Shown one piece after another: positions 1 through 64,000 of a DNA stretch of 64,000 nt. The position numbers were made by a program, and so were the translations under genes. This DNA is from Burkholderiaceae bacterium (GTDB lineage Bacteria; Pseudomonadota; Gammaproteobacteria; Burkholderiales; Burkholderiaceae_C). Location of the stretch: positions 1 to 64,000 of the forward strand of contig JAEUOY010000128.1 of assembly GCA_016790515.1 (NCBI GenBank). The letters are read 5' to 3'. The notes under the pieces were generated by a model. It was given only the letters and a program-made list of their open reading frames with translations. It was not told where the DNA came from and did not search any database. Position 1 is the stretch's first letter. The number at the start of each line of letters is the position of its first letter.

Positions 1-77
1 CGCCGATTAGAACGCACCCGCACCGGCGGCGGGTTACGAGCGATGTACAGCGTCGGCCGAAGCGGCCGGGCGCCCGG

Positions 78-2645
<2,568 letters not shown>

Positions 2646-2788
2646 GGCGGTTCCTGGTGACGGCGGCAGCGGCCCGTGCGTGCGCTAGCTGGACGGCCGG
2701 GCAGTGCCCCGATGCTAGGCGGGCCGCGCCGGCGGCCAAGGCGAGAACAGGGCGGTTTTCGGCCCCCTGCTCGGCGGGTTTGCCGTGA

Positions 2789-4087
2789 TCAGGCCATCTT
2801 CGCCGGCAGCGCGGTGACGATGCCCGGGAACAGCCAGATCAGCGCCACCGCGGCGACCATCAGCAGGAAGAACGGCAGCGCCACGCGGGCCAGCCAGCCG
2901 ATCTCGCGCCGGGTCATGCCCTGCAGCACGAACAGGTTGAAGCCCACCGGCGGGGTGATCTGCGCCATCTCGACCACCAGCACGATGAAGATGCCGAACC
3001 ACAGCAGGTCGATGCCGGCCTTCTGCACCGTCGGCAGGATCACGCCCATCGTCAGCACGACCATCGAGATGCCGTCGAGGAAGCAGCCGAGCACGATGTA
3101 GAAGGCCATCAGCGCGACCAGCAGCGCCAGCGGGCTCAAGCCCATCGCGCCGATCCATTCGGCCAGGTGGCGCGGCAGGCCGATGTAGCCCATCGCCAGG
3201 GTCAGGAACGACGCGCCGGCCAGGATCAGCGCGATCATGCAGTACAGCCGGGTGCCGCCCAGCAGCGAGTCCTTGAACGTGGCCCAGCTCAGCGAGCCCT
3301 GCGCGGCCGACAGCAGCAGTGCGCCCAGCACGCCGACGCCGGCGGCCTCGGTCGCGGTGGCCACGCCGCCGTAGATCGAGCCCAGCACCGCGGCGATCAG
3401 CAGCACGACCGGGATCAGGTGGCGGCTCTCGTGCAGCTTCTGCGACAGGCTCATCGGCGGGTCGGCCGGCGGCACGCGCGAGCGGTTCAGCAACGCCCAG
3501 ACCGCCAGGTAGCCGGAGAACAGCCCGGCCAGCAGGACGCCCGGCAGCACGCCGGCCATGAACAGCCTGGCGATCGAGACGTCGGCCGAGACGCCGTAGA
3601 CGATCATGATGATCGACGGCGGGATCAGCAGGCCCAGCGTGCCGGCGCCGGCCAGCGAGCCGATCGCGATGTCGTCGGGGTAGCCGCGGCGCTGCAGTTC
3701 GGGCAGCGTCATCTTGCCGATCGTCGCGCAGGTCGCCGCGCTCGACCCCGACACCGCGGCGAAGATGGTGCAGCCGATCACGTTGGTGTGCAGCAGCCGC
3801 CCGGGCAGCGCCTGCACCCAGGGCGCCAGGCCGCGGAACATGTCGTTCGACAGGCGGGTGCGGAACAGGATCTCGCCCATCCAGATGAACAGCGGCAGCG
3901 CGGTCAGCGTCCAGCTCGACGACGAGCCCCAGATCGTCACCGCCATCGCGTCGCCGGCCGGCCGGCTGCTGAACAGCTGCATGCCGATCCAGGCCACGCC
4001 CGACAGCGTCAGGCCGATCCAGACGCCGCTGCCGAGGATCGCGAACAGCGCGAAGACGAGCAGCGCGGTGATCGCGAGGTCGTTCAT
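2789..4087 (-). CDS. dctM: TRAP transporter large permease, DctM family
   Basis: Large 12-TM subunit of a tripartite ATP-independent periplasmic transporter, which couples uptake of an organic acid (typically a carboxylate) to an ion gradient. It has 432 aa, the usual DctM length, and is strongly hydrophobic throughout. A Gly/Pro-rich loop (about residues 140-165, GTLGLLIPPSIIMIVYG) is typical of the family. The start lies 7 bases after the dctQ stop, and dctP precedes dctQ, so the operon is the standard dctP-dctQ-dctM on the minus strand. The substrate cannot be read from the sequence. Confidence 0.92.
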   Translation of the reverse strand: MNDLAITALLVFALFAILGSGVWIGLTLSGVAWIGMQLFSSRPAGDAMAVTIWGSSSSWTLTALPLFIWMGEILFRTRLSNDMFRGLAPWVQALPGRLLHTNVIGCTIFAAVSGSSAATCATIGKMTLPELQRRGYPDDIAIGSLAGAGTLGLLIPPSIIMIVYGVSADVSIARLFMAGVLPGVLLAGLFSGYLAVWALLNRSRVPPADPPMSLSQKLHESRHLIPVVLLIAAVLGSIYGGVATATEAAGVGVLGALLLSAAQGSLSWATFKDSLLGGTRLYCMIALILAGASFLTLAMGYIGLPRHLAEWIGAMGLSPLALLVALMAFYIVLGCFLDGISMVVLTMGVILPTVQKAGIDLLWFGIFIVLVVEMAQITPPVGFNLFVLQGMTRREIGWLARVALPFFLLMVAAVALIWLFPGIVTALPAKMA

Positions 4088-4094
4088 CGCGGCG

Positions 4095-4604
4095 TCACTC
4101 GTTGCGCAGCGGTTCGTCGGCCGCCGGCGCCGCGCGCAGGCCGCGCCATTCGAGCAGCCACTCGTCGACGAAGGCCACCGTCAGCACCGCGGTGCCCAGC
4201 GCCATCACCAGCTGCGGCAGCCACAGCGGGGTGGCATCGTTGCCGGTGGAGACGTCGTTGAACGCGCGCGACTGCCAGACCAGCCGGGCGCTGTAGAAGG
4301 CCAGCAGCGCCGACAGCAGCGAGGCGGCGGCCAGCGACCACAGCTCCAGCGCCCGCCGGGTGCGGCCGTGCAGGGCCGACAGCAGCAGCGTGACGCGGAT
4401 GTGCTCGCCGCGCTTGAGCGTGTGCGCCAGCGCCAGGAAGCCCACCGCGGCCATCAGGTAGCCGGCGTAGGCATCGGTGCCGGGCAGGTGGAAGTGCAGC
4501 AGCCGGCCGGCGATCGACAGCATCACCATCACCAGCAGCGCCACCATGCACAGCGCGGCCAGCGCGGCGCAGCCGTCGTACAGCGCGTCGAGGGCGCGCC
4601 TCAT
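4095..4604 (-). CDS. dctQ: TRAP transporter small permease, DctQ family
   Basis: Small integral membrane subunit that pairs with DctM in the inner membrane. It has 169 aa with four hydrophobic segments. Family features include LALAHTLKRGEHIRVTLLL in the second segment and WLLEW near the C-terminus. It lies 19 bases after dctP and 7 bases before dctM, consistent with one polycistronic transcript. Small TRAP permeases diverge quickly, so the assignment rests on position as much as on sequence. Confidence 0.88.
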   Translation of the reverse strand: MRRALDALYDGCAALAALCMVALLVMVMLSIAGRLLHFHLPGTDAYAGYLMAAVGFLALAHTLKRGEHIRVTLLLSALHGRTRRALELWSLAAASLLSALLAFYSARLVWQSRAFNDVSTGNDATPLWLPQLVMALGTAVLTVAFVDEWLLEWRGLRAAPAADEPLRNE

Positions 4605-4623
4605 CGCGGGGCTGCCGGGGCGA

Positions 4624-5595
4624 TCACTTCTGGAAGGCGTCCAGCAGGGCCTTGCCTTCGGCGCCGGCCTTGTCCAGCCATTCCTTCTGCATCGTCTCGC
4701 CGACCTTCTTCATGTCGGCCTTCAGCGGCGCGCTGGGCGCCATGATGGTCATGCCGTTCTTCTTCAGCAGGTCGAGGTACTCGGTGTTCTTGGCCTTCGA
4801 GAGGGTCCAGCCGCGCGCCTCGGCGTCGGCGCCGGCCTTCAGCAGCGCGGCCTGGGTCGGCTTGTCGAGCGCGTCGAACGCAGCCTTGTTGACGATCACC
4901 GCGTTCTTCGGCAGCCAGGCCTGGGTGTCGACGTAGAACTTCAGGTGTTCGTAGGTCTTGGTGTCGTAGCCGGTGGCGCCGCTGGACATGTAGCTCTCGA
5001 CGACGCCGGTGGCCATCGCCTGGCTCAGCTCGGCGGCCTGCACCGTGACCGGCTGCGCGCCGACCAGCTCGGCGATGCGCGCGGTGCTGGGGCTGTAGGC
5101 GCGCCACTTGACGCCCTTCAGGTCGGCGGCGCTGTTGATCGCCTTCTTCGCGTAGATGCCCTGCGGCGGCCAGGCCACCGCGTACAGCAGCAGCATGCCC
5201 TGCTCGCCGAGCTTCTTCTCGAGCAGCGGCTTCTGCGCCTTGTACAGCTTGACCGCCTCGTCGTAGCTGTCGGCCAGGAAGGGCAGGCCGTCGGCGGCGT
5301 AGATCGGCCATTCGTTGCTGAAGTTGGCCAGCAGGATCTCGCCGATCTGCGCCTGGCCGCCCTGCACCGCGCGCTTGATCTCGGGCGCCTTGAACAGCGC
5401 GGCGTTGGCATGCACGGTGATCTTCAGCTTGCCGCCGCTGGCCTTGTCGACATCGGCCGCGAACTGCACCAGGTTCTCGGTGTGGAAGTTGGCGGCCGGG
5501 TAGGCGGCGGGCAGGTCCCACTTCGTCTGGGCCAGCGCCAGGGGCGTCAGCGCGGCAAGGCCAAGGGCGAGCACAAGGCGGCGGGTGAAGGTCAT
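4624..5595 (-). CDS. dctP: TRAP transporter periplasmic solute-binding protein, DctP family
   Basis: Periplasmic receptor that captures the substrate and delivers it to DctQM. It has 323 aa. The start at 5595 gives a clean signal peptide (MTFTRRLVLALGLAALTPLALA then QTKWDL), whereas the open frame continues upstream without one. DctP signatures include AAYPAANFHTENLVQFAADV near the N-terminus and KWRAYSPSTARIAELVGA mid-protein, where the ligand-binding Arg is expected in this family. It is first gene of dctPQM and is transcribed divergently from the DUF4399 operon across a 166-base spacer. The ligand is unknown. Confidence 0.92.
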   Translation of the reverse strand: MTFTRRLVLALGLAALTPLALAQTKWDLPAAYPAANFHTENLVQFAADVDKASGGKLKITVHANAALFKAPEIKRAVQGGQAQIGEILLANFSNEWPIYAADGLPFLADSYDEAVKLYKAQKPLLEKKLGEQGMLLLYAVAWPPQGIYAKKAINSAADLKGVKWRAYSPSTARIAELVGAQPVTVQAAELSQAMATGVVESYMSSGATGYDTKTYEHLKFYVDTQAWLPKNAVIVNKAAFDALDKPTQAALLKAGADAEARGWTLSKAKNTEYLDLLKKNGMTIMAPSAPLKADMKKVGETMQKEWLDKAGAEGKALLDAFQK

Positions 5596-5761
5596 GGTGC
5601 GGGCTCCGGCAGCGGAACGGGGTTGGACGGGAGAGGCATCGAGAATAGCGGCAAGCGCGGCGCCTTCCATGGGGATTGATCCCTGGGCGTGCCGCGCCCC
5701 GGGCGGCGTCGGCTGGCCGTATGCTTGCGCCCGCGGCGGAACGAGACGGGCGGTGCGGGGC

Positions 5762-6721
5762 ATGGGCCAGACGATGGAGCAGGATTCGGCAGCGGCAGGT
5801 GCGGCGCGCGCCGGCATTCGGCGGCGCAGCGCCTGGCTGGCGCTGGGTGCCGCGGTGACGACCGCGCTGGGCGTCGCCGAGGCGGTGCAGGCGCTGCCGC
5901 TGCCGCAGGACGAACTGCAGCGCCAGTGCTGGACCCAGTACACCCGGGCCCGCACCCGGCCGGGCAAGGACCCGACCACGGTCGATTTCTCGAACCTGCG
6001 CAACGGCTATACCGTTCGCTCGCCGTTCCTGGTCGCGTTCGCGGTGCGCGGCATGGGCGTGGCGCCGGCCGGCAAGCCGTTCAAGGGCACCGGCCATCAC
6101 CATGTGCTGATCGACACCCCGCTGCCGCGCGACATCGGCGCGACGATCCCGTTCTCCGACACCCACAAGCATTTCGGCAAGGGCCAGACCTTCGCCACGC
6201 TCGACCTGCCGCCCGGCCCGCACACGCTGCGGCTGCTGTTCGCCGACCATGAGCACCGGCCGTACTTCGTCTACAGCCCGGAGATCCGCATCAACGTGGC
6301 CGGCCGGCGCAGTGCCGAGCCGCTGAAGATCGACCCGAAGCGTTTCGACGAGACCTGCGCCGCCTGGTACCAGGACGAGGTCAGCCGGCCGCGCCCGCCG
6401 GGCGAATGGCTGGGACTGGCCAACCTGCGCGAAGGCGAGCCGGTGACCAGCCCGTTCACGCTGCATTTCGGCGTCGAGGGCTTCGGCGTCTGCGCCGCCG
6501 GCCAGACCGCCGAGCGCAGCGGCCATTTCGTCGTCCAGCTGCTGCAGAGCGGCAAGGCCTTGCAGACGCTGAACCTGAGCAACGGCGCCACCCAGAGCAC
6601 GCTGTCGCTGCCCAATGGCAGCTACGAGCTGAAGCTGCGCTTCGTCGACGGCGCCAGCGGCCGCGACCTGCTGCCGGCGCACGAGCAGCCGCTGCTGGTC
6701 ACCGCGCAGGAGCGGATGTAG
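5762..6721 (+). CDS. Exported protein with two tandem DUF4399 domains
   Basis: 319 aa from ATG 5762; an alternative ATG at 5774 gives 315 aa. A hydrophobic stretch around residues 24-45 looks like an uncleaved anchor or late signal peptide. Two DUF4399-like repeats follow. The first (about residues 75-180) keeps the histidine motif GHHHVLID and a DTHKHFGKGQT stretch. The second (about 215-310) has a similar hydrophobic pattern but has lost most histidines (SGHFVVQL). DUF4399 has no assigned function; the His-rich first repeat could bind metal, which is inference. It ends 3 bases before pcp and probably shares its transcript. Confidence 0.72.
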   Translation: MGQTMEQDSAAAGAARAGIRRRSAWLALGAAVTTALGVAEAVQALPLPQDELQRQCWTQYTRARTRPGKDPTTVDFSNLRNGYTVRSPFLVAFAVRGMGVAPAGKPFKGTGHHHVLIDTPLPRDIGATIPFSDTHKHFGKGQTFATLDLPPGPHTLRLLFADHEHRPYFVYSPEIRINVAGRRSAEPLKIDPKRFDETCAAWYQDEVSRPRPPGEWLGLANLREGEPVTSPFTLHFGVEGFGVCAAGQTAERSGHFVVQLLQSGKALQTLNLSNGATQSTLSLPNGSYELKLRFVDGASGRDLLPAHEQPLLVTAQERM

Positions 6722-6724
6722 CCG

Positions 6725-7387
6725 ATGGCACGCGCCAGCGCGCCGCCGGTGCTGCTGCTGACCGGCTTCGAGCCGTTCGACGGCGAGACCGTCAACCCGT
6801 CCTGGGAGGTGACCCGGGCGCTGCAAGGCCAGCGCCTCGGCGCCGCCGCGGTGGCCGCGGTGCAGCTGCCCTGTGCCTTCGCCACCGCGCTGCCGGCCTT
6901 GCAGGCGGCGCTGGACGCGCACCGGCCGCACTGGGTGCTGGCGCTGGGCCTGGCCGGCAGCCGGTCGGCGATCAGCGTCGAGCGGGTGGCCGTCAACCTG
7001 GTCGACGCGCGCATTCCCGACAACGCCGGTGCGCAGCCGGTCGACCAGCCGGTGGTCGACGGCGGCCCGGCGGCGTATTTCACCGGGCTGCCGGCCAAGG
7101 CCATCGTCGCGCGGCTGCAGCAGGTGTCGCTGGCCGCCGAGCTGTCGCACAGCGCCGGCAGCTTCGTCTGCAACCAGGTCTTCTACGGGCTGATGCACGC
7201 GCTCGAGCGCCACCCCGGGGTGGTCGGCGGCTTCATCCACCTGCCGCCGCTGCCAGAACAGGCGGACCGGCACCCGGCGGCGCGGCCGATGGCGCTGGCC
7301 GACCAGGTGCAGGGCGTGCGCGAGGCCGCGGCGCTGCTGGTGGCCGGCGCCGCCGAACTGCATCGGCCGGGCGGGCGCATCGACTGA
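6725..7387 (+). CDS. pcp: Pyroglutamyl-peptidase I (pyrrolidone-carboxylate peptidase)
   Basis: Cytosolic cysteine peptidase (family C15) that removes N-terminal pyroglutamate from peptides. It has 220 aa, the normal length. The triad is visible: Glu86 in GLAGSRSAISVERVAVN, Cys149 in SAGSFVCNQVFYG and His172 in GGFIHLPPLP. The N-terminal motif LLTGFEPFDGETVNPSW is also characteristic. The gene starts 3 bases after the DUF4399 gene and ends 1 base before the methyltransferase gene, a tightly packed three-gene operon. Confidence 0.95.
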   Translation: MARASAPPVLLLTGFEPFDGETVNPSWEVTRALQGQRLGAAAVAAVQLPCAFATALPALQAALDAHRPHWVLALGLAGSRSAISVERVAVNLVDARIPDNAGAQPVDQPVVDGGPAAYFTGLPAKAIVARLQQVSLAAELSHSAGSFVCNQVFYGLMHALERHPGVVGGFIHLPPLPEQADRHPAARPMALADQVQGVREAAALLVAGAAELHRPGGRID

Positions 7388-7388
7388 C

Positions 7389-8219
7389 ATGGCACGGCGA
7401 CGGGCCGTCGCGCTGCTGGCGCTGGTGCTGCTGGTCGCCTGGGCGGGCGCCCGGGCGCAGGACGAAGTGCCCTTCGTCACGACGCCCGACCCCGTCACGC
7501 TGGCGATGCTGCGGCTCGCCGGCGTCGGCGCGCAGGACCTGGTCGTCGACCTCGGCTCGGGCGACGGCCGCATCGTGATCACCGCCGCCCGGCGCTTCGG
7601 CGCGCGTGGGCTCGGGGTCGAGATCGACCCCGCGCTGGTCGATCTCAGCCGTGCGAATGCGCGCGCCGCCGGCGTTGCCGGGCGCGTCGAGTTCCGCGTC
7701 GAGGACCTGTTCCAGACCGAGCTGTCGGCCGCGCAGGTGATCACGATGTACCTGCTGCCCGAGGTCAACCTGCAGCTGCGACCCCGCCTGCTGGCGCTGG
7801 CCGCGGGCACCCGCATCGTCAGCCACGACTGGGACCTGGGCGAATGGCAGCCCGAGCGCAGCCTGACGCTGGAGGTGCCCGAGAAGGCGATCGGCCGCGA
7901 CAAGCGCTCCACCGTCCACCTGTGGGTGGTGCCGGCGCAGGTGCAGGGACTGTGGTGCTCGGCGGGCGGGTCGCTGGCGATCACGCAGCGCTTCCAGACC
8001 TTCTCGGCGACGCTGTCGGCGCACGGCGCGCCGGCGCCGGTGGTGGTGTTCGACGGCCGCATCGTGGCCGACCGCCTGCATGCCGGCACCGACGCGCAGG
8101 CCGCGGCGATCGCGCTGCGCCTGGCCGGCGACGCGCTGGAGTTCACCCGGTTCGGCGGCCCGGCATCGCAGTTCCGGGACCGCCGCTTCACCCGCGCCGG
8201 ACCACTGGGCTGCCGCTGA
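7389..8219 (+). CDS. SAM-dependent methyltransferase-like protein with N-terminal signal peptide
   Basis: 276 aa. Residues about 50-150 carry a class I Rossmann methyltransferase core: motif I is VVDLGSGDGRIVITAARRFG and the acidic residue after strand 2 is in GVEIDP. The N-terminus (MARRRAVALLALVLLVAWAGARAQ) reads as a cleavable Sec signal or anchor, which is odd for an enzyme needing cytosolic SAM. The C-terminal 130 residues look beta-rich and are not recognised. The start is 1 base after pcp. The gene is convergent with the anti-sigma gene with no spacer. Substrate unknown. Confidence 0.75.
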   Translation: MARRRAVALLALVLLVAWAGARAQDEVPFVTTPDPVTLAMLRLAGVGAQDLVVDLGSGDGRIVITAARRFGARGLGVEIDPALVDLSRANARAAGVAGRVEFRVEDLFQTELSAAQVITMYLLPEVNLQLRPRLLALAAGTRIVSHDWDLGEWQPERSLTLEVPEKAIGRDKRSTVHLWVVPAQVQGLWCSAGGSLAITQRFQTFSATLSAHGAPAPVVVFDGRIVADRLHAGTDAQAAAIALRLAGDALEFTRFGGPASQFRDRRFTRAGPLGCR

Positions 8220-8423
8220 TCAGTCGCCTTCGCCACCTTCCCGATAACCGCGCCAGCGCTGCAGCGCGACGCGCATCAGCGCCTGCTGGTCGCGGAAGCG
8301 CCGGCAGCCGTCGCAGATCAGCCAGTGCAGCCGCAGCGAGACCGTCTCGATCGGGCGCAGCGGCCGGTCCTGGCTTTCGAGCACCAGGTGGGCGACCTCT
8401 CGGCAGTTGCGCATCAGCTTCAT
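8220..8423 (-). CDS. Small zinc-finger anti-sigma factor
   Basis: 67 aa from ATG 8423 (an in-frame start at 8450 would overlap the sigma gene). It carries the zinc-associated anti-sigma motif His-x3-Cys-x2-Cys (HWLICDGC) and an upstream NCREVAHLVLE helix, as in ChrR/RsrA-type anti-sigma proteins. No membrane segment is present, so it would act in the cytosol, sequestering the sigma factor. It lies 7 bases after the sigma gene on the same strand, the usual sigma/anti-sigma layout. The signal it senses is unknown; soluble ZAS proteins often respond to redox state. Confidence 0.8.
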   Translation of the reverse strand: MKLMRNCREVAHLVLESQDRPLRPIETVSLRLHWLICDGCRRFRDQQALMRVALQRWRGYREGGEGD

Positions 8424-8430
8424 CGTGGTG

Positions 8431-9000
8431 TCAGGCCGGCCGGCCGGCAAACCAGCGCTGCTGCAGGCATTCGCGCAGCCGCAGCCGCGCGCGGTGCAGC
8501 AGCACCCACAGGTTGGTCGCGCTGATCTGCAATTCCTTGCAGATCTCGTCGGTGTCCAGCTCCAGCCATTCGCGCATCATGAACACCCGGCCCTGGGCCG
8601 CGGGCAACTGCTCGCAGCACAGTTCGAGCACCTCGAAGAACTGGCGCTGGCCGCAGGCAGCCTCGGGGCTGCCCCAGTCGGCGGGCTTGTCGCTCCAGTG
8701 GCCGTTGCGGTCGAACAGCGATTCGTCCAGGTCCTCGCTGTCCTCGGTGCCCAACACCGTCGCCTCGCGGTGGTGGCGGCGCAGCTGGTCGACCAGCTTG
8801 TGCTTGAGCACGCCGACCAGCCAGGTCTTCAGCTGGCTCTGGCCGCCGAAGCTGTCGGGCTTCTCCAGCGCCGCGAGCAGCGTCTCGGAGACCGCGTCCT
8901 CGGCCCAGGCCTCGTTGCGCAGCTGGGTGCGGGCAAATCGCAGCAGCTGCGGTCGCAGCGTCTCGACCTGGGCGGCGAAATCGGGTGGCGGGCTGGCCAT
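8431..9000 (-). CDS. ECF-type RNA polymerase sigma factor
   Basis: 189 aa from ATG 9000. The open frame runs on upstream to 9117, but that extension overlaps the accessory gene and shows no sigma homology. Region 2 is seen at about residues 15-80 (LLRFARTQLRNEAWAEDAVSE, LKTWLVGVLKHKLVDQLRRH) and region 4 at about 130-180 (ELDTDEICKELQISATNLWV, LHRARLRLRECL). It directs RNA polymerase to a small regulon. It lies 19 bases downstream of the nitrile hydratase accessory gene and 7 bases before its probable anti-sigma factor. Confidence 0.88.
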   Translation of the reverse strand: MASPPPDFAAQVETLRPQLLRFARTQLRNEAWAEDAVSETLLAALEKPDSFGGQSQLKTWLVGVLKHKLVDQLRRHHREATVLGTEDSEDLDESLFDRNGHWSDKPADWGSPEAACGQRQFFEVLELCCEQLPAAQGRVFMMREWLELDTDEICKELQISATNLWVLLHRARLRLRECLQQRWFAGRPA

Positions 9001-9019
9001 CGGCCGTCGGTCGTCCCGG

Positions 9020-9403
9020 TCAGTCGCCGTAGTCGGACGCTTGCAGCACGATAGGCTGGCCGTGCGGCGTGCGGTCGGCGGCATGGTCCCAGGCGCGGGC
9101 ACAGCGGGCCAGCTCATCGGCCCGCGCCGCGCCCTTGGCGGCGACCAGCGCCTCGAGCGCGGCCAGCCAGTGGTGGTAATAGGTGTCGCCGAGGTCGGCG
9201 TCGCCGCCGCGCTGGGCCTGGTGGATCTGCGCGCTCAGCGCCTCGGCCCACTCGGGCCAGCTGAACAGGCCGCGCTGGTGCAGCTGCAGCGTCATCGCGA
9301 AGGCCTGGGCCATCCAGGGTTCGGCGAAGACCGGCCCGGCGTCGTCGCCCGACGCTGCACCTTCGCCGATCGGCAGGCCGGGGCAGGCAGCGAGGTCGAT
9401 CAT
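9020..9403 (-). CDS. Nitrile hydratase accessory (metal-loading/activator) protein
   Basis: 127 aa, small protein related to the N-terminal part of nitrile hydratase beta (P14K/activator class), thought to bring the alpha subunit and its metal to the apoenzyme. Visible features are FAEPWMAQAFAMTLQLHQRG, FSWPEWAEALSAQI and DTYYHHWLAALEALV, which mirror the beta-subunit pattern [22 protein letters not shown]. The ATG at 9403 overlaps the beta stop by 4 bases. Identification follows from sequence resemblance and from its place directly after alpha and beta. Confidence 0.85.
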   Translation of the reverse strand: MIDLAACPGLPIGEGAASGDDAGPVFAEPWMAQAFAMTLQLHQRGLFSWPEWAEALSAQIHQAQRGGDADLGDTYYHHWLAALEALVAAKGAARADELARCARAWDHAADRTPHGQPIVLQASDYGD

Positions 9404-10074
9404 GACCCGGCTCCGGCATCGGCGGCCAGGTAGGGTTCCCAGGCGTCGATCGTCACCTTCAGCCCCGGCTGGGCCTCGGCGCCCCACAGCTCGCCGGCGT
9501 CGAACACCACGCCGTAGAGCCATTGCGGCTGCTCGCCCAGCCCCTGCGAGTTCGCATCGGCAAACACGTGCACGCCGTGCACCCGCTCGACGACGCCGCG
9601 CCGGCCGCGGGCGTAGCCGGGCAGCCGGGTGTGGTGGTCGGGCAGCCCGGTGTGCGTGCGCACCCGGTCGCCGACCCGGAACCGCGCCGCGGCAGCGGCC
9701 GGCCGCTCGGTGGTCGAGCCGCGCGCCAGCACCGACGGCACCTCGGCGGCGGCCAGCACCCGCCGGACCGGCACCGGCGGGTGCAGCATCCGGCCGGCGG
9801 CCAGTTCGTCGGGCAGCAGCTGGCCGCGCTCGGCCATCAGCCGCTCGAGCGCGGCCAGCCAGATGCGGTAGTAGGTCAGCCGCGCATAGTCGGGCAGGGT
9901 CTCGCGGGCGGCGCGGCTCTGGTCGATGTTCCACGAGCCGGTGGCACCCATCGCCAGCGTCAGCGCCAGCGCCTTCGGCTCGAAGGCCTCGTGCCACAGC
10001 TCGCCCTCGGGTTCGGGCTGCACCGCGCCGAAGCCGGGCCGGCCGCCGAGATCGGCATGGCTCAGGTAGGTCAT
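9400..10074 (-). CDS. nthB: Nitrile hydratase beta subunit
   Basis: Structural subunit of nitrile hydratase, the cytosolic enzyme converting nitriles to amides. It has 224 aa, typical length. Recognisable N-terminal motif [15 protein letters not shown], a central [18 protein letters not shown] block, and the C-terminal SH3-like barrel [20 protein letters not shown]...[17 protein letters not shown]. The ATG at 10074 overlaps the alpha stop by 4 bases, so the two subunits are translationally coupled. Order here is alpha-beta-accessory. Confidence 0.93.
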
Positions 10075-10670
10075 GCGACGGGCTCCTTCGGCTGGCCGCA
10101 GCCGATCATCGAATCACGCGTCACCAGCTCGGCGAGCTGATCTTCCGACAGCCCCCCGGTGCCCGCCGGGCGCATCGGGATCACCAGGTAGCGCACTTCG
10201 GCGGTCGAATCCCAGACCCGGATCTCGGTGGACTCGGGCAGCGTGACGCCGAAATCGGCCAGCACGCCGCGTGGGTCCTTCACCGCCCGCGAGCGGTACG
10301 GCGCGCTCTTGTACCAGGTCGGCGGCAGGCCGAGCACCGGCCAGGGGTAGCAGCTGCACAGCGTGCAGACCACCAGGTTGTGGCGCTCGGGCGTGTTGAA
10401 CAGCGCCACCATGTGCTCGCCCTGGCGGCCGCTGAAGCCCAGCGAGGCGATCGCCGCGGTGGCGTCGCGCTCGAGCCCCTCTGCAAACGCCGGGTCGGAC
10501 CAGGCCCTGGCGACGACCCGGGCGCCGTTGCGCGGGCCGATCTTGGTCTGGTAGGTGTCGATCAGCAGGTCGAGCGCGGCCGGGTCGATGTAGCCCTTCT
10601 GCGTCAGCACCGTCTCCAGCGCGCGCACGCGCAGGTCCATCTCGCCAAGCTCGCTGTGATCGTGACTCAT
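10071..10670 (-). CDS. nthA: Nitrile hydratase alpha subunit, cobalt-type motif
   Basis: Catalytic metal-binding subunit, 199 aa. The metal claw is C102-T-L-C105-S-C107 ([11 protein letters not shown]). The Thr after the first Cys is the signature of cobalt-type enzymes, while iron-type enzymes have Ser there. In the family Cys105 and Cys107 are oxidised to sulfinic and sulfenic acid. Further family motifs are [19 protein letters not shown] and [10 protein letters not shown] near the C-terminus. The ATG at 10670 overlaps the upstream sugar dehydrogenase stop by 4 bases. No amidase or nitrilase gene is nearby to use the amide product. Confidence 0.94.
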
Positions 10671-11803
10671 CGAACCACCCTCAGGATGCGCCCGTCGGCG
10701 TTGTCGGTCAGCAGGTACAGCCAGCCGTCGGGGCCCTGGCGCACGTCGCGGATGCGCTCGTTCAGCGCCTGCAGCAGCCGTTCCTGCTTCGCCACCGCAT
10801 TGTTCGCCAGCTCGACGCGGATCAGCGTCTGCGCGCGCAGCGCGCCGATGAACAGGCTGCCCTTCCAGCCCGGGTAGCGGTCGCTGGTCAGGAAGGCCAT
10901 GCCGCTGGGCGCGATCGAGGTCGGCACCCAGTGGGCCACCGGCGGCTCCACGTCGGCGCGATCGCTGCCTTCGCCGATCCGGGTGCCGATCACGTAGTTG
11001 CGGCCGTGGGTGATCACCGGCCAGCCGTAGTTGCGGCCGGGCAGCGTGCGGTTCAGCTCGTCGCCGCCCTGCGGGCCGTGCTCGGTGGTCCACAGCTCGC
11101 CGGTGGCCGGATGGATCGCCGCGCCCTGTACGTTGCGGTGGCCCCAGCTCCAGATCTCGGGGCGCGCGCCGGGCCGGCCGACCAGCGGGTTGTCGGCCGG
11201 CACGCGGCCGTCGGCTTCGATGCGGACGATCTTGCCGAGGTGGTTGTCCAGCACCTGCGCATCGTCCTTGCGCGAGAAGCGGTCGCCGAGCGTGACGAAC
11301 AGCCGGCCGTCGGTGCCGAATGCCAGCCGCGAACCGAAGTGCAGGCTGCTGGCCACCTTGGGCGCCTGGCGGAAGATCACCTGCAGCTCGGCCAGCCGTT
11401 CGGCCCCGGGCTCGCCGTCGAGCCGGGCGCGGGCCACCGCGGTGCCGTTGTCCGAGCCGCTGCCGGGCTCGCTGTAACTCCAGTAGACCCAGCGGTTGCG
11501 GGCGAACTGCGGGTCCAGCACCACGTCGAGCAGCCCGCCCTGGCCGTCGGCCACCACCGCCGGCAGGCCGGGCAGCGGCGGGCCCGGCTTGCCGTCGGCG
11601 GCAACGATGCGCATGCGGCCGGGCCGCTCGGTCACCAGCATCCGTCCGTCGGGCAGGAAGGCCAGGCCCCAGGGGTTGACCAGGCCATGGGCCACCGTCA
11701 CCACCTTGGCTTCGCCGGCCTGCAGCGGTCCGGCCAGCCCGGCGGCGGTCGCGGCCGCGGCGGCCAGCCACTGCCGGCGCGTGACGGGGTGCGGGGAGGT
11801 CAT
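10667..11803 (-). CDS. PQQ-dependent soluble sugar (aldose/sorbosone) dehydrogenase family protein
   Basis: 378 aa. The N-terminus has a Tat-like signal ([18 protein letters not shown]), indicating periplasmic export after folding. The rest is the six-bladed propeller of the YliI/soluble glucose dehydrogenase family, with motifs [63 protein letters not shown] and the C-terminal [18 protein letters not shown]. It would oxidise an aldose or alcohol with PQQ; the substrate is not predictable. It overlaps recJ and nthA by 4 bases each, an unusual position for a periplasmic oxidoreductase. Confidence 0.88.
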
Positions 11804-13596
11804 GGACGGGGTTCTACCACCGCCGCGGTCGCCGCCGTCGCAGCCGGGTCGACGACCGCTTCCACGACCATCTGCAGCCGCTGCCGACCCTGGTATTCGT
11901 CGACGCCGACGCGGTAGGCCAGCGTCACCCGCGCCGGCAGCGGCTCGGCATGGCCGAACCAGATCGCGTCGCGCAGCGCGCCGGCATGGCGCAACCGCAG
12001 CTTCAGGTGCTTCTCGCCGACCAGGCGCTGCTGCAGCACCTCGACCTCGTCGCAGAACAGTGGCGCCTCGAAGCCCTGGCCCCAGACCTGCGCGTCGAGC
12101 GTGGCCACCGTCGGCAGGTCGAAGTACTCGGCGGCCAGCGGGCCGTCGGTGGCCAGCACGCGGTGCAGCGCGGCCGGCTGCAGCCACTCGGCGGCCACCT
12201 GCTGCAGCGCGGCGGCGAAGGCCGGCCACTGGTCTTCGGCCAGCGTGCAGCCGGCGGCCATCGCATGGCCGCCGAAGCGCAGCAGCACGCCGGGGTGGCG
12301 CTTGCTGACCAGGTCCAGCGCGTCGCGCAGGTGGAAGCCGGCGATCGAGCGGCCCGACCCCTTCAGCAACCCGTCCTGGCCACGCGCCAGCACGAAGGTG
12401 GGCCGGTGCAACCGGTCCTTCAGCCGTCCGGCGACGATGCCGACCACGCCTTCGTGGAAGGCCGGGTCGTACAGCACCAGCGCCGGCGGCGCCGCGGCAG
12501 CGTCGGGCTGGGCGGCGAGCAGCCCGTCGAGCAGCGCCTCGGCCTGCAGCCGCATGTCGGACTCGAGCTCGCGCCGCTGGCGGTTGATCGCGTCGAGCTG
12601 GCGTGCCAGTTCGGCGGCGCGCGCCGGGTCGTCGGTGCTGAGGCATTCGATGCCCAGCGTCATGTCCGACAGCCGGCCCGCGGCATTGACGCGCGGCCCC
12701 AGCGCAAAGCCGAAGTCGAAGCCGGCGGCGCCCGCAGGCACCCGCCCGGCCGCCGCGAACAGCGCCGCGACGCCGGGCTGCATGCGGCCGGCGCGCACCC
12801 GCTTCAGACCCTGCGCGACCAGCCGGCGGTTGTTGCCGTCCAGCCGCACCACGTCGGCCACCGTGCCGAGTGCGACCAGGTCGAGCAGGGCGTCCAGCCT
12901 GGGCTGGCCGGCGGCGTCGTACTGGCCGCGTCTGCGCTGTTCGGCGCGCAGCGCGAGCAGCACGTAGAACATCACGCCGACACCGGCCAGCGCCTTGCTC
13001 TCGAAGTCGCAGCCGGGCTGGTTCGGATTGACGATCACGTCCGCGTCGGGCAGCTGCACCGCGCCGTCGGGGCCGAGTGCCGGCAGGTGGTGGTCGGTCA
13101 CCAGCACCCCGAGCCCCAGCGCGCGGGCGTGGGCGACGCCGGCGCTGCTGGCGATGCCGTTGTCCACCGTCACCAGCAGCCGCGGCGGGTGCTGCGGGTC
13201 GCGCGCCAGCGCCAGGTCGACGATTGCCGGCGTCAGGCCGTAGCCATGCACCGCGCGGTCGGGCACCACGTAGCCGACGCTGCCCGGCACCGCGCCCAGC
13301 ATGGCCAGCCCGCGCAGCGCGACGGCGCAGGCGGTGGCGCCGTCGCAGTCGTAGTCGGCGACGATGCAGATGCGCTGTCCGGCGGTGATCGCATCGGCCA
13401 GCAGCACCGCGGCCTCGGCCGCGCCCTTCAGCGTGGCCGGCGGCAGCAGCCGGCCCAGGCCGTCGTCGAGCTCGTCGGCCGAGCGCACGCCGCGGGCCGC
13501 GAACAGCCGCGCCAGCAGCGGGTGCACGCCGGCCTGTTCGAGCGCGAAGGCCACCCTCGGCGGCACGTCGCGGGTGACCCAGGCCGGCGTGCTCAC
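11800..13596 (-). CDS. recJ: Single-stranded-DNA-specific 5'-3' exonuclease RecJ
   Basis: Recombination and repair exonuclease, 598 aa from GTG 13596. That start is chosen because it overlaps the upstream stop in GTGA; an in-frame ATG at 13704 would lie deep in the upstream gene. DHH-family catalytic motifs are visible: DYDCDG at 81-86, VDNG at 144-147 and TDHH at 167-170. The DHHA1 domain follows ([31 protein letters not shown]), then the C-terminal OB region. It is second gene of the long minus-strand operon, after the rpfE-like gene, as in several proteobacteria. Confidence 0.95.
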
Positions 13597-14519
13597 AGCG
13601 CCTCCAGCACCGCGTGCACCGAGGGCCTGCGCCAGCTCGCCGCCAGGCGCTGCCACAGGCCCGACGCCGCCGGGGCCCAGGTCCGGGCATGCCGTTCGCC
13701 GCACAGCGTCAGGCTCAGCGGCCCGCTGGCGCGCAGCAGCCCGGCGATCGGGCCGGCGTCCAGCGCCTGCCAGGCTTCACACCAGGCGGCCCAGTCCTCG
13801 GCCAGCGCGGCGTCGCGCAGGCGGTCGTCGACCTGCACCATGTCGGGCGCCGCGGCGCCGGACAGCCGGCCGCAGCCGCTCAGCCAGAACGAGTTGACGC
13901 TGGGCAGCCCGGCCGCCTCGCGGGCCTGGTTGATCGGGTGGGTGTGCAGCAGCATCTGCACCTCGTTCTGCAGCCGGCGCACCAGCCGCGCGCTGCGCTG
14001 CCCGGGCAGCCAGGGGTCGATGTTGCGGCCGACCACGCGGTCGAGCGAGGCGGTGACCAGGCCGTCGAGCAGCGGGTGGGCCGCCAGCCAGTCCATCGGC
14101 GCGGCCCAGTGCAGCGTGAAGCCCTCGGTCTCGAACAGCGGGCGCAGCGCGTCGAGCAGCGCGCGCGACTCGGCCTCGGCCAGCTGCAGCGCGGCCGGGT
14201 CGGTCAGGCTGACCGCGTCGCTGCCGACATGCAGGTGCACCGGCGTCAGCCGGCCCCAGCCGTGCTCGGCGGCCGGCAGGCCGAGCGCGGCGGCCTGCAG
14301 CGCGGCGAACGGCAGCGCCGCATCGGGTGCGTGCGGCCAGCCCAGGGCGCGGGCCAGCGCCTGCTCGTGCGGCGGGTTCGGGCTGAACTCGTCGCTGCCC
14401 AGCGCTTCGCCGGGCGCCAGCCGGCCGAGCAGCCGCGTCAGCGAGGGCAGCGACAGAGATTGCAGCGCCTGCCGGCCGGCCTCGGACACGCTGCCGGCGA
14501 AGGGGACGATCAGGTGCAT
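13593..14519 (-). CDS. RpfE-like conserved protein (COG4255 type) upstream of recJ
   Basis: 308 aa, conserved in beta- and gammaproteobacteria next to recJ. In Xanthomonas the neighbour of recJ is called rpfE; elsewhere it is loosely labelled a cofactor-independent phosphoglycerate mutase-like protein. No active-site motif can be assigned. Visible conserved pieces are MHLIVPFAGS at the start, TPVHLHVGSDAVSLTDP at about 92-108, LHTHPINQARE at about 192-202 and FWLSGCGRL at about 212-220. It is translationally coupled to recJ (GTGA overlap). A decayed partial copy lies at about 16405-16651. Confidence 0.62.
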   Translation of the reverse strand: MHLIVPFAGSVSEAGRQALQSLSLPSLTRLLGRLAPGEALGSDEFSPNPPHEQALARALGWPHAPDAALPFAALQAAALGLPAAEHGWGRLTPVHLHVGSDAVSLTDPAALQLAEAESRALLDALRPLFETEGFTLHWAAPMDWLAAHPLLDGLVTASLDRVVGRNIDPWLPGQRSARLVRRLQNEVQMLLHTHPINQAREAAGLPSVNSFWLSGCGRLSGAAAPDMVQVDDRLRDAALAEDWAAWCEAWQALDAGPIAGLLRASGPLSLTLCGERHARTWAPAASGLWQRLAASWRRPSVHAVLEAL

Positions 14520-14825
14520 GTCAGTGCCGGACCGCCGTCCCGGGCGGCTGAAGCGCGCTTCGGGAGGGCGGCGGGCAGGGCGGGCGAGCGGGCTTCATCG
14601 ATCCGGATTATCCGGGCACGGCGCCACCGACCTCCGGCGGATGCCCGGGTCGCAGGGTGCCTGGCTGCATGCGCCAGGCGCGGTCGTCCTGCGGCTGGCC
14701 GGCTTCGGTGGTTGTGGGTCGTGTCGGGGCTCCGCCGGCGCCGCAACGCGTCGCGATCCGGAAGCTGCCCGGACGGGTGGCGCGCGACGCGCCGACCCGC
14801 GTCCTGCAACCCGCGGCGCGGGCGT
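14520..14825. other. Spacer upstream of the rpfE-like gene, no gene seen
   Basis: 306 bases without a convincing coding frame. On the minus strand a GATAAT hexamer at 14607-14612, 88 bases before the rpfE-like ATG, could be a -10 element, though it sits inside a small palindrome and has no clear -35. A 6-bp inverted repeat (GCCTGG/CCAGGC) spans 14659-14679. The right end abuts the stop of the unrecognised 376-aa gene. The boundary of the inserted zone presumably lies here. Confidence 0.4.
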
Positions 14826-15956
14826 TCAGCGGCGAAGGCTTTGCAGCCAGTCGACTTCGGCCTGTTCCTCGATGGACGTCCAGCCGCCGGCCAGGATGTC
14901 TTTCAGCAGGTCGACCAGGGCAGCGCCCGACGGGCTGCCCAGACCGTCGGCCAGGGCCCCCTTGGGGCGGCTGCGGCACTGCAGGCGGGCCAGGCGCACG
15001 TACTCGAATGCCACGTCGTCGGCATCCGAATGGCGTTTCTCGTCGAGGTTCGAGAACGCGATGTAAACGAGGCCCAGATCGCCCAGCAGCTCGACGTGCA
15101 TCGCTCGGGCCAGGCCTTCCTCGTCGAAGCTGAACATGCCGTAGTAGCGGTCGACCAGCTGGTCGACGCGCGGGTCTGCGTGCAGGCCGCGCACGGAATA
15201 GTGAATCTCCTCCGCGGCGAAGCCGCCAGCCGCGCCGCCGACGATCAGGCCCACCAGCCCGCCCAAGGGGCCGGCCACCAGAAGCCCGGCCGCCGCACCC
15301 GCCCAGGCCCCACCGAATCCGCCGGCCATCGAAGTGGCGTTCTTGCTCACGGCGAAGGACTTGTCCCGCGACACATAGATGTCCAGTCCGGCCAGGGCCA
15401 CGCTGAGCAGCAGCAGGCCCGCTCCGCGCAGCTTCATGCCGCCGGGCGTGATCGACTTGCGGCTGCCGCCGGCCTTGTCGATCGCCTTCAGGAAGACCTC
15501 GTCCATCTGCTCGGGCGACAAGTCCTTCAAGGGCACGGCCTTCAGGTCCTTGCCCGCACCCACCGACGGCAGCTTGCCCTCGCGGGCCAGCGCGTTGGCG
15601 GCGTTGACCAGCAGCTGGTGCTTGGCGGGTTGCCGGGTGAGCAGCTTGGACAACACGGCCACCGTGGCGCGCGCCTTGTCCTGCTGAATCAGGCGCAGTT
15701 CGTTGCGCCGGCCGGCGATGTAGTCGAAGGCCCGGGCCGCCATGCCTCGATTGCAGCGTGCCCACGCCAGCACGTCGTCGGCTTCGGCACGGATCAGCTT
15801 CATGTATTCGAGGCGCGTGGGCACGTCCTGGATCAGTTGCGTGCCCACGAGCGCTGCTTCGGCCGCAAACGAGTTCACTGCCAGCCGCGTGCTGTCATAG
15901 GCACGATCGAGCTCGGCCCATGCCAGCTCGACGTCGATCAGCGAGGGGGACTGCAT
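14826..15956 (-). CDS. Unrecognised protein with a glycine-zipper membrane hairpin
   Basis: 376 aa from ATG 15956; not recognised. The first 150 residues are predicted helical, polar and Lys/Arg/Gln-rich. Residues about 175-195 form a hydrophobic segment (GLLLLSVALAGLDIYV). Residues about 207-245 form a Gly/Ala-rich hydrophobic hairpin (AAAGLLVAGPLGGLVGLIVG) of the glycine-zipper kind seen in pore-forming or membrane-inserting proteins. The C-terminal 120 residues are soluble and acidic. No N-terminal signal peptide is present. It is followed upstream, 7 bases away, by a second unrecognised gene on the same strand. It sits inside the rpfE-lolC insertion zone. Confidence 0.6.
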   Translation of the reverse strand: MQSPSLIDVELAWAELDRAYDSTRLAVNSFAAEAALVGTQLIQDVPTRLEYMKLIRAEADDVLAWARCNRGMAARAFDYIAGRRNELRLIQQDKARATVAVLSKLLTRQPAKHQLLVNAANALAREGKLPSVGAGKDLKAVPLKDLSPEQMDEVFLKAIDKAGGSRKSITPGGMKLRGAGLLLLSVALAGLDIYVSRDKSFAVSKNATSMAGGFGGAWAGAAAGLLVAGPLGGLVGLIVGGAAGGFAAEEIHYSVRGLHADPRVDQLVDRYYGMFSFDEEGLARAMHVELLGDLGLVYIAFSNLDEKRHSDADDVAFEYVRLARLQCRSRPKGALADGLGSPSGAALVDLLKDILAGGWTSIEEQAEVDWLQSLRR

Positions 15957-15963
15957 GCCTCGG

Positions 15964-16368
15964 TCACTTCGAGGGTGTCGGGGCCGCGGAGCGGTTCGGC
16001 GGCATGGCGTGCGCAAGGTCCGAGCCGGGCGGCGCAGCCCGCAACCAGAGATAGTCCGCGCCTGCCCCCAGGGCATGGCGCACGCCCCGGAAGGCACGCC
16101 ATCCCGCGTAGTTGCTCCCGCACTCGAAGCCGAGCGGCGAGCCGTCCGCGACAAAGGTCAGCAAGTTGCTCTCGCACCAATCCAGGCGAAGCTGCATCTC
16201 GTGAGGTCCGTCGGCCACGTCGAACTCGAACAGTTGCCCGCTTCGGACAACGCCCACCGGCACACCGTCGACCAGGACCTTGTAGGCACGAAGCAGGTCG
16301 GCAAGCTCGCGGCCCCGCTTCAATCGGACGGTCGTGGCTTCTCGCTCGGGGCCTGATCGCGTTTGCAC
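15964..16368 (-). CDS. Unrecognised 134-aa protein, start uncertain
   Basis: The open frame begins at GTG 16368 (134 aa); a TTG at codon 17 is an alternative. Residues about 28-75 look like a small beta-sandwich (YKVLVDGVPVGVVRSGQLFE) with PEGA-like periodicity, and Cys56/Cys74 may pair. There is no signal peptide or membrane segment. The frame stays open upstream of the GTG and runs without a stop into the decayed rpfE-like copy at 16405-16651, so the N-terminus may be chimeric. It is 7 bases upstream of the 376-aa gene and probably cotranscribed. Function unknown. Confidence 0.5.
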   Translation of the reverse strand: MQTRSGPEREATTVRLKRGRELADLLRAYKVLVDGVPVGVVRSGQLFEFDVADGPHEMQLRLDWCESNLLTFVADGSPLGFECGSNYAGWRAFRGVRHALGAGADYLWLRAAPPGSDLAHAMPPNRSAAPTPSK

Positions 16369-16404
16369 GGCGAGACCGAGGATAACTGCTGGACCGGGCC
16401 GCGT

Positions 16405-16651
16405 CGAAGCCGCCAGCCGGCCGCAGCCGCCGAGCAGCGGGTGGGCCGCCCGCCCATCCTGCGGCGCGGCCCGGTGCAGCGTGAAGCCCCCGGTCTCGAA
16501 CAGCGGGTGCAGCGCGTCGAGCAGCGCGCGCGACCCGGCCTGCAGCGCGGCGAACGGCAGCGCCGCATCGGGTGCGTGCGGCCAGCCTGGGGCGCGGGCC
16601 AGCGCCTGCTCGTGCGGCGGGTTCGGGCTGAACTCGTCGCTGCCCAGCGCT
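16405..16651 (-). pseudogene. Partial, internally deleted copy of the rpfE-like gene
   Basis: On the minus strand this stretch matches the rpfE-like gene at 13593-14519. Segments read SDEFSPNPPHEQALARA, GWPHAPDAALPFAALQA, SRALLDALHPLFET, GFTLHRAAP and AHPLL, then GCGRL, in the same order as the intact protein (from about residue 42 to about 220). Two in-frame deletions remove about 40 codons (between LQA and SRALL) and about 60 codons (between AHPLL and GCGRL). The first 40 codons and any start codon are missing, and the frame is closed upstream by a TAG near 16748. Same orientation as the intact gene 2.2 kb away. Confidence 0.85.
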
Positions 16652-16709
16652 GGCTGCGGCCGGCGAGCGCCGTCCGGGCGAGCAGCAGCCGGGGCGTGCC
16701 GCGCACCGG

Positions 16710-16715
16710 TACACT
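16710..16715 (+). promoter_or_regulatory. Possible -10 element upstream of the histidine kinase
   Basis: TACACT in the context GGTACACTGG lies 34 bases before the small ORF at 16749 and about 206 bases before the kinase GTG. No convincing -35 is seen 17 bases upstream. It is the only AT-containing promoter-like hexamer in an otherwise very GC-rich stretch. Confidence 0.22.
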
Positions 16716-16748
16716 GGTTCGAGATCCTGGACGCATGCCGACGACTCT

Positions 16749-16919
16749 ATGGGGACCGCTCGCCCGGACGCCGAATGCCGCCGGCTTGCCGGCGCGCTGT
16801 TCGCCGACATCGTCGCGGCACGCGCCGGCGGATGGCTCGGGCCGCTGCTGTCCGACGGCGGCGAGCCTTCTGACAAGCGGTCGCTGACCGGCCGTCGGTT
16901 GCGTTTCGCGGAGCGCTGA
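16749..16919 (+). CDS. Possible 56-aa ORF just upstream of the histidine kinase
   Basis: ATG 16749 to TGA 16919 gives 56 aa, ending 1 base before the kinase GTG at 16921. The product would have a Leu/Ala-rich amphipathic stretch (RRLAGALFADIVAARAGGWL) and a basic C-terminus (TGRRLRFAER). No family recognised and no clear ribosome site. The tight junction with the kinase suggests either a coupled leader peptide or a chance open frame in GC-rich DNA. Confidence 0.3.
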   Translation: MGTARPDAECRRLAGALFADIVAARAGGWLGPLLSDGGEPSDKRSLTGRRLRFAER

Positions 16920-16920
16920 G

Positions 16921-19536
<2,616 letters not shown>

Positions 19537-19725
19537 GCTCCGGCCAGGGCGCGTTCGAAGGCCCGACAGCCGGCGACGGCTTCGGGCAGGCCGCCGAATC
19601 CCGGGATCCTGCGCCGAACGCGACTGCGCGCTGCCTGTGCACTTGCTCCGGACGTGCATGCGGCCGAACCGCGCCGACGGTGGATCACGTGGCCAGGGAG
19701 CGATGGCCGCTCCTGGCCAGGCGTG
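19537..19725. other. Spacer after the histidine kinase with a hairpin
   Basis: 189 bases with no coding frame I can support. An inverted repeat GGCCAGG (19691-19697) / CCTGGCC (19712-19718), with partial pairing inside, could act as a terminator for the kinase gene, though no T-run follows. The lolC-like copy begins directly afterwards. Confidence 0.35.
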
Positions 19726-19958
19726 GTCAGCGCCGGCGCGCCGACCTGGCGCCTCTCGCGCCGGACGCCGCCGATCGAGTCGCGCCGCCATGAACGTGCC
19801 CTGCGAATGGCCGGTCGGCCGGCATTGCGCACGGGCCGGCCAGACCGGGCGGCACGACGGCAGCGTGCCGGTCACTCGGCGCTGATCGACGAGCTCCTGT
19901 CGATGCACGGCTTCCCGCCGGCAGTGGCCGACCGCATGCGCGGCGTGCTGGCGCATGA
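19726..19958 (+). pseudogene. Decayed copy of the lolC upstream region and 5' end
   Basis: This stretch aligns with 21046-21314. The shared part starts in the noncoding leader (both have AGCGCCGGCGCGCCGACCTG), includes the start (ATG 19790 versus 21110; MNVPCEWPVGR versus [11 protein letters not shown]), and ends at a piece encoding FPPAVADRMRGVLAHD versus [16 protein letters not shown]. About 37 bases that encode the first membrane segment in lolC are missing, which breaks the frame. The leader TAGCAT of lolC is also lost. Same orientation as intact lolC, 1.3 kb upstream of it. Confidence 0.85.
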
Positions 19959-20060
19959 CCCAGCGCAAGCCGCCGTCGCACCCGGTCCGGCACCCCGGCG
20001 CTCGGCGTGACAATGACCGGAGCCCCCATCGACCTCGTCAGCCACCACGGAGAGTTCGCC

Positions 20061-20861
20061 ATGGCCGAGCCCCATCGCACGCCCCTGCCCCTTCTTGCCC
20101 CGCTGAGTTGGCTGCGACGCGGTGCTGCCGATCTCCGCGACACGAACTTCCGAGGCGTCTTCTATGGCCTTTGCTTCCTCGGCCTGGCGCTCGCCATCGG
20201 ATGGATGCACGAGGCACTCTGGCAGGCCACGATGGGGCTGACGGCCATCGCCTTCCTGATCGGCCCGTTCCTGTGCTGCGGCGTCTACGAGCTGTCGCGC
20301 CAGCGTGAGCGCGGCGAGCCGCCCGACCTCGTCGCCAGCCTCACCTGCTGGATGCGCAACCTCAAGTCGATTGCGCTGTTCACGGTGCTGCTGGTGTTCT
20401 GCATGATCGTCTGGGCCCGCGTCTCGGTGGTGATGTTCGCGCTGTTCGCCAGTCAGGACTACGTGACACTGCAGGGCATCCTGCGCCAGATCGTCGAGGG
20501 CAGCCGCAACCTCGAGTTCCTGCTCGTCTGGTCCGTGGTGGGCTGCGGCTTCGCCAGCCTGGTGTTCGCGGTCTCGGTGGTGTCGATGCCGCTGCTGCTC
20601 GATCGGCAGGAAGACACGGTCGCCGCGATCGCCGCCAGCGTGCAGGCGCTCTGGCGGCAACCGGCCACCTGCGCAATCTGGGCCGCGTTGATCGTCGGGC
20701 TGGTGGGCGGCAGCCTGCTGCTGTTCCTGCCGGCGATCGTGATCACCGGGCCCTGGGTCGCGCACGCCACCTGGCATGCCTACCGGGCCCTGCTGCCCGT
20801 CGAGCCGTCATCCGCACCCAGCGACGTCGAGCGGGCCGTCCGTGCGCCGGAGCCGCAGTGA
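20061..20861 (+). CDS. DUF2189 multi-pass membrane protein
   Basis: 266 aa from ATG 20061, preceded by GGAGAG; an upstream in-frame start at 20007 adds only an unlikely polar leader. Six hydrophobic segments are seen, starting with GVFYGLCFLGLALAIGWMHEAL and LTAIAFLIGPFLCCGVYELSRQ. The latter, with RGEPPDL and SVVSMPLLLDR, is typical of the DUF2189 inner-membrane family. Function unknown. It lies between the decayed lolC copy and intact lolC, so it belongs to the inserted zone. DUF2189 genes elsewhere sit near cytochrome oxidase or transport genes, but nothing here indicates a role. Confidence 0.85.
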   Translation: MAEPHRTPLPLLAPLSWLRRGAADLRDTNFRGVFYGLCFLGLALAIGWMHEALWQATMGLTAIAFLIGPFLCCGVYELSRQRERGEPPDLVASLTCWMRNLKSIALFTVLLVFCMIVWARVSVVMFALFASQDYVTLQGILRQIVEGSRNLEFLLVWSVVGCGFASLVFAVSVVSMPLLLDRQEDTVAAIAASVQALWRQPATCAIWAALIVGLVGGSLLLFLPAIVITGPWVAHATWHAYRALLPVEPSSAPSDVERAVRAPEPQ

Positions 20862-20890
20862 GGGCTCGTTCCATGGTGTGAGCGCCCCCA

Positions 20891-20980
20891 GGGCCGGGCT
20901 GCGCCCGGCCCGCCCGCGCGGGACAAGGAAACCCGGGACGGCCCGGCGTTTCCCCGAGAGCCGCCGGGGCCCGTCCGGGG
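20891..20980. repeat. Inverted repeats between the DUF2189 gene and lolC
   Basis: A perfect 9-bp stem GGGCCGGGC (20891-20899) / GCCCGGCCC (20903-20911) with a 3-base loop is followed by a longer imperfect palindrome at about 20932-20980 (CCCGGGACGGCCCGGCG against CCGCCGGGGCCCGTCCGGG). It may serve as a terminator for the DUF2189 gene or be a REP-like element. No T-run follows. Confidence 0.45.
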
Positions 20981-21094
20981 CAGCGCGAGCCCACCCGCGG
21001 CCGTGCCCGCGCACCGGCTGTTGCAGGTCCGGCGCTCCGGCCCATGCCAGCGCCGGCGCGCCGACCTGACCCCGCTCGCGACCGACGCCGCTGA

Positions 21095-21100
21095 TAGCAT
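21095..21100 (+). promoter_or_regulatory. Possible -10 element of lolC
   Basis: TAGCAT (in GATAGCAT) ends 9 bases before the lolC ATG, which would give a very short or absent leader. The corresponding position in the decayed copy upstream (19726-19958) reads CGAGTC and has lost the hexamer. No clear -35. Confidence 0.28.
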
Positions 21101-21109
21101 CGCGCCCCT

Positions 21110-22366
21110 ATGAACGTGCCCTACGAATGGCAGATCGGCTGGCGCTACACCCGGGCCGGTCGGGCCGGTCGGCGCAACGGCTTCATCTCGTTCATCTCCT
21201 TCGTCTCGATGCTCGGCATCGCGCTGGGCGTCGCGGCGCTGATCATCGTGCTGTCGGTGATGAACGGCTTCCAGAAGGAAGTGACCGACCGCATGCTCAG
21301 CGTGGTGGCGCATGTCGAGGTCTTCGACGTGCAGGGCCAGGCGCTCGCCGACTGGCGCGCCACCGCGGCGCTGGCCAAGCAGAACCCGGCGGTGCTGGCC
21401 GCCGCGCCGTTCATTGCGACGCAGTCGCTGATCGCCCGCGGCGACGAGATGCGCGGCGCGGTGGTCCGCGGCATCGATCCCGTGGAGGAGGCCCGGGTCA
21501 CGCCGCTGGCCGCGCAGCTGCGCGACGGCGTGCTGGCCAGGCTGCAGCCCGGCGCCTGGCACATCGTGCTCGGCAGCGAGCTGGCGCGGCAGCTGCGGGT
21601 GCGGGTCGGCGACAGCGTCACGCTGGTCGCGCCGGGCGGCCAGGTCACGCCGGCGGGCACGCTGCCGCGGCTGAAGAGCTTCACGGTCGCCGGCACCTTC
21701 GACGCCGGCCACTACGAGTACGACAGCGGCCTGGCGCTGATCCACCTCGACGACGCGGCGCGGCTGTACCGGGTCGACGGCGCCACCGGCGTGCAGCTGA
21801 AGCTGGCCGACCTGCACCAGGCGCGCGCGGTGGCGCAGCAGCTGATCGCAACGCTGCCGCCGGGGCTGATGGTGCGCGACTGGACCCGCACCAACCGCAA
21901 CTGGTTCGATGCGGTGCAGCTGGAGAAGCGGCTGATGTTCATCATCCTGACGCTGATCGTCGCGGTGGCCGCGTTCAACCTGGTTTCGACGCTGGTGATG
22001 ACGGTGACCGACAAGCGCGCCGACATCGCGATCCTGCGCACGCTGGGCGCCAGCCCGCGCTCGGTGATGGCCGTCTTCGTCGTGCAGGGCGCGGCCAGCG
22101 GCGTGATCGGCACCTTGTCGGGCGTCGGTTTCGGGTTGCTGGTGGCGCTGAACATCGGCACCCTCGTGCCGGCGCTCGAGCGGCTGCTCGGCACGGTGTT
22201 CCTGCCCAGCAGCGTCTACCTGATCAGCCGCATGCCCAGCGACCCGCGCATGTCGGACATGCTGCCGATCGCGCTGATCTCGCTGGCGCTGTCCTTCGTC
22301 GCGACGCTGTACCCGAGCTGGCGCGCCAGCCGCGTGAAGCCCGCCGAGGCGCTGCGCTATGAGTGA
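21110..22366 (+). CDS. lolC: Lipoprotein-releasing ABC transporter permease LolC/LolE
   Basis: Inner-membrane permease of the LolCDE system that extracts outer-membrane lipoproteins for transfer to LolA. It has 418 aa with one N-terminal TM (about 25-48, [20 protein letters not shown]), a large periplasmic domain to about 270, then three TMs. Family motifs include [12 protein letters not shown] and, near the C-terminus, [19 protein letters not shown]. Betaproteobacteria usually carry a single LolC/E-type gene (LolF-like) with lolD, as here. It overlaps lolD by 8 bases. A decayed copy of its 5' end lies at 19726-19958. Confidence 0.94.
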
Positions 22367-23111
22367 CGTGGCGCCCCCGAGGCCCCTTCGGGGCCGCCCC
22401 CCCGAGGGGGATCAGCCCGACCGGGGCGGCCCGGATCGGGCTGACGTCCTCGCCTGCGAAGGCCTGGCCCGGCGCTTCACCGAAGGCGGGCTGGACGTGC
22501 CGGTGCTGCAGGGCGTGGACCTGCAGGTGCGCGGCGGCGAGACGCTGGCGATCGTCGGCGCGTCGGGATCGGGCAAGAGCACGCTGCTGCACCTGCTGGG
22601 TGGTCTGGATGCGCCCAGCGCCGGCCGTGTGCGGCTGATGGGCCGCGAGCTGTCGACGATGGGCGCGGCCGAGCAAGGGGCCTGGCGCAACCGGCACCTG
22701 GGCTTCGTCTACCAGTTCCACCACCTGCTGCCCGAGTTCACCGCGCTCGACAACGTCGCGATGCCGCTGCGCATCCGCCGCCAGCCGGTGGCCGATGCCC
22801 GGGCCGCGGCGCGCGACGCGCTGTCCGCGGTGGGGCTGGCCGCGCGGCTCGACCACAAGCCGGCGCAGTTGTCCGGCGGCGAACGCCAGCGGGTGGCGAT
22901 CGCCCGCGCGCTGGTCACACGGCCGGCCTGCGTGCTGGCCGACGAGCCGACCGGCAACCTCGACCGCGCCAGCGCCGACACGGTGTTCGGCCTGATGCTG
23001 GACCTGGCAGGCGAGCGCGGCACCGCCTTCGTGCTGGTGACGCACGACGCCACGCTGGCCGCACGCTGCCAGCGCCGGCTGCGGCTGGAGCAGGGACGGC
23101 TGCTGGACTGA
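22359..23111 (+). CDS. lolD: Lipoprotein-releasing ABC transporter ATPase LolD
   Basis: Cytosolic ATPase powering LolC, 250 aa. Walker [10 protein letters not shown] is at 67-75, the LolD-type [19 protein letters not shown] follows the Q-loop, the signature LSGGE is at 171-175 and Walker B VLADEP at 192-197. The start ATG 22359 lies inside the lolC 3' end. The first about 30 residues (Pro/Arg/Gly/Asp-rich) are not part of the normal LolD fold, which should begin near residue 29 ([12 protein letters not shown]). They are encoded by a palindromic GC-rich element at 22381-22444, read in frame. Confidence 0.95.
22381..22444. repeat. REP-like palindromic element inside the 5' end of lolD
   Basis: Three adjacent inverted repeats: GGCCCC-TTC-GGGGCC at 22381-22395, a C-run/G-run pair at about 22397-22410, and TCAGCCCGA (22412-22420) against TCGGGCTGA (22436-22444). 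GC-rich palindromes of the CCCCTTCGGGG kind are common between genes in Burkholderiales genomes. Here the element is within the coding region and adds a low-complexity N-terminal extension to LolD without breaking the frame. Confidence 0.6.
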
Positions 23112-23215
23112 CGTCGCCGGCCGTCCGGGAAAACCGGGGCACGCGGCGGCGGCGCGCGCGGCAAGATGGCCGGTTCAGGCAGGGCCTGCAGAGCGATCAA
23201 CCCAGGAGCACCCGC

Positions 23216-25819
23216 ATGGCAGAACCCAAGGTCACAGGAACGGTGAATCGGCCCGCCGAGGTCGACGTGGTGGTCGCAGGGGCCGGCTTTGCCGGGCTGT
23301 ATCTGCTGCACAAGCTTCGCCAGCAGGGCTTCTCGACCCGCGTGATCGAGTCCGGCGGCGACGTCGGCGGCACCTGGTACTGGAACCGCTACCCCGGCGC
23401 GCGCTGCGACATCGCGACGACCGACTACACCTACAGCTTCGACCCCGAGCTCGAGACCGCCTGGACCTGGTCCGAAAAGTACGCGACCCAGCCCGAGATC
23501 CTGCGCTATGCCCGGTTCGTCGCCGACCGCTACGACCTGCGCCGCGACATCGATTTCGACACCCGCGTGGTCGCCGCGCACTGGGACGACGCCGCGGCGC
23601 GCTGGCGCCTGCGCACCGACTCCGGCGAGGACATCGTCTGCCGCCACTACGTGATGGCCACCGGCTGCCTGTCGATGCCCAAGGCGCCCGACATTCCCGG
23701 CGCCGACCGCTTCAAGGGCGAGGTCTACTTCACCAGCCGCTGGCCGCACCAGGGCTTCGATTTCAGCGGCAAGCGGGTCGCGGTGATCGGCACCGGCTCG
23801 TCGGGCATCCAGTCGATCCCGATCATCGCGACCCAGGCCGCCCGGCTGACGGTGTTCCAGCGCACGCCCAACTTCTCGATCCCGGCCGGCAACGGCCCGG
23901 TGCGCCCCGAACGGCTCGCGCCGCTGCGGGCCGACCGCGCCGCCTACCGCCAGGCGGCGAAATGGTCGCGCGCCGGCGTGCCGAGCGAGCCGACCCAGAT
24001 CTACGGCCGCTACAGCCCGCCCGAGGTGCACCGCGAGCGCTTCGAGGCGGCCTGGCAGACCGGCGAGCTGATCCCGATCCTCGGCGTGTTCGCCGACCAG
24101 ATCCTGTTCCCCGACTCGAACGCGATCGTCGCCGAGAAGGTCCGCGAGAAGATCCGCGCGGTGGTGAAGGACCCGCAGACCGCCGAGCTGCTGTGCCCGA
24201 AGGACCACCCCTTCGGCACCAAGCGGCCCTGCCTGGACACCGGCTACTACGCCACCTTCAACCGGCCGAACGTGCAGCTGGTCGACCTGCGCAGCCGCCC
24301 GATCGAGACCATCACCGAGACCGGCATCGCGCTGAAGGACGAGGCGATGGACTTCGACGCGATCGTCTACGCGACCGGCTTCGACGCGATGACCGGCGCG
24401 ATCGTCTCGGTCGACATCAGCGGGCGCGACGGCGTCACGCTGAAGCAGAAATGGGCCCACGGCCCGACCACCTACCTGGGGCTGATGAACGTCGGCTTCC
24501 CGAACTTCTTCACCATCACCGGGCCGGGCAGCCCATCGGTGCTGTCGAACATGATGGTGTCGATCGAGCAGCATGTCGACTGGGTCACCGACTGCCTGGT
24601 CCACCTGCGCAGCCAGGGCCTGACGACGATCGAGCCCACGCCGGCTGCCGAGGCCGGCTGGGTCACCCACGTCAACGACTGCGCCAACATCACGCTCTAC
24701 CCGACCGCCGACTCCTGGTACATGGGCGCCAACGTGCCCGGCAAGCCGCGCGTGTTCCTGCCCTATGTCGGCGGCGTCGACGCCTACCGCAAGGCCTGCG
24801 ACGAGGTGGTGGCCGCCGGCTACCTGGGCTTCAAGCTGGCTGGTCCGCAGGGCGAGCGCTGCCACGACGGCGTGATCCGGCAACTGCAGCCCGACGTCAA
24901 GATGGTGCTCGACATGATGGCGGCGATGAACCTGCCGACCTTCGATTCGCTGCCGGTCGACCAGGCGCGCGGGCTGCTCGCGCAGCTGTCGGCGGCGCGG
25001 CCACCCGGCCCCGCGGTCGGCGAGACCGCCGACGGCACGCTGCCGGGCGCCGGCGGGCCGCTGGCGTACCGGCTGTACCGGCCGGCGAGCCCCGGCCCGC
25101 ATCCGGTCGTCGTCTACTTCCACGGCGGCGGCTGGGTGCTCGGCGGCCATGATTCGGACGACCCGCTGTGCCGCGACCTGTGCCGGCGCTCCGAGGCGCT
25201 GATCGTCTCGGTCGACTACCGGCATGCGCCCGAGGCGCGCTTCCCGGCCGCTGCCGACGACGGCCTGGCGGCGCTGCGCTGGGTCGCCGACCATGCGGCC
25301 GAGCTCGGCGGCGTGCCGGGCCGGCTGGCGGTGGCCGGCTGGAGCGCCGGCGCCAACGTCGCCGCGGTGACCTGCCAGCGCGTGCGCGACGGCGGCGGGC
25401 CCGCCATCGCCGGCCAGCTGCTGCTGACGCCGGTGACCGATGGCGACATGACCCGGCCGTCCTACGTCGAGAACGCCGACGGCTACGTGCTGACCGCGCC
25501 GCTGATGAAGTGGTTCTGGGACCACTATGCCGACCCGGCCGACCGTGCCGACCCGCGGGTGTCGCCGCTGCGCGCGAAGGACCTGTCGCGGCTGCCGCCG
25601 GCCTTCGTCGTGACCTGCCAGTTCGACCCGCTGCGCGACGAAGGCTTGGCCTATGCGCAGGCGATGGCCGCGGCCGGCGTGCCGGTGCGCTCGGTCACCG
25701 CGCGCGGCCACACCCACACCTCGCTGACGATGGTCGACGTCGTCGTGTCGGGCGAGGGCCCCCGGGCCGAGATGGCCGCGGCGCTGCGCGGCTTCTTCGC
25801 GGCCGCGGTGCCGGCCTGA
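23216..25819 (+). CDS. Baeyer-Villiger monooxygenase fused to an alpha/beta hydrolase
   Basis: 867 aa, two enzymes in one chain. Residues 1 to about 545 form a class B flavin monooxygenase: FAD motif GAGFAG at 22-27, [15 protein letters not shown] at 51-65, fingerprint [12 protein letters not shown] at 166-177 and NADPH motif GTGSSG at 192-197. The fingerprint has Phe172 where cyclohexanone-type enzymes have His. Residues about 565-867 are an HSL-type carboxylesterase: HGGG at 636-639, nucleophile Ser710 in GWSAG, likely Asp804 and His832. Together they could turn a ketone into an ester or lactone and then hydrolyse it. Start ATG 23216 follows CCCAGGAG. It is convergent with an orphan TRAP receptor gene. 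Confidence 0.92.
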
Positions 25820-25830
25820 CGCGCATTGCG

Positions 25831-25852
25831 GCGCCGGCCGCTCGGCCGGCGC
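25831..25852. terminator. Hairpin between convergent genes
   Basis: Perfect 9-bp stem GCGCCGGCC (25831-25839) / GGCCGGCGC (25844-25852) with a 4-base loop, in the 43 bases between the monooxygenase stop and the TRAP receptor stop. Placement suggests a bidirectional terminator; no T-run on the plus side, while the minus side has only mixed sequence. Confidence 0.45.
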
Positions 25853-25862
25853 GCCGCGCCGT

Positions 25863-26876
25863 TCATTTCTTGCCGAACTTCTCGGCCCAGACCTTCTTGC
25901 CTTCCATCAGCGCGTCGAAGACCTGCTGGGCCTTGCCGCCGATCGCCTGAACCATCTCGGCCTGGCCGGGACGGATCACCGCGGCCCAGGCCTCGCGCTG
26001 CGCGTCGCTCAGCGGGTGCACGAAGCCGCCCTTGGCGACGAACTCGGCCATCTTCGGCTTCTCGGTGTCGGCCACCTGCCTGCGCGCCCAGTTGGCGGCG
26101 GGCAGCGCCTTCAGCAGCTTCTCGCGCAGCGCCGGCTGCTTGCCGTCGAACAGCGCCTTGTTGACGATGAAGGTCGACGGGTGGTGGTAATGCCGCGTCA
26201 TCACGTAGTGCGGAGCGCTCTGCGCCGCCGGCGTGGTGACGTAGAACAGGAAGGGCAGGTCGCCGCCGCTGACCAGGCCGCTCTGCAGCCCGGGCCAGAA
26301 CTCGGTCAGCGGCATCTGCACGCCGTTGGCGCCGAGCTGCTTGAAGACGATACGCGAGGCCGGCGACGGCGAGACCCGCATCTTCTGGCCCTTGATGCTG
26401 TCGGGCGTCAGGCAGGCGGTCTTGCAGATGATGTCGTTCCAGCCGACGTCGGCGACGAGGATCAGCTCGAGGCCCTTTTCGGCATAGAGTTTCCTGGCCA
26501 CCGGCACGCCGTGGTTGTCGGTGACCCAGGCCCGCTCGTCGTCGTTCTTCCACAGGTAGGGCGTGTTGAACACCGTGCCCTCGGGCACGATGATCGCGCC
26601 GCCGGCGAACGACGAGGCGCCGGCCTGCAGGCGGCCGCGCACCACCTGCTGGTGCATCTCCTGCTCGTTGCCGACATGCTGGTATTCGAGTTGCAGTTCC
26701 GAGCCTGCCGATGCGTTGAAGTCGTTGATGAACCTCATCACGATGTCGTAGAGCACCGAGCCCGGCTGCGCCGCGGTGCCCAGCTTCCAGACTTCGGCGG
26801 CAGTGGCCGGCGCCGACGACAGCGCGGTCAGCAGCGAGATGCCTGCGGTGATCAGAATTCGCTCGAGGAACTTCAT
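25863..26876 (-). CDS. TRAP transporter solute-binding protein, DctP family, without adjacent permeases
   Basis: 337 aa from ATG 26876, which gives a signal peptide ending near SSAPATAAEVWKLG; the open frame extends upstream with no sense. DctP features include MRVSPSPASRIVFKQLGANG (the conserved ligand-Arg region) and LQSGLVSGGDLPFLFYVTTP. No dctQ or dctM lies next to it, so it would have to use permeases encoded elsewhere (the dctQM at 2789-4604 is more than 20 kb away and has its own receptor). Its convergent neighbour is the monooxygenase-hydrolase fusion. Ligand unknown. Confidence 0.88.
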   Translation of the reverse strand: MKFLERILITAGISLLTALSSAPATAAEVWKLGTAAQPGSVLYDIVMRFINDFNASAGSELQLEYQHVGNEQEMHQQVVRGRLQAGASSFAGGAIIVPEGTVFNTPYLWKNDDERAWVTDNHGVPVARKLYAEKGLELILVADVGWNDIICKTACLTPDSIKGQKMRVSPSPASRIVFKQLGANGVQMPLTEFWPGLQSGLVSGGDLPFLFYVTTPAAQSAPHYVMTRHYHHPSTFIVNKALFDGKQPALREKLLKALPAANWARRQVADTEKPKMAEFVAKGGFVHPLSDAQREAWAAVIRPGQAEMVQAIGGKAQQVFDALMEGKKVWAEKFGKK

Positions 26877-26950
26877 CCAGGTCTCCAGGGGTGGATCGGG
26901 CAGCGCCGCCGAACGGCAACGTGGCCGAACGACTCGAAGCCATCCTGCCG

Positions 26951-28879
26951 TCATGCCCGGTCGCCGGCAATCCTGGAAAAGCTGGATCCGGCCCCGCCCT
27001 CGAGCTTCCAGGCCTTCAGCGCGCGCAGCAGCGGGCGTTTCTTGGCCTGGTGCGACTGCATGCGGCGCAGGATGTCGTCCAGCGTGCGCATCGCCTCGAC
27101 GACGTGCGGGCCCTTGTTGAGCATCACGCATTCGGCGCGGCCGCCCATCGCGGCATCGGTGATCTCGGCACGCGAGGGCTGGCCGGTCTTGGCCAGGGTC
27201 TCGAGCACCTGGGTGGCCCACACCACCGGCAGGTGCGCCGCCTCGCAGGCCCACAGGATCTCCTCCTGCACCTCGGCCAGGCGCTCCCAGCCGCATTCCA
27301 CCGCCAGGTCGCCGCGCGCGATCATCACCCCGGCGGCCGGCCCGGCCATCGCCGCGAGCAGGATCGCGGGCAGGTGCTCGAAGGCGCGCCGGGTCTCGAT
27401 CTTGACGATCAGCCCCAGGTGCGCGGCGCCGAGTTCGGCCAGGCGCTGGCGCAGCGCGCGCACGTCGGCGGCCGACTGGGCGAACGACAGGCCGACGATG
27501 TCGGCGTGCTGCGCGACCGACTTCAGGTCCTCCAGGTCCTTGGGTGTCAGCGCCGGCAGGTCGAGCCGCGTGTCGGGCAGGTTGATGCCCTTGTCGGCGG
27601 CCAGTCGCGCGCCGCCGCTGCGGGCCTCGGTGATCTCGATCTCCAGCTTGCGCGCCGACGCGCTGCGCACCGTGCCGCCGATGTGGCCGTCGTCGAACCA
27701 GATGCGCTCGCCGGCGCGCACCCGGGCCAGCACCTCGGGCAGCGTGCAGGCCACCGAGGCCCGGCGCGCCAGCTGGCCCGGGCTGGCCGGCGCCGCGTCC
27801 TGGCCGAGGCCCTTGGCCACCAGATCGATCAGGTCGCCGCGCGCCAGCCGCAGCTCGCCCGGCGCTTCGGCGATGCCGGAGAGCACGGCCTCGCGTGGTC
27901 CGGGGCCCTTGCGCTGGCGCCGCAGCGCCAGGCCATTGGTGAGGTACAGGCCGCGCTCGGTCTCGACCTGCACCCGGCCGGGTTGGCGGTCGACGACCAG
28001 CAGCCGCCGCCTGGCGTCGCGGGCATCGGTGAGATCGATGCGGTCGCCGATCTGCAGGCTGTCCAGCCAGGCAGCGTCGGCACGGGCCGCGGCTTCGTCG
28101 CCGGGGCCGGTGGCGGTCGAGCCGGCGGCGCACAGCATGAACCGGGCCGGCGCCGTGGTCCGCCCGAAGGCATCGCGCCGCGGCCGGACCCTGAGCACCG
28201 CCGGTCCGCCGGCGATCGGCCCGGTGCGCAGCTTCGGTCCGGCCACGTCCATCAGCACCCGCACCGGCCGGCCGGCACGGGCTGCCGCCTCGCGCACCGC
28301 GGCGGCCATCGCCGCCCACTCGGCCGCGCTGTCGTGCGCGCAGTTGATGCGCGCCACGTCCAGGCCGCCGTCGACCAGGCGCTCCACCAGCGCCCGGTCG
28401 TGCGCGGCCTCGCTGGGCAGCGTCACCATGATGCGAACGCTGCGCCGCGCCGGTGGCGGGCCGAACAGCGACTGTGCGTGCTGCGCCAGCCGCGCCGGGC
28501 CCCCCGAGAAACCGGCGGGTTCTTCGCCCGACAGCGGCATCCAGGGCCGCCCGGCCAGGCGGTGCAGGATGCCCAGCGCCTTGTCGACATTGGCCAGCAC
28601 GTGGCTCTCGGCGCGGCCGAGCGAGGTGACGCCGATCCGCGCCAGCCGGTCCTGCAGCTGGCGCAGGTCGATCTGGCGCAGCGCCAGGTAGTGCACCAGG
28701 TTGATCGCGCTCGGCCGATGGCCGGCATCCAGGGTGCGCAGCAGCGGTTCGAGCCGGTCCTGGCGTTCGAGCAGGGCCTTGCGCAGGGCCCACAGCTCGC
28801 GGATCAGCGATTCGACCGCCGATTCGTCCCACGCCGGGGTGTCATCGTCGCCGGTCTGCCGCTTCGAGGTCTTTTCCAT
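26951..28879 (-). CDS. Atypical pyruvate kinase-family protein
   Basis: 642 aa. An N-terminal helical region of about 145 residues, not found in classical pyruvate kinase, precedes the barrel. Barrel motifs are visible but altered: VRIMVTLPSEAAHD at the start, GLDVARINCAHD, DVAGPKLRTG, LIVKIETRRAFEHL, GVMIARGDLAVE and WATQVLETLAKTGQPSRAEI. The usual loop ending in SGET reads MLNKGPH here. The C-terminal allosteric domain is absent. It probably binds a phosphoenolpyruvate-like substrate, but standard pyruvate kinase activity is not assured. The gene stands alone, 104 bases from psd. Confidence 0.8.
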   Translation of the reverse strand: MEKTSKRQTGDDDTPAWDESAVESLIRELWALRKALLERQDRLEPLLRTLDAGHRPSAINLVHYLALRQIDLRQLQDRLARIGVTSLGRAESHVLANVDKALGILHRLAGRPWMPLSGEEPAGFSGGPARLAQHAQSLFGPPPARRSVRIMVTLPSEAAHDRALVERLVDGGLDVARINCAHDSAAEWAAMAAAVREAAARAGRPVRVLMDVAGPKLRTGPIAGGPAVLRVRPRRDAFGRTTAPARFMLCAAGSTATGPGDEAAARADAAWLDSLQIGDRIDLTDARDARRRLLVVDRQPGRVQVETERGLYLTNGLALRRQRKGPGPREAVLSGIAEAPGELRLARGDLIDLVAKGLGQDAAPASPGQLARRASVACTLPEVLARVRAGERIWFDDGHIGGTVRSASARKLEIEITEARSGGARLAADKGINLPDTRLDLPALTPKDLEDLKSVAQHADIVGLSFAQSAADVRALRQRLAELGAAHLGLIVKIETRRAFEHLPAILLAAMAGPAAGVMIARGDLAVECGWERLAEVQEEILWACEAAHLPVVWATQVLETLAKTGQPSRAEITDAAMGGRAECVMLNKGPHVVEAMRTLDDILRRMQSHQAKKRPLLRALKAWKLEGGAGSSFSRIAGDRA

Positions 28880-28983
28880 GCTGGGCGGCAGTCTGCGGCG
28901 GCTTCATGGCAGTTCCGTGACAGCATCGGCGCAGCGGCATGAGGTTTGCGCTGGGTCAATCAACGAGCCGTTTCCCGCCGCGG

Positions 28984-29895
28984 TCACGGCGGCGGCAAAC
29001 GCAACAGCGCCTGGCCCATGCGGACGGTGCGGCCCGCCGCGATGCCCGGGGCGAGCGTGAAGCCTGGCGGCGCGAAGACGATGATCGTCGAGCCGTGCTG
29101 GAACCAGCCCATCTCCTGGCCCTTGGCGAAGCGGGCGTCGCAGGGCAGTTCGTTCGGGCCGCGGTAGGCCAGGCCCAGCAGGCTGCCCAGCCAGTGCAGG
29201 CGCAGGCTGGCGACCAGGATCGCCGCCACCGGCACCAGCGCGACCCGATGGTCGCCGGCCGCCAGCCGGGCGTGGATCACCGCGCGCTCGTTGCGGCAGA
29301 ACAGCTTCTCGATCCGCTTCAGCGCGATCGGGTTGACGTTCCAGGTGTCGCCGGCATGGTGGGTGACGTGGTGCACCCGGCAATCGTGCGGCGCATGGAA
29401 GCGGTGGTACATGCTGGAAGTCAGCCGCAGTGTGACGAAGCGGCCGTCGCGGTAGGGCTCGAAGGCCTGCGGGTCGGCGCCGAACAGCTCGGGCAGCGTG
29501 TACGGGAAACCCTTGGCCTGGAACACCTCGAGCCCCTGCACCGGCCCATGGGCGCCGACGATCGCGTCGCAGGGGCTGCACAGCACCGCGGGGTCGGGGT
29601 CGATCGGACGCGCGCCGGGCTTCAGTTCGCGGATGAAGCAGTCGTGCAGGCTGTCGAATTGCGTCTTCTTCGCGTCGCTCAGGTCCAGGTCGGCGAACAG
29701 CTGCCAGACCCGGATCGACAGCCGGCACACCAGCGGCTGGCGGATCTGGCTGAACCAGCCCATGAAGCGGGTCAGCAAGAGGCGCGGCACGCGGTTGGTC
29801 AGCAGGAAGTTCAGGTCCTCCTGTTGCAGCAGGCGGTCGCGCAAATGCTGGACGGAGGGTCGGACAGAGGGTCGGACCGATGGGCGAGTTTTCAT
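28984..29895 (-). CDS. psd: Phosphatidylserine decarboxylase
   Basis: Membrane-associated pyruvoyl enzyme forming phosphatidylethanolamine. It has 303 aa from ATG 29895; the open frame upstream to 30072 crosses the divergent aminotransferase start and is unlikely. Family motifs include FIRELKPGARPI, CDAIVGAHG, LRLTSSMYHRFHAPHDC and the self-cleavage site H-G-S-T at 267-270, with Ser269 becoming the pyruvoyl group. Residues 5-15 are three copies of Arg-Pro-Ser-Val from a 12-base tandem repeat. It is divergent from a class III aminotransferase across 52 bases. Confidence 0.93.
   Translation of the reverse strand: MKTRPSVRPSVRPSVQHLRDRLLQQEDLNFLLTNRVPRLLLTRFMGWFSQIRQPLVCRLSIRVWQLFADLDLSDAKKTQFDSLHDCFIRELKPGARPIDPDPAVLCSPCDAIVGAHGPVQGLEVFQAKGFPYTLPELFGADPQAFEPYRDGRFVTLRLTSSMYHRFHAPHDCRVHHVTHHAGDTWNVNPIALKRIEKLFCRNERAVIHARLAAGDHRVALVPVAAILVASLRLHWLGSLLGLAYRGPNELPCDARFAKGQEMGWFQHGSTIIVFAPPGFTLAPGIAAGRTVRMGQALLRLPPP
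29851..29886. repeat. 12-base tandem repeat in the 5' end of psd
   Basis: Three units of the kind GACAGAGGGTCG (29851-29862, 29863-29874, 29875-29886; the third is slightly degenerate). On the minus strand they encode three RPSV units at the very N-terminus of Psd. Unit number could vary by slippage without breaking the frame. Confidence 0.75.
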
Positions 29896-29947
29896 GCGCT
29901 TGTCAAAGCTGCTTGTTAGAACGGCGGCAACCCCCTGGAGCTGCCCG

Positions 29948-31597
29948 ATGAACGAAACCCTTGCCCTGTCGGCGCTGGCGCTGGCCGCGCTGGCGGCCAC
30001 GCTGCCGCTGGCCAAGCGCCGGCTCGAGCTGTCGATCGCCAAGCACCCCTCGCTGACCGGCCATGTCCGCATCGCCCGGCGGGTGGCCGCGCTGCTGCCG
30101 GGCTATGCCTACGACGCCGGGCGCTTCTTCAATGCCGACCGGGCGCCGGCCGAGGCGGTGTCGCGGCGGCGTGCCGGCCTGGCGCGGCTGTCGGCGCTCT
30201 ATGCCCAGCGCTACGCCCGCTCGCTGGCGCTCACTGCCGAGGCGGCCGAGGGCCTGTCGGACCTGCAGTTCACCGGCGCCTACCGGGTGCCGTTCCAGTT
30301 CAGCCCCTACTTGCGCCGGCAGCTGAAGGTGGCCAGCTTCGTGCGCGAATCGGCCGGCGTCACGGTCACCGACCTCGACGGCAACGTGTTCTACGACCTG
30401 ACCGGCTCGTACGGCGTCAACCTGTTCGGTGCCGACTTCTACAAGCAGTGCATCGCCGAAGGCAGCGCCCGGGCGCAGGCGCTGGGCCCGGTGCTCGGCA
30501 GCTACCACCCCTGCGTGGCCGACAACCTTGCGCGGCTGCGCGAGATCTCCGGGCTCGACGAGGTCTCGTTCCACATGAGCGGCACCGAGGCGGTGATGCA
30601 GGCCGTCCGGTTGGCGCGCTACCACACCAGGCGAACGCACCTGGTGCGCTTCTGCGGCGCCTACCACGGCTGGTGGGAGGACGTGCAGCCCGGCCCCGGC
30701 AACCCGGTCAGGCCGCGCGACACCTATACGCTGAAGGAGATGGACGACGACACGCTGCGCGTGCTGCGCAACCGGCGCGACATCGCCTGCGTGCTGGTCA
30801 ACCCGCTGCAGGCGCTGCACCCGAACCAGGCAGCGCCGGGCGATTCGTCGCTGGTCGACAGCAGCCGTCGCGCCGGCTTCGACCGCGCCGCCTACACCGC
30901 CTGGCTGCAGCAGCTGCGCGAGGTCTGCAGCCAGCGCGGCATCGTGCTGATCCTCGACGAGGTCTTCCTCGGCTTCAGGCTCGCGCCGGGCGGCGCGCAG
31001 GACTATTTCGGCGTGCGTGCCGACCTGGTGACCTACGGCAAGACGCTGGGCGGCGGGCTGCCGGTCGGCGTGGTCTGCGGCCGGCGCGCGCTGATGAAGC
31101 GCTTCCGCGAGGACCGGCCGGCCGACATCTGCTTCGCCCGCGGCACCTTCAACGCCCATCCCTACGTGATGGCGGCGATGCAGGTGTTCCTCGAGCAGCT
31201 GCAGAGCCCCGAGGTCCAGGCGATGTACCGCGGCAACGAAGAACGCTGGAACGCGCGCGCCGGGCGGCTGAACCAGCGGCTGCAGGACGCCGACCTGCCG
31301 CTGCAGGTGGCCAACCTGAGCTCGGTGTGGACGGTGTTCTACACCCGGCCCTCGCGCTACAACTGGATGCTGCAGTTCTACCTGCGCGCCCACGGCCTGG
31401 CGCTGAGCTGGGTCGGCACCGGCCGCTTGGTCTTCAGCCTGAACTGCAACGACGCCGATTTCGACGCGGTGGCCAGCCGCTTCGTCGCCGCGGCCCTCGA
31501 GATGCAGGCCGACGGATGGTGGTGGGACGATGCGCGGCTGACCGACAAGGCGATCAAGCGCGGCATCGTGCGGGAGCTGCTGGCCCATCGCTTCTGA
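29948..31597 (+). CDS. Membrane-anchored class III aminotransferase (glutamate-1-semialdehyde aminomutase-like)
   Basis: 549 aa from ATG 29948. Residues about 5-22 are an N-terminal hydrophobic anchor (LALSALALAALAATLPLA). The PLP fold starts near residue 135 (GVTVTDLDGNVFYDLTGSYG), with SGTEAVMQAVRLAR at 211-224, Asp337 in LILDEVFLGF and the PLP Lys365 in TYGKTLGGGLPVG. It is closest in pattern to GSA aminomutases, but the extra 130 N-terminal residues and the anchor make a heme-pathway role unlikely. Position opposite psd and among lipid genes suggests it acts on a lipid or lipid precursor amine; that is inference. Confidence 0.85.
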   Translation: MNETLALSALALAALAATLPLAKRRLELSIAKHPSLTGHVRIARRVAALLPGYAYDAGRFFNADRAPAEAVSRRRAGLARLSALYAQRYARSLALTAEAAEGLSDLQFTGAYRVPFQFSPYLRRQLKVASFVRESAGVTVTDLDGNVFYDLTGSYGVNLFGADFYKQCIAEGSARAQALGPVLGSYHPCVADNLARLREISGLDEVSFHMSGTEAVMQAVRLARYHTRRTHLVRFCGAYHGWWEDVQPGPGNPVRPRDTYTLKEMDDDTLRVLRNRRDIACVLVNPLQALHPNQAAPGDSSLVDSSRRAGFDRAAYTAWLQQLREVCSQRGIVLILDEVFLGFRLAPGGAQDYFGVRADLVTYGKTLGGGLPVGVVCGRRALMKRFREDRPADICFARGTFNAHPYVMAAMQVFLEQLQSPEVQAMYRGNEERWNARAGRLNQRLQDADLPLQVANLSSVWTVFYTRPSRYNWMLQFYLRAHGLALSWVGTGRLVFSLNCNDADFDAVASRFVAAALEMQADGWWWDDARLTDKAIKRGIVRELLAHRF

Positions 31598-31617
31598 CCG
31601 CTTCCGACATCGGGCGA

Positions 31618-31652
31618 CCGTGCCGCCCATCGCGGTGGAAGGGGCGGCACGG
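31618..31652. terminator. Hairpin between convergent genes
   Basis: 10-bp inverted repeat CCGTGCCGCC (31618-31627) / GGCGGCACGG (31643-31652) with a 15-base loop. It lies in the 62-base gap between the aminotransferase stop and the stop of the membrane protein gene on the other strand. Likely bidirectional terminator; no T-run. Confidence 0.42.
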
Positions 31653-31659
31653 CCCCACC

Positions 31660-32286
31660 TCATGCGCCGTTGCCGATGGTGCGCGCCGCGGCGTGGTGCA
31701 TCGGGTCGATCAGCTCGCCGCGCAGCAGGTGCAGCGGCGCCTTGTGGTACAGCCAGATGTCGTGGAACGGGTCGGTCAGGATCTTGGTCGCCCAGACCAG
31801 GCCGGTCTGCAGGTCCTTCAGGATGAACAGCTGCAGCGTGCGGAAGACCAGGCCGGCCACGCCCAGCCACAGCCAGACCCAGCCGACGTTGCGCAGCCAG
31901 CCCTCGACCCCGGCGTGCGGCACCAGCGCGCCCCACAGGTCGGGCTGCAGCGCCACCGCCAGCGGTACGGCCGCCCACAGCGCGATCAGCACGATCTTGC
32001 GCCGCAGGTTGTAGCCGACCTTGATCGCCTCCTTGTGCTCGTGGGTCGCCTGGTTGACAGGGTCGTAGCCCCTGGGCTCGAAGAAGAAGTGGCCGCTCTG
32101 CCGGGTGGTCATCGCCACCAGCCAGCCGATCAGCGCGGCTGCCGGCGGGTCGACGAACAGCACCGCGTAGGCGATCACGAAGCTGATCGCCGACAGCAGG
32201 TGCAGCGACTGGTTGATGCGGCTGTGGTGGTAGTAGCGGTGGTCGTCCCAGCGCTGCTGCCGCAGGGCGTCGAAGAAGGGGGTCAT
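31660..32286 (-). CDS. Multi-pass membrane protein with conserved-looking histidines, unrecognised
   Basis: 208 aa with about four hydrophobic segments (LLSAISFVIAYAVLF, AALIGWLVAMTT, IVLIALWAAVPLAVAL, VGWVWLWLGVAGLVF). Histidines cluster in loops: HRYYHHSRINQSLH near the N-terminus, GHFFFEP and THEHKEA mid-protein, and DIWLYHKAPLHLL and DPMHHA near the C-terminus. The arrangement recalls Mpo1/DUF962-like or fatty acid hydroxylase-type di-iron membrane enzymes, but I cannot place it in a family. It lies convergent to the aminotransferase and divergent from a glycosyltransferase, in a lipid-gene neighbourhood. Confidence 0.6.
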   Translation of the reverse strand: MTPFFDALRQQRWDDHRYYHHSRINQSLHLLSAISFVIAYAVLFVDPPAAALIGWLVAMTTRQSGHFFFEPRGYDPVNQATHEHKEAIKVGYNLRRKIVLIALWAAVPLAVALQPDLWGALVPHAGVEGWLRNVGWVWLWLGVAGLVFRTLQLFILKDLQTGLVWATKILTDPFHDIWLYHKAPLHLLRGELIDPMHHAAARTIGNGA

Positions 32287-32466
32287 GGGCGTCCTCGTCG
32301 GAAGTGGTGATCGACACGGCCCGTCCGCGGACGGCGGCGCGGGCCGTGCGCGCCGATGGTGGCCGCCGCGCGTGAAGCCGGCGTGACGGTTCGATGGCGC
32401 TGGCGAGTCAGGTTGTCGCGCAGCCCGTCATCAAAGCGTTGCGCAGCGCTGCCAGCATGCAGCGCC

Positions 32467-33738
32467 ATGCGCCACGCCGATCACCCGCAGACCCGGTTCG
32501 ATGATCACGCGGCCGGCGCACCGGCCGTGGCGCCGCACGCGCTGCGGCTTGCCGTGGTGACCGAGACCTACCCGCCCGAGGTCAACGGCGTCGCGATGAC
32601 GGTGGCCCGCCTGGTCCAGGGCCTGGCCGGACGCGGCCATGCGCTGCAGCTGGTGCGGCCGCGCCAGCATGCCGCCGACCATGCCGATGTACCGGCCGCC
32701 GACGGCCCGCCGGGGCTGCGGCAGTTGCTGCTGCCCGGCCTGCCGATTCCGCGCTATCCGCAGCTGAAGATGGGGCTGCCGGCACGGCGCGCGCTGCTGA
32801 GCTGCTGGACCGCGCAGCGGCCCGACCTGGTGCACCTGGCGACCGAGGGCCCGCTGGGCTGGTCGGCGCTGCAGGCCGCGCGAGCGCTGCGGCTGCCGGT
32901 GACGACCGATTTCCGCACCAACTTCCACGCTTACAGCCGGCACTACGGCATCGGCTGGCTGCGCGCGCCGATCCTGGCCTACCTGCGACGCTTCCACAAC
33001 GACGCCCAGGCGACGATGGTGCCGACCGAGGCGCTGCGGCGCGAGCTGGTCGCCGAAGGCTTCCGCGACGTCGCGGTGGTCGCGCGCGGCGTCGATGCGC
33101 AGCAGTTCTCGCCCGCGCACCGCAGCGCGGCGCTGCGCGCCGCCTGGGGTGCCGGGCCCGACACGCTGGTGGTCGCCTGCGTCGGCCGGCTGGCGCCCGA
33201 GAAGAACCTCGGCCTGCTGCTGCAGGCTTTCGAGGCGATGCGCCGGCAGCGCGCCGACAGCCGGCTGCTGCTGGTCGGCGACGGCCCTGCGCGGCGGGAA
33301 CTGCAGGCGCAATGCCCGCAGGCGCTGTTCGCCGGCAACCGGTCGGGCGCCGACCTGGCCGCGCACTACGCGTCGGCCGATGCCTTCGTGTTCCCCAGCG
33401 TCACCGAGACCTTCGGCAACGTGACGCCCGAGGCGATGGCCAGCGGCCTGCCGGTGCTGGCCTACGGCTATGCGGCGGCGGCGCGCCTGATCCGCCACGG
33501 CGAGAACGGCCTGCTGGCGCCGCTGCACGACGCCGCGGCCTTCGTCGCGCAGGCGGCGCAGCTGGCCGCCGACATCGGGCACGCGCGGGCGCTGGGCCAC
33601 GCCGCGCGGCAGACCGCGCTGGCGCACCAGTGGGACGCGGTCGTCGGCCAGGTCGAGGCGCTGATGCGCTCTGCCATCCACCGCGCCCCGCAGGTCGGCC
33701 CCGGCGGGCTGCAGCTGGCCGCGCGCGAAGTCCGTTAG
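32467..33738 (+). CDS. GT4-family glycosyltransferase (MgtA/SqdX-like)
   Basis: 423 aa from ATG 32467; the open frame upstream encodes only basic low-complexity residues. GT-B fold: acceptor domain with RLAVVTETYPPEVNGVAMTV and TTDFRTNFHAYSRHYG; donor domain with VGRLAPEKNLGLLLQAFEAM, LVGDGPARRELQ and the nucleotide-sugar motif SVTETFGNVTPEAMASGLPV. The pattern is that of glycosyltransferases transferring hexose or uronate to diacylglycerol (MgtA, SqdX). It is followed 80 bases later by an LpxH-like phosphoesterase on the same strand, a pairing common in Burkholderiales. Product probably a glycolipid; acceptor not proven. Confidence 0.88.
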   Translation: MRHADHPQTRFDDHAAGAPAVAPHALRLAVVTETYPPEVNGVAMTVARLVQGLAGRGHALQLVRPRQHAADHADVPAADGPPGLRQLLLPGLPIPRYPQLKMGLPARRALLSCWTAQRPDLVHLATEGPLGWSALQAARALRLPVTTDFRTNFHAYSRHYGIGWLRAPILAYLRRFHNDAQATMVPTEALRRELVAEGFRDVAVVARGVDAQQFSPAHRSAALRAAWGAGPDTLVVACVGRLAPEKNLGLLLQAFEAMRRQRADSRLLLVGDGPARRELQAQCPQALFAGNRSGADLAAHYASADAFVFPSVTETFGNVTPEAMASGLPVLAYGYAAAARLIRHGENGLLAPLHDAAAFVAQAAQLAADIGHARALGHAARQTALAHQWDAVVGQVEALMRSAIHRAPQVGPGGLQLAAREVR

Positions 33739-33818
33739 CGGTTCACGCCGCCGGCCATCACGGCAGCGTCACGCGGCTGCCGCTGCGCTGTCACGGCCCG
33801 CAGGCAGGATCGGGGACC

Positions 33819-34706
33819 ATGCCCCGCAACGCCATCCTCGCCCCACCGCCCGAGACGAGCGACGACGCGGCCGTGCACTGCCGCACCGTGTGGATCTCCG
33901 ACGTCCACCTCGGCACGCCGGGCTGCCAGGCGGCGGCGCTGCTGGACTTCCTGCGCTGCGTCGAGTGCGAGACGCTGTACCTGGTCGGCGACATCATCGA
34001 CGGCTGGCAGCTGCGGCGCAGCTGGTACTGGCCGCAGTCGCACAACGACGTGGTGCAGAAGATCCTGCGCAAGGCGCGCAAGGGCACGCGGGTGGTCTTC
34101 GTGCCCGGCAACCACGACGAGTTCGCCCCCCGTTACGTCGAGCACAATTTCGGTGGCGTCGACGTGGTCGACGAGGCGGTGCACGTCACCGCCGACGGCA
34201 GGGCGCTGTGGATCACCCATGGCGACCTGTTCGACGGCGTGATCCAGTGCGCCAGGTGGCTGGCCCATGTCGGCGACTCGGCCTACGAGTTCACGCTCAG
34301 GCTCAACAGCGGCTTCAACCGCGCGCGGGCGCGGCTGGGCCTGCCGTACTGGAGCCTGTCGAAGTACCTGAAGCTCAAGGTCAAGCGCGCGGTCAGCTAC
34401 GTCAGCGACTTCGAGGTCGCGGTGGCCCGCGAGGCACGCAAGCGCGGGCTGCAGGGCGTCGTCTGCGGCCACATCCACCATGCCGAGATGCGCGAGATCG
34501 ACGGCGTGCTGTACTGCAACGACGGCGACTGGGTCGAGAGCCTGACCGCGCTGGTCGAGCACCACGACGGGCGGCTCGAGATCGCCGACTGGTCGTCGCG
34601 GCGCGCGCTGTCGCTGGCCGGCCCCGTGCCGTCGACCGGTGAGGCCGTGGCGGACGGCCCGATCGAGGTGCCGGCGCCGGCCTGCCTGCGCTCGCCGGGC
34701 CGCTGA
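33819..34706 (+). CDS. LpxH-like calcineurin-type metallophosphoesterase
   Basis: 295 aa from ATG 33819 (the frame upstream overlaps the glycosyltransferase gene). Metal ligands are clear: SDVHLGTPG, LVGDIIDGWQL, PGNHDEF, THGDLFDG and GHIHHAE. The protein resembles UDP-2,3-diacylglucosamine diphosphatase-type enzymes but is longer than LpxH (about 240 aa) and has an insertion around residues 145-195 with NSGFNRARARLGLPYWSLSK, as in the family often found beside GT4 glycosyltransferases. It could cleave a lipid-linked or nucleotide pyrophosphate; the substrate is inference. Confidence 0.85.
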   Translation: MPRNAILAPPPETSDDAAVHCRTVWISDVHLGTPGCQAAALLDFLRCVECETLYLVGDIIDGWQLRRSWYWPQSHNDVVQKILRKARKGTRVVFVPGNHDEFAPRYVEHNFGGVDVVDEAVHVTADGRALWITHGDLFDGVIQCARWLAHVGDSAYEFTLRLNSGFNRARARLGLPYWSLSKYLKLKVKRAVSYVSDFEVAVAREARKRGLQGVVCGHIHHAEMREIDGVLYCNDGDWVESLTALVEHHDGRLEIADWSSRRALSLAGPVPSTGEAVADGPIEVPAPACLRSPGR

Positions 34707-34749
34707 CCGGGCTCAGCGCACGCCGCCCGCCTGCGCGGGCGCCGCGGCC

Positions 34750-35580
34750 TCAGTCGCCGATGAAGCGCCGCCGGTAGGAGGCCGGCAGGTCGGCCAGGTT
34801 CATCATCATCGGCAGGTCGGCGGTGCGGAAATCGGGGTCCCAGGCCGGTGGGCCCAACACCTTGCCGCCGCACTTCAGGTAGCCCTTGATCAGCGCCGGC
34901 GGCTCGACCGGCAGGTCGCCGCGCAGGCTGTCCACCGGCAGCGGCAGCCGCGGGCGCGCCGCCAGCGCCGCATCGGCCAGGTGGCTGCGGCGCAGCTGCT
35001 GCCACAGGCTGGCGGCCGTGTGGCCGCCGTCGTGCAGCGTCACGCTGGCGCAGCCGACGCTGAGGTCCAGGCCGTTGCGCCCCATGAAGCCGGCCAGCGC
35101 CGACCACAGCATCAGGATCACGCCGCCCTGGCGGAAGGCCGGGTCGGTGCACGAGCGGCCGAGCTCGGCGATGCGCGGGCGCAGCGGGTCCAGCCGCGAC
35201 AGGTCGAACTCCTGGTCGCTGTACAGGCCGCCGGCGCGGCGCGCGGCCACCGGCGTCAGCACCCGGTAGGTGCCGACCACGCGCTGCGGTGCGTCGGCGG
35301 TTTCGGCGATGCGCACCAGCAGGTGCTCGCAGTGGGCGTCGAAGGCATCGACGTCCAGGCCCGGTGGCGTGCCGGGCGGCGGGTTCAGTCGAGCGCCCAT
35401 TTCGTCGGCGAAGACACGCCAGCGCAGGCGCTGCGCCTCGCGTACCTGGTCGTCGTGCCGGGCCCAGACGGCTTCGAGCCGCAGTGCCGCCGGCGCGTGC
35501 GGTTTGCCGGCGGCGGGCGGCGTCGGCGGGGTGTCGGGCCGCAGCAGGCGGCGCGGGGGGTGCTGGGCGAGGGTGTCCAT
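34750..35580 (-). CDS. OlsB-like GNAT N-acyltransferase (hemolysin-like)
   Basis: 276 aa from ATG 35580. It belongs to the OlsB/hemolysin-like acetyltransferase group that makes lyso-ornithine lipid from ornithine and acyl-ACP. Motifs: VREAQRLRWRVFADEMGAR, DAHCEHLLVRIAET, VVGTYRVLTP, ELGRSCTDPAFRQGGVILML and GCASVTLHDG, then LIKGYLKCGGKVLGPPAWDP, which is characteristic. The second-step enzyme OlsA is not in the window. It is convergent with the LpxH-like gene across a 43-base spacer that holds a small GC hairpin. Confidence 0.85.
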   Translation of the reverse strand: MDTLAQHPPRRLLRPDTPPTPPAAGKPHAPAALRLEAVWARHDDQVREAQRLRWRVFADEMGARLNPPPGTPPGLDVDAFDAHCEHLLVRIAETADAPQRVVGTYRVLTPVAARRAGGLYSDQEFDLSRLDPLRPRIAELGRSCTDPAFRQGGVILMLWSALAGFMGRNGLDLSVGCASVTLHDGGHTAASLWQQLRRSHLADAALAARPRLPLPVDSLRGDLPVEPPALIKGYLKCGGKVLGPPAWDPDFRTADLPMMMNLADLPASYRRRFIGD

Positions 35581-35666
35581 GCGCGCATGCTGGCGAGCGC
35601 CGATGACCGGGCGGTGAACGGCGCGTGTCAGTTCCGTGATCCGGCGCGGCAGGCTCCGCGCCGGGT

Positions 35667-36671
35667 TCATTCGCGTCGGCGAAACGCCAGCCAGCCGGCG
35701 ACGACGGTGAAGCTCAGCACGATCAGCGCGATCAGCCCGAAGCCGTGCGGGTTGTCGGCCAGCGGGATGCCGCCGACGTTCATCCCCAGCAGGCCGGCGA
35801 TGATGTTGATCGGCAGCGCCAGCACGGTGACCACCGTCAGCGTGAAGACGCTGCGGTTGGTCTGCTCGCCGACCAGCGCGGTGATCTCCTCCTGCAGCAG
35901 CTTGATGCGTTCCTGCAGTGCGGCCAGGTCGCGCAGCACCAGCGAGAACTCCTCGGTCGACTGGCGCAGCTCGTCGAGGTCGTGCGCGGCGATCCACGGC
36001 GGCGGCTGCCTCAGCAGGCGGAACAGCGCGCCCGGCTCGGGTGCCAGCAGTCGCTGCAGGCGCACCAGCACGCGCCGCAGCCTGCCCAGCGCGACCCGCA
36101 TCGGCTGCGGCTGGCCGGTGGTCAGCTTGTCCTCGACGGCATCGACCTGCAGCGTGGCGTCGCGCACGATGCGCACCAGCACGTCGCCCTGGTCGCGCAG
36201 CAGGTGGTTGAGAAGCGCCACCGGCGAATCGAAGCGGGTGCCGTCGCGCACCGCCTGGCGCAGCCGGTCGATCGAACGCAGCGGGTGGGTGCGCGCACTG
36301 ACCGCCAGCCGGGGGTTGACCGCCAACCACAGCGAGGCGATCTCGGACGGATCGAACGAAAACTCGTAGGCGACATCGTTGACGACGGCGACCAGTTGGT
36401 CGGCGGCGTCCTCGATGCGGGTCGAACGCGAGCCGTCGCGCAGTGCGCCGAAGAATTCCGGCGCCAGCGGCAGCCGCTCGCGCATCCAGCCCTCGGCCGA
36501 TGCGACGGCGAGGTTGAAGTGCAGCCAAAGGAATCCGCCCGGCCCGGCCGTTCCCAGCCAGTCCACCGCCTCGGCGAGCGTGATCGTCCGGGTCGGCGCA
36601 TCGCGGGTGAACAGAAAGCCGCAGACCAGGCCGTGCGGGTCGGCGCCGTAGGGCGGCGGGTGCGGAGTCAT
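35667..36671 (-). CDS. CorA/ZntB-family metal ion transporter
   Basis: 334 aa, pentameric inner-membrane cation channel/transporter. A large N-terminal cytosolic domain with a long helix (EDKLTTGQPQPMRVALGRLRR onward) leads to two C-terminal TMs. The signature Gly-Met-Asn (LLGMNVGG) is at about 299-301, followed by the second TM and a basic end (FRRRE). The sequence NIIAGLLGMNVGGIPL is closer to ZntB than to CorA, so zinc export or uptake is more likely than magnesium. Upstream is a VWA gene on the same strand, 154 bases away, so it is likely transcribed separately. Confidence 0.9.
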   Translation of the reverse strand: MTPHPPPYGADPHGLVCGFLFTRDAPTRTITLAEAVDWLGTAGPGGFLWLHFNLAVASAEGWMRERLPLAPEFFGALRDGSRSTRIEDAADQLVAVVNDVAYEFSFDPSEIASLWLAVNPRLAVSARTHPLRSIDRLRQAVRDGTRFDSPVALLNHLLRDQGDVLVRIVRDATLQVDAVEDKLTTGQPQPMRVALGRLRRVLVRLQRLLAPEPGALFRLLRQPPPWIAAHDLDELRQSTEEFSLVLRDLAALQERIKLLQEEITALVGEQTNRSVFTLTVVTVLALPINIIAGLLGMNVGGIPLADNPHGFGLIALIVLSFTVVAGWLAFRRRE

Positions 36672-36825
36672 GCGGTGAGGTCAGGGTGAAAGTGGCCCGT
36701 GCGCCGGCCAACCCGACACTGTGCGCTGCCGCTGTGACAGTGCCGTGACGACGGTCTACTGCCGACTGGCCGCCGCCATCGCCTGCGATCGCCGCCGCTG
36801 CGCCGTCGGCATCGACCGATGGGCG

Positions 36826-37857
36826 CTACATCACCCGGCCGAACCACCAGACGCTGAAGCCCGCGGCCAGCAACGCCAGCAGCGCGCCGGCGGCGGCCAG
36901 CAGCGCGCTGACCTCGGTCTCCTTGGTCTCGACGATCAGCCGGCTCGACAGGCCCTGGTAGACCTGCAGCAGGTCCTCGGCGGTGCCGGCGTAGAAGTAG
37001 TTCGCGCGGGTGATGCTGGAGATGGTCTTCAGCGTCTCCTCGTCGAGCCGCACCCGCATGCTCCAGCCCTCGAAGCCGATCGTCTCGCCGGCCTTGGTGC
37101 CGATGCCGACGGTGAAGACCTTGACGCCGTGCTCGGCGGCCATCTTCGCGGCTTCCAGCGGGTCGGGACCGGTGGTGCGCTGGCCGTCGGTCAGCAGGAT
37201 CACCGCGGCCGAGGTGTAGCTGCCGGGCTCGACCGGCGTGAACGGCTTCTTCTCCTTCTTCTCGTCGGGCGAGGCCGGCATCGCCCGCGCGCCGGTGATC
37301 TGGCTCAGGTCGATGCCCTCGTCGGGAAACAGCGTGGCCAGCGACAGGATCAGCCCCGAGCCGATCGCCGTGGCGCGCTGCAGCTGGAAGCGGTCGATCG
37401 ACGCGACCACGTCCTCGCGGCTGTAGGTGGGCGCCTGCACCACCGCCGCGGTGCCGGCGAACGACACCACGCCGATGCGCACCGTGCGCGGCAATCCGGC
37501 GACGAAGGCCTTGGCCGCCTCCTGCGCGGCGACCAGGCGGTTGGGCTTGACGTCGGTCGCGCGCATGCTGCCCGAGACATCCATCGCCAGGATGATGGTC
37601 TGGTCGCGCGACGGCAGCTTCAGCTTGACCACCGGCCGCGCGCTGGCCAGCAGCAGCACCGCGACCGCGGCCAGCAGCAGCGCCGGCGGCAGATGGCGGC
37701 GCCAGCCGGGGCCGCTGCCCAGCGCCTGCTTGACCAGCGCGACGCTGGCCAGCCGCACGGTGTTCTTCTTGCGCCGCTTCAGCAGCGCCAGGTAGGCCAG
37801 CACCAGCGCCGGCAACAGCAGCAGGCTCCACAGCCAGTCGGGCCAGAGGAAGTTCAT
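36826..37857 (-). CDS. VWA-domain membrane protein (BatA-like)
   Basis: 343 aa. Two N-terminal TMs (about 8-26 and 57-74), a von Willebrand A domain with MIDAS DVSGSM at 93-98 and LLTDGQRTTGPDP in the second half, and a C-terminal TM (ALLAAAGALLALLAAGFSVWW). BatA-type proteins act with MoxR AAA ATPases and DUF58 proteins; roles in metal insertion, aerotolerance or envelope integrity are reported for the group. It is last of the operon protease-moxR-DUF58-VWA, 18 bases after the DUF58 gene. Confidence 0.9.
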   Translation of the reverse strand: MNFLWPDWLWSLLLLPALVLAYLALLKRRKKNTVRLASVALVKQALGSGPGWRRHLPPALLLAAVAVLLLASARPVVKLKLPSRDQTIILAMDVSGSMRATDVKPNRLVAAQEAAKAFVAGLPRTVRIGVVSFAGTAAVVQAPTYSREDVVASIDRFQLQRATAIGSGLILSLATLFPDEGIDLSQITGARAMPASPDEKKEKKPFTPVEPGSYTSAAVILLTDGQRTTGPDPLEAAKMAAEHGVKVFTVGIGTKAGETIGFEGWSMRVRLDEETLKTISSITRANYFYAGTAEDLLQVYQGLSSRLIVETKETEVSALLAAAGALLALLAAGFSVWWFGRVM

Positions 37858-37875
37858 CGCTCGGTTCCGTGAGGG

Positions 37876-38871
37876 TCAGGCTTGCGCCGCGCTGCGCAGC
37901 TCGGCCGGCATCCGGTGTCCCGAGGTCGCGCGGGCGCGCTGGCGACGCAGCGCGACATAGCGCAGCAGCGCGGCCAGCAGGTCGTCGCCGGTGGCCAGCT
38001 CGAGCACGTCGACGCCGGCGGCGCCGAGCTGGTCGCGCAACTGCGCCTCGTGCCCGGCGGCCAGGGCCTCGAAGCGCTCGCGGAAGCCGGCGTCCTGGGT
38101 GTCGACCAGCAGCTGCTCGCCGGTCTCGGCGTCCTCGACCGTCAGCAGGCCGATGTCGGGCAGCGCCATCTCCATCGGGTCGAGCAGCCGCACCGCCAGC
38201 ACCTCATGGCGCCGCGCCAGCCGGCCCAGCGGCGCGTGCCAGCCGGGCTCGCTGATGAAGTCGGACAGCACGAACACCAGCGAGCGGCGGCGCAGCATCG
38301 TCTCGGCGCGGCCCAGCAGCTCGGCCAGGCGGGTCGGCGCGCGTTCGCGCGGCGCGGATTTCGGCGGCGCGGATGTCGGCGGGTTCGGTCGGCGCATCCG
38401 GGTCATCAACTGCAGCACCTGCGTGCGGCCCAGGCCGGGCGACAGCACGGTCTCGCGCGGCCGGGCGCCGGGGTGGTACAGCACCGCGCCGACCCGGTTG
38501 CCGTGGCGCGTCAGCAGCCGGGCGACCGCCGCGACGAAGCCTTCGCTGACCGCCAGCTTGGTCCGCCCGGCGGAGCCGAAGTCGACGCTGCCCGACAGGT
38601 CGAGCAGGAACCAGGCGGTCAGTTCGCGGTCCTCGGTGAACTGGCGCACATGCGGCACCTGCAGCCGGGCGGTGACGTTCCAGTCGATGTGGCGCACGTC
38701 GTCGCCATGCTGGTATTCGCGCAGGTCGGCCAGGTCGAGCCCGCTGCCGCGCCACAGCGTGCGGTAGTCGCCCTGCAGCAGGCCGTCCAGCCGCCGCAGC
38801 ACCGACCACTCGAGCCGCTGCAGCAGCGGCTCGGCATCGGACATCGCCGGGGCGGACGCGGCCTCGTTCAT
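37876..38871 (-). CDS. DUF58 protein of the MoxR/Bat operon
   Basis: 331 aa, cytosolic. The conserved DUF58 block GLDLADLREYQHGDDVRHID and WNVTARLQVPHVRQFTEDRE is at about 43-83, followed by a degenerate VWA-like fold (FLLDLSGSVDFGS). Works with MoxR and VWA proteins as chaperone-type complexes in the family. It starts 6 bases after the moxR stop. The internal stretch NPPTSAPPKSAPRERAPTR is a Pro-rich linker. Confidence 0.9.
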   Translation of the reverse strand: MNEAASAPAMSDAEPLLQRLEWSVLRRLDGLLQGDYRTLWRGSGLDLADLREYQHGDDVRHIDWNVTARLQVPHVRQFTEDRELTAWFLLDLSGSVDFGSAGRTKLAVSEGFVAAVARLLTRHGNRVGAVLYHPGARPRETVLSPGLGRTQVLQLMTRMRRPNPPTSAPPKSAPRERAPTRLAELLGRAETMLRRRSLVFVLSDFISEPGWHAPLGRLARRHEVLAVRLLDPMEMALPDIGLLTVEDAETGEQLLVDTQDAGFRERFEALAAGHEAQLRDQLGAAGVDVLELATGDDLLAALLRYVALRRQRARATSGHRMPAELRSAAQA

Positions 38872-38877
38872 GGCTCG

Positions 38878-39879
38878 TCAGGCGGCGCTGTGCTGCATCG
38901 GCTTGTCGGGCAGCGGCAGCCGGGCCATCACCTTGGCGATCAGCGCGTCGGGTGTCAGGCCCTCGGCCAGCGCCTCGTAGCTCAGCACCAGCCGGTGGCG
39001 CAGCGTGTCGGCGGCCAGGTCGCCCAGGTCCTCGGGCAGCACGTAGGCGCGGCCGCGCATGAAGGCCAGCGCCCGCGCCGCCTCGACCAGCGAGATGCTG
39101 GCGCGCGGGCTGGCGCCGTAGCTCAGGTACTTCTTCAGTTCGGCCAGGCCGGCGGCCTCGGGCCGCCGGGTGGCGCCGACCAGCTTGACCGCGTACTGGA
39201 TCAGGCTGGGGTCGACATAGACCTGCCGGCAGGCCTGCTGCAGCTCGGCCAGCTGGCCGGTGCTGGCCACCGCCTGCGCGGCCAGCGGCGGGCCGATCAC
39301 CCGCTCGACGATCACGAACTCCTCGTCGTCGCTGGGGTAGTCGACCAGCACCTTCATCATGAAGCGGTCGACCTGGGCTTCGGGCAGCGGGTAGGTGCCT
39401 TCGGTCTCGATCGGGTTCTGCGTCGCCATCACGATGAACGGCGAGGGCACCTTGTGCGTCTCGCCGGCGATCGTGACCTGGCGCTCCTGCATCACCTCGA
39501 GCAGCGCGCTCTGCACCTTGGCCGGTGCGCGGTTGATCTCGTCGGCCAGCAGCAGGTTCGCGAACACCGGGCCCAGCGTGGTGCCGAACTCGCCGGACTT
39601 CTGGTTGAAGAAGCGGGTGCCGACCAGGTCCGCCGGCACCAGGTCGGGCGTGAACTGGATCCGCTTGTAGCTGCCGCGCAGCGTCGCCGCCAGCGTGCGC
39701 ACGGTCAGCGTCTTGGCCAGCCCGGGCACGCCCTCGACCAGCAGGTGGCCCTGCGCCAGCAGCGCGACCATCACCCGTTCGAGGAAGCGGTCCTGGCCGA
39801 CGACGACGCGCTTGACCTCGTAGAGGATGCGCTCCATCAGCTGGGCGGATTCGGGGGCGATGGCGGCAGGATGATTCAT
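38878..39879 (-). CDS. MoxR-family AAA+ ATPase (copy 1)
   Basis: 333 aa. Walker A GVPGLAKT is at 50-57, Walker B LLLADEINRAPAKVQ and sensor 1 MATQNPIETEGTYPLPEAQ follow, and the arginine region is VDRFMMKV. MoxR ATPases remodel or activate partner proteins with DUF58/VWA adaptors. It starts 27 bases after the protease gene stop and is followed 6 bases later by DUF58. A second MoxR (57783-58712) is in a different operon. Confidence 0.93.
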   Translation of the reverse strand: MNHPAAIAPESAQLMERILYEVKRVVVGQDRFLERVMVALLAQGHLLVEGVPGLAKTLTVRTLAATLRGSYKRIQFTPDLVPADLVGTRFFNQKSGEFGTTLGPVFANLLLADEINRAPAKVQSALLEVMQERQVTIAGETHKVPSPFIVMATQNPIETEGTYPLPEAQVDRFMMKVLVDYPSDDEEFVIVERVIGPPLAAQAVASTGQLAELQQACRQVYVDPSLIQYAVKLVGATRRPEAAGLAELKKYLSYGASPRASISLVEAARALAFMRGRAYVLPEDLGDLAADTLRHRLVLSYEALAEGLTPDALIAKVMARLPLPDKPMQHSAA

Positions 39880-39906
39880 GGGCTGAAGGCGAGGTGTCGA
39901 ACGGGG

Positions 39907-40881
39907 TCAGAACGGCGGCAGCCCGGCACCGGCGGCGGCATTCTCGATCGGCACCGCGAAGCCGATGCCGATGAAGGTGCGCTGCTGGTTCGGGTTCATG
40001 ATCGCGGTGACGATGCCCACCACATGGCCGTCCATCGTGACCAGCGGGCCGCCCGAATTGCCAGGGTTGGCCGCGGCGTCGAACTGGATCAGGTTGGTCA
40101 GGATGCGCTGGCCCTCGGGCGAGCGGAATTCGCGCTTGAGCCCCGAGACCACGCCCTGCGACGCCGACGGCCCGATGCCGAACGGGAAGCCCACCGCCAG
40201 CACCGCGTCGCCGGGCGCCAGCCCGCCGGTCGAGCGCATCGTCGCGGCATGCAGGTCGTCGGGGATCGTGTGCGCCTGCAGCACCGCGAGGTCGTTCTCG
40301 GGCTGCAGGCTGACCACCGAGGCCCCGCTCTCGCTGCCGTCGGCAAAGTTCACCGTGATCCGCGCCGCGCCCGACACCACATGCAGGTTGGTCAGGATCA
40401 GGCCCTTGTCGACGATGACCACGCCGGTGCCGACACTGCGCCCGGCCATCGGGTCGTCGTGCGGATCGGCCGGGGGTCTGCCCTTGCGCGGTGCCGAGGC
40501 GCTGCCGACCGGCGGCGTGGCCGGCTCGCCGACCACCCGCACCACCGACGGCAGGATCGCCTCGTAGGCGGCGACCCCGGCCGAGGCCAGCGGTTCCTTG
40601 GCGATCGATTCGCGCATCGCCGCGTCGATCTGCTCGAAGCGCAGCGGTCGCTGCACCTTGGCCGTCCAGGCCGGCCAGCCGACGACCAGAAGCCCGGCCA
40701 CCGCCGCCAGCACCCAGAGCAGCCGCTCGTGCCGGCGCAGGCGCTCCGGCCAGCGCTTTGCCTGCGCTGGCTCTGCCTCAGGCAGCGCGGCCGGCGCTGC
40801 CGCATCCGGCGCCGCCGGCAACGCAGGTGCAGCCGGAGCAGGGCGCTGGGGAGATCGGCTGTAAAGCGATGTGCGGGCCAT
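39907..40881 (-). CDS. Membrane-anchored trypsin-like serine protease (DegP-type, no PDZ)
   Basis: 324 aa from ATG 40881. A Pro/Ala-rich cytosolic N-terminus is followed by one TM at about 54-70 (WVLAAVAGLLVVGWP), so the protease domain faces the periplasm. Catalytic residues: His167 in LTNLHVVSG, Asp197 in PENDLAVLQ, Ser276 in NPGNSGGPL. No PDZ domain follows. It is first of the moxR-DUF58-VWA operon, which suggests a joint role in envelope quality control (inference). Confidence 0.9.
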   Translation of the reverse strand: MARTSLYSRSPQRPAPAAPALPAAPDAAAPAALPEAEPAQAKRWPERLRRHERLLWVLAAVAGLLVVGWPAWTAKVQRPLRFEQIDAAMRESIAKEPLASAGVAAYEAILPSVVRVVGEPATPPVGSASAPRKGRPPADPHDDPMAGRSVGTGVVIVDKGLILTNLHVVSGAARITVNFADGSESGASVVSLQPENDLAVLQAHTIPDDLHAATMRSTGGLAPGDAVLAVGFPFGIGPSASQGVVSGLKREFRSPEGQRILTNLIQFDAAANPGNSGGPLVTMDGHVVGIVTAIMNPNQQRTFIGIGFAVPIENAAAGAGLPPF

Positions 40882-40999
40882 CGTCAACGGCTCCGGCAGC
40901 CGCCACCGGACTGCCCACGAAGACAGTATCACGGCTTCGATCGCCTTGCAGCCCTGCGACCACTGCCGGCCGCGCTGCTGCCCGGTGCATCATCGCGGC

Positions 41000-41836
41000 A
41001 TGCCCGCACCCGAGCCCGCGGCGTCGAACTGGATCGACACCCACTGCCACCTCGACGCGCCCGAGTTCGACGCCGACCGGCCGGCGGTGCTGGCGCGCGC
41101 CCGCTCAGCCGGCGTGCGGCTGCTGGTGCTGCCGGCGGTGATGGCGGCGCACTTCGACGCGGTGCGCGCGCTGGCCCATGCCGAAGGGCTGGCCTATGCG
41201 CTGGGCATCCACCCGCTGTACGTGGACCGCGCCGACGATGCCGACCTCGACGCGCTGGCGCAGGCGCTCGAGCGCCACCGCGACGACCCGCGGCTGGTCG
41301 CGGTCGGCGAGATCGGTCTCGACTTCTTCGTGCCGGGGCTCGATGCGCTGCGCCAGCAGCGCTTCTACAGCGCGCAGCTGAAGCTGGCGCGCGACGCCGC
41401 ACTGCCGGTGATCCTGCACGTGCGCCGCTCGGCCGATGCGCTGCTGCAGGGCCTGCGCCGCATCGCGGTGGCCGGCGGCATCGCCCATGCGTTCAACGGC
41501 AGCCGGGTCCAGGCCGAGGCCTTCGTCGGCCTGGGCTTCAGGCTCGGCTTCGGCGGTGCGCTGACCTTCGACCGCGCGCTGCAGATCCGCCGCCTGGCCG
41601 CCGGGCTGCCGGCCAGCGCGCTGGTGCTGGAGACCGACGCGCCCGACATCCCGCCGCACTGGCTGTACCGCACCGCGGTGGCCCGCGCCGCCGGCGCCAC
41701 CAGCCGCAACGAGCCCGCCGAGCTGCCGCGCATCGCGCAGACGCTGGCCGCGCTGCGCGGCTGGACGCTGGACCAGACCGCCGCCGCCACCCGCGCCAAT
41801 GCGCTGGCGGCGCTGCCGAAGCTGGCCGCGCTGTGA
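41000..41836 (+). CDS. TatD-family metal-dependent hydrolase
   Basis: 278 aa from ATG 41000. TIM-barrel metallo-hydrolase of the TatD/YcfH/YjjV group with metal ligands in WIDTHCHLD, VGEIGLDFF, PVILHVRRS, IAHAFNGS and ETDAPDIPP. Family members are 3'-5' DNases or D-aminoacyl-tRNA deacylase-like. The end WLYRTAVARAAGATSRNEPA is typical of the YjjV subgroup. It is divergent from the protease operon and convergent with an MscS channel gene. Confidence 0.9.
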   Translation: MPAPEPAASNWIDTHCHLDAPEFDADRPAVLARARSAGVRLLVLPAVMAAHFDAVRALAHAEGLAYALGIHPLYVDRADDADLDALAQALERHRDDPRLVAVGEIGLDFFVPGLDALRQQRFYSAQLKLARDAALPVILHVRRSADALLQGLRRIAVAGGIAHAFNGSRVQAEAFVGLGFRLGFGGALTFDRALQIRRLAAGLPASALVLETDAPDIPPHWLYRTAVARAAGATSRNEPAELPRIAQTLAALRGWTLDQTAAATRANALAALPKLAAL

Positions 41837-41853
41837 TGCCGGCCGCGGCGACG

Positions 41854-42666
41854 TCAGGCCCGGTTGCGCGGTGCCAGCGGGGTGTCCGGCACCGGGTAGC
41901 CGGCGGCGCCGAAGGTCGCGACGATCGCCTTGTGGGTGTCGAAATAGACCTGCCAGTAGTGGTCGGTGTGGGTGTAGGGCCGCACCGCGAGCAGCGGGCC
42001 CTCGGGCGTGAACTGCAGGATCTCGATGTCCGGCGCCGGCGACGCGACGACGTTGGAGATCGCGGCGATCGCCGGCTTCAGCCGCGCGATCGCGTCGATC
42101 GGGTCGACGCTGTTGGCCACCTTGGCGACGCAGTCGACACGGCGGTGCGGCAGCGTCGAGTAGTTCTGGATGCTTTCGCTGAAGATCTTGTTGTTGCCGA
42201 CGATCGTCAGCACGTTGTCGGGGGTGACGATCGTGGTGCCGAACAGGCCGATCTCCTTGACCGTGCCGGTGATGCCGCCGGCCTGCACGAAGTCGCCGAC
42301 GTTGAACGGCCGCAGCACCTGCATGAAGATGCCGGCGGCAAACTGCCCGAGCAAGCCGCTCCAGGCGGCGCCGATCGCCAGGCCGGCGCCGGCCAGCAGC
42401 GCGGCGAAGCTGGTCGTCTTGACGCCGAAGATGTCCAGCACCGCCAGCACCAGGATGATGTTCAGCACCACCCCGACGATCGACTTCAGGTAGTTGGCCA
42501 GCGTCGCATCGATCTTCTTGCCCGCCGCCATCGCGGCGCCGAAGGCCCGCAACGCGAGGCCGATGATCCAGCGGCCGATGATCCAGGCGGCCAGCGCGCC
42601 GAGCAACTTCAAGGCGAAATCGACGCCTTGCGTCGACAGGAAGGTGATGACGGTTTCTACGTTCAT
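41854..42666 (-). CDS. Small-conductance mechanosensitive channel, MscS family (short)
   Basis: 270 aa, the size of E. coli MscS. Three TMs: about 18-35, 60-85 and the pore-lining TM3 AALLAGAGLAIGAAWSGLLG. The beta domain follows with FNVGDFVQAGGITGTVKEIG and the conserved VTPDNVLTIVGNNKI. Opens on membrane tension to release osmolytes. It is divergent from the glycosylase gene across 24 bases. Confidence 0.93.
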   Translation of the reverse strand: MNVETVITFLSTQGVDFALKLLGALAAWIIGRWIIGLALRAFGAAMAAGKKIDATLANYLKSIVGVVLNIILVLAVLDIFGVKTTSFAALLAGAGLAIGAAWSGLLGQFAAGIFMQVLRPFNVGDFVQAGGITGTVKEIGLFGTTIVTPDNVLTIVGNNKIFSESIQNYSTLPHRRVDCVAKVANSVDPIDAIARLKPAIAAISNVVASPAPDIEILQFTPEGPLLAVRPYTHTDHYWQVYFDTHKAIVATFGAAGYPVPDTPLAPRNRA

Positions 42667-42690
42667 TTGGGATGACTCCTGCTCTTGCCC

Positions 42691-43233
42691 ATGACGGACC
42701 GGCGCAGCATAACAACCGGAATTGACAGGCCGGTGGACGCCAGCCTGTTGCAAGGTCTGGGCCCGGTGGTGGGGCCGGGCACGCGGCTGCTGGTGCTCGG
42801 CAGCTTTCCGGGCGTGGCCTCGCTGCGCGCGCAGCAGTACTACGGCCACCCGCGCAACCACTTCTGGCCGATCCTCGCGGCGATCTGGCAGGCCGATCTG
42901 CCGGCGCTGCCCTATGCCGAGCGGCTGGCCGTGCTGCGCTCGCGCGGCCTCGGGCTGTGGGATGTCTACGCCGCCTGCCGTCGCGCCGGCAGCCTGGACA
43001 GCGCGATCGAGGCCGCGGTGCCCAACGACCTGGCCGCGCTGGTCGCGCAGCTGCCCGAACTGCGGGCGATCGCGCACAACGGCGGTGAATCGGCACGGGC
43101 GATGAAGCTCACCCGGACGTTGGGGCTGCCGGTGTTCCGGCTGCCGTCGACCAGCCCGGCCAACGCCAGCTGGTCGTTCGAGCGGAAACTCGCGGCCTGG
43201 CGCGCCGTGTTCGCCGCCCAGGGACTGGCATGA
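42691..43233 (+). CDS. DNA-deoxyinosine glycosylase, uracil-DNA glycosylase superfamily
   Basis: 180 aa from ATG 42691 (a TTG two codons earlier is less likely). Motifs of the hypoxanthine/deoxyinosine glycosylase group (UDG family 6): LVLGSFPGVASLRAQQYYGH with HPRNHFWPIL, GLWDVYAACRRAGSLD and the C-terminal LPSTSPANASWSFE. Removes deaminated purine (hypoxanthine) from DNA in base excision repair. The ATGA overlap at its 3' end couples it to the spermidine synthase-like gene. Confidence 0.88.
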   Translation: MTDRRSITTGIDRPVDASLLQGLGPVVGPGTRLLVLGSFPGVASLRAQQYYGHPRNHFWPILAAIWQADLPALPYAERLAVLRSRGLGLWDVYAACRRAGSLDSAIEAAVPNDLAALVAQLPELRAIAHNGGESARAMKLTRTLGLPVFRLPSTSPANASWSFERKLAAWRAVFAAQGLA

Positions 43234-43994
43234 CGAAGAAGCGACTGCAGACCGAACTGGCCGGCGCGACGATCAGCGAATTCGACGGCGTCCGCTACCT
43301 GCACCTGGGCACCGACTGGGTGCAGGGCGCGATGCGCATCCACAGCCCGCGCAAGCTCGAGCTCGAGTACATCCAGCGCATGATGGCCTGGCTGCTGTGG
43401 CGGCCCGCCGGCACGCTGGCGGCCGGCCATGCGGTGCAGCTGGGCCTGGGTGCGGCGGCGATCACCCGCTTCACCCACCAGGTGCTGCGCTGGCGCACCA
43501 CGGTGGTCGAGATCAACCCGACGGTGATCGCCGCCTGCCGGCTGTGGTTCCACCTGCCGGCCGACGACGAGCGGCTGACGGTGGTCAACGCCGATGCGGC
43601 GGCCTGGGTGGCCCGGCCCGAACACCTGCAGACCGCCGACGTGCTCTGCGTCGACCTCTACGACCACGAGGCCGCCGCGCCGGTGCTCGACGACGAGGCG
43701 TTCTACGCCGCCTGCCGCGGCCTGCTGGCGCCCGGCGGCTTGATGACCGTCAACCTGTTCGGCCGCGAATCGAGCTTCGAGCGCAGCGCCGAGCGCGTCG
43801 CCGCGGCGTTCGGCGCACAGCAGGTCTGGCAGCTGGCGCCGACCAGGGAGGGCAACACCGTGCTGGTCGCCGGGCGCGGTGTCGAGTGGCCCGATCACGA
43901 CACGCTGGTCGCGCGCGCCGACGCGATCCAGGCCGCCAGTCGCTTGCCGGCGCGCAAGTGGCTGCGCCTGGTTCGGCCGTATGCGGCGGGTTGA
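43230..43994 (+). CDS. Spermidine synthase-like protein
   Basis: 254 aa, spermine/spermidine synthase fold (class I methyltransferase-like). Visible: LGTDWVQGAMRIHSPRKLEL, VQLGLGAAAITRF in place of the usual GGGDG motif, TTVVEINPTVIAACRLWF, DDERLTVVNADAAAWV and VLCVDLYDHEAAAP. The changed nucleotide loop and the absence of the usual aminopropyl-acceptor residues make true aminopropyltransferase activity uncertain. It overlaps the glycosylase gene by 4 bases and converges on the proline dehydrogenase pseudogene. Confidence 0.8.
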   Translation: MTKKRLQTELAGATISEFDGVRYLHLGTDWVQGAMRIHSPRKLELEYIQRMMAWLLWRPAGTLAAGHAVQLGLGAAAITRFTHQVLRWRTTVVEINPTVIAACRLWFHLPADDERLTVVNADAAAWVARPEHLQTADVLCVDLYDHEAAAPVLDDEAFYAACRGLLAPGGLMTVNLFGRESSFERSAERVAAAFGAQQVWQLAPTREGNTVLVAGRGVEWPDHDTLVARADAIQAASRLPARKWLRLVRPYAAG

Positions 43995-44015
43995 CGCCTG
44001 GCGTTGCGCGACGCG

Positions 44016-44884
44016 TCAGCGCCGCCGCCAGTGCTGCCGAAGTCCTGCGGCGGCGTCGTGCAGCAGCCACCAGGCGATGCGCGGGTTCTCGCCCAGACGG
44101 CGCAGCGCGTACGGGCGCCACGGGATGCCGTAGGGGATGTACACCCGCACCGGCACGCCGAGTTCGCGCGCGACCTCCAGCACCGCGCGGCGAGGCAGGC
44201 CGTTGAGCAGCTCGAGCTCGCAGCGCGCGCCGGCGGCCCCCAGGCGCTGCAGCGCCTGGCGCGCCAGCGGCGGGTCGTGGGTGGCCCCGCCACCTCGGCG
44301 GCACGGCCGGCCAGCTGCCCGGCCAGCGCCAGCAAGCCCGCACGCGGGTCGGTGCCCGGTGCCGCCGGATCGGGCCACTCGCCCTTGACCAGCCGCACCC
44401 GCAGGCCCAGCGCGATCGCGCGCTCGGCATCGGCCCGGCTGCGCGGCCAGCGAGCGGGCAGCGTCAGCCCGGTGGCGTTGCCCTGCGCCACGGCCTGCTC
44501 GACACAGTGCAGCGTGGCGTCGGCACTGGCGATGTCGTGCGAATCGAAATGCACCGGCATCGCCCGCTCGCGGGCCAGCGCGAGCACCGGCGCCATCGCC
44601 CGCGGGTCGAAGCCGAAGGCCGGCGCCTTCAGCGACAGGTAGCCCGGCGGCGCGAGCTGCGCCGCCGCGTCGACGATGGCCTCGCATTCGGCCGCCACCG
44701 CGGCCACCGTGTCGTGCGCCGCGTTGAAGTAACCCAGCGTGCAGGCCTGCCCGCCGGCGGCCAGGCGCTCGGCCAGCCGCAGGGCATCGGCGAGCGTCCA
44801 GCCCGGCACATAGGCCCGGCCTGCCGCCTGCAGCAGCAGCGACAGCGGGCGCCCGGCCGCGCGGCGGAGCCACGACGTCGACAT
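44016..44884 (-). pseudogene. Proline dehydrogenase-like gene with a single-base frameshift
   Basis: From ATG 44884 (MSTSWLRRAAGRPLSLLLQA) the frame reads as the PRODH barrel (ACTLGYFNAAHDTVAAVAAE, LSLKAPAFGFDPRAM, MPVHFDSHD, LGLRVRLVKGEWPDP) to about 44290. It then shifts, and the family pattern resumes in another frame (THDPPLARQALQRLG, CELELLNGLPRRAVLEVARE, VPVRVYIPYGIPWRPYALRR) to the stop at 44016. The break falls at a run of four C (44285-44288); one more base would restore 289 aa. It may be a real mutation or an assembly error. It starts 4 bases after the acyltransferase gene. Confidence 0.85.
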
Positions 44885-44888
44885 CGCG

Positions 44889-45944
44889 TCAGCCCGCCCA
44901 CCGGCGCAGGCGCCGGACGGCGGCCCGGGCGGCCCGGCCGGCCGCCCGGCGCGCCAGCACCTGCGCCGAGGCCAGGCCGACCGGCAGCACCTGCACCTGC
45001 TGGTAGTGCCGCAGCTGGCGCGTCCACAGCCGCGTCCAGGGATCCATGCCGCCCATGAACTCATAGGACAACAGGCCTGCGCGCGCCGCCTGCAGCAGCG
45101 TATGACGCATCAGCAGCTGGCCCGGCGAACAGGCGTCGAACGCCTCGTCGTGGCTGATCTTGAACAGCCAGAAGCGCTGGCGCCACTGCGCGGCGATCTG
45201 CATCGCCACCGCCTGCCCGTCCAGCCGCAGGAAGGCGATGCGCAGCATGCCGGCGGCGGCCGCCGCCTGCGCAAAGCGGACGAAGAAACCGCCCTGGACC
45301 GGATCGGCGCTCAGCGCCGTGCGGCGGCGCGCCTTCCAGCTGCGCGCCTCGACCGCGTAGGCCTCGTCCAGCAGTGGCTGCAAGGCCGCGCCGGGGTGCG
45401 GTGCGTGGAGTTCGAAGCCCAGCCGGCCATGTGCCGCGGCGCGGCGTTCATAGCGCCTGAAATCGGCGCGGCGACGGGCGTCGAAGCCGGCTTCGGGCTC
45501 GCGCCAGCGCTCGTCGAGCTCGATCACCGGCGTCGGCATCGCCGGGCGCAGCTCGACCAGCGCGCGGCCGGCAAAGGCCTGGCGCAGCGCGCCGAGCGTG
45601 GGTGAAGCCAGCGGCAGCCGGTCGAGCTGCAGCGGCAGGCGCAGGCGGGCGACGGCCAGCGCCAGTTCGGCCAGCGCCTGCGGCGAGCGCCAGAGCCAGT
45701 CGCTGGGTTCGAACAGCGCCGGCGGCTCGCGCAGCCAGCGGCCGCTGCGCACCAGCGGCGCCAGCGCGGCCAGGCCGGCGTCATCGTGCACCGCGATGAA
45801 GCGGGCGGCGTCGGGCGGCAGCAGCGCGGCGCGGGCGCGCACCCAGGCCGGCGTCTGCGTCGGGATCGCGGCCACCGTGTCGGGCAGCGCGGGCCACAGC
45901 GCATCGGCGGGCAACAGGTTCAGGGGCAGCGCCGCAGCGTTCAT
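44889..45944 (-). CDS. CelD/BioF2-type GNAT acyltransferase (1)
   Basis: 351 aa. GNAT_6/BioF2-like fold: FDARRRADFRRYERRAAAHG (the conserved Lys/Arg-rich helix), LLDEAYAVEARSWKARRRTA, LRIAFLRLDGQAVAMQIAAQ and the terminal FMGGMDPWTRLWTRQLRHYQ. Such proteins transfer acyl groups in polysaccharide or lipid contexts; substrate unknown. It precedes the frameshifted proline dehydrogenase by 4 bases and is divergent from a second protein of the same superfamily. Confidence 0.82.
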   Translation of the reverse strand: MNAAALPLNLLPADALWPALPDTVAAIPTQTPAWVRARAALLPPDAARFIAVHDDAGLAALAPLVRSGRWLREPPALFEPSDWLWRSPQALAELALAVARLRLPLQLDRLPLASPTLGALRQAFAGRALVELRPAMPTPVIELDERWREPEAGFDARRRADFRRYERRAAAHGRLGFELHAPHPGAALQPLLDEAYAVEARSWKARRRTALSADPVQGGFFVRFAQAAAAAGMLRIAFLRLDGQAVAMQIAAQWRQRFWLFKISHDEAFDACSPGQLLMRHTLLQAARAGLLSYEFMGGMDPWTRLWTRQLRHYQQVQVLPVGLASAQVLARRAAGRAARAAVRRLRRWAG

Positions 45945-46003
45945 CGTTCACGTCCTGGCACGCGGGCCGGGCCGGCGGCGGGGCCCGGGCCGATGCGGCT
46001 TTG

Positions 46004-46009
46004 TATAGT
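46004..46009 (+). promoter_or_regulatory. Possible -10 element in the divergent acyltransferase spacer
   Basis: TATAGT in TTGTATAGTC is the only AT-rich hexamer in the 145-base gap between the two divergent acyltransferase genes. It reads as a -10 on the plus strand and TATACA (46003-46008) on the minus strand, so it could serve either gene. No clear -35 on either side. Confidence 0.25.
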
Positions 46010-46089
46010 CATCCGCCGCGTTCCAAGGCCGCAGCGGTGCAGCGATTGTGGCCCACGCCCTGCTTCACACAGCGAGCCCTCCGCACTGC

Positions 46090-47265
46090 ATGCGCTTTAG
46101 CGTCCGTCGCTTCGAAGATCTCGAGTCGCTGCCTCCGGCCTGGTCCGGCTTGCGCCGGCAGCTGGCCGCCGTCGGCCTGTTCGGCGACCCGGCCTGGTAC
46201 GAGCTGCTGATGCGCGGGGTCTTCGACCCGGCCGACCGCTGGGCCGTCTACACCGTCGAGGACGCCGCCAGCGGCCGCCCGCTGTTGCTGACGCCGCTGC
46301 GCCACGGCCGCAACGATCCGGCGGCGCGCGGCGCCTGGGTCATCGGTTCGATGAGCCACCCGGAGAACTATGCCGAGGCCGGGTTTGCGTTCGACCCGGC
46401 GCTGGAGCAGCCCGAGGACGCGGCGGCGGCGCTGTTCCTGCAACTGCGGCGCGGCGACCCGGTCCTCGGCGGCATCCGCTTCGACCTGATCCGGCTGTGG
46501 CCGATGACCGATCACACCGAACTGGGCGACATCCTGAAGCTGGCGCTGCTGCAGGCCGGCTTGCGCTTCCAGGTCTACGCGAACTCGTTCAACCGCTACG
46601 AGACCACGACCGGGCAGCGCTACGACGACTACTTTGCCCAGCGCAGCGCGAACCTGCGCTACAGCGCCAGGCGCCGCCGCCGCGCGCTCGAGAAGACCGG
46701 CGGTCTGGCGCTGGACCTGGTGAGGGGCGGCGACGGTCTCGAGCGCGCGATCGGCGACTACATCAGCGTCGCCGGCGCCAGCTGGAAGGCGCCGTCGAGC
46801 ATGATCTCCGAGGACATCCTGATGGCGATCCGGCTCGCCGCGGCCCGCGGCGCGCTGCGGCTGGGCCTGCTGCGGCTGCATGGCAAGCCAGTGGCGGCTC
46901 AGTTCTGGATCGTCAGCGCCGGCATCGCGCACTGCGCCCGGCTGGCCTACGACGAGGGGCACAAGGCCGCCGCGCCGGGCGTGGTGCTGACCGACTTCAT
47001 GATCGCCCAGCTGCTCGACGTCGACCAGGTCGGCGCGATCGACTTCGGCGTCGGTGCCGAGGACTACAAGCGCGGCTGGATGAAGGAAGACCGCTACTAC
47101 TTCGGCCTGCTCGCCTTCAACCCCGACACCTGGCGCGGCCGCTGGCACGCGCTGCGCCACATCGGCGGGCAACCGCTCAAGCGCTGGCTGATGGCGGTGC
47201 GCGACAGCGCCGCGCCGCCGGTCAAGCGGCGATTGAAGGCGCTGCTCGGAGCCGTCAGGCGCTGA
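46090..47265 (+). CDS. CelD/BioF2-type GNAT acyltransferase (2)
   Basis: 391 aa from ATG 46090; a GTG at 46048 would add 14 unlikely residues. Same superfamily as its divergent neighbour: FAQRSANLRYSARRRRRALE, ISVAGASWKAPSSMISEDIL, LRLGLLRLHGKPVAAQFWIV, DEGHKAAAPGVVLTDFMIAQ and a final DFGVGAEDYKRGWMKED. The two share only the fold, so they are paralogues of old divergence. Cytosolic, no TM. Substrate unknown. Confidence 0.85.
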   Translation: MRFSVRRFEDLESLPPAWSGLRRQLAAVGLFGDPAWYELLMRGVFDPADRWAVYTVEDAASGRPLLLTPLRHGRNDPAARGAWVIGSMSHPENYAEAGFAFDPALEQPEDAAAALFLQLRRGDPVLGGIRFDLIRLWPMTDHTELGDILKLALLQAGLRFQVYANSFNRYETTTGQRYDDYFAQRSANLRYSARRRRRALEKTGGLALDLVRGGDGLERAIGDYISVAGASWKAPSSMISEDILMAIRLAAARGALRLGLLRLHGKPVAAQFWIVSAGIAHCARLAYDEGHKAAAPGVVLTDFMIAQLLDVDQVGAIDFGVGAEDYKRGWMKEDRYYFGLLAFNPDTWRGRWHALRHIGGQPLKRWLMAVRDSAAPPVKRRLKALLGAVRR

Positions 47266-47270
47266 GCGGC

Positions 47271-47693
47271 TCAATCGCCGGCGTGCCCGCCGGTCTTGCC
47301 GCGCAGTGCCTTGAGCTGGCCGCGCTGCAGCTTGCCTTCGACCCGGCGCCGCTGCGAGATGCGGGTCGGCCGGGTCGCGCGCCGCGGCTTGGCCACCCGC
47401 GCGGCGGCCTCGATCAGCTCGCGCAGCCGTTCGATCGCGTCGGCCTTGTTGCGCTCCAGGCTGCGGTGGTCCTGCGCCTTGATCACCACCACGCCGTCGC
47501 CGCTGATGCGCGCATCGCCGAGCGCCAGCAGCCTGGCCTTCACCGCGTCGGGCAGGCTGGAGGCGGCGATGTCGTAGCGCAGGTGCACCGCATTGCTGAC
47601 CTTGTTGACGTTCTGCCCGCCCGCGCCCCGGGCGCGGATCGCGCTGAACTCGACCTCGTCCTCGCGGGGCTGGCCGTGCAGCGCTGGCATCAT
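47271..47693 (-). CDS. arfB: Alternative ribosome-rescue factor/peptidyl-tRNA hydrolase ArfB
   Basis: 140 aa from ATG 47693 (the next codon is also ATG). Release-factor-like domain with the catalytic Gly-Gly-Gln at 25-27 in RGAGGQNVNKVSNAVHLR, followed by the basic C-terminal tail (RRATRPTRISQRRRVEGKLQ) that enters the empty mRNA channel of stalled ribosomes. Only 5 bases separate its stop from the convergent acyltransferase stop. Confidence 0.93.
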   Translation of the reverse strand: MMPALHGQPREDEVEFSAIRARGAGGQNVNKVSNAVHLRYDIAASSLPDAVKARLLALGDARISGDGVVVIKAQDHRSLERNKADAIERLRELIEAAARVAKPRRATRPTRISQRRRVEGKLQRGQLKALRGKTGGHAGD

Positions 47694-47723
47694 CGCGGCT
47701 GGATCGGCTGAAGGGGGTGGGAC

Positions 47724-48338
47724 ATGTTCGGGGTGGCGGATTACGGCGCGTTCGTCGCCGCGGTGATTGTGTTCCTGGCGATTCCCGGGCCGGGCAACCT
47801 GGCGCTGATCACCTCCACCGGCAAGGGCGGCGTGGCCGGCGGGCTGGCCGCGACGCTGGGCGTGATCGCCGGCGACCAGGTGCTGATGTGGCTGGCGGTG
47901 GCCGGCGTCGCGGCGCTGCTGGCAACCTCGCCGGTGCTGTTCAACGGCGTGCAGTGGCTGGGCGCGGCCTACCTGGCCTGGCTCGGCTGGAAGATGATCA
48001 CCGCGAAATCGGGCGACGCGCCGGTGCTGCAGATCCGCGCCGGCCAGTACTTCCGCCAGGCGCTCGCGATCACGCTGCTGAACCCGAAGGCGATCGTCTT
48101 CTACATGGCCTTCTTCCCGCTGTTCGTCGACCCGGCGCGGCACCAGGGGCTGCTGACCTTCGCGGTGATGGCCGCGACGATCGCCGTGCTGACCTTCCTG
48201 TACGGCGCGCTGGTCGTCGCGCTGACCCGGCATTTCGCCGAACGGCTGCGCGCCAGCGCGACGGCCACCCGCTGGCTGAACCGGCTGGCCGGCACGATGC
48301 TGGTCGGCTTCGGCGTCAAGCTGGCGCTGTCGCGCTGA
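47724..48338 (+). CDS. LysE-family amino acid exporter
   Basis: 204 aa, six TMs. Family motif near the N-terminus FLAIPGPGNLALITSTGKGG, then AAYLAWLGWKMITA and LNPKAIVFYMAFFPLFVDP, typical of LysE/RhtB translocators. Exports an amino acid or related metabolite; substrate not predictable. Divergent from arfB. Confidence 0.9.
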   Translation: MFGVADYGAFVAAVIVFLAIPGPGNLALITSTGKGGVAGGLAATLGVIAGDQVLMWLAVAGVAALLATSPVLFNGVQWLGAAYLAWLGWKMITAKSGDAPVLQIRAGQYFRQALAITLLNPKAIVFYMAFFPLFVDPARHQGLLTFAVMAATIAVLTFLYGALVVALTRHFAERLRASATATRWLNRLAGTMLVGFGVKLALSR

Positions 48339-48410
48339 CGGCACACCGATCGACGGCGGCGCGCAATCGTGTCAGCATCGATGCCGACCGTTTCATGAGA
48401 GGGGGCGTGC

Positions 48411-48914
48411 ATGCAGAACCTGATCTACCTGATCCTGATCGTGCTGTCGGCCGGCGCCGGCTGGTTCGCCGGCAGCTGGTCGGGCCGCGACGCGAAGGAG
48501 GCGCTCGAGGTGGCCAAGAAGAGCGGCCAGGCCGCCGAGACCCAGCGCGCGGCGATGCAGAGCGAACTCGACAACAAGCTGAAGGCGATCAAGGCCGACC
48601 ACGATGCCGAGATCGCGAAGTACGACGCGCGCTTCGACGCCGCCACCACCAACTGGAAGCGCACCCTCGCCGAACGCGACAACAAGATCCAGACGCTGAA
48701 CACCTCGGCGAAGTCGTTCCGCCAGCGCGCCGACGAGCTGACGCGCCAGCTCGGCAGCGCCAGGACGCCCGAGGAGGTGGCCCGGCTGAAGTCCGAGATC
48801 GCCGCGCTGCAGGGCAAGGCGCAGGCGGCCGAGGTCGAGAGCCTGGGCAACGTCTGCTCGAAGACCCCGGTGCCGGCCGACCTGCTGGCCGGCCTGCGTG
48901 TGGAGGCGCTGTGA
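48411..48914 (+). CDS. Inner-membrane coiled-coil protein, i-spanin (Rz)-like
   Basis: 167 aa. One N-terminal TM (LIYLILIVLSAGAGWFAGSW) is followed by a long charged coiled coil (about 28-140). The end PVPADLLAGLRVEAL resembles the C-termini of phage Rz-type inner-membrane spanins. The next gene, a lipoprotein, starts in a GTGA overlap, the layout of Rz/Rz1 pairs. No other phage gene lies nearby. Outside a prophage it might be a domesticated lysis pair or an unrelated envelope pair; the spanin reading is inference. Confidence 0.5.
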   Translation: MQNLIYLILIVLSAGAGWFAGSWSGRDAKEALEVAKKSGQAAETQRAAMQSELDNKLKAIKADHDAEIAKYDARFDAATTNWKRTLAERDNKIQTLNTSAKSFRQRADELTRQLGSARTPEEVARLKSEIAALQGKAQAAEVESLGNVCSKTPVPADLLAGLRVEAL

Positions 48915-49258
48915 GCGCCGGCGGCGAGGGGCGCCTGCGCCGCGGCGCCGGCGCCGCCGCGGTCGTGGCGGCGCTGGGCCTGCTGCAGGCCTGCTCGACG
49001 GTGCCGGTGGCGGTCAAGCCGGTCGGCTGCAAGGTCGACGACGCGACGCTGGCGCTGCGCTGCGAGGCGCCGCAGCCGGTGGCCGACGGCATCACCTACG
49101 GCGACGTGCTGTCGATCGGCCGGCTCGACCGCAAGGCGCTGCTGCAGTGCCAGCAGCACCTGTTGGCCGCGCTGGCGATGCTGGGTGAATGCCGCAGCAC
49201 GGTCGAGGCCTACGGCAAAGAGATCGACAAGATCAACCAGGCCACGGCGCAGCGCTGA
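48911..49258 (+). CDS. Small lipoprotein, o-spanin (Rz1)-like
   Basis: 115 aa from GTG 48911, which overlaps the upstream TGA; longer open frame upstream is only a shadow. Signal peptide with lipobox LLQAC (lipidated Cys about 28), then a short mature part with paired cysteines (VGCKVDD, LRCEAP, LQCQQH, LGECRS). The pattern DGITYGDVL...LLQCQQHLLAALAMLGECR resembles the C-terminal part of phage LysC/Rz1-like lipoproteins. Probably anchored in the outer membrane. Function inferred from the overlap with the coiled-coil gene. Confidence 0.5.
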   Translation: MSAGGEGRLRRGAGAAAVVAALGLLQACSTVPVAVKPVGCKVDDATLALRCEAPQPVADGITYGDVLSIGRLDRKALLQCQQHLLAALAMLGECRSTVEAYGKEIDKINQATAQR

Positions 49259-49265
49259 GGGCCGG

Positions 49266-49287
49266 GCGCTGCCGGGTGGGGCAGCGC
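49266..49287. terminator. Hairpin between convergent genes
   Basis: 8-bp stem GCGCTGCC (49266-49273) / GGCAGCGC (49280-49287) with a 6-base loop, followed by TTG. It lies in the 48-base gap between the lipoprotein stop and the stop of the restriction enzyme gene on the other strand. Confidence 0.42.
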
Positions 49288-49306
49288 TTGCGCCTGTGAC
49301 GCTCGG

Positions 49307-52273
49307 TCAGCCAGCGTCGGTGCCGGCGCCGCCGCTGCGGGCCAGGTTCAGCGCCAGCAGGCGGCGCAAGATCTCGTCGTCGGGCAGCGCCGGCGTCCAG
49401 TCTGCCCAGCCGTAGGCGCCGGCGACGGCGGCGTCCAGCGCTGCATGCGCCTGGGCCAGCCAGGTGGGGCGGGCGTTGTACAGGTTCGTCAACGTGCGCT
49501 TGGCCAGGTCTTTCTCATGGCCCGCGCGGGCGACGATGCGGTCGGGGTAGGGCGATTTGGACAGGCCCAGCGGCACGACCTCGGGCACGCGCTCGGTCCA
49601 TTCGGGCGGGTTCAGCCAGGCGTCGCGCAGCGCGACCAGCCGCGCCGCGGCATTCGCGATCGCCTCGGCATGCGGGCGGACCGCGGCCGGCAGGTCGGCC
49701 GGAATCAGCGCGCCGCCGGGCAGCGCCTCGGTGCGCTGGTGGGCGGTGTCGGCCGGCGTCAGGCCGGCGGGGAAGGGAAAGGTCTCGAAGGTCGTCGTCG
49801 GCGTGTAGCGCGGATCGTTGCCGACGCCCATCCAGGTGCACATGCGCAGCGACCACAGTTCGTGCAGCCGGCTGTGCAGGATGCCGAACGTGGTGTCGTC
49901 GGCACGGGCCGTGATGACGAGCTGGCCGTCGACGACGACCGGGTGCCGAACCCAGACGAACAGCCGGTGCTTCGCGACACGGGCTGTCGCGATGAAACGG
50001 TCGAGCGCCTTCACGGCGCGGCGCAGGTCGGGCGCAGGCCGCGCATGGAGCCACCAGCGCTCGCGCTCCAGCGCGTTCTGCACCGTCGCCCGAGCCGGCA
50101 GGACCTCAGTCTGCACGTGGGCGAACGGCACCTCGTAAAGTGCAGCAGCATCGTGCGGGCGATCGAACCCGAAGTCGATGATCCAGGTGCCGGACGACCG
50201 CCGCGTGACGTCCTGACCGTTCAGCCAGGGCGTCAGCACGTCAGCGTTACTGCGGCCGTGCGGGTTCGGCAAAGCCAGCCACCGCCGCGCCACTTCGCCG
50301 CCGATATCGAATTGGCCTTTCTTCATGCCGCCAATGAAGCAGGTGCCACGGTTGGAGGCCAGCGGCACTGCTCGGGTGAGGTCGGTGCCCTGCTCACCTG
50401 CGGAGCCCGCGGTCAGATTGGCATGGATCACGGCGCTGGCGGCGCCGTTCAGCTGGGCATGTTCCGCGACGTCGCCAAACGCCACCAACGACACCCGCAC
50501 CGCCGCACCGTTGTTGACCCAGGGCTCGTCCGACCAGGCCTCGAAGATGCGCGTCGTCGCGACGATGCGGTCCAGCACCTGCCGGTTCGCGCCGCCACGG
50601 ATCGAGTTCGTCGCAACCAGCCCGGCCCGCTCGAGCGTGCCGGCCTCGATCATCGCCCGCGCCTTCTCGAACCAGTAGCACACCAGGTCGGCGCCGCCGG
50701 GCACGCGGCCGCCGTACAGCGCGCGCAGCCGCTCGGTGTAGTCGTCGCCCAACTCGGCGCGCATCTTCTTGTCGCCAACGAAGGGCGGGTTGCCGACCAC
50801 CGCGTCGGCCGCCGGCCAAGCCGCCTCGCCGCCGTCGGGGGCCATCAGCGCGTCGCGGCAGGCGATGTGGTCCAGCGGCTCGAGGATCGGGCTCAGCTTG
50901 AAGCCGTAGCCGCGCTGCAGCCGCCATTGCAACTCGCCGATCCACACCGTCACGCGCGCCAGTTCGGCGGCGTACTCGTTCAGCTCGATGCCCAGCACGT
51001 TGTGCGGCCCGGTCAGGTCGTGCTGGCGTTCCAGCCCCAGCGCCTCGGCCTCCAGGTTGACCTGGTGCTCGACGTCCTTCAGCGCCTTCAGCGCCAGGTA
51101 CAGGAAGTTGCCGCTGCCGCAGGCCGGGTCGAGCACGCGGAAGCTGCGCAGCCGCTCCAGCCAGCCGACGAAGGCGGCATGCGCGTCGCGCCACGCCTTG
51201 TCGCCGTGGCGCTTGCTGCGTGCCAGCGCAGCAGCGACCTCGGCCCGGCGAGCCTGCCAGTCGGCCAGCAACGGGCGCCGCACGACCGGATCGACCAGGC
51301 GCTCGATGGTCGCCGGGTCGGTGTAGTGCGCGCCGAGCTGGCTGCGCTTGGACGGGTCGAGCCCGCGCTCGAACAGCGTGCCGAAGATGCTGGGGTCGAT
51401 CGCGCTCCAGTCCAGCGCGCTGGCGGCCTTCAGCGCCGCGACGTCGGCGTCGGCCAGCGCCGGCACCGCGACGCGTTGGAACAGCCCGCCGTTGAACCAG
51501 GGGATGTCGTCGACGCCGAACAGGCCGCCGTCGCGCATCGTTTCGAACAGCGATTGCAGCTGGGCGCGCAGCCGCTCTGGCGCGACTTTCACGCCGACCA
51601 GGCGCTCGAACAACCGCTGCGGGAGCAGGCCGACGTCCTCGGCGAAGAAGCAGAACAGGCACTGCGTCAGGAAGTGGCTGACCTGCTCGCCTGGCTGGCC
51701 GGCGGCGCGCAGCCGCTCGGCGGTGGCGGCGAAGCTGCGCGCGGCCTCCTCGGTGATCTCGCGATTGCTGCGCCGCGGGCGCCAGGCGTCGGGGTCGGTC
51801 CACAGCGTGCGCAGCTGTTGCCTGACCTCGGGCTGCGCGAGGTCTTCCAGCGCGAAGGCATGGCGCTCGCTCGGCGTGCCGGTGAAATGGGTGTGGACCT
51901 CGATGCGCAGGCGGTCGCTAACGACCAGCAGCGGCGGGCTTTCCAGCGGCAGCGCGTACATCATCAGCTGCTTCAGCGCCGCCTCGAGGCTGCGCCCGGG
52001 CGCTTTGTATTCCCAGGCGAAGCAGCCGCGGCGCCAGACGTCGGCGAAGCCGTCGGTGCGGCCGCTGCCCGAGCCGGTGCGGGTCAGCCCGCGCTCGAAG
52101 CAGTAGTTGTCGGGGTCGGCCGGCTCGGGCACGCCGAGCACCCGGCACAAGTCGATGAAGTGCGCCTGGGCGCCGGCGCGCTCGCCGAGGCCGTCGGCGG
52201 CGCTGCCGGCGGCCCACTTTTCGATGAAGTCGCGCGCGGCAAGCGTTGCTTCCGTGCTGGATCCCGTGGCCAT
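49307..52273 (-). CDS. MmeI-like (type IIL) restriction-modification enzyme
   Basis: 988 aa single-chain enzyme. The N-terminal nuclease has Asp74 and E88-x-K90 (CFAWEYKAPG), a PD-(D/E)xK site as in MmeI. A helical spacer (about 160-320) follows. The gamma-class adenine methyltransferase has motif I LDPACGSGNF at 381-390 and motif IV NPPF at 495-498. A target-recognition region (about 620-860) and a C-terminal helical part complete the chain. MmeI-type enzymes methylate one strand for self-protection and cut about 20 bases away, with specificity set by the TRD. No separate methylase or specificity gene is needed or present. All catalytic motifs are intact. Confidence 0.88.
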   Translation of the reverse strand: MATGSSTEATLAARDFIEKWAAGSAADGLGERAGAQAHFIDLCRVLGVPEPADPDNYCFERGLTRTGSGSGRTDGFADVWRRGCFAWEYKAPGRSLEAALKQLMMYALPLESPPLLVVSDRLRIEVHTHFTGTPSERHAFALEDLAQPEVRQQLRTLWTDPDAWRPRRSNREITEEAARSFAATAERLRAAGQPGEQVSHFLTQCLFCFFAEDVGLLPQRLFERLVGVKVAPERLRAQLQSLFETMRDGGLFGVDDIPWFNGGLFQRVAVPALADADVAALKAASALDWSAIDPSIFGTLFERGLDPSKRSQLGAHYTDPATIERLVDPVVRRPLLADWQARRAEVAAALARSKRHGDKAWRDAHAAFVGWLERLRSFRVLDPACGSGNFLYLALKALKDVEHQVNLEAEALGLERQHDLTGPHNVLGIELNEYAAELARVTVWIGELQWRLQRGYGFKLSPILEPLDHIACRDALMAPDGGEAAWPAADAVVGNPPFVGDKKMRAELGDDYTERLRALYGGRVPGGADLVCYWFEKARAMIEAGTLERAGLVATNSIRGGANRQVLDRIVATTRIFEAWSDEPWVNNGAAVRVSLVAFGDVAEHAQLNGAASAVIHANLTAGSAGEQGTDLTRAVPLASNRGTCFIGGMKKGQFDIGGEVARRWLALPNPHGRSNADVLTPWLNGQDVTRRSSGTWIIDFGFDRPHDAAALYEVPFAHVQTEVLPARATVQNALERERWWLHARPAPDLRRAVKALDRFIATARVAKHRLFVWVRHPVVVDGQLVITARADDTTFGILHSRLHELWSLRMCTWMGVGNDPRYTPTTTFETFPFPAGLTPADTAHQRTEALPGGALIPADLPAAVRPHAEAIANAAARLVALRDAWLNPPEWTERVPEVVPLGLSKSPYPDRIVARAGHEKDLAKRTLTNLYNARPTWLAQAHAALDAAVAGAYGWADWTPALPDDEILRRLLALNLARSGGAGTDAG

Positions 52274-52393
52274 CGCCCTCCCTCGTTCTTCGGTCGCCCG
52301 GTTATACCCTGCTGCCTGCCGGGCCCCGGGCGCAGGTGCCGGATCGGGTCTACGATGGTGCCCGCTCGCCGTGAAGGTCAGGAGGATTCAGCC

Positions 52394-52642
52394 ATGAGCA
52401 CCGATCCGCAACCCGTCATCGCGCAGAAGTCGCCCTACGCGGTCGACGTCGAAGCCGGCAAGGACTATTGGTGGTGCGCCTGCGGGCGCAGCCGCAGCCA
52501 GCCGTTCTGCGACGGCTCGCACAAGGTCACGAGCTTCACGCCGGTGAAGTTCAGCGCGACGAAGACCGAGCGGGTCTGGTTCTGCGGCTGCAAGCACAGC
52601 GCTCACAAGCCGCTGTGCGACGGCACGCACAAGACGCTGTAG
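52394..52642 (+). CDS. Small protein with two CDGSH iron-sulfur motifs
   Basis: 82 aa from ATG 52394, which has a strong Shine-Dalgarno AGGAGG at 52380-52385. Two zinc-finger-CDGSH units: CACGRSRSQPFCDGSHK at about 28-44 and CGCKHSAHKPLCDGTHK at about 64-80, each able to hold a [2Fe-2S] cluster by three Cys and one His. Role in electron transfer or cluster storage is assumed from the family. Divergent from the restriction enzyme. Confidence 0.92.
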   Translation: MSTDPQPVIAQKSPYAVDVEAGKDYWWCACGRSRSQPFCDGSHKVTSFTPVKFSATKTERVWFCGCKHSAHKPLCDGTHKTL

Positions 52643-52683
52643 AAGCGGCAACGGGCCGACCGGCCCGCTGCATCCGTGTCGCA

Positions 52684-52704
52684 GCGCGGCCGGCAGGGCC
52701 GCGC
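52684..52704. terminator. Hairpin between convergent genes
   Basis: 8-bp stem GCGCGGCC (52684-52691) / GGCCGCGC (52697-52704) with a 5-base loop. It lies between the CDGSH gene stop and the stop of the secreted protein gene; a second hairpin-like repeat (CGGGCC/GGCCCG) lies just before it. Likely bidirectional terminator. Confidence 0.42.
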
Positions 52705-52712
52705 GGTCGGCG

Positions 52713-53234
52713 TCACTTCTGCACGAGGACGAACATGAAGGCCTGGTCGCTCAGGCTCAGGCTGGGCGTGTCCTGGCTCATCCAGACATCGACGACCCAT
52801 GAGCCATTGGCCTGCTTGATGACGCCCATGACCAACGGATTGCTGACGCTGGTCAAGTAGCCATAGGGCGTGACCGTGACCTGCGGTTCGCCGGTGCCCG
52901 TGTGCATGCCGGGCGCGATGATCAGCTTGTATTGCCCGACGGTGTTGAGCGGCTTGACGACTTCGAAGCCTTCGCCAGCGATCTTGCGGCCGTCGCTGGA
53001 TACGGCGCCACTGACGACGTGGTGGTGATGGTGGCCGCCTTGGTCCCACCAGGTCAACTTGGCGCCACCATTGCAATTCGGCTTGCTGCCGACCTGGATC
53101 GTGCCCGGGATCACCTTGCCGTCCTTCTGACAGGCATAAAAGGTCACCGGCTGCGCCGACACCAGGGCGGGCAGGGCAATGCCGGCGGCGGCCAGCAGTG
53201 GAGCAACGACGCGGGAGAGGGATTTGCGGGTCAT
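52713..53234 (-). CDS. Secreted protein of unknown function
   Basis: 173 aa from ATG 53234 (AGGAAAG site upstream); an earlier in-frame start at 53279 lacks a signal. The signal peptide ends about ALVSAQPVTFY. The mature protein has Cys28 and Cys47 that may pair, a His-run (WWDQGGHHHHHVVSGAVS) and a beta-rich C-terminal half. Possibly metal-binding through the His run; no family recognised. The 257 bases upstream, before the MltB stop, hold no gene. Confidence 0.68.
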   Translation of the reverse strand: MTRKSLSRVVAPLLAAAGIALPALVSAQPVTFYACQKDGKVIPGTIQVGSKPNCNGGAKLTWWDQGGHHHHHVVSGAVSSDGRKIAGEGFEVVKPLNTVGQYKLIIAPGMHTGTGEPQVTVTPYGYLTSVSNPLVMGVIKQANGSWVVDVWMSQDTPSLSLSDQAFMFVLVQK

Positions 53235-53491
53235 GATCTTGTCTTTCCTAAGTTGTGCACTTCGAGCCCGGCGCGGCATCGATCACCGCCCGATTCGAGA
53301 GCCTTTCGAAGATACGTGCCGTGGCATTCGTGCGGCACCACCGATATCGGGCGGACGGCGGGCCAGGTTGATTCCGCGTTGCGCTGGATCAACCAGTTGG
53401 GCGGAGTACCCGCGACTCGGCTGCGATCGCGGTTCGTAGTGATTCGCGTTCGGCCGCTCCGGCCGACGTCGCATTGCCACCGGTCCGAGGT

Positions 53492-54658
53492 TCAGCGCGT
53501 CGCTTCGCGCAGCGCCGCCACCGCCTGGCCCAGCTCGATCACCGCCAGCGCGTAGTAGCTCGACCAGTTGTAGCGCGTCACCGTGTAGAAGTTCTGCGTG
53601 CCGGCGATGTAGCTCGGCGCCGCGTCGCCGTTCTGCAGCTCGACCAGCGCCAGCGGGCCTTCGTGCGCAGCGCCGCCGGCGTCGAGCTCTGCGCCGCGCT
53701 CGGCCATCTGCGCGGCGCTGAAGCTCGGCAGGATGTCCGGCGCCAGCAGCGTCGCGCGGTCGGTGGTGTCCACCGGCGGCTTCACCGCAAAGTGGGTCGC
53801 CAAGCCGCGCTGCCAGCCATGCTCGGCCAGGTAGCGGGCGACGCTGCCGATCACGTCGGCCGGGCTGCCGGCCATGTCGATGTGGCCGTTGCCGTCGAAA
53901 TCGACCGCATAGCGGTTGATGCTGCCGGGCATGAACTGGCCCAGCCCGATCGCGCCGGCGAACGAGCCCTTCACCGAGGTGGTGGGCAGCTGCTCGCTGT
54001 GCGCCAGCTTCAGGAACTGGCCCAGTTCGTCGCTGAAGAACTCGCTGCGGTCCTTGCGGCCCTTGGGGAAATCGAGGCTCAGCGTGGCCAGCGCGTCGAG
54101 CACGCGGAAGCTGCCGGTGTGCCGGCCGTAGAAGGTCTCGACGCCGATGATGCCGACGACCAGCGACGCCGGCACGCCCCAGCGCTGCTCGGCGGCGGCC
54201 AGCCAGGATTCGTTGGCGGCCCAGAACGCCACACCGGCACGCACCCGCTCGGGCTCGATGAAGCGGGCGCGGTAGGCGGCCCAGTTCTTCGCGGTGCCCG
54301 CCGGCGGCGGCATGATCAGCCGCACCACCGCTGGCTGGTAGCGCGCCTGCGCTAGCTGCTCGCGGGCCCAGGCCGGGTCCAGCCCCTGCTGGGCGGCCAG
54401 GCGGTCGGCCAGCGCCAGCGCGTCTTCGCGCCGGCCGTAGGTGACGATGTCGGGGTCGCTGTCGCTGCGGGTGGGCTTGGCCTGGGCGGTCGTCCGGGGC
54501 GACTTCTTGCCGGCCGGCTTCGCCTTGGCGGTCCTTTTCGCCGACGCGCTCGAGGCCGTGGTGCTGGCGGCGGCAGCCACCGGCGCTGGGGCGGCCAGCG
54601 AGATCGTCAGCCCGCAGGCCAGTGCGCACAGGCCGGTCGGCAGCAGAGGGCAGGGCAT
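53492..54658 (-). CDS. mltB: Membrane-bound-type lytic murein transglycosylase B
   Basis: 388 aa from ATG 54658. Signal peptide, then a Lys/Ala/Ser-rich linker to about 65. The SLT family-3 catalytic domain follows with Glu174 in GIIGVETFYGRHTGSF, then SLDFPKGRKDRSEFFSDEL and GAIGLGQFMPGSINRYAVDF. Cleaves peptidoglycan glycan strands to 1,6-anhydro products. No lipobox cysteine at the expected place, so it may be soluble periplasmic. Last of the operon moxR-DUF58-transglutaminase-mltB (8-base gap). Confidence 0.92.
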   Translation of the reverse strand: MPCPLLPTGLCALACGLTISLAAPAPVAAAASTTASSASAKRTAKAKPAGKKSPRTTAQAKPTRSDSDPDIVTYGRREDALALADRLAAQQGLDPAWAREQLAQARYQPAVVRLIMPPPAGTAKNWAAYRARFIEPERVRAGVAFWAANESWLAAAEQRWGVPASLVVGIIGVETFYGRHTGSFRVLDALATLSLDFPKGRKDRSEFFSDELGQFLKLAHSEQLPTTSVKGSFAGAIGLGQFMPGSINRYAVDFDGNGHIDMAGSPADVIGSVARYLAEHGWQRGLATHFAVKPPVDTTDRATLLAPDILPSFSAAQMAERGAELDAGGAAHEGPLALVELQNGDAAPSYIAGTQNFYTVTRYNWSSYYALAVIELGQAVAALREATR

Positions 54659-54666
54659 CACGCGGA

Positions 54667-56787
54667 TTATCCGGCGGTCGTCGGCCTGGCCGCCGCGGCG
54701 CCCGGCCCCGGCGCGCGGCCGCGCAGCCGGTCGGCTTCGCGCGCTGCGGCCGGCCACCAGCCGCGCGCGGGCAGGCGGGTGCCGCCGGGCGCATAGCGCT
54801 GGCGGTCGAGCGACTCCAGCGCCTGCGCCAGCCGCTCGCCTGCCGCGCCATGGCGCTGGCGCACCAGCGCGGCCAACTGGCGCGGCGGATGGTGCGGCCG
54901 GGCGTCGACACCGATCGCCTGCAGCCGATCGCCCAGCCGCTGGCGCAGGCGTTGCCAGGGGTCCTGCCGGCGCCGGTCGTGCCAGGCCCACAGCGCGCCG
55001 GCGCTGGCCACGGTCGCCAGCAGCGCCGCCAGCGCGCGGGCCAGGTCGGTCCAGTCGGGTTCGGCGACGCCCAGGCTCTGCAGCAGGCTGAACTGGCGGC
55101 TGCGCGAATAGCCCATCACCCACAGGTTCCAGCGGCTGTCCAGCAGTTCCCAGGCGCGGCGGATCTGGCCGGCCAGCGCCGGGCTGACGCTGTTGATGGC
55201 CCCGGCCACCAGACCCGGCGGCGGCTGCAGCGGCCGGCTGGCACGCACCCGTTCGGGCGCCACCGCCGAGGTCGGGTCGGCGCGGATCCAGCCGGCGCCC
55301 GGGTCCCAGTACTCGGCCCAGGCATGGGCGTGGCTCTGGCGCACGATGCGAAAGCCGTCGGCGTCCGGCGGCTCGGCGCCCTGGAAGCCGGTGACGAGCC
55401 GGGCGGGCACGCCCATCGCCCGCATCACGACCACGAACGCGCTGGCGAAATGCTCGCAGAAGCCCTGGCGCCGGTCGAGCCAGAACTCGTCGATCGCGTC
55501 GCTGCCGTAGGCGCCCGGCTGCAGCGTGTAGACGTACTCGCTCTGGCGGATGTGGGCGGCCAGTGCGGCGGCGACGGTGCGCGCGTCGGCGTTGCCGAGC
55601 TGCTCGCGCATCCGGTGGGCCCAGGCCAGCGTGCGCGGGTTGAATCCCTGCGGCAGCGACAGTGCCGCGCCCAGCTCGTTCGGGTCGACCTGCTGGCCGT
55701 GGCTGAAGCGCGGCCAGGCCTGGGCGCGGATGCGCAGCCGCTCGCCGACCAGCCGGTCGGTGTGCCACTGCAGGTCGCGGCCCAGCCAGGGCTGCCAGTC
55801 CTGCGCCCGCTGCGGCGGCGGCAACTGCGGCGCGCTGCCGGGGTCGGCCGGCGTCGCCTCGAGCAGCGGCAGCAGCGGCAGGCGGATCGGCTCGAGCACC
55901 ATCTCGTAGGCCACCGGCGTGCCGCCGGTGCGCAGGTCGGTCGCGCGCAGCGCATGGCGGCGGCTGCCGGAGACCGAGGGCAGCCACTCCAGCCCGTCGA
56001 AGCGCGACAGCACCGGGCCGCGGAAGTACAGCGCCTCGGGCGGCGGCACGACGCCGTCGAAGCGGATGCGCAGGGCGATCGAATCGTCGTTGGCCAGCTC
56101 GGCCACGCCGCCCAGCCGCAGCGTGCCCGACAGACCGGTGCGGCCGCCGCTGTCCTGCGGCAGGCCCCACAGCGGGCCGAAGCGCGGGAACAGCACGAAC
56201 AGCGCGGCCATCAGCGGCAGCCCCAGCAGCGCCGAGCGTGCCGCCACCGCGCCGGCGCGCTTCAGCGTCGGCCGGCCCACCGGCATGTTGGCCAGCACCA
56301 GCGCGGTCAGCAGGCCCCAGGTCGAGATCAGCATCGCCAGCGCGGTCAGCAGCGACTGCGAATACAGGCAGTGCGTCAGCACCAGGAAGAAGCCGAGGAA
56401 GAACACCACCATCGCGTCGCGCCGCGCGCGCAGCTCCAGCGTCTTCAGCGCCATCAGCACGACCAGCAGCGTGACGCCGGCCTCCTTGCCGAGCAGCGTG
56501 CGCTCGGTCCAGGCCGTCAACGCCACCGCCACCACCAGCACCGCGCCGACCTGCCAGCGGCCGGGCAGCGTGCCGTTGCTCAGCGCCAGCTGCGCCCGCC
56601 AGACCAGCACCGCAGCGGTCAGCAGGCCGCACCAGGCAGGCAGCCGCTCGAGGTGGGGCAGCACGATCCAGCCGATCAGGGCCAGCTGGAACATCGTGTC
56701 GCGGGTCTCGCGCGGCCACTGGCGCCAGGCCAGCAGGCGCTCGCGCAGCGCTTGCGCGGGCGGCGGCACGGCGGCGCCGGCGGTCAT
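54667..56787 (-). CDS. TgpA-type membrane transglutaminase-like protein (DUF3488 + transglutaminase core)
   Basis: 706 aa from ATG 56787 (a GTG two codons upstream gives 708). Five to six N-terminal TMs (DUF3488) are followed by a periplasmic transglutaminase-like domain at about 360-510 with Cys in RQGFCEHFASAFVVVMRAMG, His in SHAHAWAEYWDPG and Asp in WIRADPTSA. A TM near 585 and a cytosolic C-terminus follow. TgpA is essential in Pseudomonas aeruginosa and always pairs with MoxR/DUF58 genes. It lies 12 bases after the DUF58 gene. Confidence 0.9.
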   Translation of the reverse strand: MTAGAAVPPPAQALRERLLAWRQWPRETRDTMFQLALIGWIVLPHLERLPAWCGLLTAAVLVWRAQLALSNGTLPGRWQVGAVLVVAVALTAWTERTLLGKEAGVTLLVVLMALKTLELRARRDAMVVFFLGFFLVLTHCLYSQSLLTALAMLISTWGLLTALVLANMPVGRPTLKRAGAVAARSALLGLPLMAALFVLFPRFGPLWGLPQDSGGRTGLSGTLRLGGVAELANDDSIALRIRFDGVVPPPEALYFRGPVLSRFDGLEWLPSVSGSRRHALRATDLRTGGTPVAYEMVLEPIRLPLLPLLEATPADPGSAPQLPPPQRAQDWQPWLGRDLQWHTDRLVGERLRIRAQAWPRFSHGQQVDPNELGAALSLPQGFNPRTLAWAHRMREQLGNADARTVAAALAAHIRQSEYVYTLQPGAYGSDAIDEFWLDRRQGFCEHFASAFVVVMRAMGVPARLVTGFQGAEPPDADGFRIVRQSHAHAWAEYWDPGAGWIRADPTSAVAPERVRASRPLQPPPGLVAGAINSVSPALAGQIRRAWELLDSRWNLWVMGYSRSRQFSLLQSLGVAEPDWTDLARALAALLATVASAGALWAWHDRRRQDPWQRLRQRLGDRLQAIGVDARPHHPPRQLAALVRQRHGAAGERLAQALESLDRQRYAPGGTRLPARGWWPAAAREADRLRGRAPGPGAAAARPTTAG

Positions 56788-56799
56788 GGTCACGGACCC

Positions 56800-57782
56800 T
56801 CAGGCGGCGGCGCCGCTGCGGCGCGCCGGCTGCCACAGCGCCAGCGCCTCGAGCGCGGCGCGCCGCTGCGCTTCGCCGCCGGCTGCGGGCAGGTCCAGCC
56901 CGGGCAGCTTCAGCGCGAAGGCCTGGCCCAGCCGCTCGGCCGCCAGCACCCAGGCCGCCAGCCGCGACAGCCGGGCCTCGCTGTCTTCGCCGCCGCGCGG
57001 GGTGGCGATCGCGCCGTAGTCGAGCACCAGCGCCTGTGCCGCGCTGGCGCTGGTGTCGCGGCTGACCAACTCGCCGGCGCGGGCGACCTTCTTCCATACC
57101 ACCTGGCGCAGCGGGTCGCCACGGCGGTAGGCGCGCACGCCGTCGAACTCGCCGCCGCTGCCGCTGCGCGCCTGCAGCTCGCCGCGCTCGCTGGGCCGGC
57201 CGGCCGGCAGCGGCTGGGCCGGCTGCTCGGGCGCCGGGTAGACCAGCGCCTGAGACGCCGGCCGCCACACCGTCCAGGCGCGGAACAGGCCGAGCGGGAA
57301 GTGGGTCTCGACCAGCAGCGTCGGCAGCGCCTGGCGGCCGCGCGTGGCCGGGGTGAAGCGCAGCCGCAGCTGGGCACTGCCCTGGGCCGGCACGTCGCAG
57401 AAGGCGATGCCCTCGCGGCGCGCGTCGTGCAGCGCCAGGCCGACACCGTGGCGCTCGCCGCCGGGGTTGTCGATGACGATCTCCAGCGTCGCCGGCTCGC
57501 CGGCGAACACCGGCGCCGGCGCCTTGATCCGCAGGCCGAGCCGGCGCAGGTTGCCGTGGGTCTGGTGCAGCGAGACCAGCGCCGTGCCGCCGAGCAGGAA
57601 GGTCAGCGCGTAGCCGAGGTTCAGCTGGTAGTTGATCGACGCCAGCAGCATCACCACCAGCGTCAGGCAGAAGCCCCAGCCGGCCTTGGTCGGCAGGATG
57701 TACAGGTTGCGCTGGGTCAGCGTCTGGCTGTCGCTGCGCGGCAGCCGGTTCTCGAACCAGGCGCGGAGGCGCTGGCGCAGCA

Positions 57783-57783
<1 letters not shown>
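56800..57783 (-). CDS. DUF58 membrane protein of the TgpA operon
   Basis: 327 aa from ATG 57783. Two N-terminal TMs (WGFCLTLVVMLLASINYQL, LGYALTFLLGGTALVSLH), a beta-sandwich (CARDB-like) middle, and the DUF58 motif GGEFDGVRAYRRGDPLRQVV with WKKVARAGELVSRD at about 210-240. The start overlaps the moxR stop by 4 bases (ATGA). Works with MoxR and TgpA in the family. Confidence 0.9.
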
Positions 57784-58712
<929 letters not shown>

Positions 58713-58748
58713 TCGCGGCACCATACCGGAAAACGATTCGAGACCCCG

Positions 58749-59684
58749 ATGTCCACCGCCTTCTACAGTCACGCCGAGTGCCGTTTGCACGATATGGGAG
58801 CGGGCCACCCGGAATGCCCGCAGCGCCTGGATGCCATCGCCGACCAGCTGATCGCCTCGGGCCTGGACATCGCGCTCGACCACCGCGAGGCACCGCTGGC
58901 CACGCTCGAGCAGATCGAGCGGGCACACAGCGCGAACTACGTGCTCCAGCTGCGCGAATTCATGGAACAGGTGCAGGCCAACGGCGAGCCGCGCCACCTC
59001 GACCCCGACACCGTCGTCTGCGGCGGCACCTGGCGCGCCGCGCTGCGCTCGGCCGGCGCCGCGGTGGCGGCCACCGAGGCGGTGGTGCGCGGCGAGGTCG
59101 AGAACGCCTTCTGCTCGGTGCGCCCGCCCGGCCACCACGCGACCCGCGACGAGACGATGGGCTTCTGCTTCTTCAACAACATCGCGATCGCCGCCCGCCA
59201 TGCGCTGGACGTGCTGGGCCTCGAGCGGGTGGCGATCATCGATTTCGACGTCCACCACGGCAACGGCACCGAGGACATCATCGCCGGCGACGAGCGGGTG
59301 CTGATGGCCAGCTTCTTCCAGCACCCGCTGTACCCGAACAGCGGCGCGGTGCCCAAGGGCACCAACATGGTCAACGTGCCGATCCCGCCTTACACCCGGG
59401 GCATGGAGGTGCGCGAGATGATCGACCTGATGTGGCTGCCGCGGCTGGAGGAATTCCGCCCGCAGATGCTGTTCATCAGCGCCGGCTTCGACGCCCATCG
59501 CGAGGACGACCTCGGCCAGCTCGGCCTGGTCGAGTCCGACTACGAGTGGATCACCCGGCGCCTGAAGGACATCGCCGACCGCTACTGCGGCGGGCGCATC
59601 GTCTCCTGCCTCGAAGGCGGCTATGCGCTGTCGGCGCTGGGGCGCAGCGTGGTCGCCCACCTGCGGGTGCTGGCCGACGTCTGA
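58749..59684 (+). CDS. Histone deacetylase-family (acetoin utilisation/acetylpolyamine amidohydrolase) enzyme
   Basis: 311 aa from ATG 58749. Zinc amidohydrolase of the class II HDAC-like fold: HPECPQRLDAI, the catalytic His pair in RPPGHHATRD, zinc ligands in IIDFDVHHGNGT and SAGFDAHREDDLG, and a late CLEGGYALSALG. Bacterial members deacetylate polyamines or protein lysines; substrate not predictable. It stands alone, followed 53 bases later by an MscS-type gene. Confidence 0.9.
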   Translation: MSTAFYSHAECRLHDMGAGHPECPQRLDAIADQLIASGLDIALDHREAPLATLEQIERAHSANYVLQLREFMEQVQANGEPRHLDPDTVVCGGTWRAALRSAGAAVAATEAVVRGEVENAFCSVRPPGHHATRDETMGFCFFNNIAIAARHALDVLGLERVAIIDFDVHHGNGTEDIIAGDERVLMASFFQHPLYPNSGAVPKGTNMVNVPIPPYTRGMEVREMIDLMWLPRLEEFRPQMLFISAGFDAHREDDLGQLGLVESDYEWITRRLKDIADRYCGGRIVSCLEGGYALSALGRSVVAHLRVLADV

Positions 59685-59737
59685 TCGCCGGGGCCGGGGC
59701 GGCGGCCCGACCGGGCTGCTGACACAATCCGGCCGCC

Positions 59738-61000
59738 ATGAAGGATCTCGATTCGTTGACGAACCTGCTGCGCGACCTGGTCCAGCCTGCGTCGCTGCTG
59801 CAACTGGCCCTGCTGGCCTTGTGCCTGGGCCTGTCGTGGGCCGTGGTGGCGCGGCTGCGGCCGCGCGATGCACCCGGCGATGCCGGCCTGTGGTTCGGCC
59901 AGCGCGGCTTCGACGGCGTGCTGTTCCCGCTGCTCGCGCTGCTGCTGGCGGCGCTGGCGCGGGCCGGGCTGCGCGGCCACCTGCCGCTGGCGGTGTTCCA
60001 GCTGGCGATGCCGATCCTGGCCAGCCTGGCGCTGATCCGCGTCTCGGTGCGGGTGCTGCATGCGGCGTTTCCCAGCTCCAGCCTGGTGCGCGCGTTCGAG
60101 CGCACGCTGAGCTGGGTGGTGTGGATCGCCGCGGTGCTGTGGATCACCGGGCTGCTGCCGCTGGTGCTGGAGGAGATGGAGGCCCTGAGCTGGAAGATCG
60201 GCGGTGCCCAGGTCTCGCTGCGCAGCCTGGTCGAGGGCGCGCTGTCGGCAGTGGCGGTGATGCTGGTGATGCTGTGGCTGTCGTCCAGCCTCGAGGCGAG
60301 GCTGATGCGCGCCGGCAGCATTCACCTGAGCGTGCGCAAGATGGCGGCCAACGCGACCCGCGCGGTGCTGCTGCTGGTCGGCATCCTGATCGCGATGTCG
60401 GCCGCCGGCATCCCGCTGGGCGCGCTCAGCGTGATGGGCGGCGCGGTCGGCGTGGGCATCGGTCTGGGCCTGCAGAAGCTGGCGGCCAACTACGTCTCGG
60501 GCTTCGTGATCCTGGCCGAGCAGTCGCTGCGCATCGGCGACGTCGTCAAGGTCGACAACTTCGAGGGCAGCATCAGCGACATCACCACCCGCTACACGCT
60601 GATCCGTGCCCCCAACGGCCGCGAATCGATCGTCCCCAACGAAATGATGATCACCCAGCGGGTCGAGAACCTCACCTACGCCGACAGCCAGCTGGTGCTG
60701 ACCACCGTCGTGCAGGTCGGCTACGGCACCGACCTCGACGCACTGTTCCCCAAGCTGCTGGCCGCCGTGGCGGCGGTGCCGCGGGTGCTGGCCGACCCGG
60801 GCCCGGGGGTGCGGCTGTCGGCGTTTGCCGACAACGGGTTGGAACTGACGCTGGCGTTCTGGATCGGCGACCCGGTCAATGGCCAGGCCAATGCGGTGGG
60901 CGACGTCAATCTGGCGATCCTGCGCCTGCTCGAGGCCGAGGGCATCGAGATCCCGTTCCCGCAGCGGGTGATGCGCAGCCTGCCGGCGGCGGCTGGCTGA
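59738..61000 (+). CDS. Mechanosensitive channel, MscS family (long)
   Basis: 420 aa. About five TMs precede the conserved core: LSVMGGAVGVGIGLGLQKLA is the pore helix, then NYVSGFVILAEQSLRIGDVV and the beta domain with RAPNGRESIVPNEMMITQRV. The extra N-terminal TMs place it in the longer MscS group rather than the short E. coli type at 41854-42666. Confidence 0.9.
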   Translation: MKDLDSLTNLLRDLVQPASLLQLALLALCLGLSWAVVARLRPRDAPGDAGLWFGQRGFDGVLFPLLALLLAALARAGLRGHLPLAVFQLAMPILASLALIRVSVRVLHAAFPSSSLVRAFERTLSWVVWIAAVLWITGLLPLVLEEMEALSWKIGGAQVSLRSLVEGALSAVAVMLVMLWLSSSLEARLMRAGSIHLSVRKMAANATRAVLLLVGILIAMSAAGIPLGALSVMGGAVGVGIGLGLQKLAANYVSGFVILAEQSLRIGDVVKVDNFEGSISDITTRYTLIRAPNGRESIVPNEMMITQRVENLTYADSQLVLTTVVQVGYGTDLDALFPKLLAAVAAVPRVLADPGPGVRLSAFADNGLELTLAFWIGDPVNGQANAVGDVNLAILRLLEAEGIEIPFPQRVMRSLPAAAG

Positions 61001-61124
61001 TTGCGCGCAGCAGTTCACGCGGCGCCCGGCGCCGGCGCCGGCGGCGGCACACTGCGGCGATCAGCGGCCGATGATCCTGGCAGGAAAGTCCGCCCGCCCG
61101 GGCACCCCTGCCGAGGCCCTGACG

Positions 61125-61481
61125 ATGTCGCTGCCCGCCTACCTGCCGCCCGAATCGAACCGCACGCAACTGGCCGTGGCGCTGGCGCCGCTGCTGGTGC
61201 TGGCGGCGTTCACCGCAGTCGTCACGCGGCTGATCGACCCCGACACCGCGCTGGTCTGGCTGGCGGCCTGCGCCGTCTGGGTGGTGCACGAGATGCACGA
61301 GTTCCAGAAGACCATCGACGGCTACAACGCCGACTATGTCGGGCGCCACCTGGCCTGGCGGTCGCCGGCCACGCTGTCCGCCCTGGCCGCCGACGCCGGG
61401 CTGACGACGGCCACGCGCGAGTTCGTGCAGCACTACCTCGACGCCGGCCGGGTGCTGCTGCGCGACGGGCAGTCGGTCTGA
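61125..61481 (+). CDS. Small membrane protein of unknown function
   Basis: 118 aa from ATG 61125; an earlier in-frame ATG at 61071 adds 18 residues and is possible. Two hydrophobic segments (LAVALAPLLVLAAFTAVV and LVWLAACAVWVVHE) are followed by a soluble helical C-terminus (MHEFQKTIDGYNADYV, TREFVQHYLDAGRVLL). Not recognised. The 192 bases after it hold no gene. Confidence 0.6.
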   Translation: MSLPAYLPPESNRTQLAVALAPLLVLAAFTAVVTRLIDPDTALVWLAACAVWVVHEMHEFQKTIDGYNADYVGRHLAWRSPATLSALAADAGLTTATREFVQHYLDAGRVLLRDGQSV

Positions 61482-61673
61482 CGAGGCAGGCGCCGGCCGC
61501 GGCGCGGCCGCCGGGCCATCGTCGCTGGCCCTCCCCCCTATGGGGTGGCTCTTCGCGGCCGGCGGCATAGCACCAACGAGCGATGCCGGCATCGGGCCGG
61601 CCGTCCACACTGTGGTCCTGCTCCGCGAACACCGGTTGGTGCCGCGGGCCAACCGAGGATCCAGGAGGACACC

Positions 61674-62441
61674 ATGTCACACAAGCTCGCCCCGCTGCCG
61701 GCCACGCTGGCCACCGCGGCACTGGCGGCATCCGCGGCGCTGGGCCTGACCGCCTGTCTCGGCGAGGCCGACCTGCTCGAGGCGGGGCTGCCGGCGGCCA
61801 GCCAGGCCGGCTGCGACTGGCTGCGCCAGGTCGACGTGCTCGACGGCCGGCTGGTGCTGGACTACCGGGAAGCGGCCCCGCTGGCCGGCGGCGCTCGCCT
61901 GCAGCGACACCATGCCGCCGACGTCCAGGGCACGCTGCGGCTGCTGCAGCGCGACGACCGGGGCGTGGTCTGGAGCGGCGCGCTGAAACAGGGCCGGATG
62001 TCGCTGGACGACCGCCAGGTCGGGCCGGCTGGCGCGACGGCGTGGTCGCTGGCGGGGCGCGGAGCGCCGGGCACCGGCCCGGGCCTGGCCGGCACGGTGG
62101 CCACGCTGCGGCTGGATCTCGCCGACTGCAGCCTGCAGATCGCGGCCCGGCTGGCGCTGCCCGCCGTCGCCCGGGACGGCCGCTCCAGCCCGGCGACGAT
62201 GCTGCAGGAGATGGGCCGGCTCGCGATCAGCGGCCTCGACGCCCGCGGCGGGCCGACGCTGGCCGGCACCTGGCGCGTGCCGGTCGCGCACGACGACGCT
62301 GGCGCGGACCTCGCCGCCGTTGCGGCGGTCGCCGACGACGGGCTGACGGTCGGCCGCTATCGTCCCGCGGGACCGGCGGCCGAAGTCGTCGGGCCCGGCG
62401 GCACGGCGCTGGTGCGCTGGCAGTTCCGCGCCCGCACCTGA
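61674..62441 (+). CDS. Lipoprotein of unknown function
   Basis: 255 aa from ATG 61674, preceded by AGGAGG at 61663-61668. Signal peptide with lipobox LTAC (lipidated Cys about 25), then a beta-rich mature part. The middle (LKQGRMSLDDRQVGPAGA, ATLRLDLADCSLQIAARL) suggests a compact sandwich. No family recognised. It converges on the fumarase gene across an 81-base spacer made largely of a 30-base tandem repeat. Confidence 0.65.
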   Translation: MSHKLAPLPATLATAALAASAALGLTACLGEADLLEAGLPAASQAGCDWLRQVDVLDGRLVLDYREAAPLAGGARLQRHHAADVQGTLRLLQRDDRGVVWSGALKQGRMSLDDRQVGPAGATAWSLAGRGAPGTGPGLAGTVATLRLDLADCSLQIAARLALPAVARDGRSSPATMLQEMGRLAISGLDARGGPTLAGTWRVPVAHDDAGADLAAVAAVADDGLTVGRYRPAGPAAEVVGPGGTALVRWQFRART

Positions 62442-62460
62442 AGCCGGCCCGGGCGCCGGC

Positions 62461-62520
62461 GGACAGGCCACAGGCGCCGGCCGTGCCGGCGGACAGGCCA
62501 CAGGCGCCGGCCGTGCCGGC
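62461..62520. repeat. 30-base tandem repeat, two perfect copies
   Basis: Two identical 30-base units (62461-62490 and 62491-62520, each beginning GGACAGGCCACAGGCGCCGG) are flanked by degenerate partial units at 62451-62460 and 62521-62530. It fills the gap between the lipoprotein stop and the fumarase stop. Internal palindromes (GGCGCC, GCCGGC) could form hairpins, so it may also serve as a terminator region. Confidence 0.85.
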
Positions 62521-62522
62521 GC

Positions 62523-64000
62523 TCAGGCCACCGCGACCGGGATCCCGCCGATCCGGGCCTGCCACTCCTTCGGCCCGGTGTTGTGCACGCTGCTGCCCTG
62601 GCTGTCGACGGCCACCGTCACCGGCATGTCCTTGACGTCGAACTCGTAGATCGCCTCCATCCCCAGGTCGGCGAAGCCGACCACCTTGGCGCCCTTGATC
62701 GCCTTGGCCACCAGGTAGGCGGCGCCGCCCACCGCCATCAGGTACGCGCTCTGGTGCTTCCTGATCGCCTCGATCGCCACCGGGCCGCGCTCGGCCTTGC
62801 CGATCATCGCGATCAGCCCGGTCTGTGCCAGCATCATCTCGGTGAACTTGTCCATCCGCGTCGCGGGGGTCGGGCCGGCCGGGCCGACCACCTCGTCGCG
62901 CACCGGGTCGACCGGGCCGACGTAGTAGATGACGCGGTTGGTGAAGTCCACCGGCAGCTTCTCGCCCTTGGCCAGCATGTCCTGGATGCGCTTGTGCGCG
63001 GCATCGCGGCCGGTCAGCATCTTGCCGCTGAGCAGCAGCGTGTCGCCGGGCTTCCAGCTCGCCACCTCGGCCGGGGTCAGCGCATTCAGGTCGACGCGCT
63101 TGCTCTTGTTGTAGTCGGGCGCCCAGGTCACCTCGGGCCACAGGTCGAGGCTGGGCGGCTCGAGGTAGGCCGGGCCCGAACCGTCGAGCACGAAGTGCGC
63201 ATGCCGGGTCGCCGCGCAGTTCGGGATCATCGCCACCGGCAGGCTCGCGGCATGGGTCGGGTAGGTCTTGATCTTGACGTCGAGCACCGTGGTCAGCCCG
63301 CCCAGGCCCTGCGCGCCGATGCCCAGCGCGTTGACCTTCTCGTACAGCTCGATGCGCAGTTCCTCCAGCTTGTTCTGCGGGCCGCGCGCCAGCAGCTCGT
63401 ACATGTCGATGTCGTCCATCAGCGCTTGCTTGGCCAGCAGCGCCGCCTTCTCGGCCGTGCCGCCGACGCCGATGCCCAGCATGCCCGGCGGGCACCAGCC
63501 GGCGCCCATCGTCGGCACCGTCTTCAGCACCCAGTCGACCAGGCTGTCGCTGGGGTTGAGCATCTGCAGCTTGCTCTTGTTCTCGCTGCCGCCGCCCTTG
63601 GCGGCGACGGTGACGTCGACCTTGTCGCCCGGCACCAGCTCCATGTGGATCACCGCCGGCGTGTTGTCCTTGGTGTTCTTGCGCGCGAAGATCGGGTCGT
63701 CGAGCACGCTGGCGCGCAGCAGGTTGTCGGGGTTCAGGTAGCCCTGGCGCACGCCGGCGTTGACGGCGTCGGCGATGCTGCCGCTGAAGCCTTCCCAGCG
63801 CACGTCCATGCCGATCTTCAGGAACACGTTGATGATCCCGGTGTCCTGGCAGATCGGCCGGTGGCCCTCGGCGCACATCTTCGAGTTGGTCAGGATCTGG
63901 GCGATCGCATCCTTGGCCGCCGGGCTCTGCTCGCGCTCGTAGGCGCGCGCCAGGTGGGCGATGAAGTCGGCCGGGTGGTAGTAGCTGATGTACTGCAGCG
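62523..64000 (-). CDS. Class I fumarate hydratase, 5' end outside the window
   Basis: Oxygen-sensitive [4Fe-4S] fumarase of the TCA cycle. The visible part is about 492 codons; the frame continues past base 64000, and the first in-window residues read ALQYISYYHPADFIAHLARA. Family motifs: CAEGHRPICQDTGI (first cluster Cys region), PNCAATRHAHFVLDGSG (second Cys), and the C-terminal beta domain with INPVRDEV-like GPVDPVRDEVVGPAGPTPAT. The ATG at 63878 is internal, not the start. Full-length members are about 505-510 aa, so only some 15 residues are missing. Confidence 0.95.
   Translation of the reverse strand, partial: LQYISYYHPADFIAHLARAYEREQSPAAKDAIAQILTNSKMCAEGHRPICQDTGIINVFLKIGMDVRWEGFSGSIADAVNAGVRQGYLNPDNLLRASVLDDPIFARKNTKDNTPAVIHMELVPGDKVDVTVAAKGGGSENKSKLQMLNPSDSLVDWVLKTVPTMGAGWCPPGMLGIGVGGTAEKAALLAKQALMDDIDMYELLARGPQNKLEELRIELYEKVNALGIGAQGLGGLTTVLDVKIKTYPTHAASLPVAMIPNCAATRHAHFVLDGSGPAYLEPPSLDLWPEVTWAPDYNKSKRVDLNALTPAEVASWKPGDTLLLSGKMLTGRDAAHKRIQDMLAKGEKLPVDFTNRVIYYVGPVDPVRDEVVGPAGPTPATRMDKFTEMMLAQTGLIAMIGKAERGPVAIEAIRKHQSAYLMAVGGAAYLVAKAIKGAKVVGFADLGMEAIYEFDVKDMPVTVAVDSQGSSVHNTGPKEWQARIGGIPVAVA

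What the first reader, a model, noticed from the sequence alone, without database searches (positions are those of the whole stretch)
13593..21314. Nested decayed copies of both flanking genes inside an insertion zone between an rpfE-like gene and lolC
The intact rpfE-like gene (minus) and intact lolC (plus) are divergent. Between them lie a partial rpfE-like copy (about 16405-16651, minus) and a partial lolC copy with part of its leader (about 19726-19958, plus). The order is intact rpfE-like, two unknown genes, decayed rpfE-like, histidine kinase, decayed lolC, DUF2189, intact lolC. Each copy keeps the orientation of its parent, so an inner divergent junction sits inside an outer one. This fits entry of foreign DNA carrying homologous but diverged ends (a second rpfE-lolC junction already holding the kinase), followed by decay. 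It may mark a recurrent integration site that works without an integrase, using the conserved divergent genes as anchors.
Basis: partly seen in the sequence, partly recalled or inferred. Interest (0 to 1): 0.75.

Follow-up and report, generated by a model that had tools for sequence, protein, structure and literature searches.

The report
Decayed gene copies bracketing inserted genes
Between two conserved bacterial genes lies a patch of gained genes that still contains dead, partial copies of both neighbours, which look like leftovers of the bacterium's own gene ends rather than the ends of foreign DNA; it is a well-preserved example of a broadly known kind of gene gain.

Summary
Inside the rpfE-like/lolC junction lie two fragments of rpfE (within 16404-16690) and two of lolC with part of its leader (19728-19957), far above chance. 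In most relatives the two genes are adjacent (24-194 bp in 47 of 80 named loci, and in 12 of the 16 other genus members in which both genes were found), so 6.6 kb was gained here.

Both remnants are closest to this genome's own genes and share most of its private bases; the lolC leader is shared far better by the two copies than with any of 19 relatives; differences do not favour third codon positions. They are own-lineage copies that decayed neutrally. lolC' is two to four times as diverged as rpfE', so a single entry is unlikely.

Best reading: at least two additive gains, each leaving cargo (two unknown genes; a DUF2189 gene) between direct repeats of the neighbouring gene's 5' part. No integrase, transposase or tRNA was found. 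Several relatives carry other cargo here, without remnants. This fits known integrase-free, homology-assisted gene gain; the two-sided nested form is a variant. The recombination step is inferred.

The parts
13593..14519 (-). intact rpfE-like gene (phosphoglycerate-mutase-like), outer left copy
   Evidence: 308-aa ORF; adjacent to lolC in most relatives; weak apgM-family hits
14829..15953 (-). cargo gene U1, 375 aa, no Pfam family at E<=0.001 (weak glycine-zipper-like stretch)
   Evidence: a match at E<=0.001 in 13 of 399 genomes of the order, this one included; the best-scoring other is 34% identical over part of the length
15964..16368 (-). cargo gene U2, 134 aa, no Pfam or NCBIfam family at E<=0.001
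16404..16690 (-). decayed rpfE fragment (rpfE'): codons ~38-77 and 115-153 clear, about codon 213 weak
16921..19536 (+). cargo gene: hybrid sensor histidine kinase (PAS, HisKA, HATPase, receiver)
   Evidence: Pfam; best genus relative 53-56% in G004, on another contig than its rpfE and lolC
19728..19957 (+). decayed lolC fragment (lolC') with 62 bp of its leader
   Evidence: TAGCAT of the leader (21095-21100) reads TCGAGT here (19775-19780)
20007..20861 (+). cargo gene: DUF2189 membrane protein
   Evidence: Pfam PF09955; at most 41% identical to any match in the other 20 genus genomes
21048..21109 (+). lolC leader, the part that is duplicated at 19728-19789
   Evidence: 51 of 62 identical to the remnant's leader
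21110..22366 (+). intact lolC (LolCE family), outer right copy
   Evidence: TIGR02212 above cut-off

Best explanation
The empty recJ-rpfE-lolC junction of the genus gained genes here in at least two additive steps. In each step a cargo ended up between two direct copies of the neighbouring gene's 5' part: lolC leader to about codon 68 on either side of the DUF2189 gene, and an rpfE 5' part on either side of U1-U2. The outer copy, continuous with recJ or lolD, stayed whole and was kept by selection; the inner copy was cut off, unneeded and decayed neutrally by substitution and deletion. Shown: the copies, their orientation, their own-lineage origin, decay without third-position bias, unequal divergence, the empty state in most relatives, and no integrase, transposase or tRNA hit. 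Inferred: that cargo and duplication came together, through recombination anchored by homology in the flanking gene at one side and illegitimate at the other, or through a circle carrying gene end plus cargo, as proposed for rhs tips and type VI effector arrays. Whether the kinase came before, between or after these steps is not known.
For: Remnants real and direct. The nested order rpfE, rpfE', lolC', lolC cannot come from one tandem duplication of the junction, which would give rpfE, lolC', rpfE', lolC (reasoning from the order). Remnants nearest to own genes; where the own gene departs from the relatives' consensus the remnant shares the own base in 10 of 14 (lolC) and 13 of 20 (rpfE) columns; where remnant and own gene differ, the own gene has the commonest base in 44 of 53 and 17 of 30 columns. 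Leader: own and remnant 51 of 62 identical, local score 73; the 19 relatives score 10-34 against the own leader. Codon positions of differences 21/26/7. Divergence differs between the two remnants. Junction empty in most relatives. Cargo without close genus relatives (kinase, DUF2189) or, for U1, in the order sample.
Against: The break points are eroded, so cargo and duplication cannot be shown to be one event. The rpfE' 5' end and promoter, which the model predicts left of the kinase, could not be recognised at 16691-16920. The remnant rather than the own gene has the commonest base in 6 of 53 and 8 of 30 differing columns. The unequal divergence could also come from later gene conversion of rpfE' (its two blocks differ: 2 of 116 against 10 of 116, p 0.03), and its size depends on the alignment (about fourfold on trimmed blocks, about twofold on the multiple alignment). 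No relative with an intermediate state was found.
Confidence: 0.6

Rival explanations
1. Two steps on each side: a short tandem duplication of the gene's 5' part came first, and genes later landed by chance in the dead spare copy, where insertion does no harm.
For: Short tandem duplications are common (recalled). Eroded break points allow it. Other relatives carry cargo here without remnants, so cargo can enter without duplication.
Against: On both sides the cargo sits where the duplication junction would be, which would need two coincidences.
Confidence: 0.18
2. One reading: one entry of foreign DNA that carried a diverged rpfE-kinase-lolC junction, followed by decay.
For: Nested order and orientation fit it directly.
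Against: Own-lineage signal in both remnants and in the leader; no third-position excess; unequal divergence.
Confidence: 0.08
3. DUF2189 was first gained downstream of lolC, as a lolC-DUF2189-lolD operon, and a fresh lolC then came in between DUF2189 and lolD while the old lolC was deleted to a stub.
For: In two named relatives, L092 and L096, a DUF2189 gene lies between lolC and lolD on the same strand.
Against: DUF2189 there is only 32-37% identical to this one. In the genus loci no DUF2189 hit lies between lolC and lolD. It does not explain the rpfE side.
Confidence: 0.08
4. Assembly artefact: a contig stitched from strains that differ at this junction.
For: The genome is 82% complete in 176 contigs. 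rpfE and rpfE' share exact runs of up to about 60 bp that can tangle an assembly graph.
Against: The remnants hold many substitutions and several deletions, so they are real decayed DNA of some strain; stitching would not make them.
Confidence: 0.06

Closest known systems
Integrase-free gene-transfer hotspots with recombination in flanking core genes (Oliveira et al. 2017, PMC5635113; start of abstract and passages seen)
   Same: Cargo between conserved core genes, different in different genomes, with no integrase hit.
   Different: [quoted passage not shown] I saw no remnants of those genes described in the passages. Here each side keeps a dead 5' copy. Hotspot status by their statistic was not tested.
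rhs C-terminal tip displacement (Jackson et al. 2009, PMC2935791; passages seen)
   Same: Insertion anchored in a conserved gene leaves truncated pieces of that gene beyond the new cargo; the paper proposes a circular intermediate.
   Different: There the 3' end of an rhs gene is displaced on one side; here the 5' ends of two other conserved genes, on both sides of one junction.
Sequential type VI effector-immunity displacement in Vibrio cholerae by a process akin to homology-facilitated illegitimate recombination (PMC5361080; abstract and passages seen)
   Same: Successive additive insertions with leftovers of earlier states.
   Different: There the leftovers are mainly immunity genes of earlier modules; here they are own-lineage copies of the flanking genes.
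Transformation-made merodiploids in Streptococcus pneumoniae (PMC3784515; part of abstract and passages seen)
   Same: Incoming DNA can cause a tandem duplication by pairing on two sister chromatids.
   Different: Those duplications are about 100-900 kb and rest on chromosomal repeats; here the repeated pieces are some hundreds of bases, with cargo between the copies.

Membership tests
Integrase-free hotspot flanked by core genes | conserved flanking genes with variable cargo between them | tested here: met
   Of 80 named loci: 47 with a gap of 200 bp or less, 7 with a gap over 200 bp (684-2409 bp), 21 without lolC in the 1.5 kb or more of upstream DNA held, 5 on too short a contig. Cargo families differ between loci, except that L090 and L091 look alike by eye
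Integrase-free hotspot flanked by core genes | more transferred genes than expected for the genome (hotspot statistic) | not tested
   no whole-genome gene table and no control junctions were analysed
Integrase-free hotspot flanked by core genes | raised recombination in the flanking core genes | not testable with these tools
   needs many strains of one species
Additive displacement by one-sided homology (rhs / type VI type) | truncated leftover of the anchor gene on the far side of the cargo, in direct orientation | tested here: met
Additive displacement by one-sided homology (rhs / type VI type) | microhomology or no homology at the other end of the insertion | tested here: inconclusive
   break points eroded
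Site-specific integrative element | integrase gene and tRNA or other att site | tested here: not met
   no integrase family in the four cargo genes; no tRNA or tmRNA in the window. Small ORFs of the zone were not all scanned, and non-tRNA att sites were not tested
Transposon or IS-borne insertion | transposase, terminal inverted repeats, short target duplication | tested here: not met
   no transposase family in the four cargo genes. Of 133 inverted-repeat pairs only the 25 longest were listed: 21-34 bp, 70-86% complementary, as expected of G+C-rich DNA; one of them (14524-14549 with 19968-19993, 73%) spans much of the zone but is no better than the rest. The direct repeats are hundreds of bases long

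The most novel reading that the evidence does not exclude
The junction is a place where conserved divergent genes act as reusable anchors: each gain brings or makes a fresh 5' end for the anchor gene and leaves the old one inside, so that layers of dead gene ends record the order and age of successive gains without any mobile-element enzyme.
Probability: 0.15. Interest if true: 0.5.

Novelty: new variant of a known kind. Interest (0 to 1): 0.3.

Why it matters
Gene gain between core genes without integrases is known from population statistics, but the events themselves leave few readable traces. Here both flanks keep leftovers with different divergence, so the order of gains might be read, and the leftovers give a small local record of unselected mutation in DNA of about 72% G+C. 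It matters mainly as a worked example, not as a new system.

Tried and rejected
Single tandem duplication of the junction: rejected on gene order. Foreign diverged ends: rejected. Mobile element: no integrase, transposase or tRNA hit and no convincing bounding inverted repeat among the 25 listed. Defence island: no PADLOC hit at E<=0.1 for U1, U2 or DUF2189; the kinase was not scanned there. Same remnants in relatives: the self-comparison of the loci (E<=1e-6) found lolC/lolE-type paralogues (such as L025, L047, L052), inverted leader repeats (L059, L073, L080, L091; L059 also one short direct leader repeat, 4793-4845) and a few short matches (L060, L089, L117), none a direct copy of rpfE or lolC coding sequence inside the junction. 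For G002, G007 and G013, whose two genes lie on different contigs, only the DNA held was checked, with the window's proteins at E<=1e-5, and no stray piece was found. Remains elsewhere in the genome: besides the rpfE and lolC copies themselves, kinase-domain matches and short G+C-rich ones only. Close kinase relatives in the family sample: at E<=1e-120 only the window's own genome of 299 (440-residue query). U2 beside U1 homologues: no U2 hit in L177-L187, but the same tblastn did not recover U1 there either, so this says little. Promoter scan: no sigma-70-like site. Literature: four searches ran. I saw no description of two-sided nested remnants in their listings or in the passages read, which is no proof of absence.

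Weak points of my own counts: the first rpfE' block has 2 differences in 116 bases if cut at the internal deletion and 8 in 129 if not. Remnant divergence was tested as 12 of 245 against 43 of 215 (p 5e-7; its first number took 2 differences over 129 bases), 12 of 232 (p 2e-6), 18 of 245 (p 9e-5) and, on the multiple alignment, 30 of 279 against 53 of 233 (p 3e-4). The codon-position blocks came from a permissive scoring (+1/-1) and include less certain ends. The A/T to G/C count includes the 13 extra columns; in the polarised rpfE' columns it is 6 of 47 against 10 of 182, so the bias rests mainly on lolC'. The genus and named-locus sets overlap in genomes. The named loci are the best 80 of 153 relatives found.
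Full report
Observation. The window (G000:C69:1-64000 of a 5.0-Mb, 176-contig, 82% complete genome) holds an rpfE-like gene (13593-14519, minus) and lolC (21110-22366, plus) with 6590 bp between them. Self-alignment finds two fragments of the first at 16426-16573 and 16536-16689 and two of the second, with 62 bp of leader, at 19728-19861 and 19877-19957, all in the parents' orientation. Scores are far above shuffles and above any other match of these genes in the window. In a base-rate scan of 24 stretches totalling 472,845 bases (four overlapping pieces of the window, 20 stretches of the same genome) no other direct pair of 60 bp or more reached 79% identity.

Ancestral state. recJ-rpfE-lolC-lolD is the common order. 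Of 80 named loci (the best 80 of 153 relatives found), 47 have rpfE and lolC within 200 bp (24-194), 7 have a larger gap, 21 show no lolC in at least 1.5 kb of upstream DNA held, and 5 lie on too short a contig. In the genus, 21 genomes were searched for rpfE and 17 had it; lolC was found in the same 17. They are this genome, 12 with gaps of 24-194 bp, one (G004) with 894 bp, and three (G002, G007, G013) with the genes on different contigs. So the material between the two genes here is most simply a gain.

Cargo. U1 (375 aa) and U2 (134 aa) match no Pfam family at E<=0.001. U1 has a match in 13 of 399 genomes of the order including this one; the best-scoring other is 34% identical over part of its length. 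The kinase is a hybrid sensor kinase, nearest in the genus to a gene elsewhere in G004 (53-56%). The DUF2189 gene is at most 41% identical to any match in the other 20 genus genomes, and 50% to its best match in 399 family genomes.

Origin of the remnants. Aligned with relatives, each remnant is closest to this genome's own gene: lolC' 180 of 233 (next best 0.66 among 19 relatives), rpfE' 249 of 279 (next best 0.77 among 17). The leader of lolC is 51 of 62 identical between gene and remnant (local score 73); the 19 relatives score 10-34 against it. Where the own gene departs from the 60% consensus the remnant shares its base 10 of 14 and 13 of 20 times. Where the two differ, the own gene has the commonest base 44 of 53 and 17 of 30 times; results the other way are 6 of 53 and 8 of 30. 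Differences fall on codon positions 1/2/3 as 21/26/7 (chi-square p 0.005). A functional diverged homologue would show a third-position excess. The deficit fits a G+C-ward bias: 35 of 121 A/T sites changed to G/C, 14 of 339 G/C sites to A/T, and third positions are already G+C-rich. TAGCAT, present in the 62-base leader of 17 of 19 relatives, is changed in lolC' (its role as a -10 box is my inference). These are own-lineage copies that decayed without selection.

More than one event. Clean blocks differ: rpfE' 12 of 232, lolC' 43 of 215 (p 2e-6); on the multiple alignment 30 of 279 against 53 of 233 (p 3e-4). A single entry of one foreign junction predicts the same age. Later gene conversion of rpfE' is an alternative, since its two blocks differ (2 of 116 against 10 of 116, p 0.03). 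The nested order excludes one tandem duplication of the junction. What remains is that each outer cargo (U1-U2; DUF2189) lies between direct copies of the adjacent gene's 5' part.

Mechanism. I propose additive gain anchored in the flanking gene: one end by homology, the other illegitimate, or through a circle carrying gene end plus cargo. The outer gene stays whole and is kept by selection (lolCDE is essential in E. coli; recalled), and the inner stub decays. This is inferred; the break points are too eroded to show microhomology. No integrase or transposase family was found in the cargo genes, no tRNA in the window, and no convincing bounding inverted repeat among the 25 listed of 133 pairs.

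Other relatives. Junction cargo elsewhere includes a PEP-CTERM protein (G004), an MFS transporter (L058), a YCF48/BNR-repeat protein (L064), a TraB/gumN-family protein (L105), a weak glycosyltransferase match (L118), a GDPD-family gene (L144, G030) and a MazE-like (just under its cut-off) and PemK-like pair (L145, G035). The L075 stretch scanned had no Pfam hit. L090 and L091 hold repeat-like DNA by eye. In G002 a nitrite-reductase-like gene lies upstream of lolC (Pfam) and a gene that looks like a phosphatase/kinase (by eye) upstream of rpfE, on separate contigs. None of these loci showed a direct own-gene remnant in the junction DNA held. The junction thus takes up cargo repeatedly, but I ran no control with other junctions, so I do not call it a hotspot in the statistical sense.

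Known work. Oliveira et al. 2017 report that many hotspots lack mobile elements and propose double recombination in flanking core genes; [quoted passage not shown] recJ is next to rpfE here. Leftovers beyond an insertion are described for rhs tips and type VI arrays. Transformation can make tandem duplications by pairing on sister chromatids. Integration assisted by homology at one end is discussed for small variable segments (PMC2884548, passages). The original papers on homology-facilitated illegitimate recombination were seen only as reference-list entries. The present case is a two-sided, nested variant at conserved genes.

Noticed in passing
L199 4180-13420 (G000:C57 about 24.2-33.4 kb): A CRISPR-like array of about 150 units with a 61-bp period (repeat about 28-29 bp, differing spacers) in the same genome; the count is from array length over period.
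   Followed up: no
window 16404-16690 and 19728-19957: Decay of the remnants, lolC' above all, is biased from A/T to G/C (35 of 121 against 14 of 339 sites, p 2e-12), so unselected DNA here may drift to even higher G+C; alignment choice may inflate this.
   Followed up: partly
L092 7916-8713 and L096 7695-8462: In two other Burkholderiales (of 54 named loci with a lolC) a DUF2189 gene sits between lolC and lolD on the same strand; with the window that is DUF2189 next to lolC three times.
   Followed up: partly
L220-L222: Other DUF2189 genes lie beside a gene that looks by eye like metC and a region matching an ABC ATPase (45-49% to LolD), a recurring neighbourhood.
   Followed up: no
window 14605-14612: An ATTATC motif seen just upstream of rpfE in several relatives lies about 90 bp from the rpfE start here, as if about 80 bp had been added to the leader (by eye).
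   Followed up: no
L051, L053, L055, L067, L073, L077, L097, L106, L109, L113 and others: In 21 of 80 named loci no lolC lies in the upstream DNA held beside rpfE, and the neighbours seen in the 12 looked at differ between lineages, so the junction has probably been broken more than once.
   Followed up: partly
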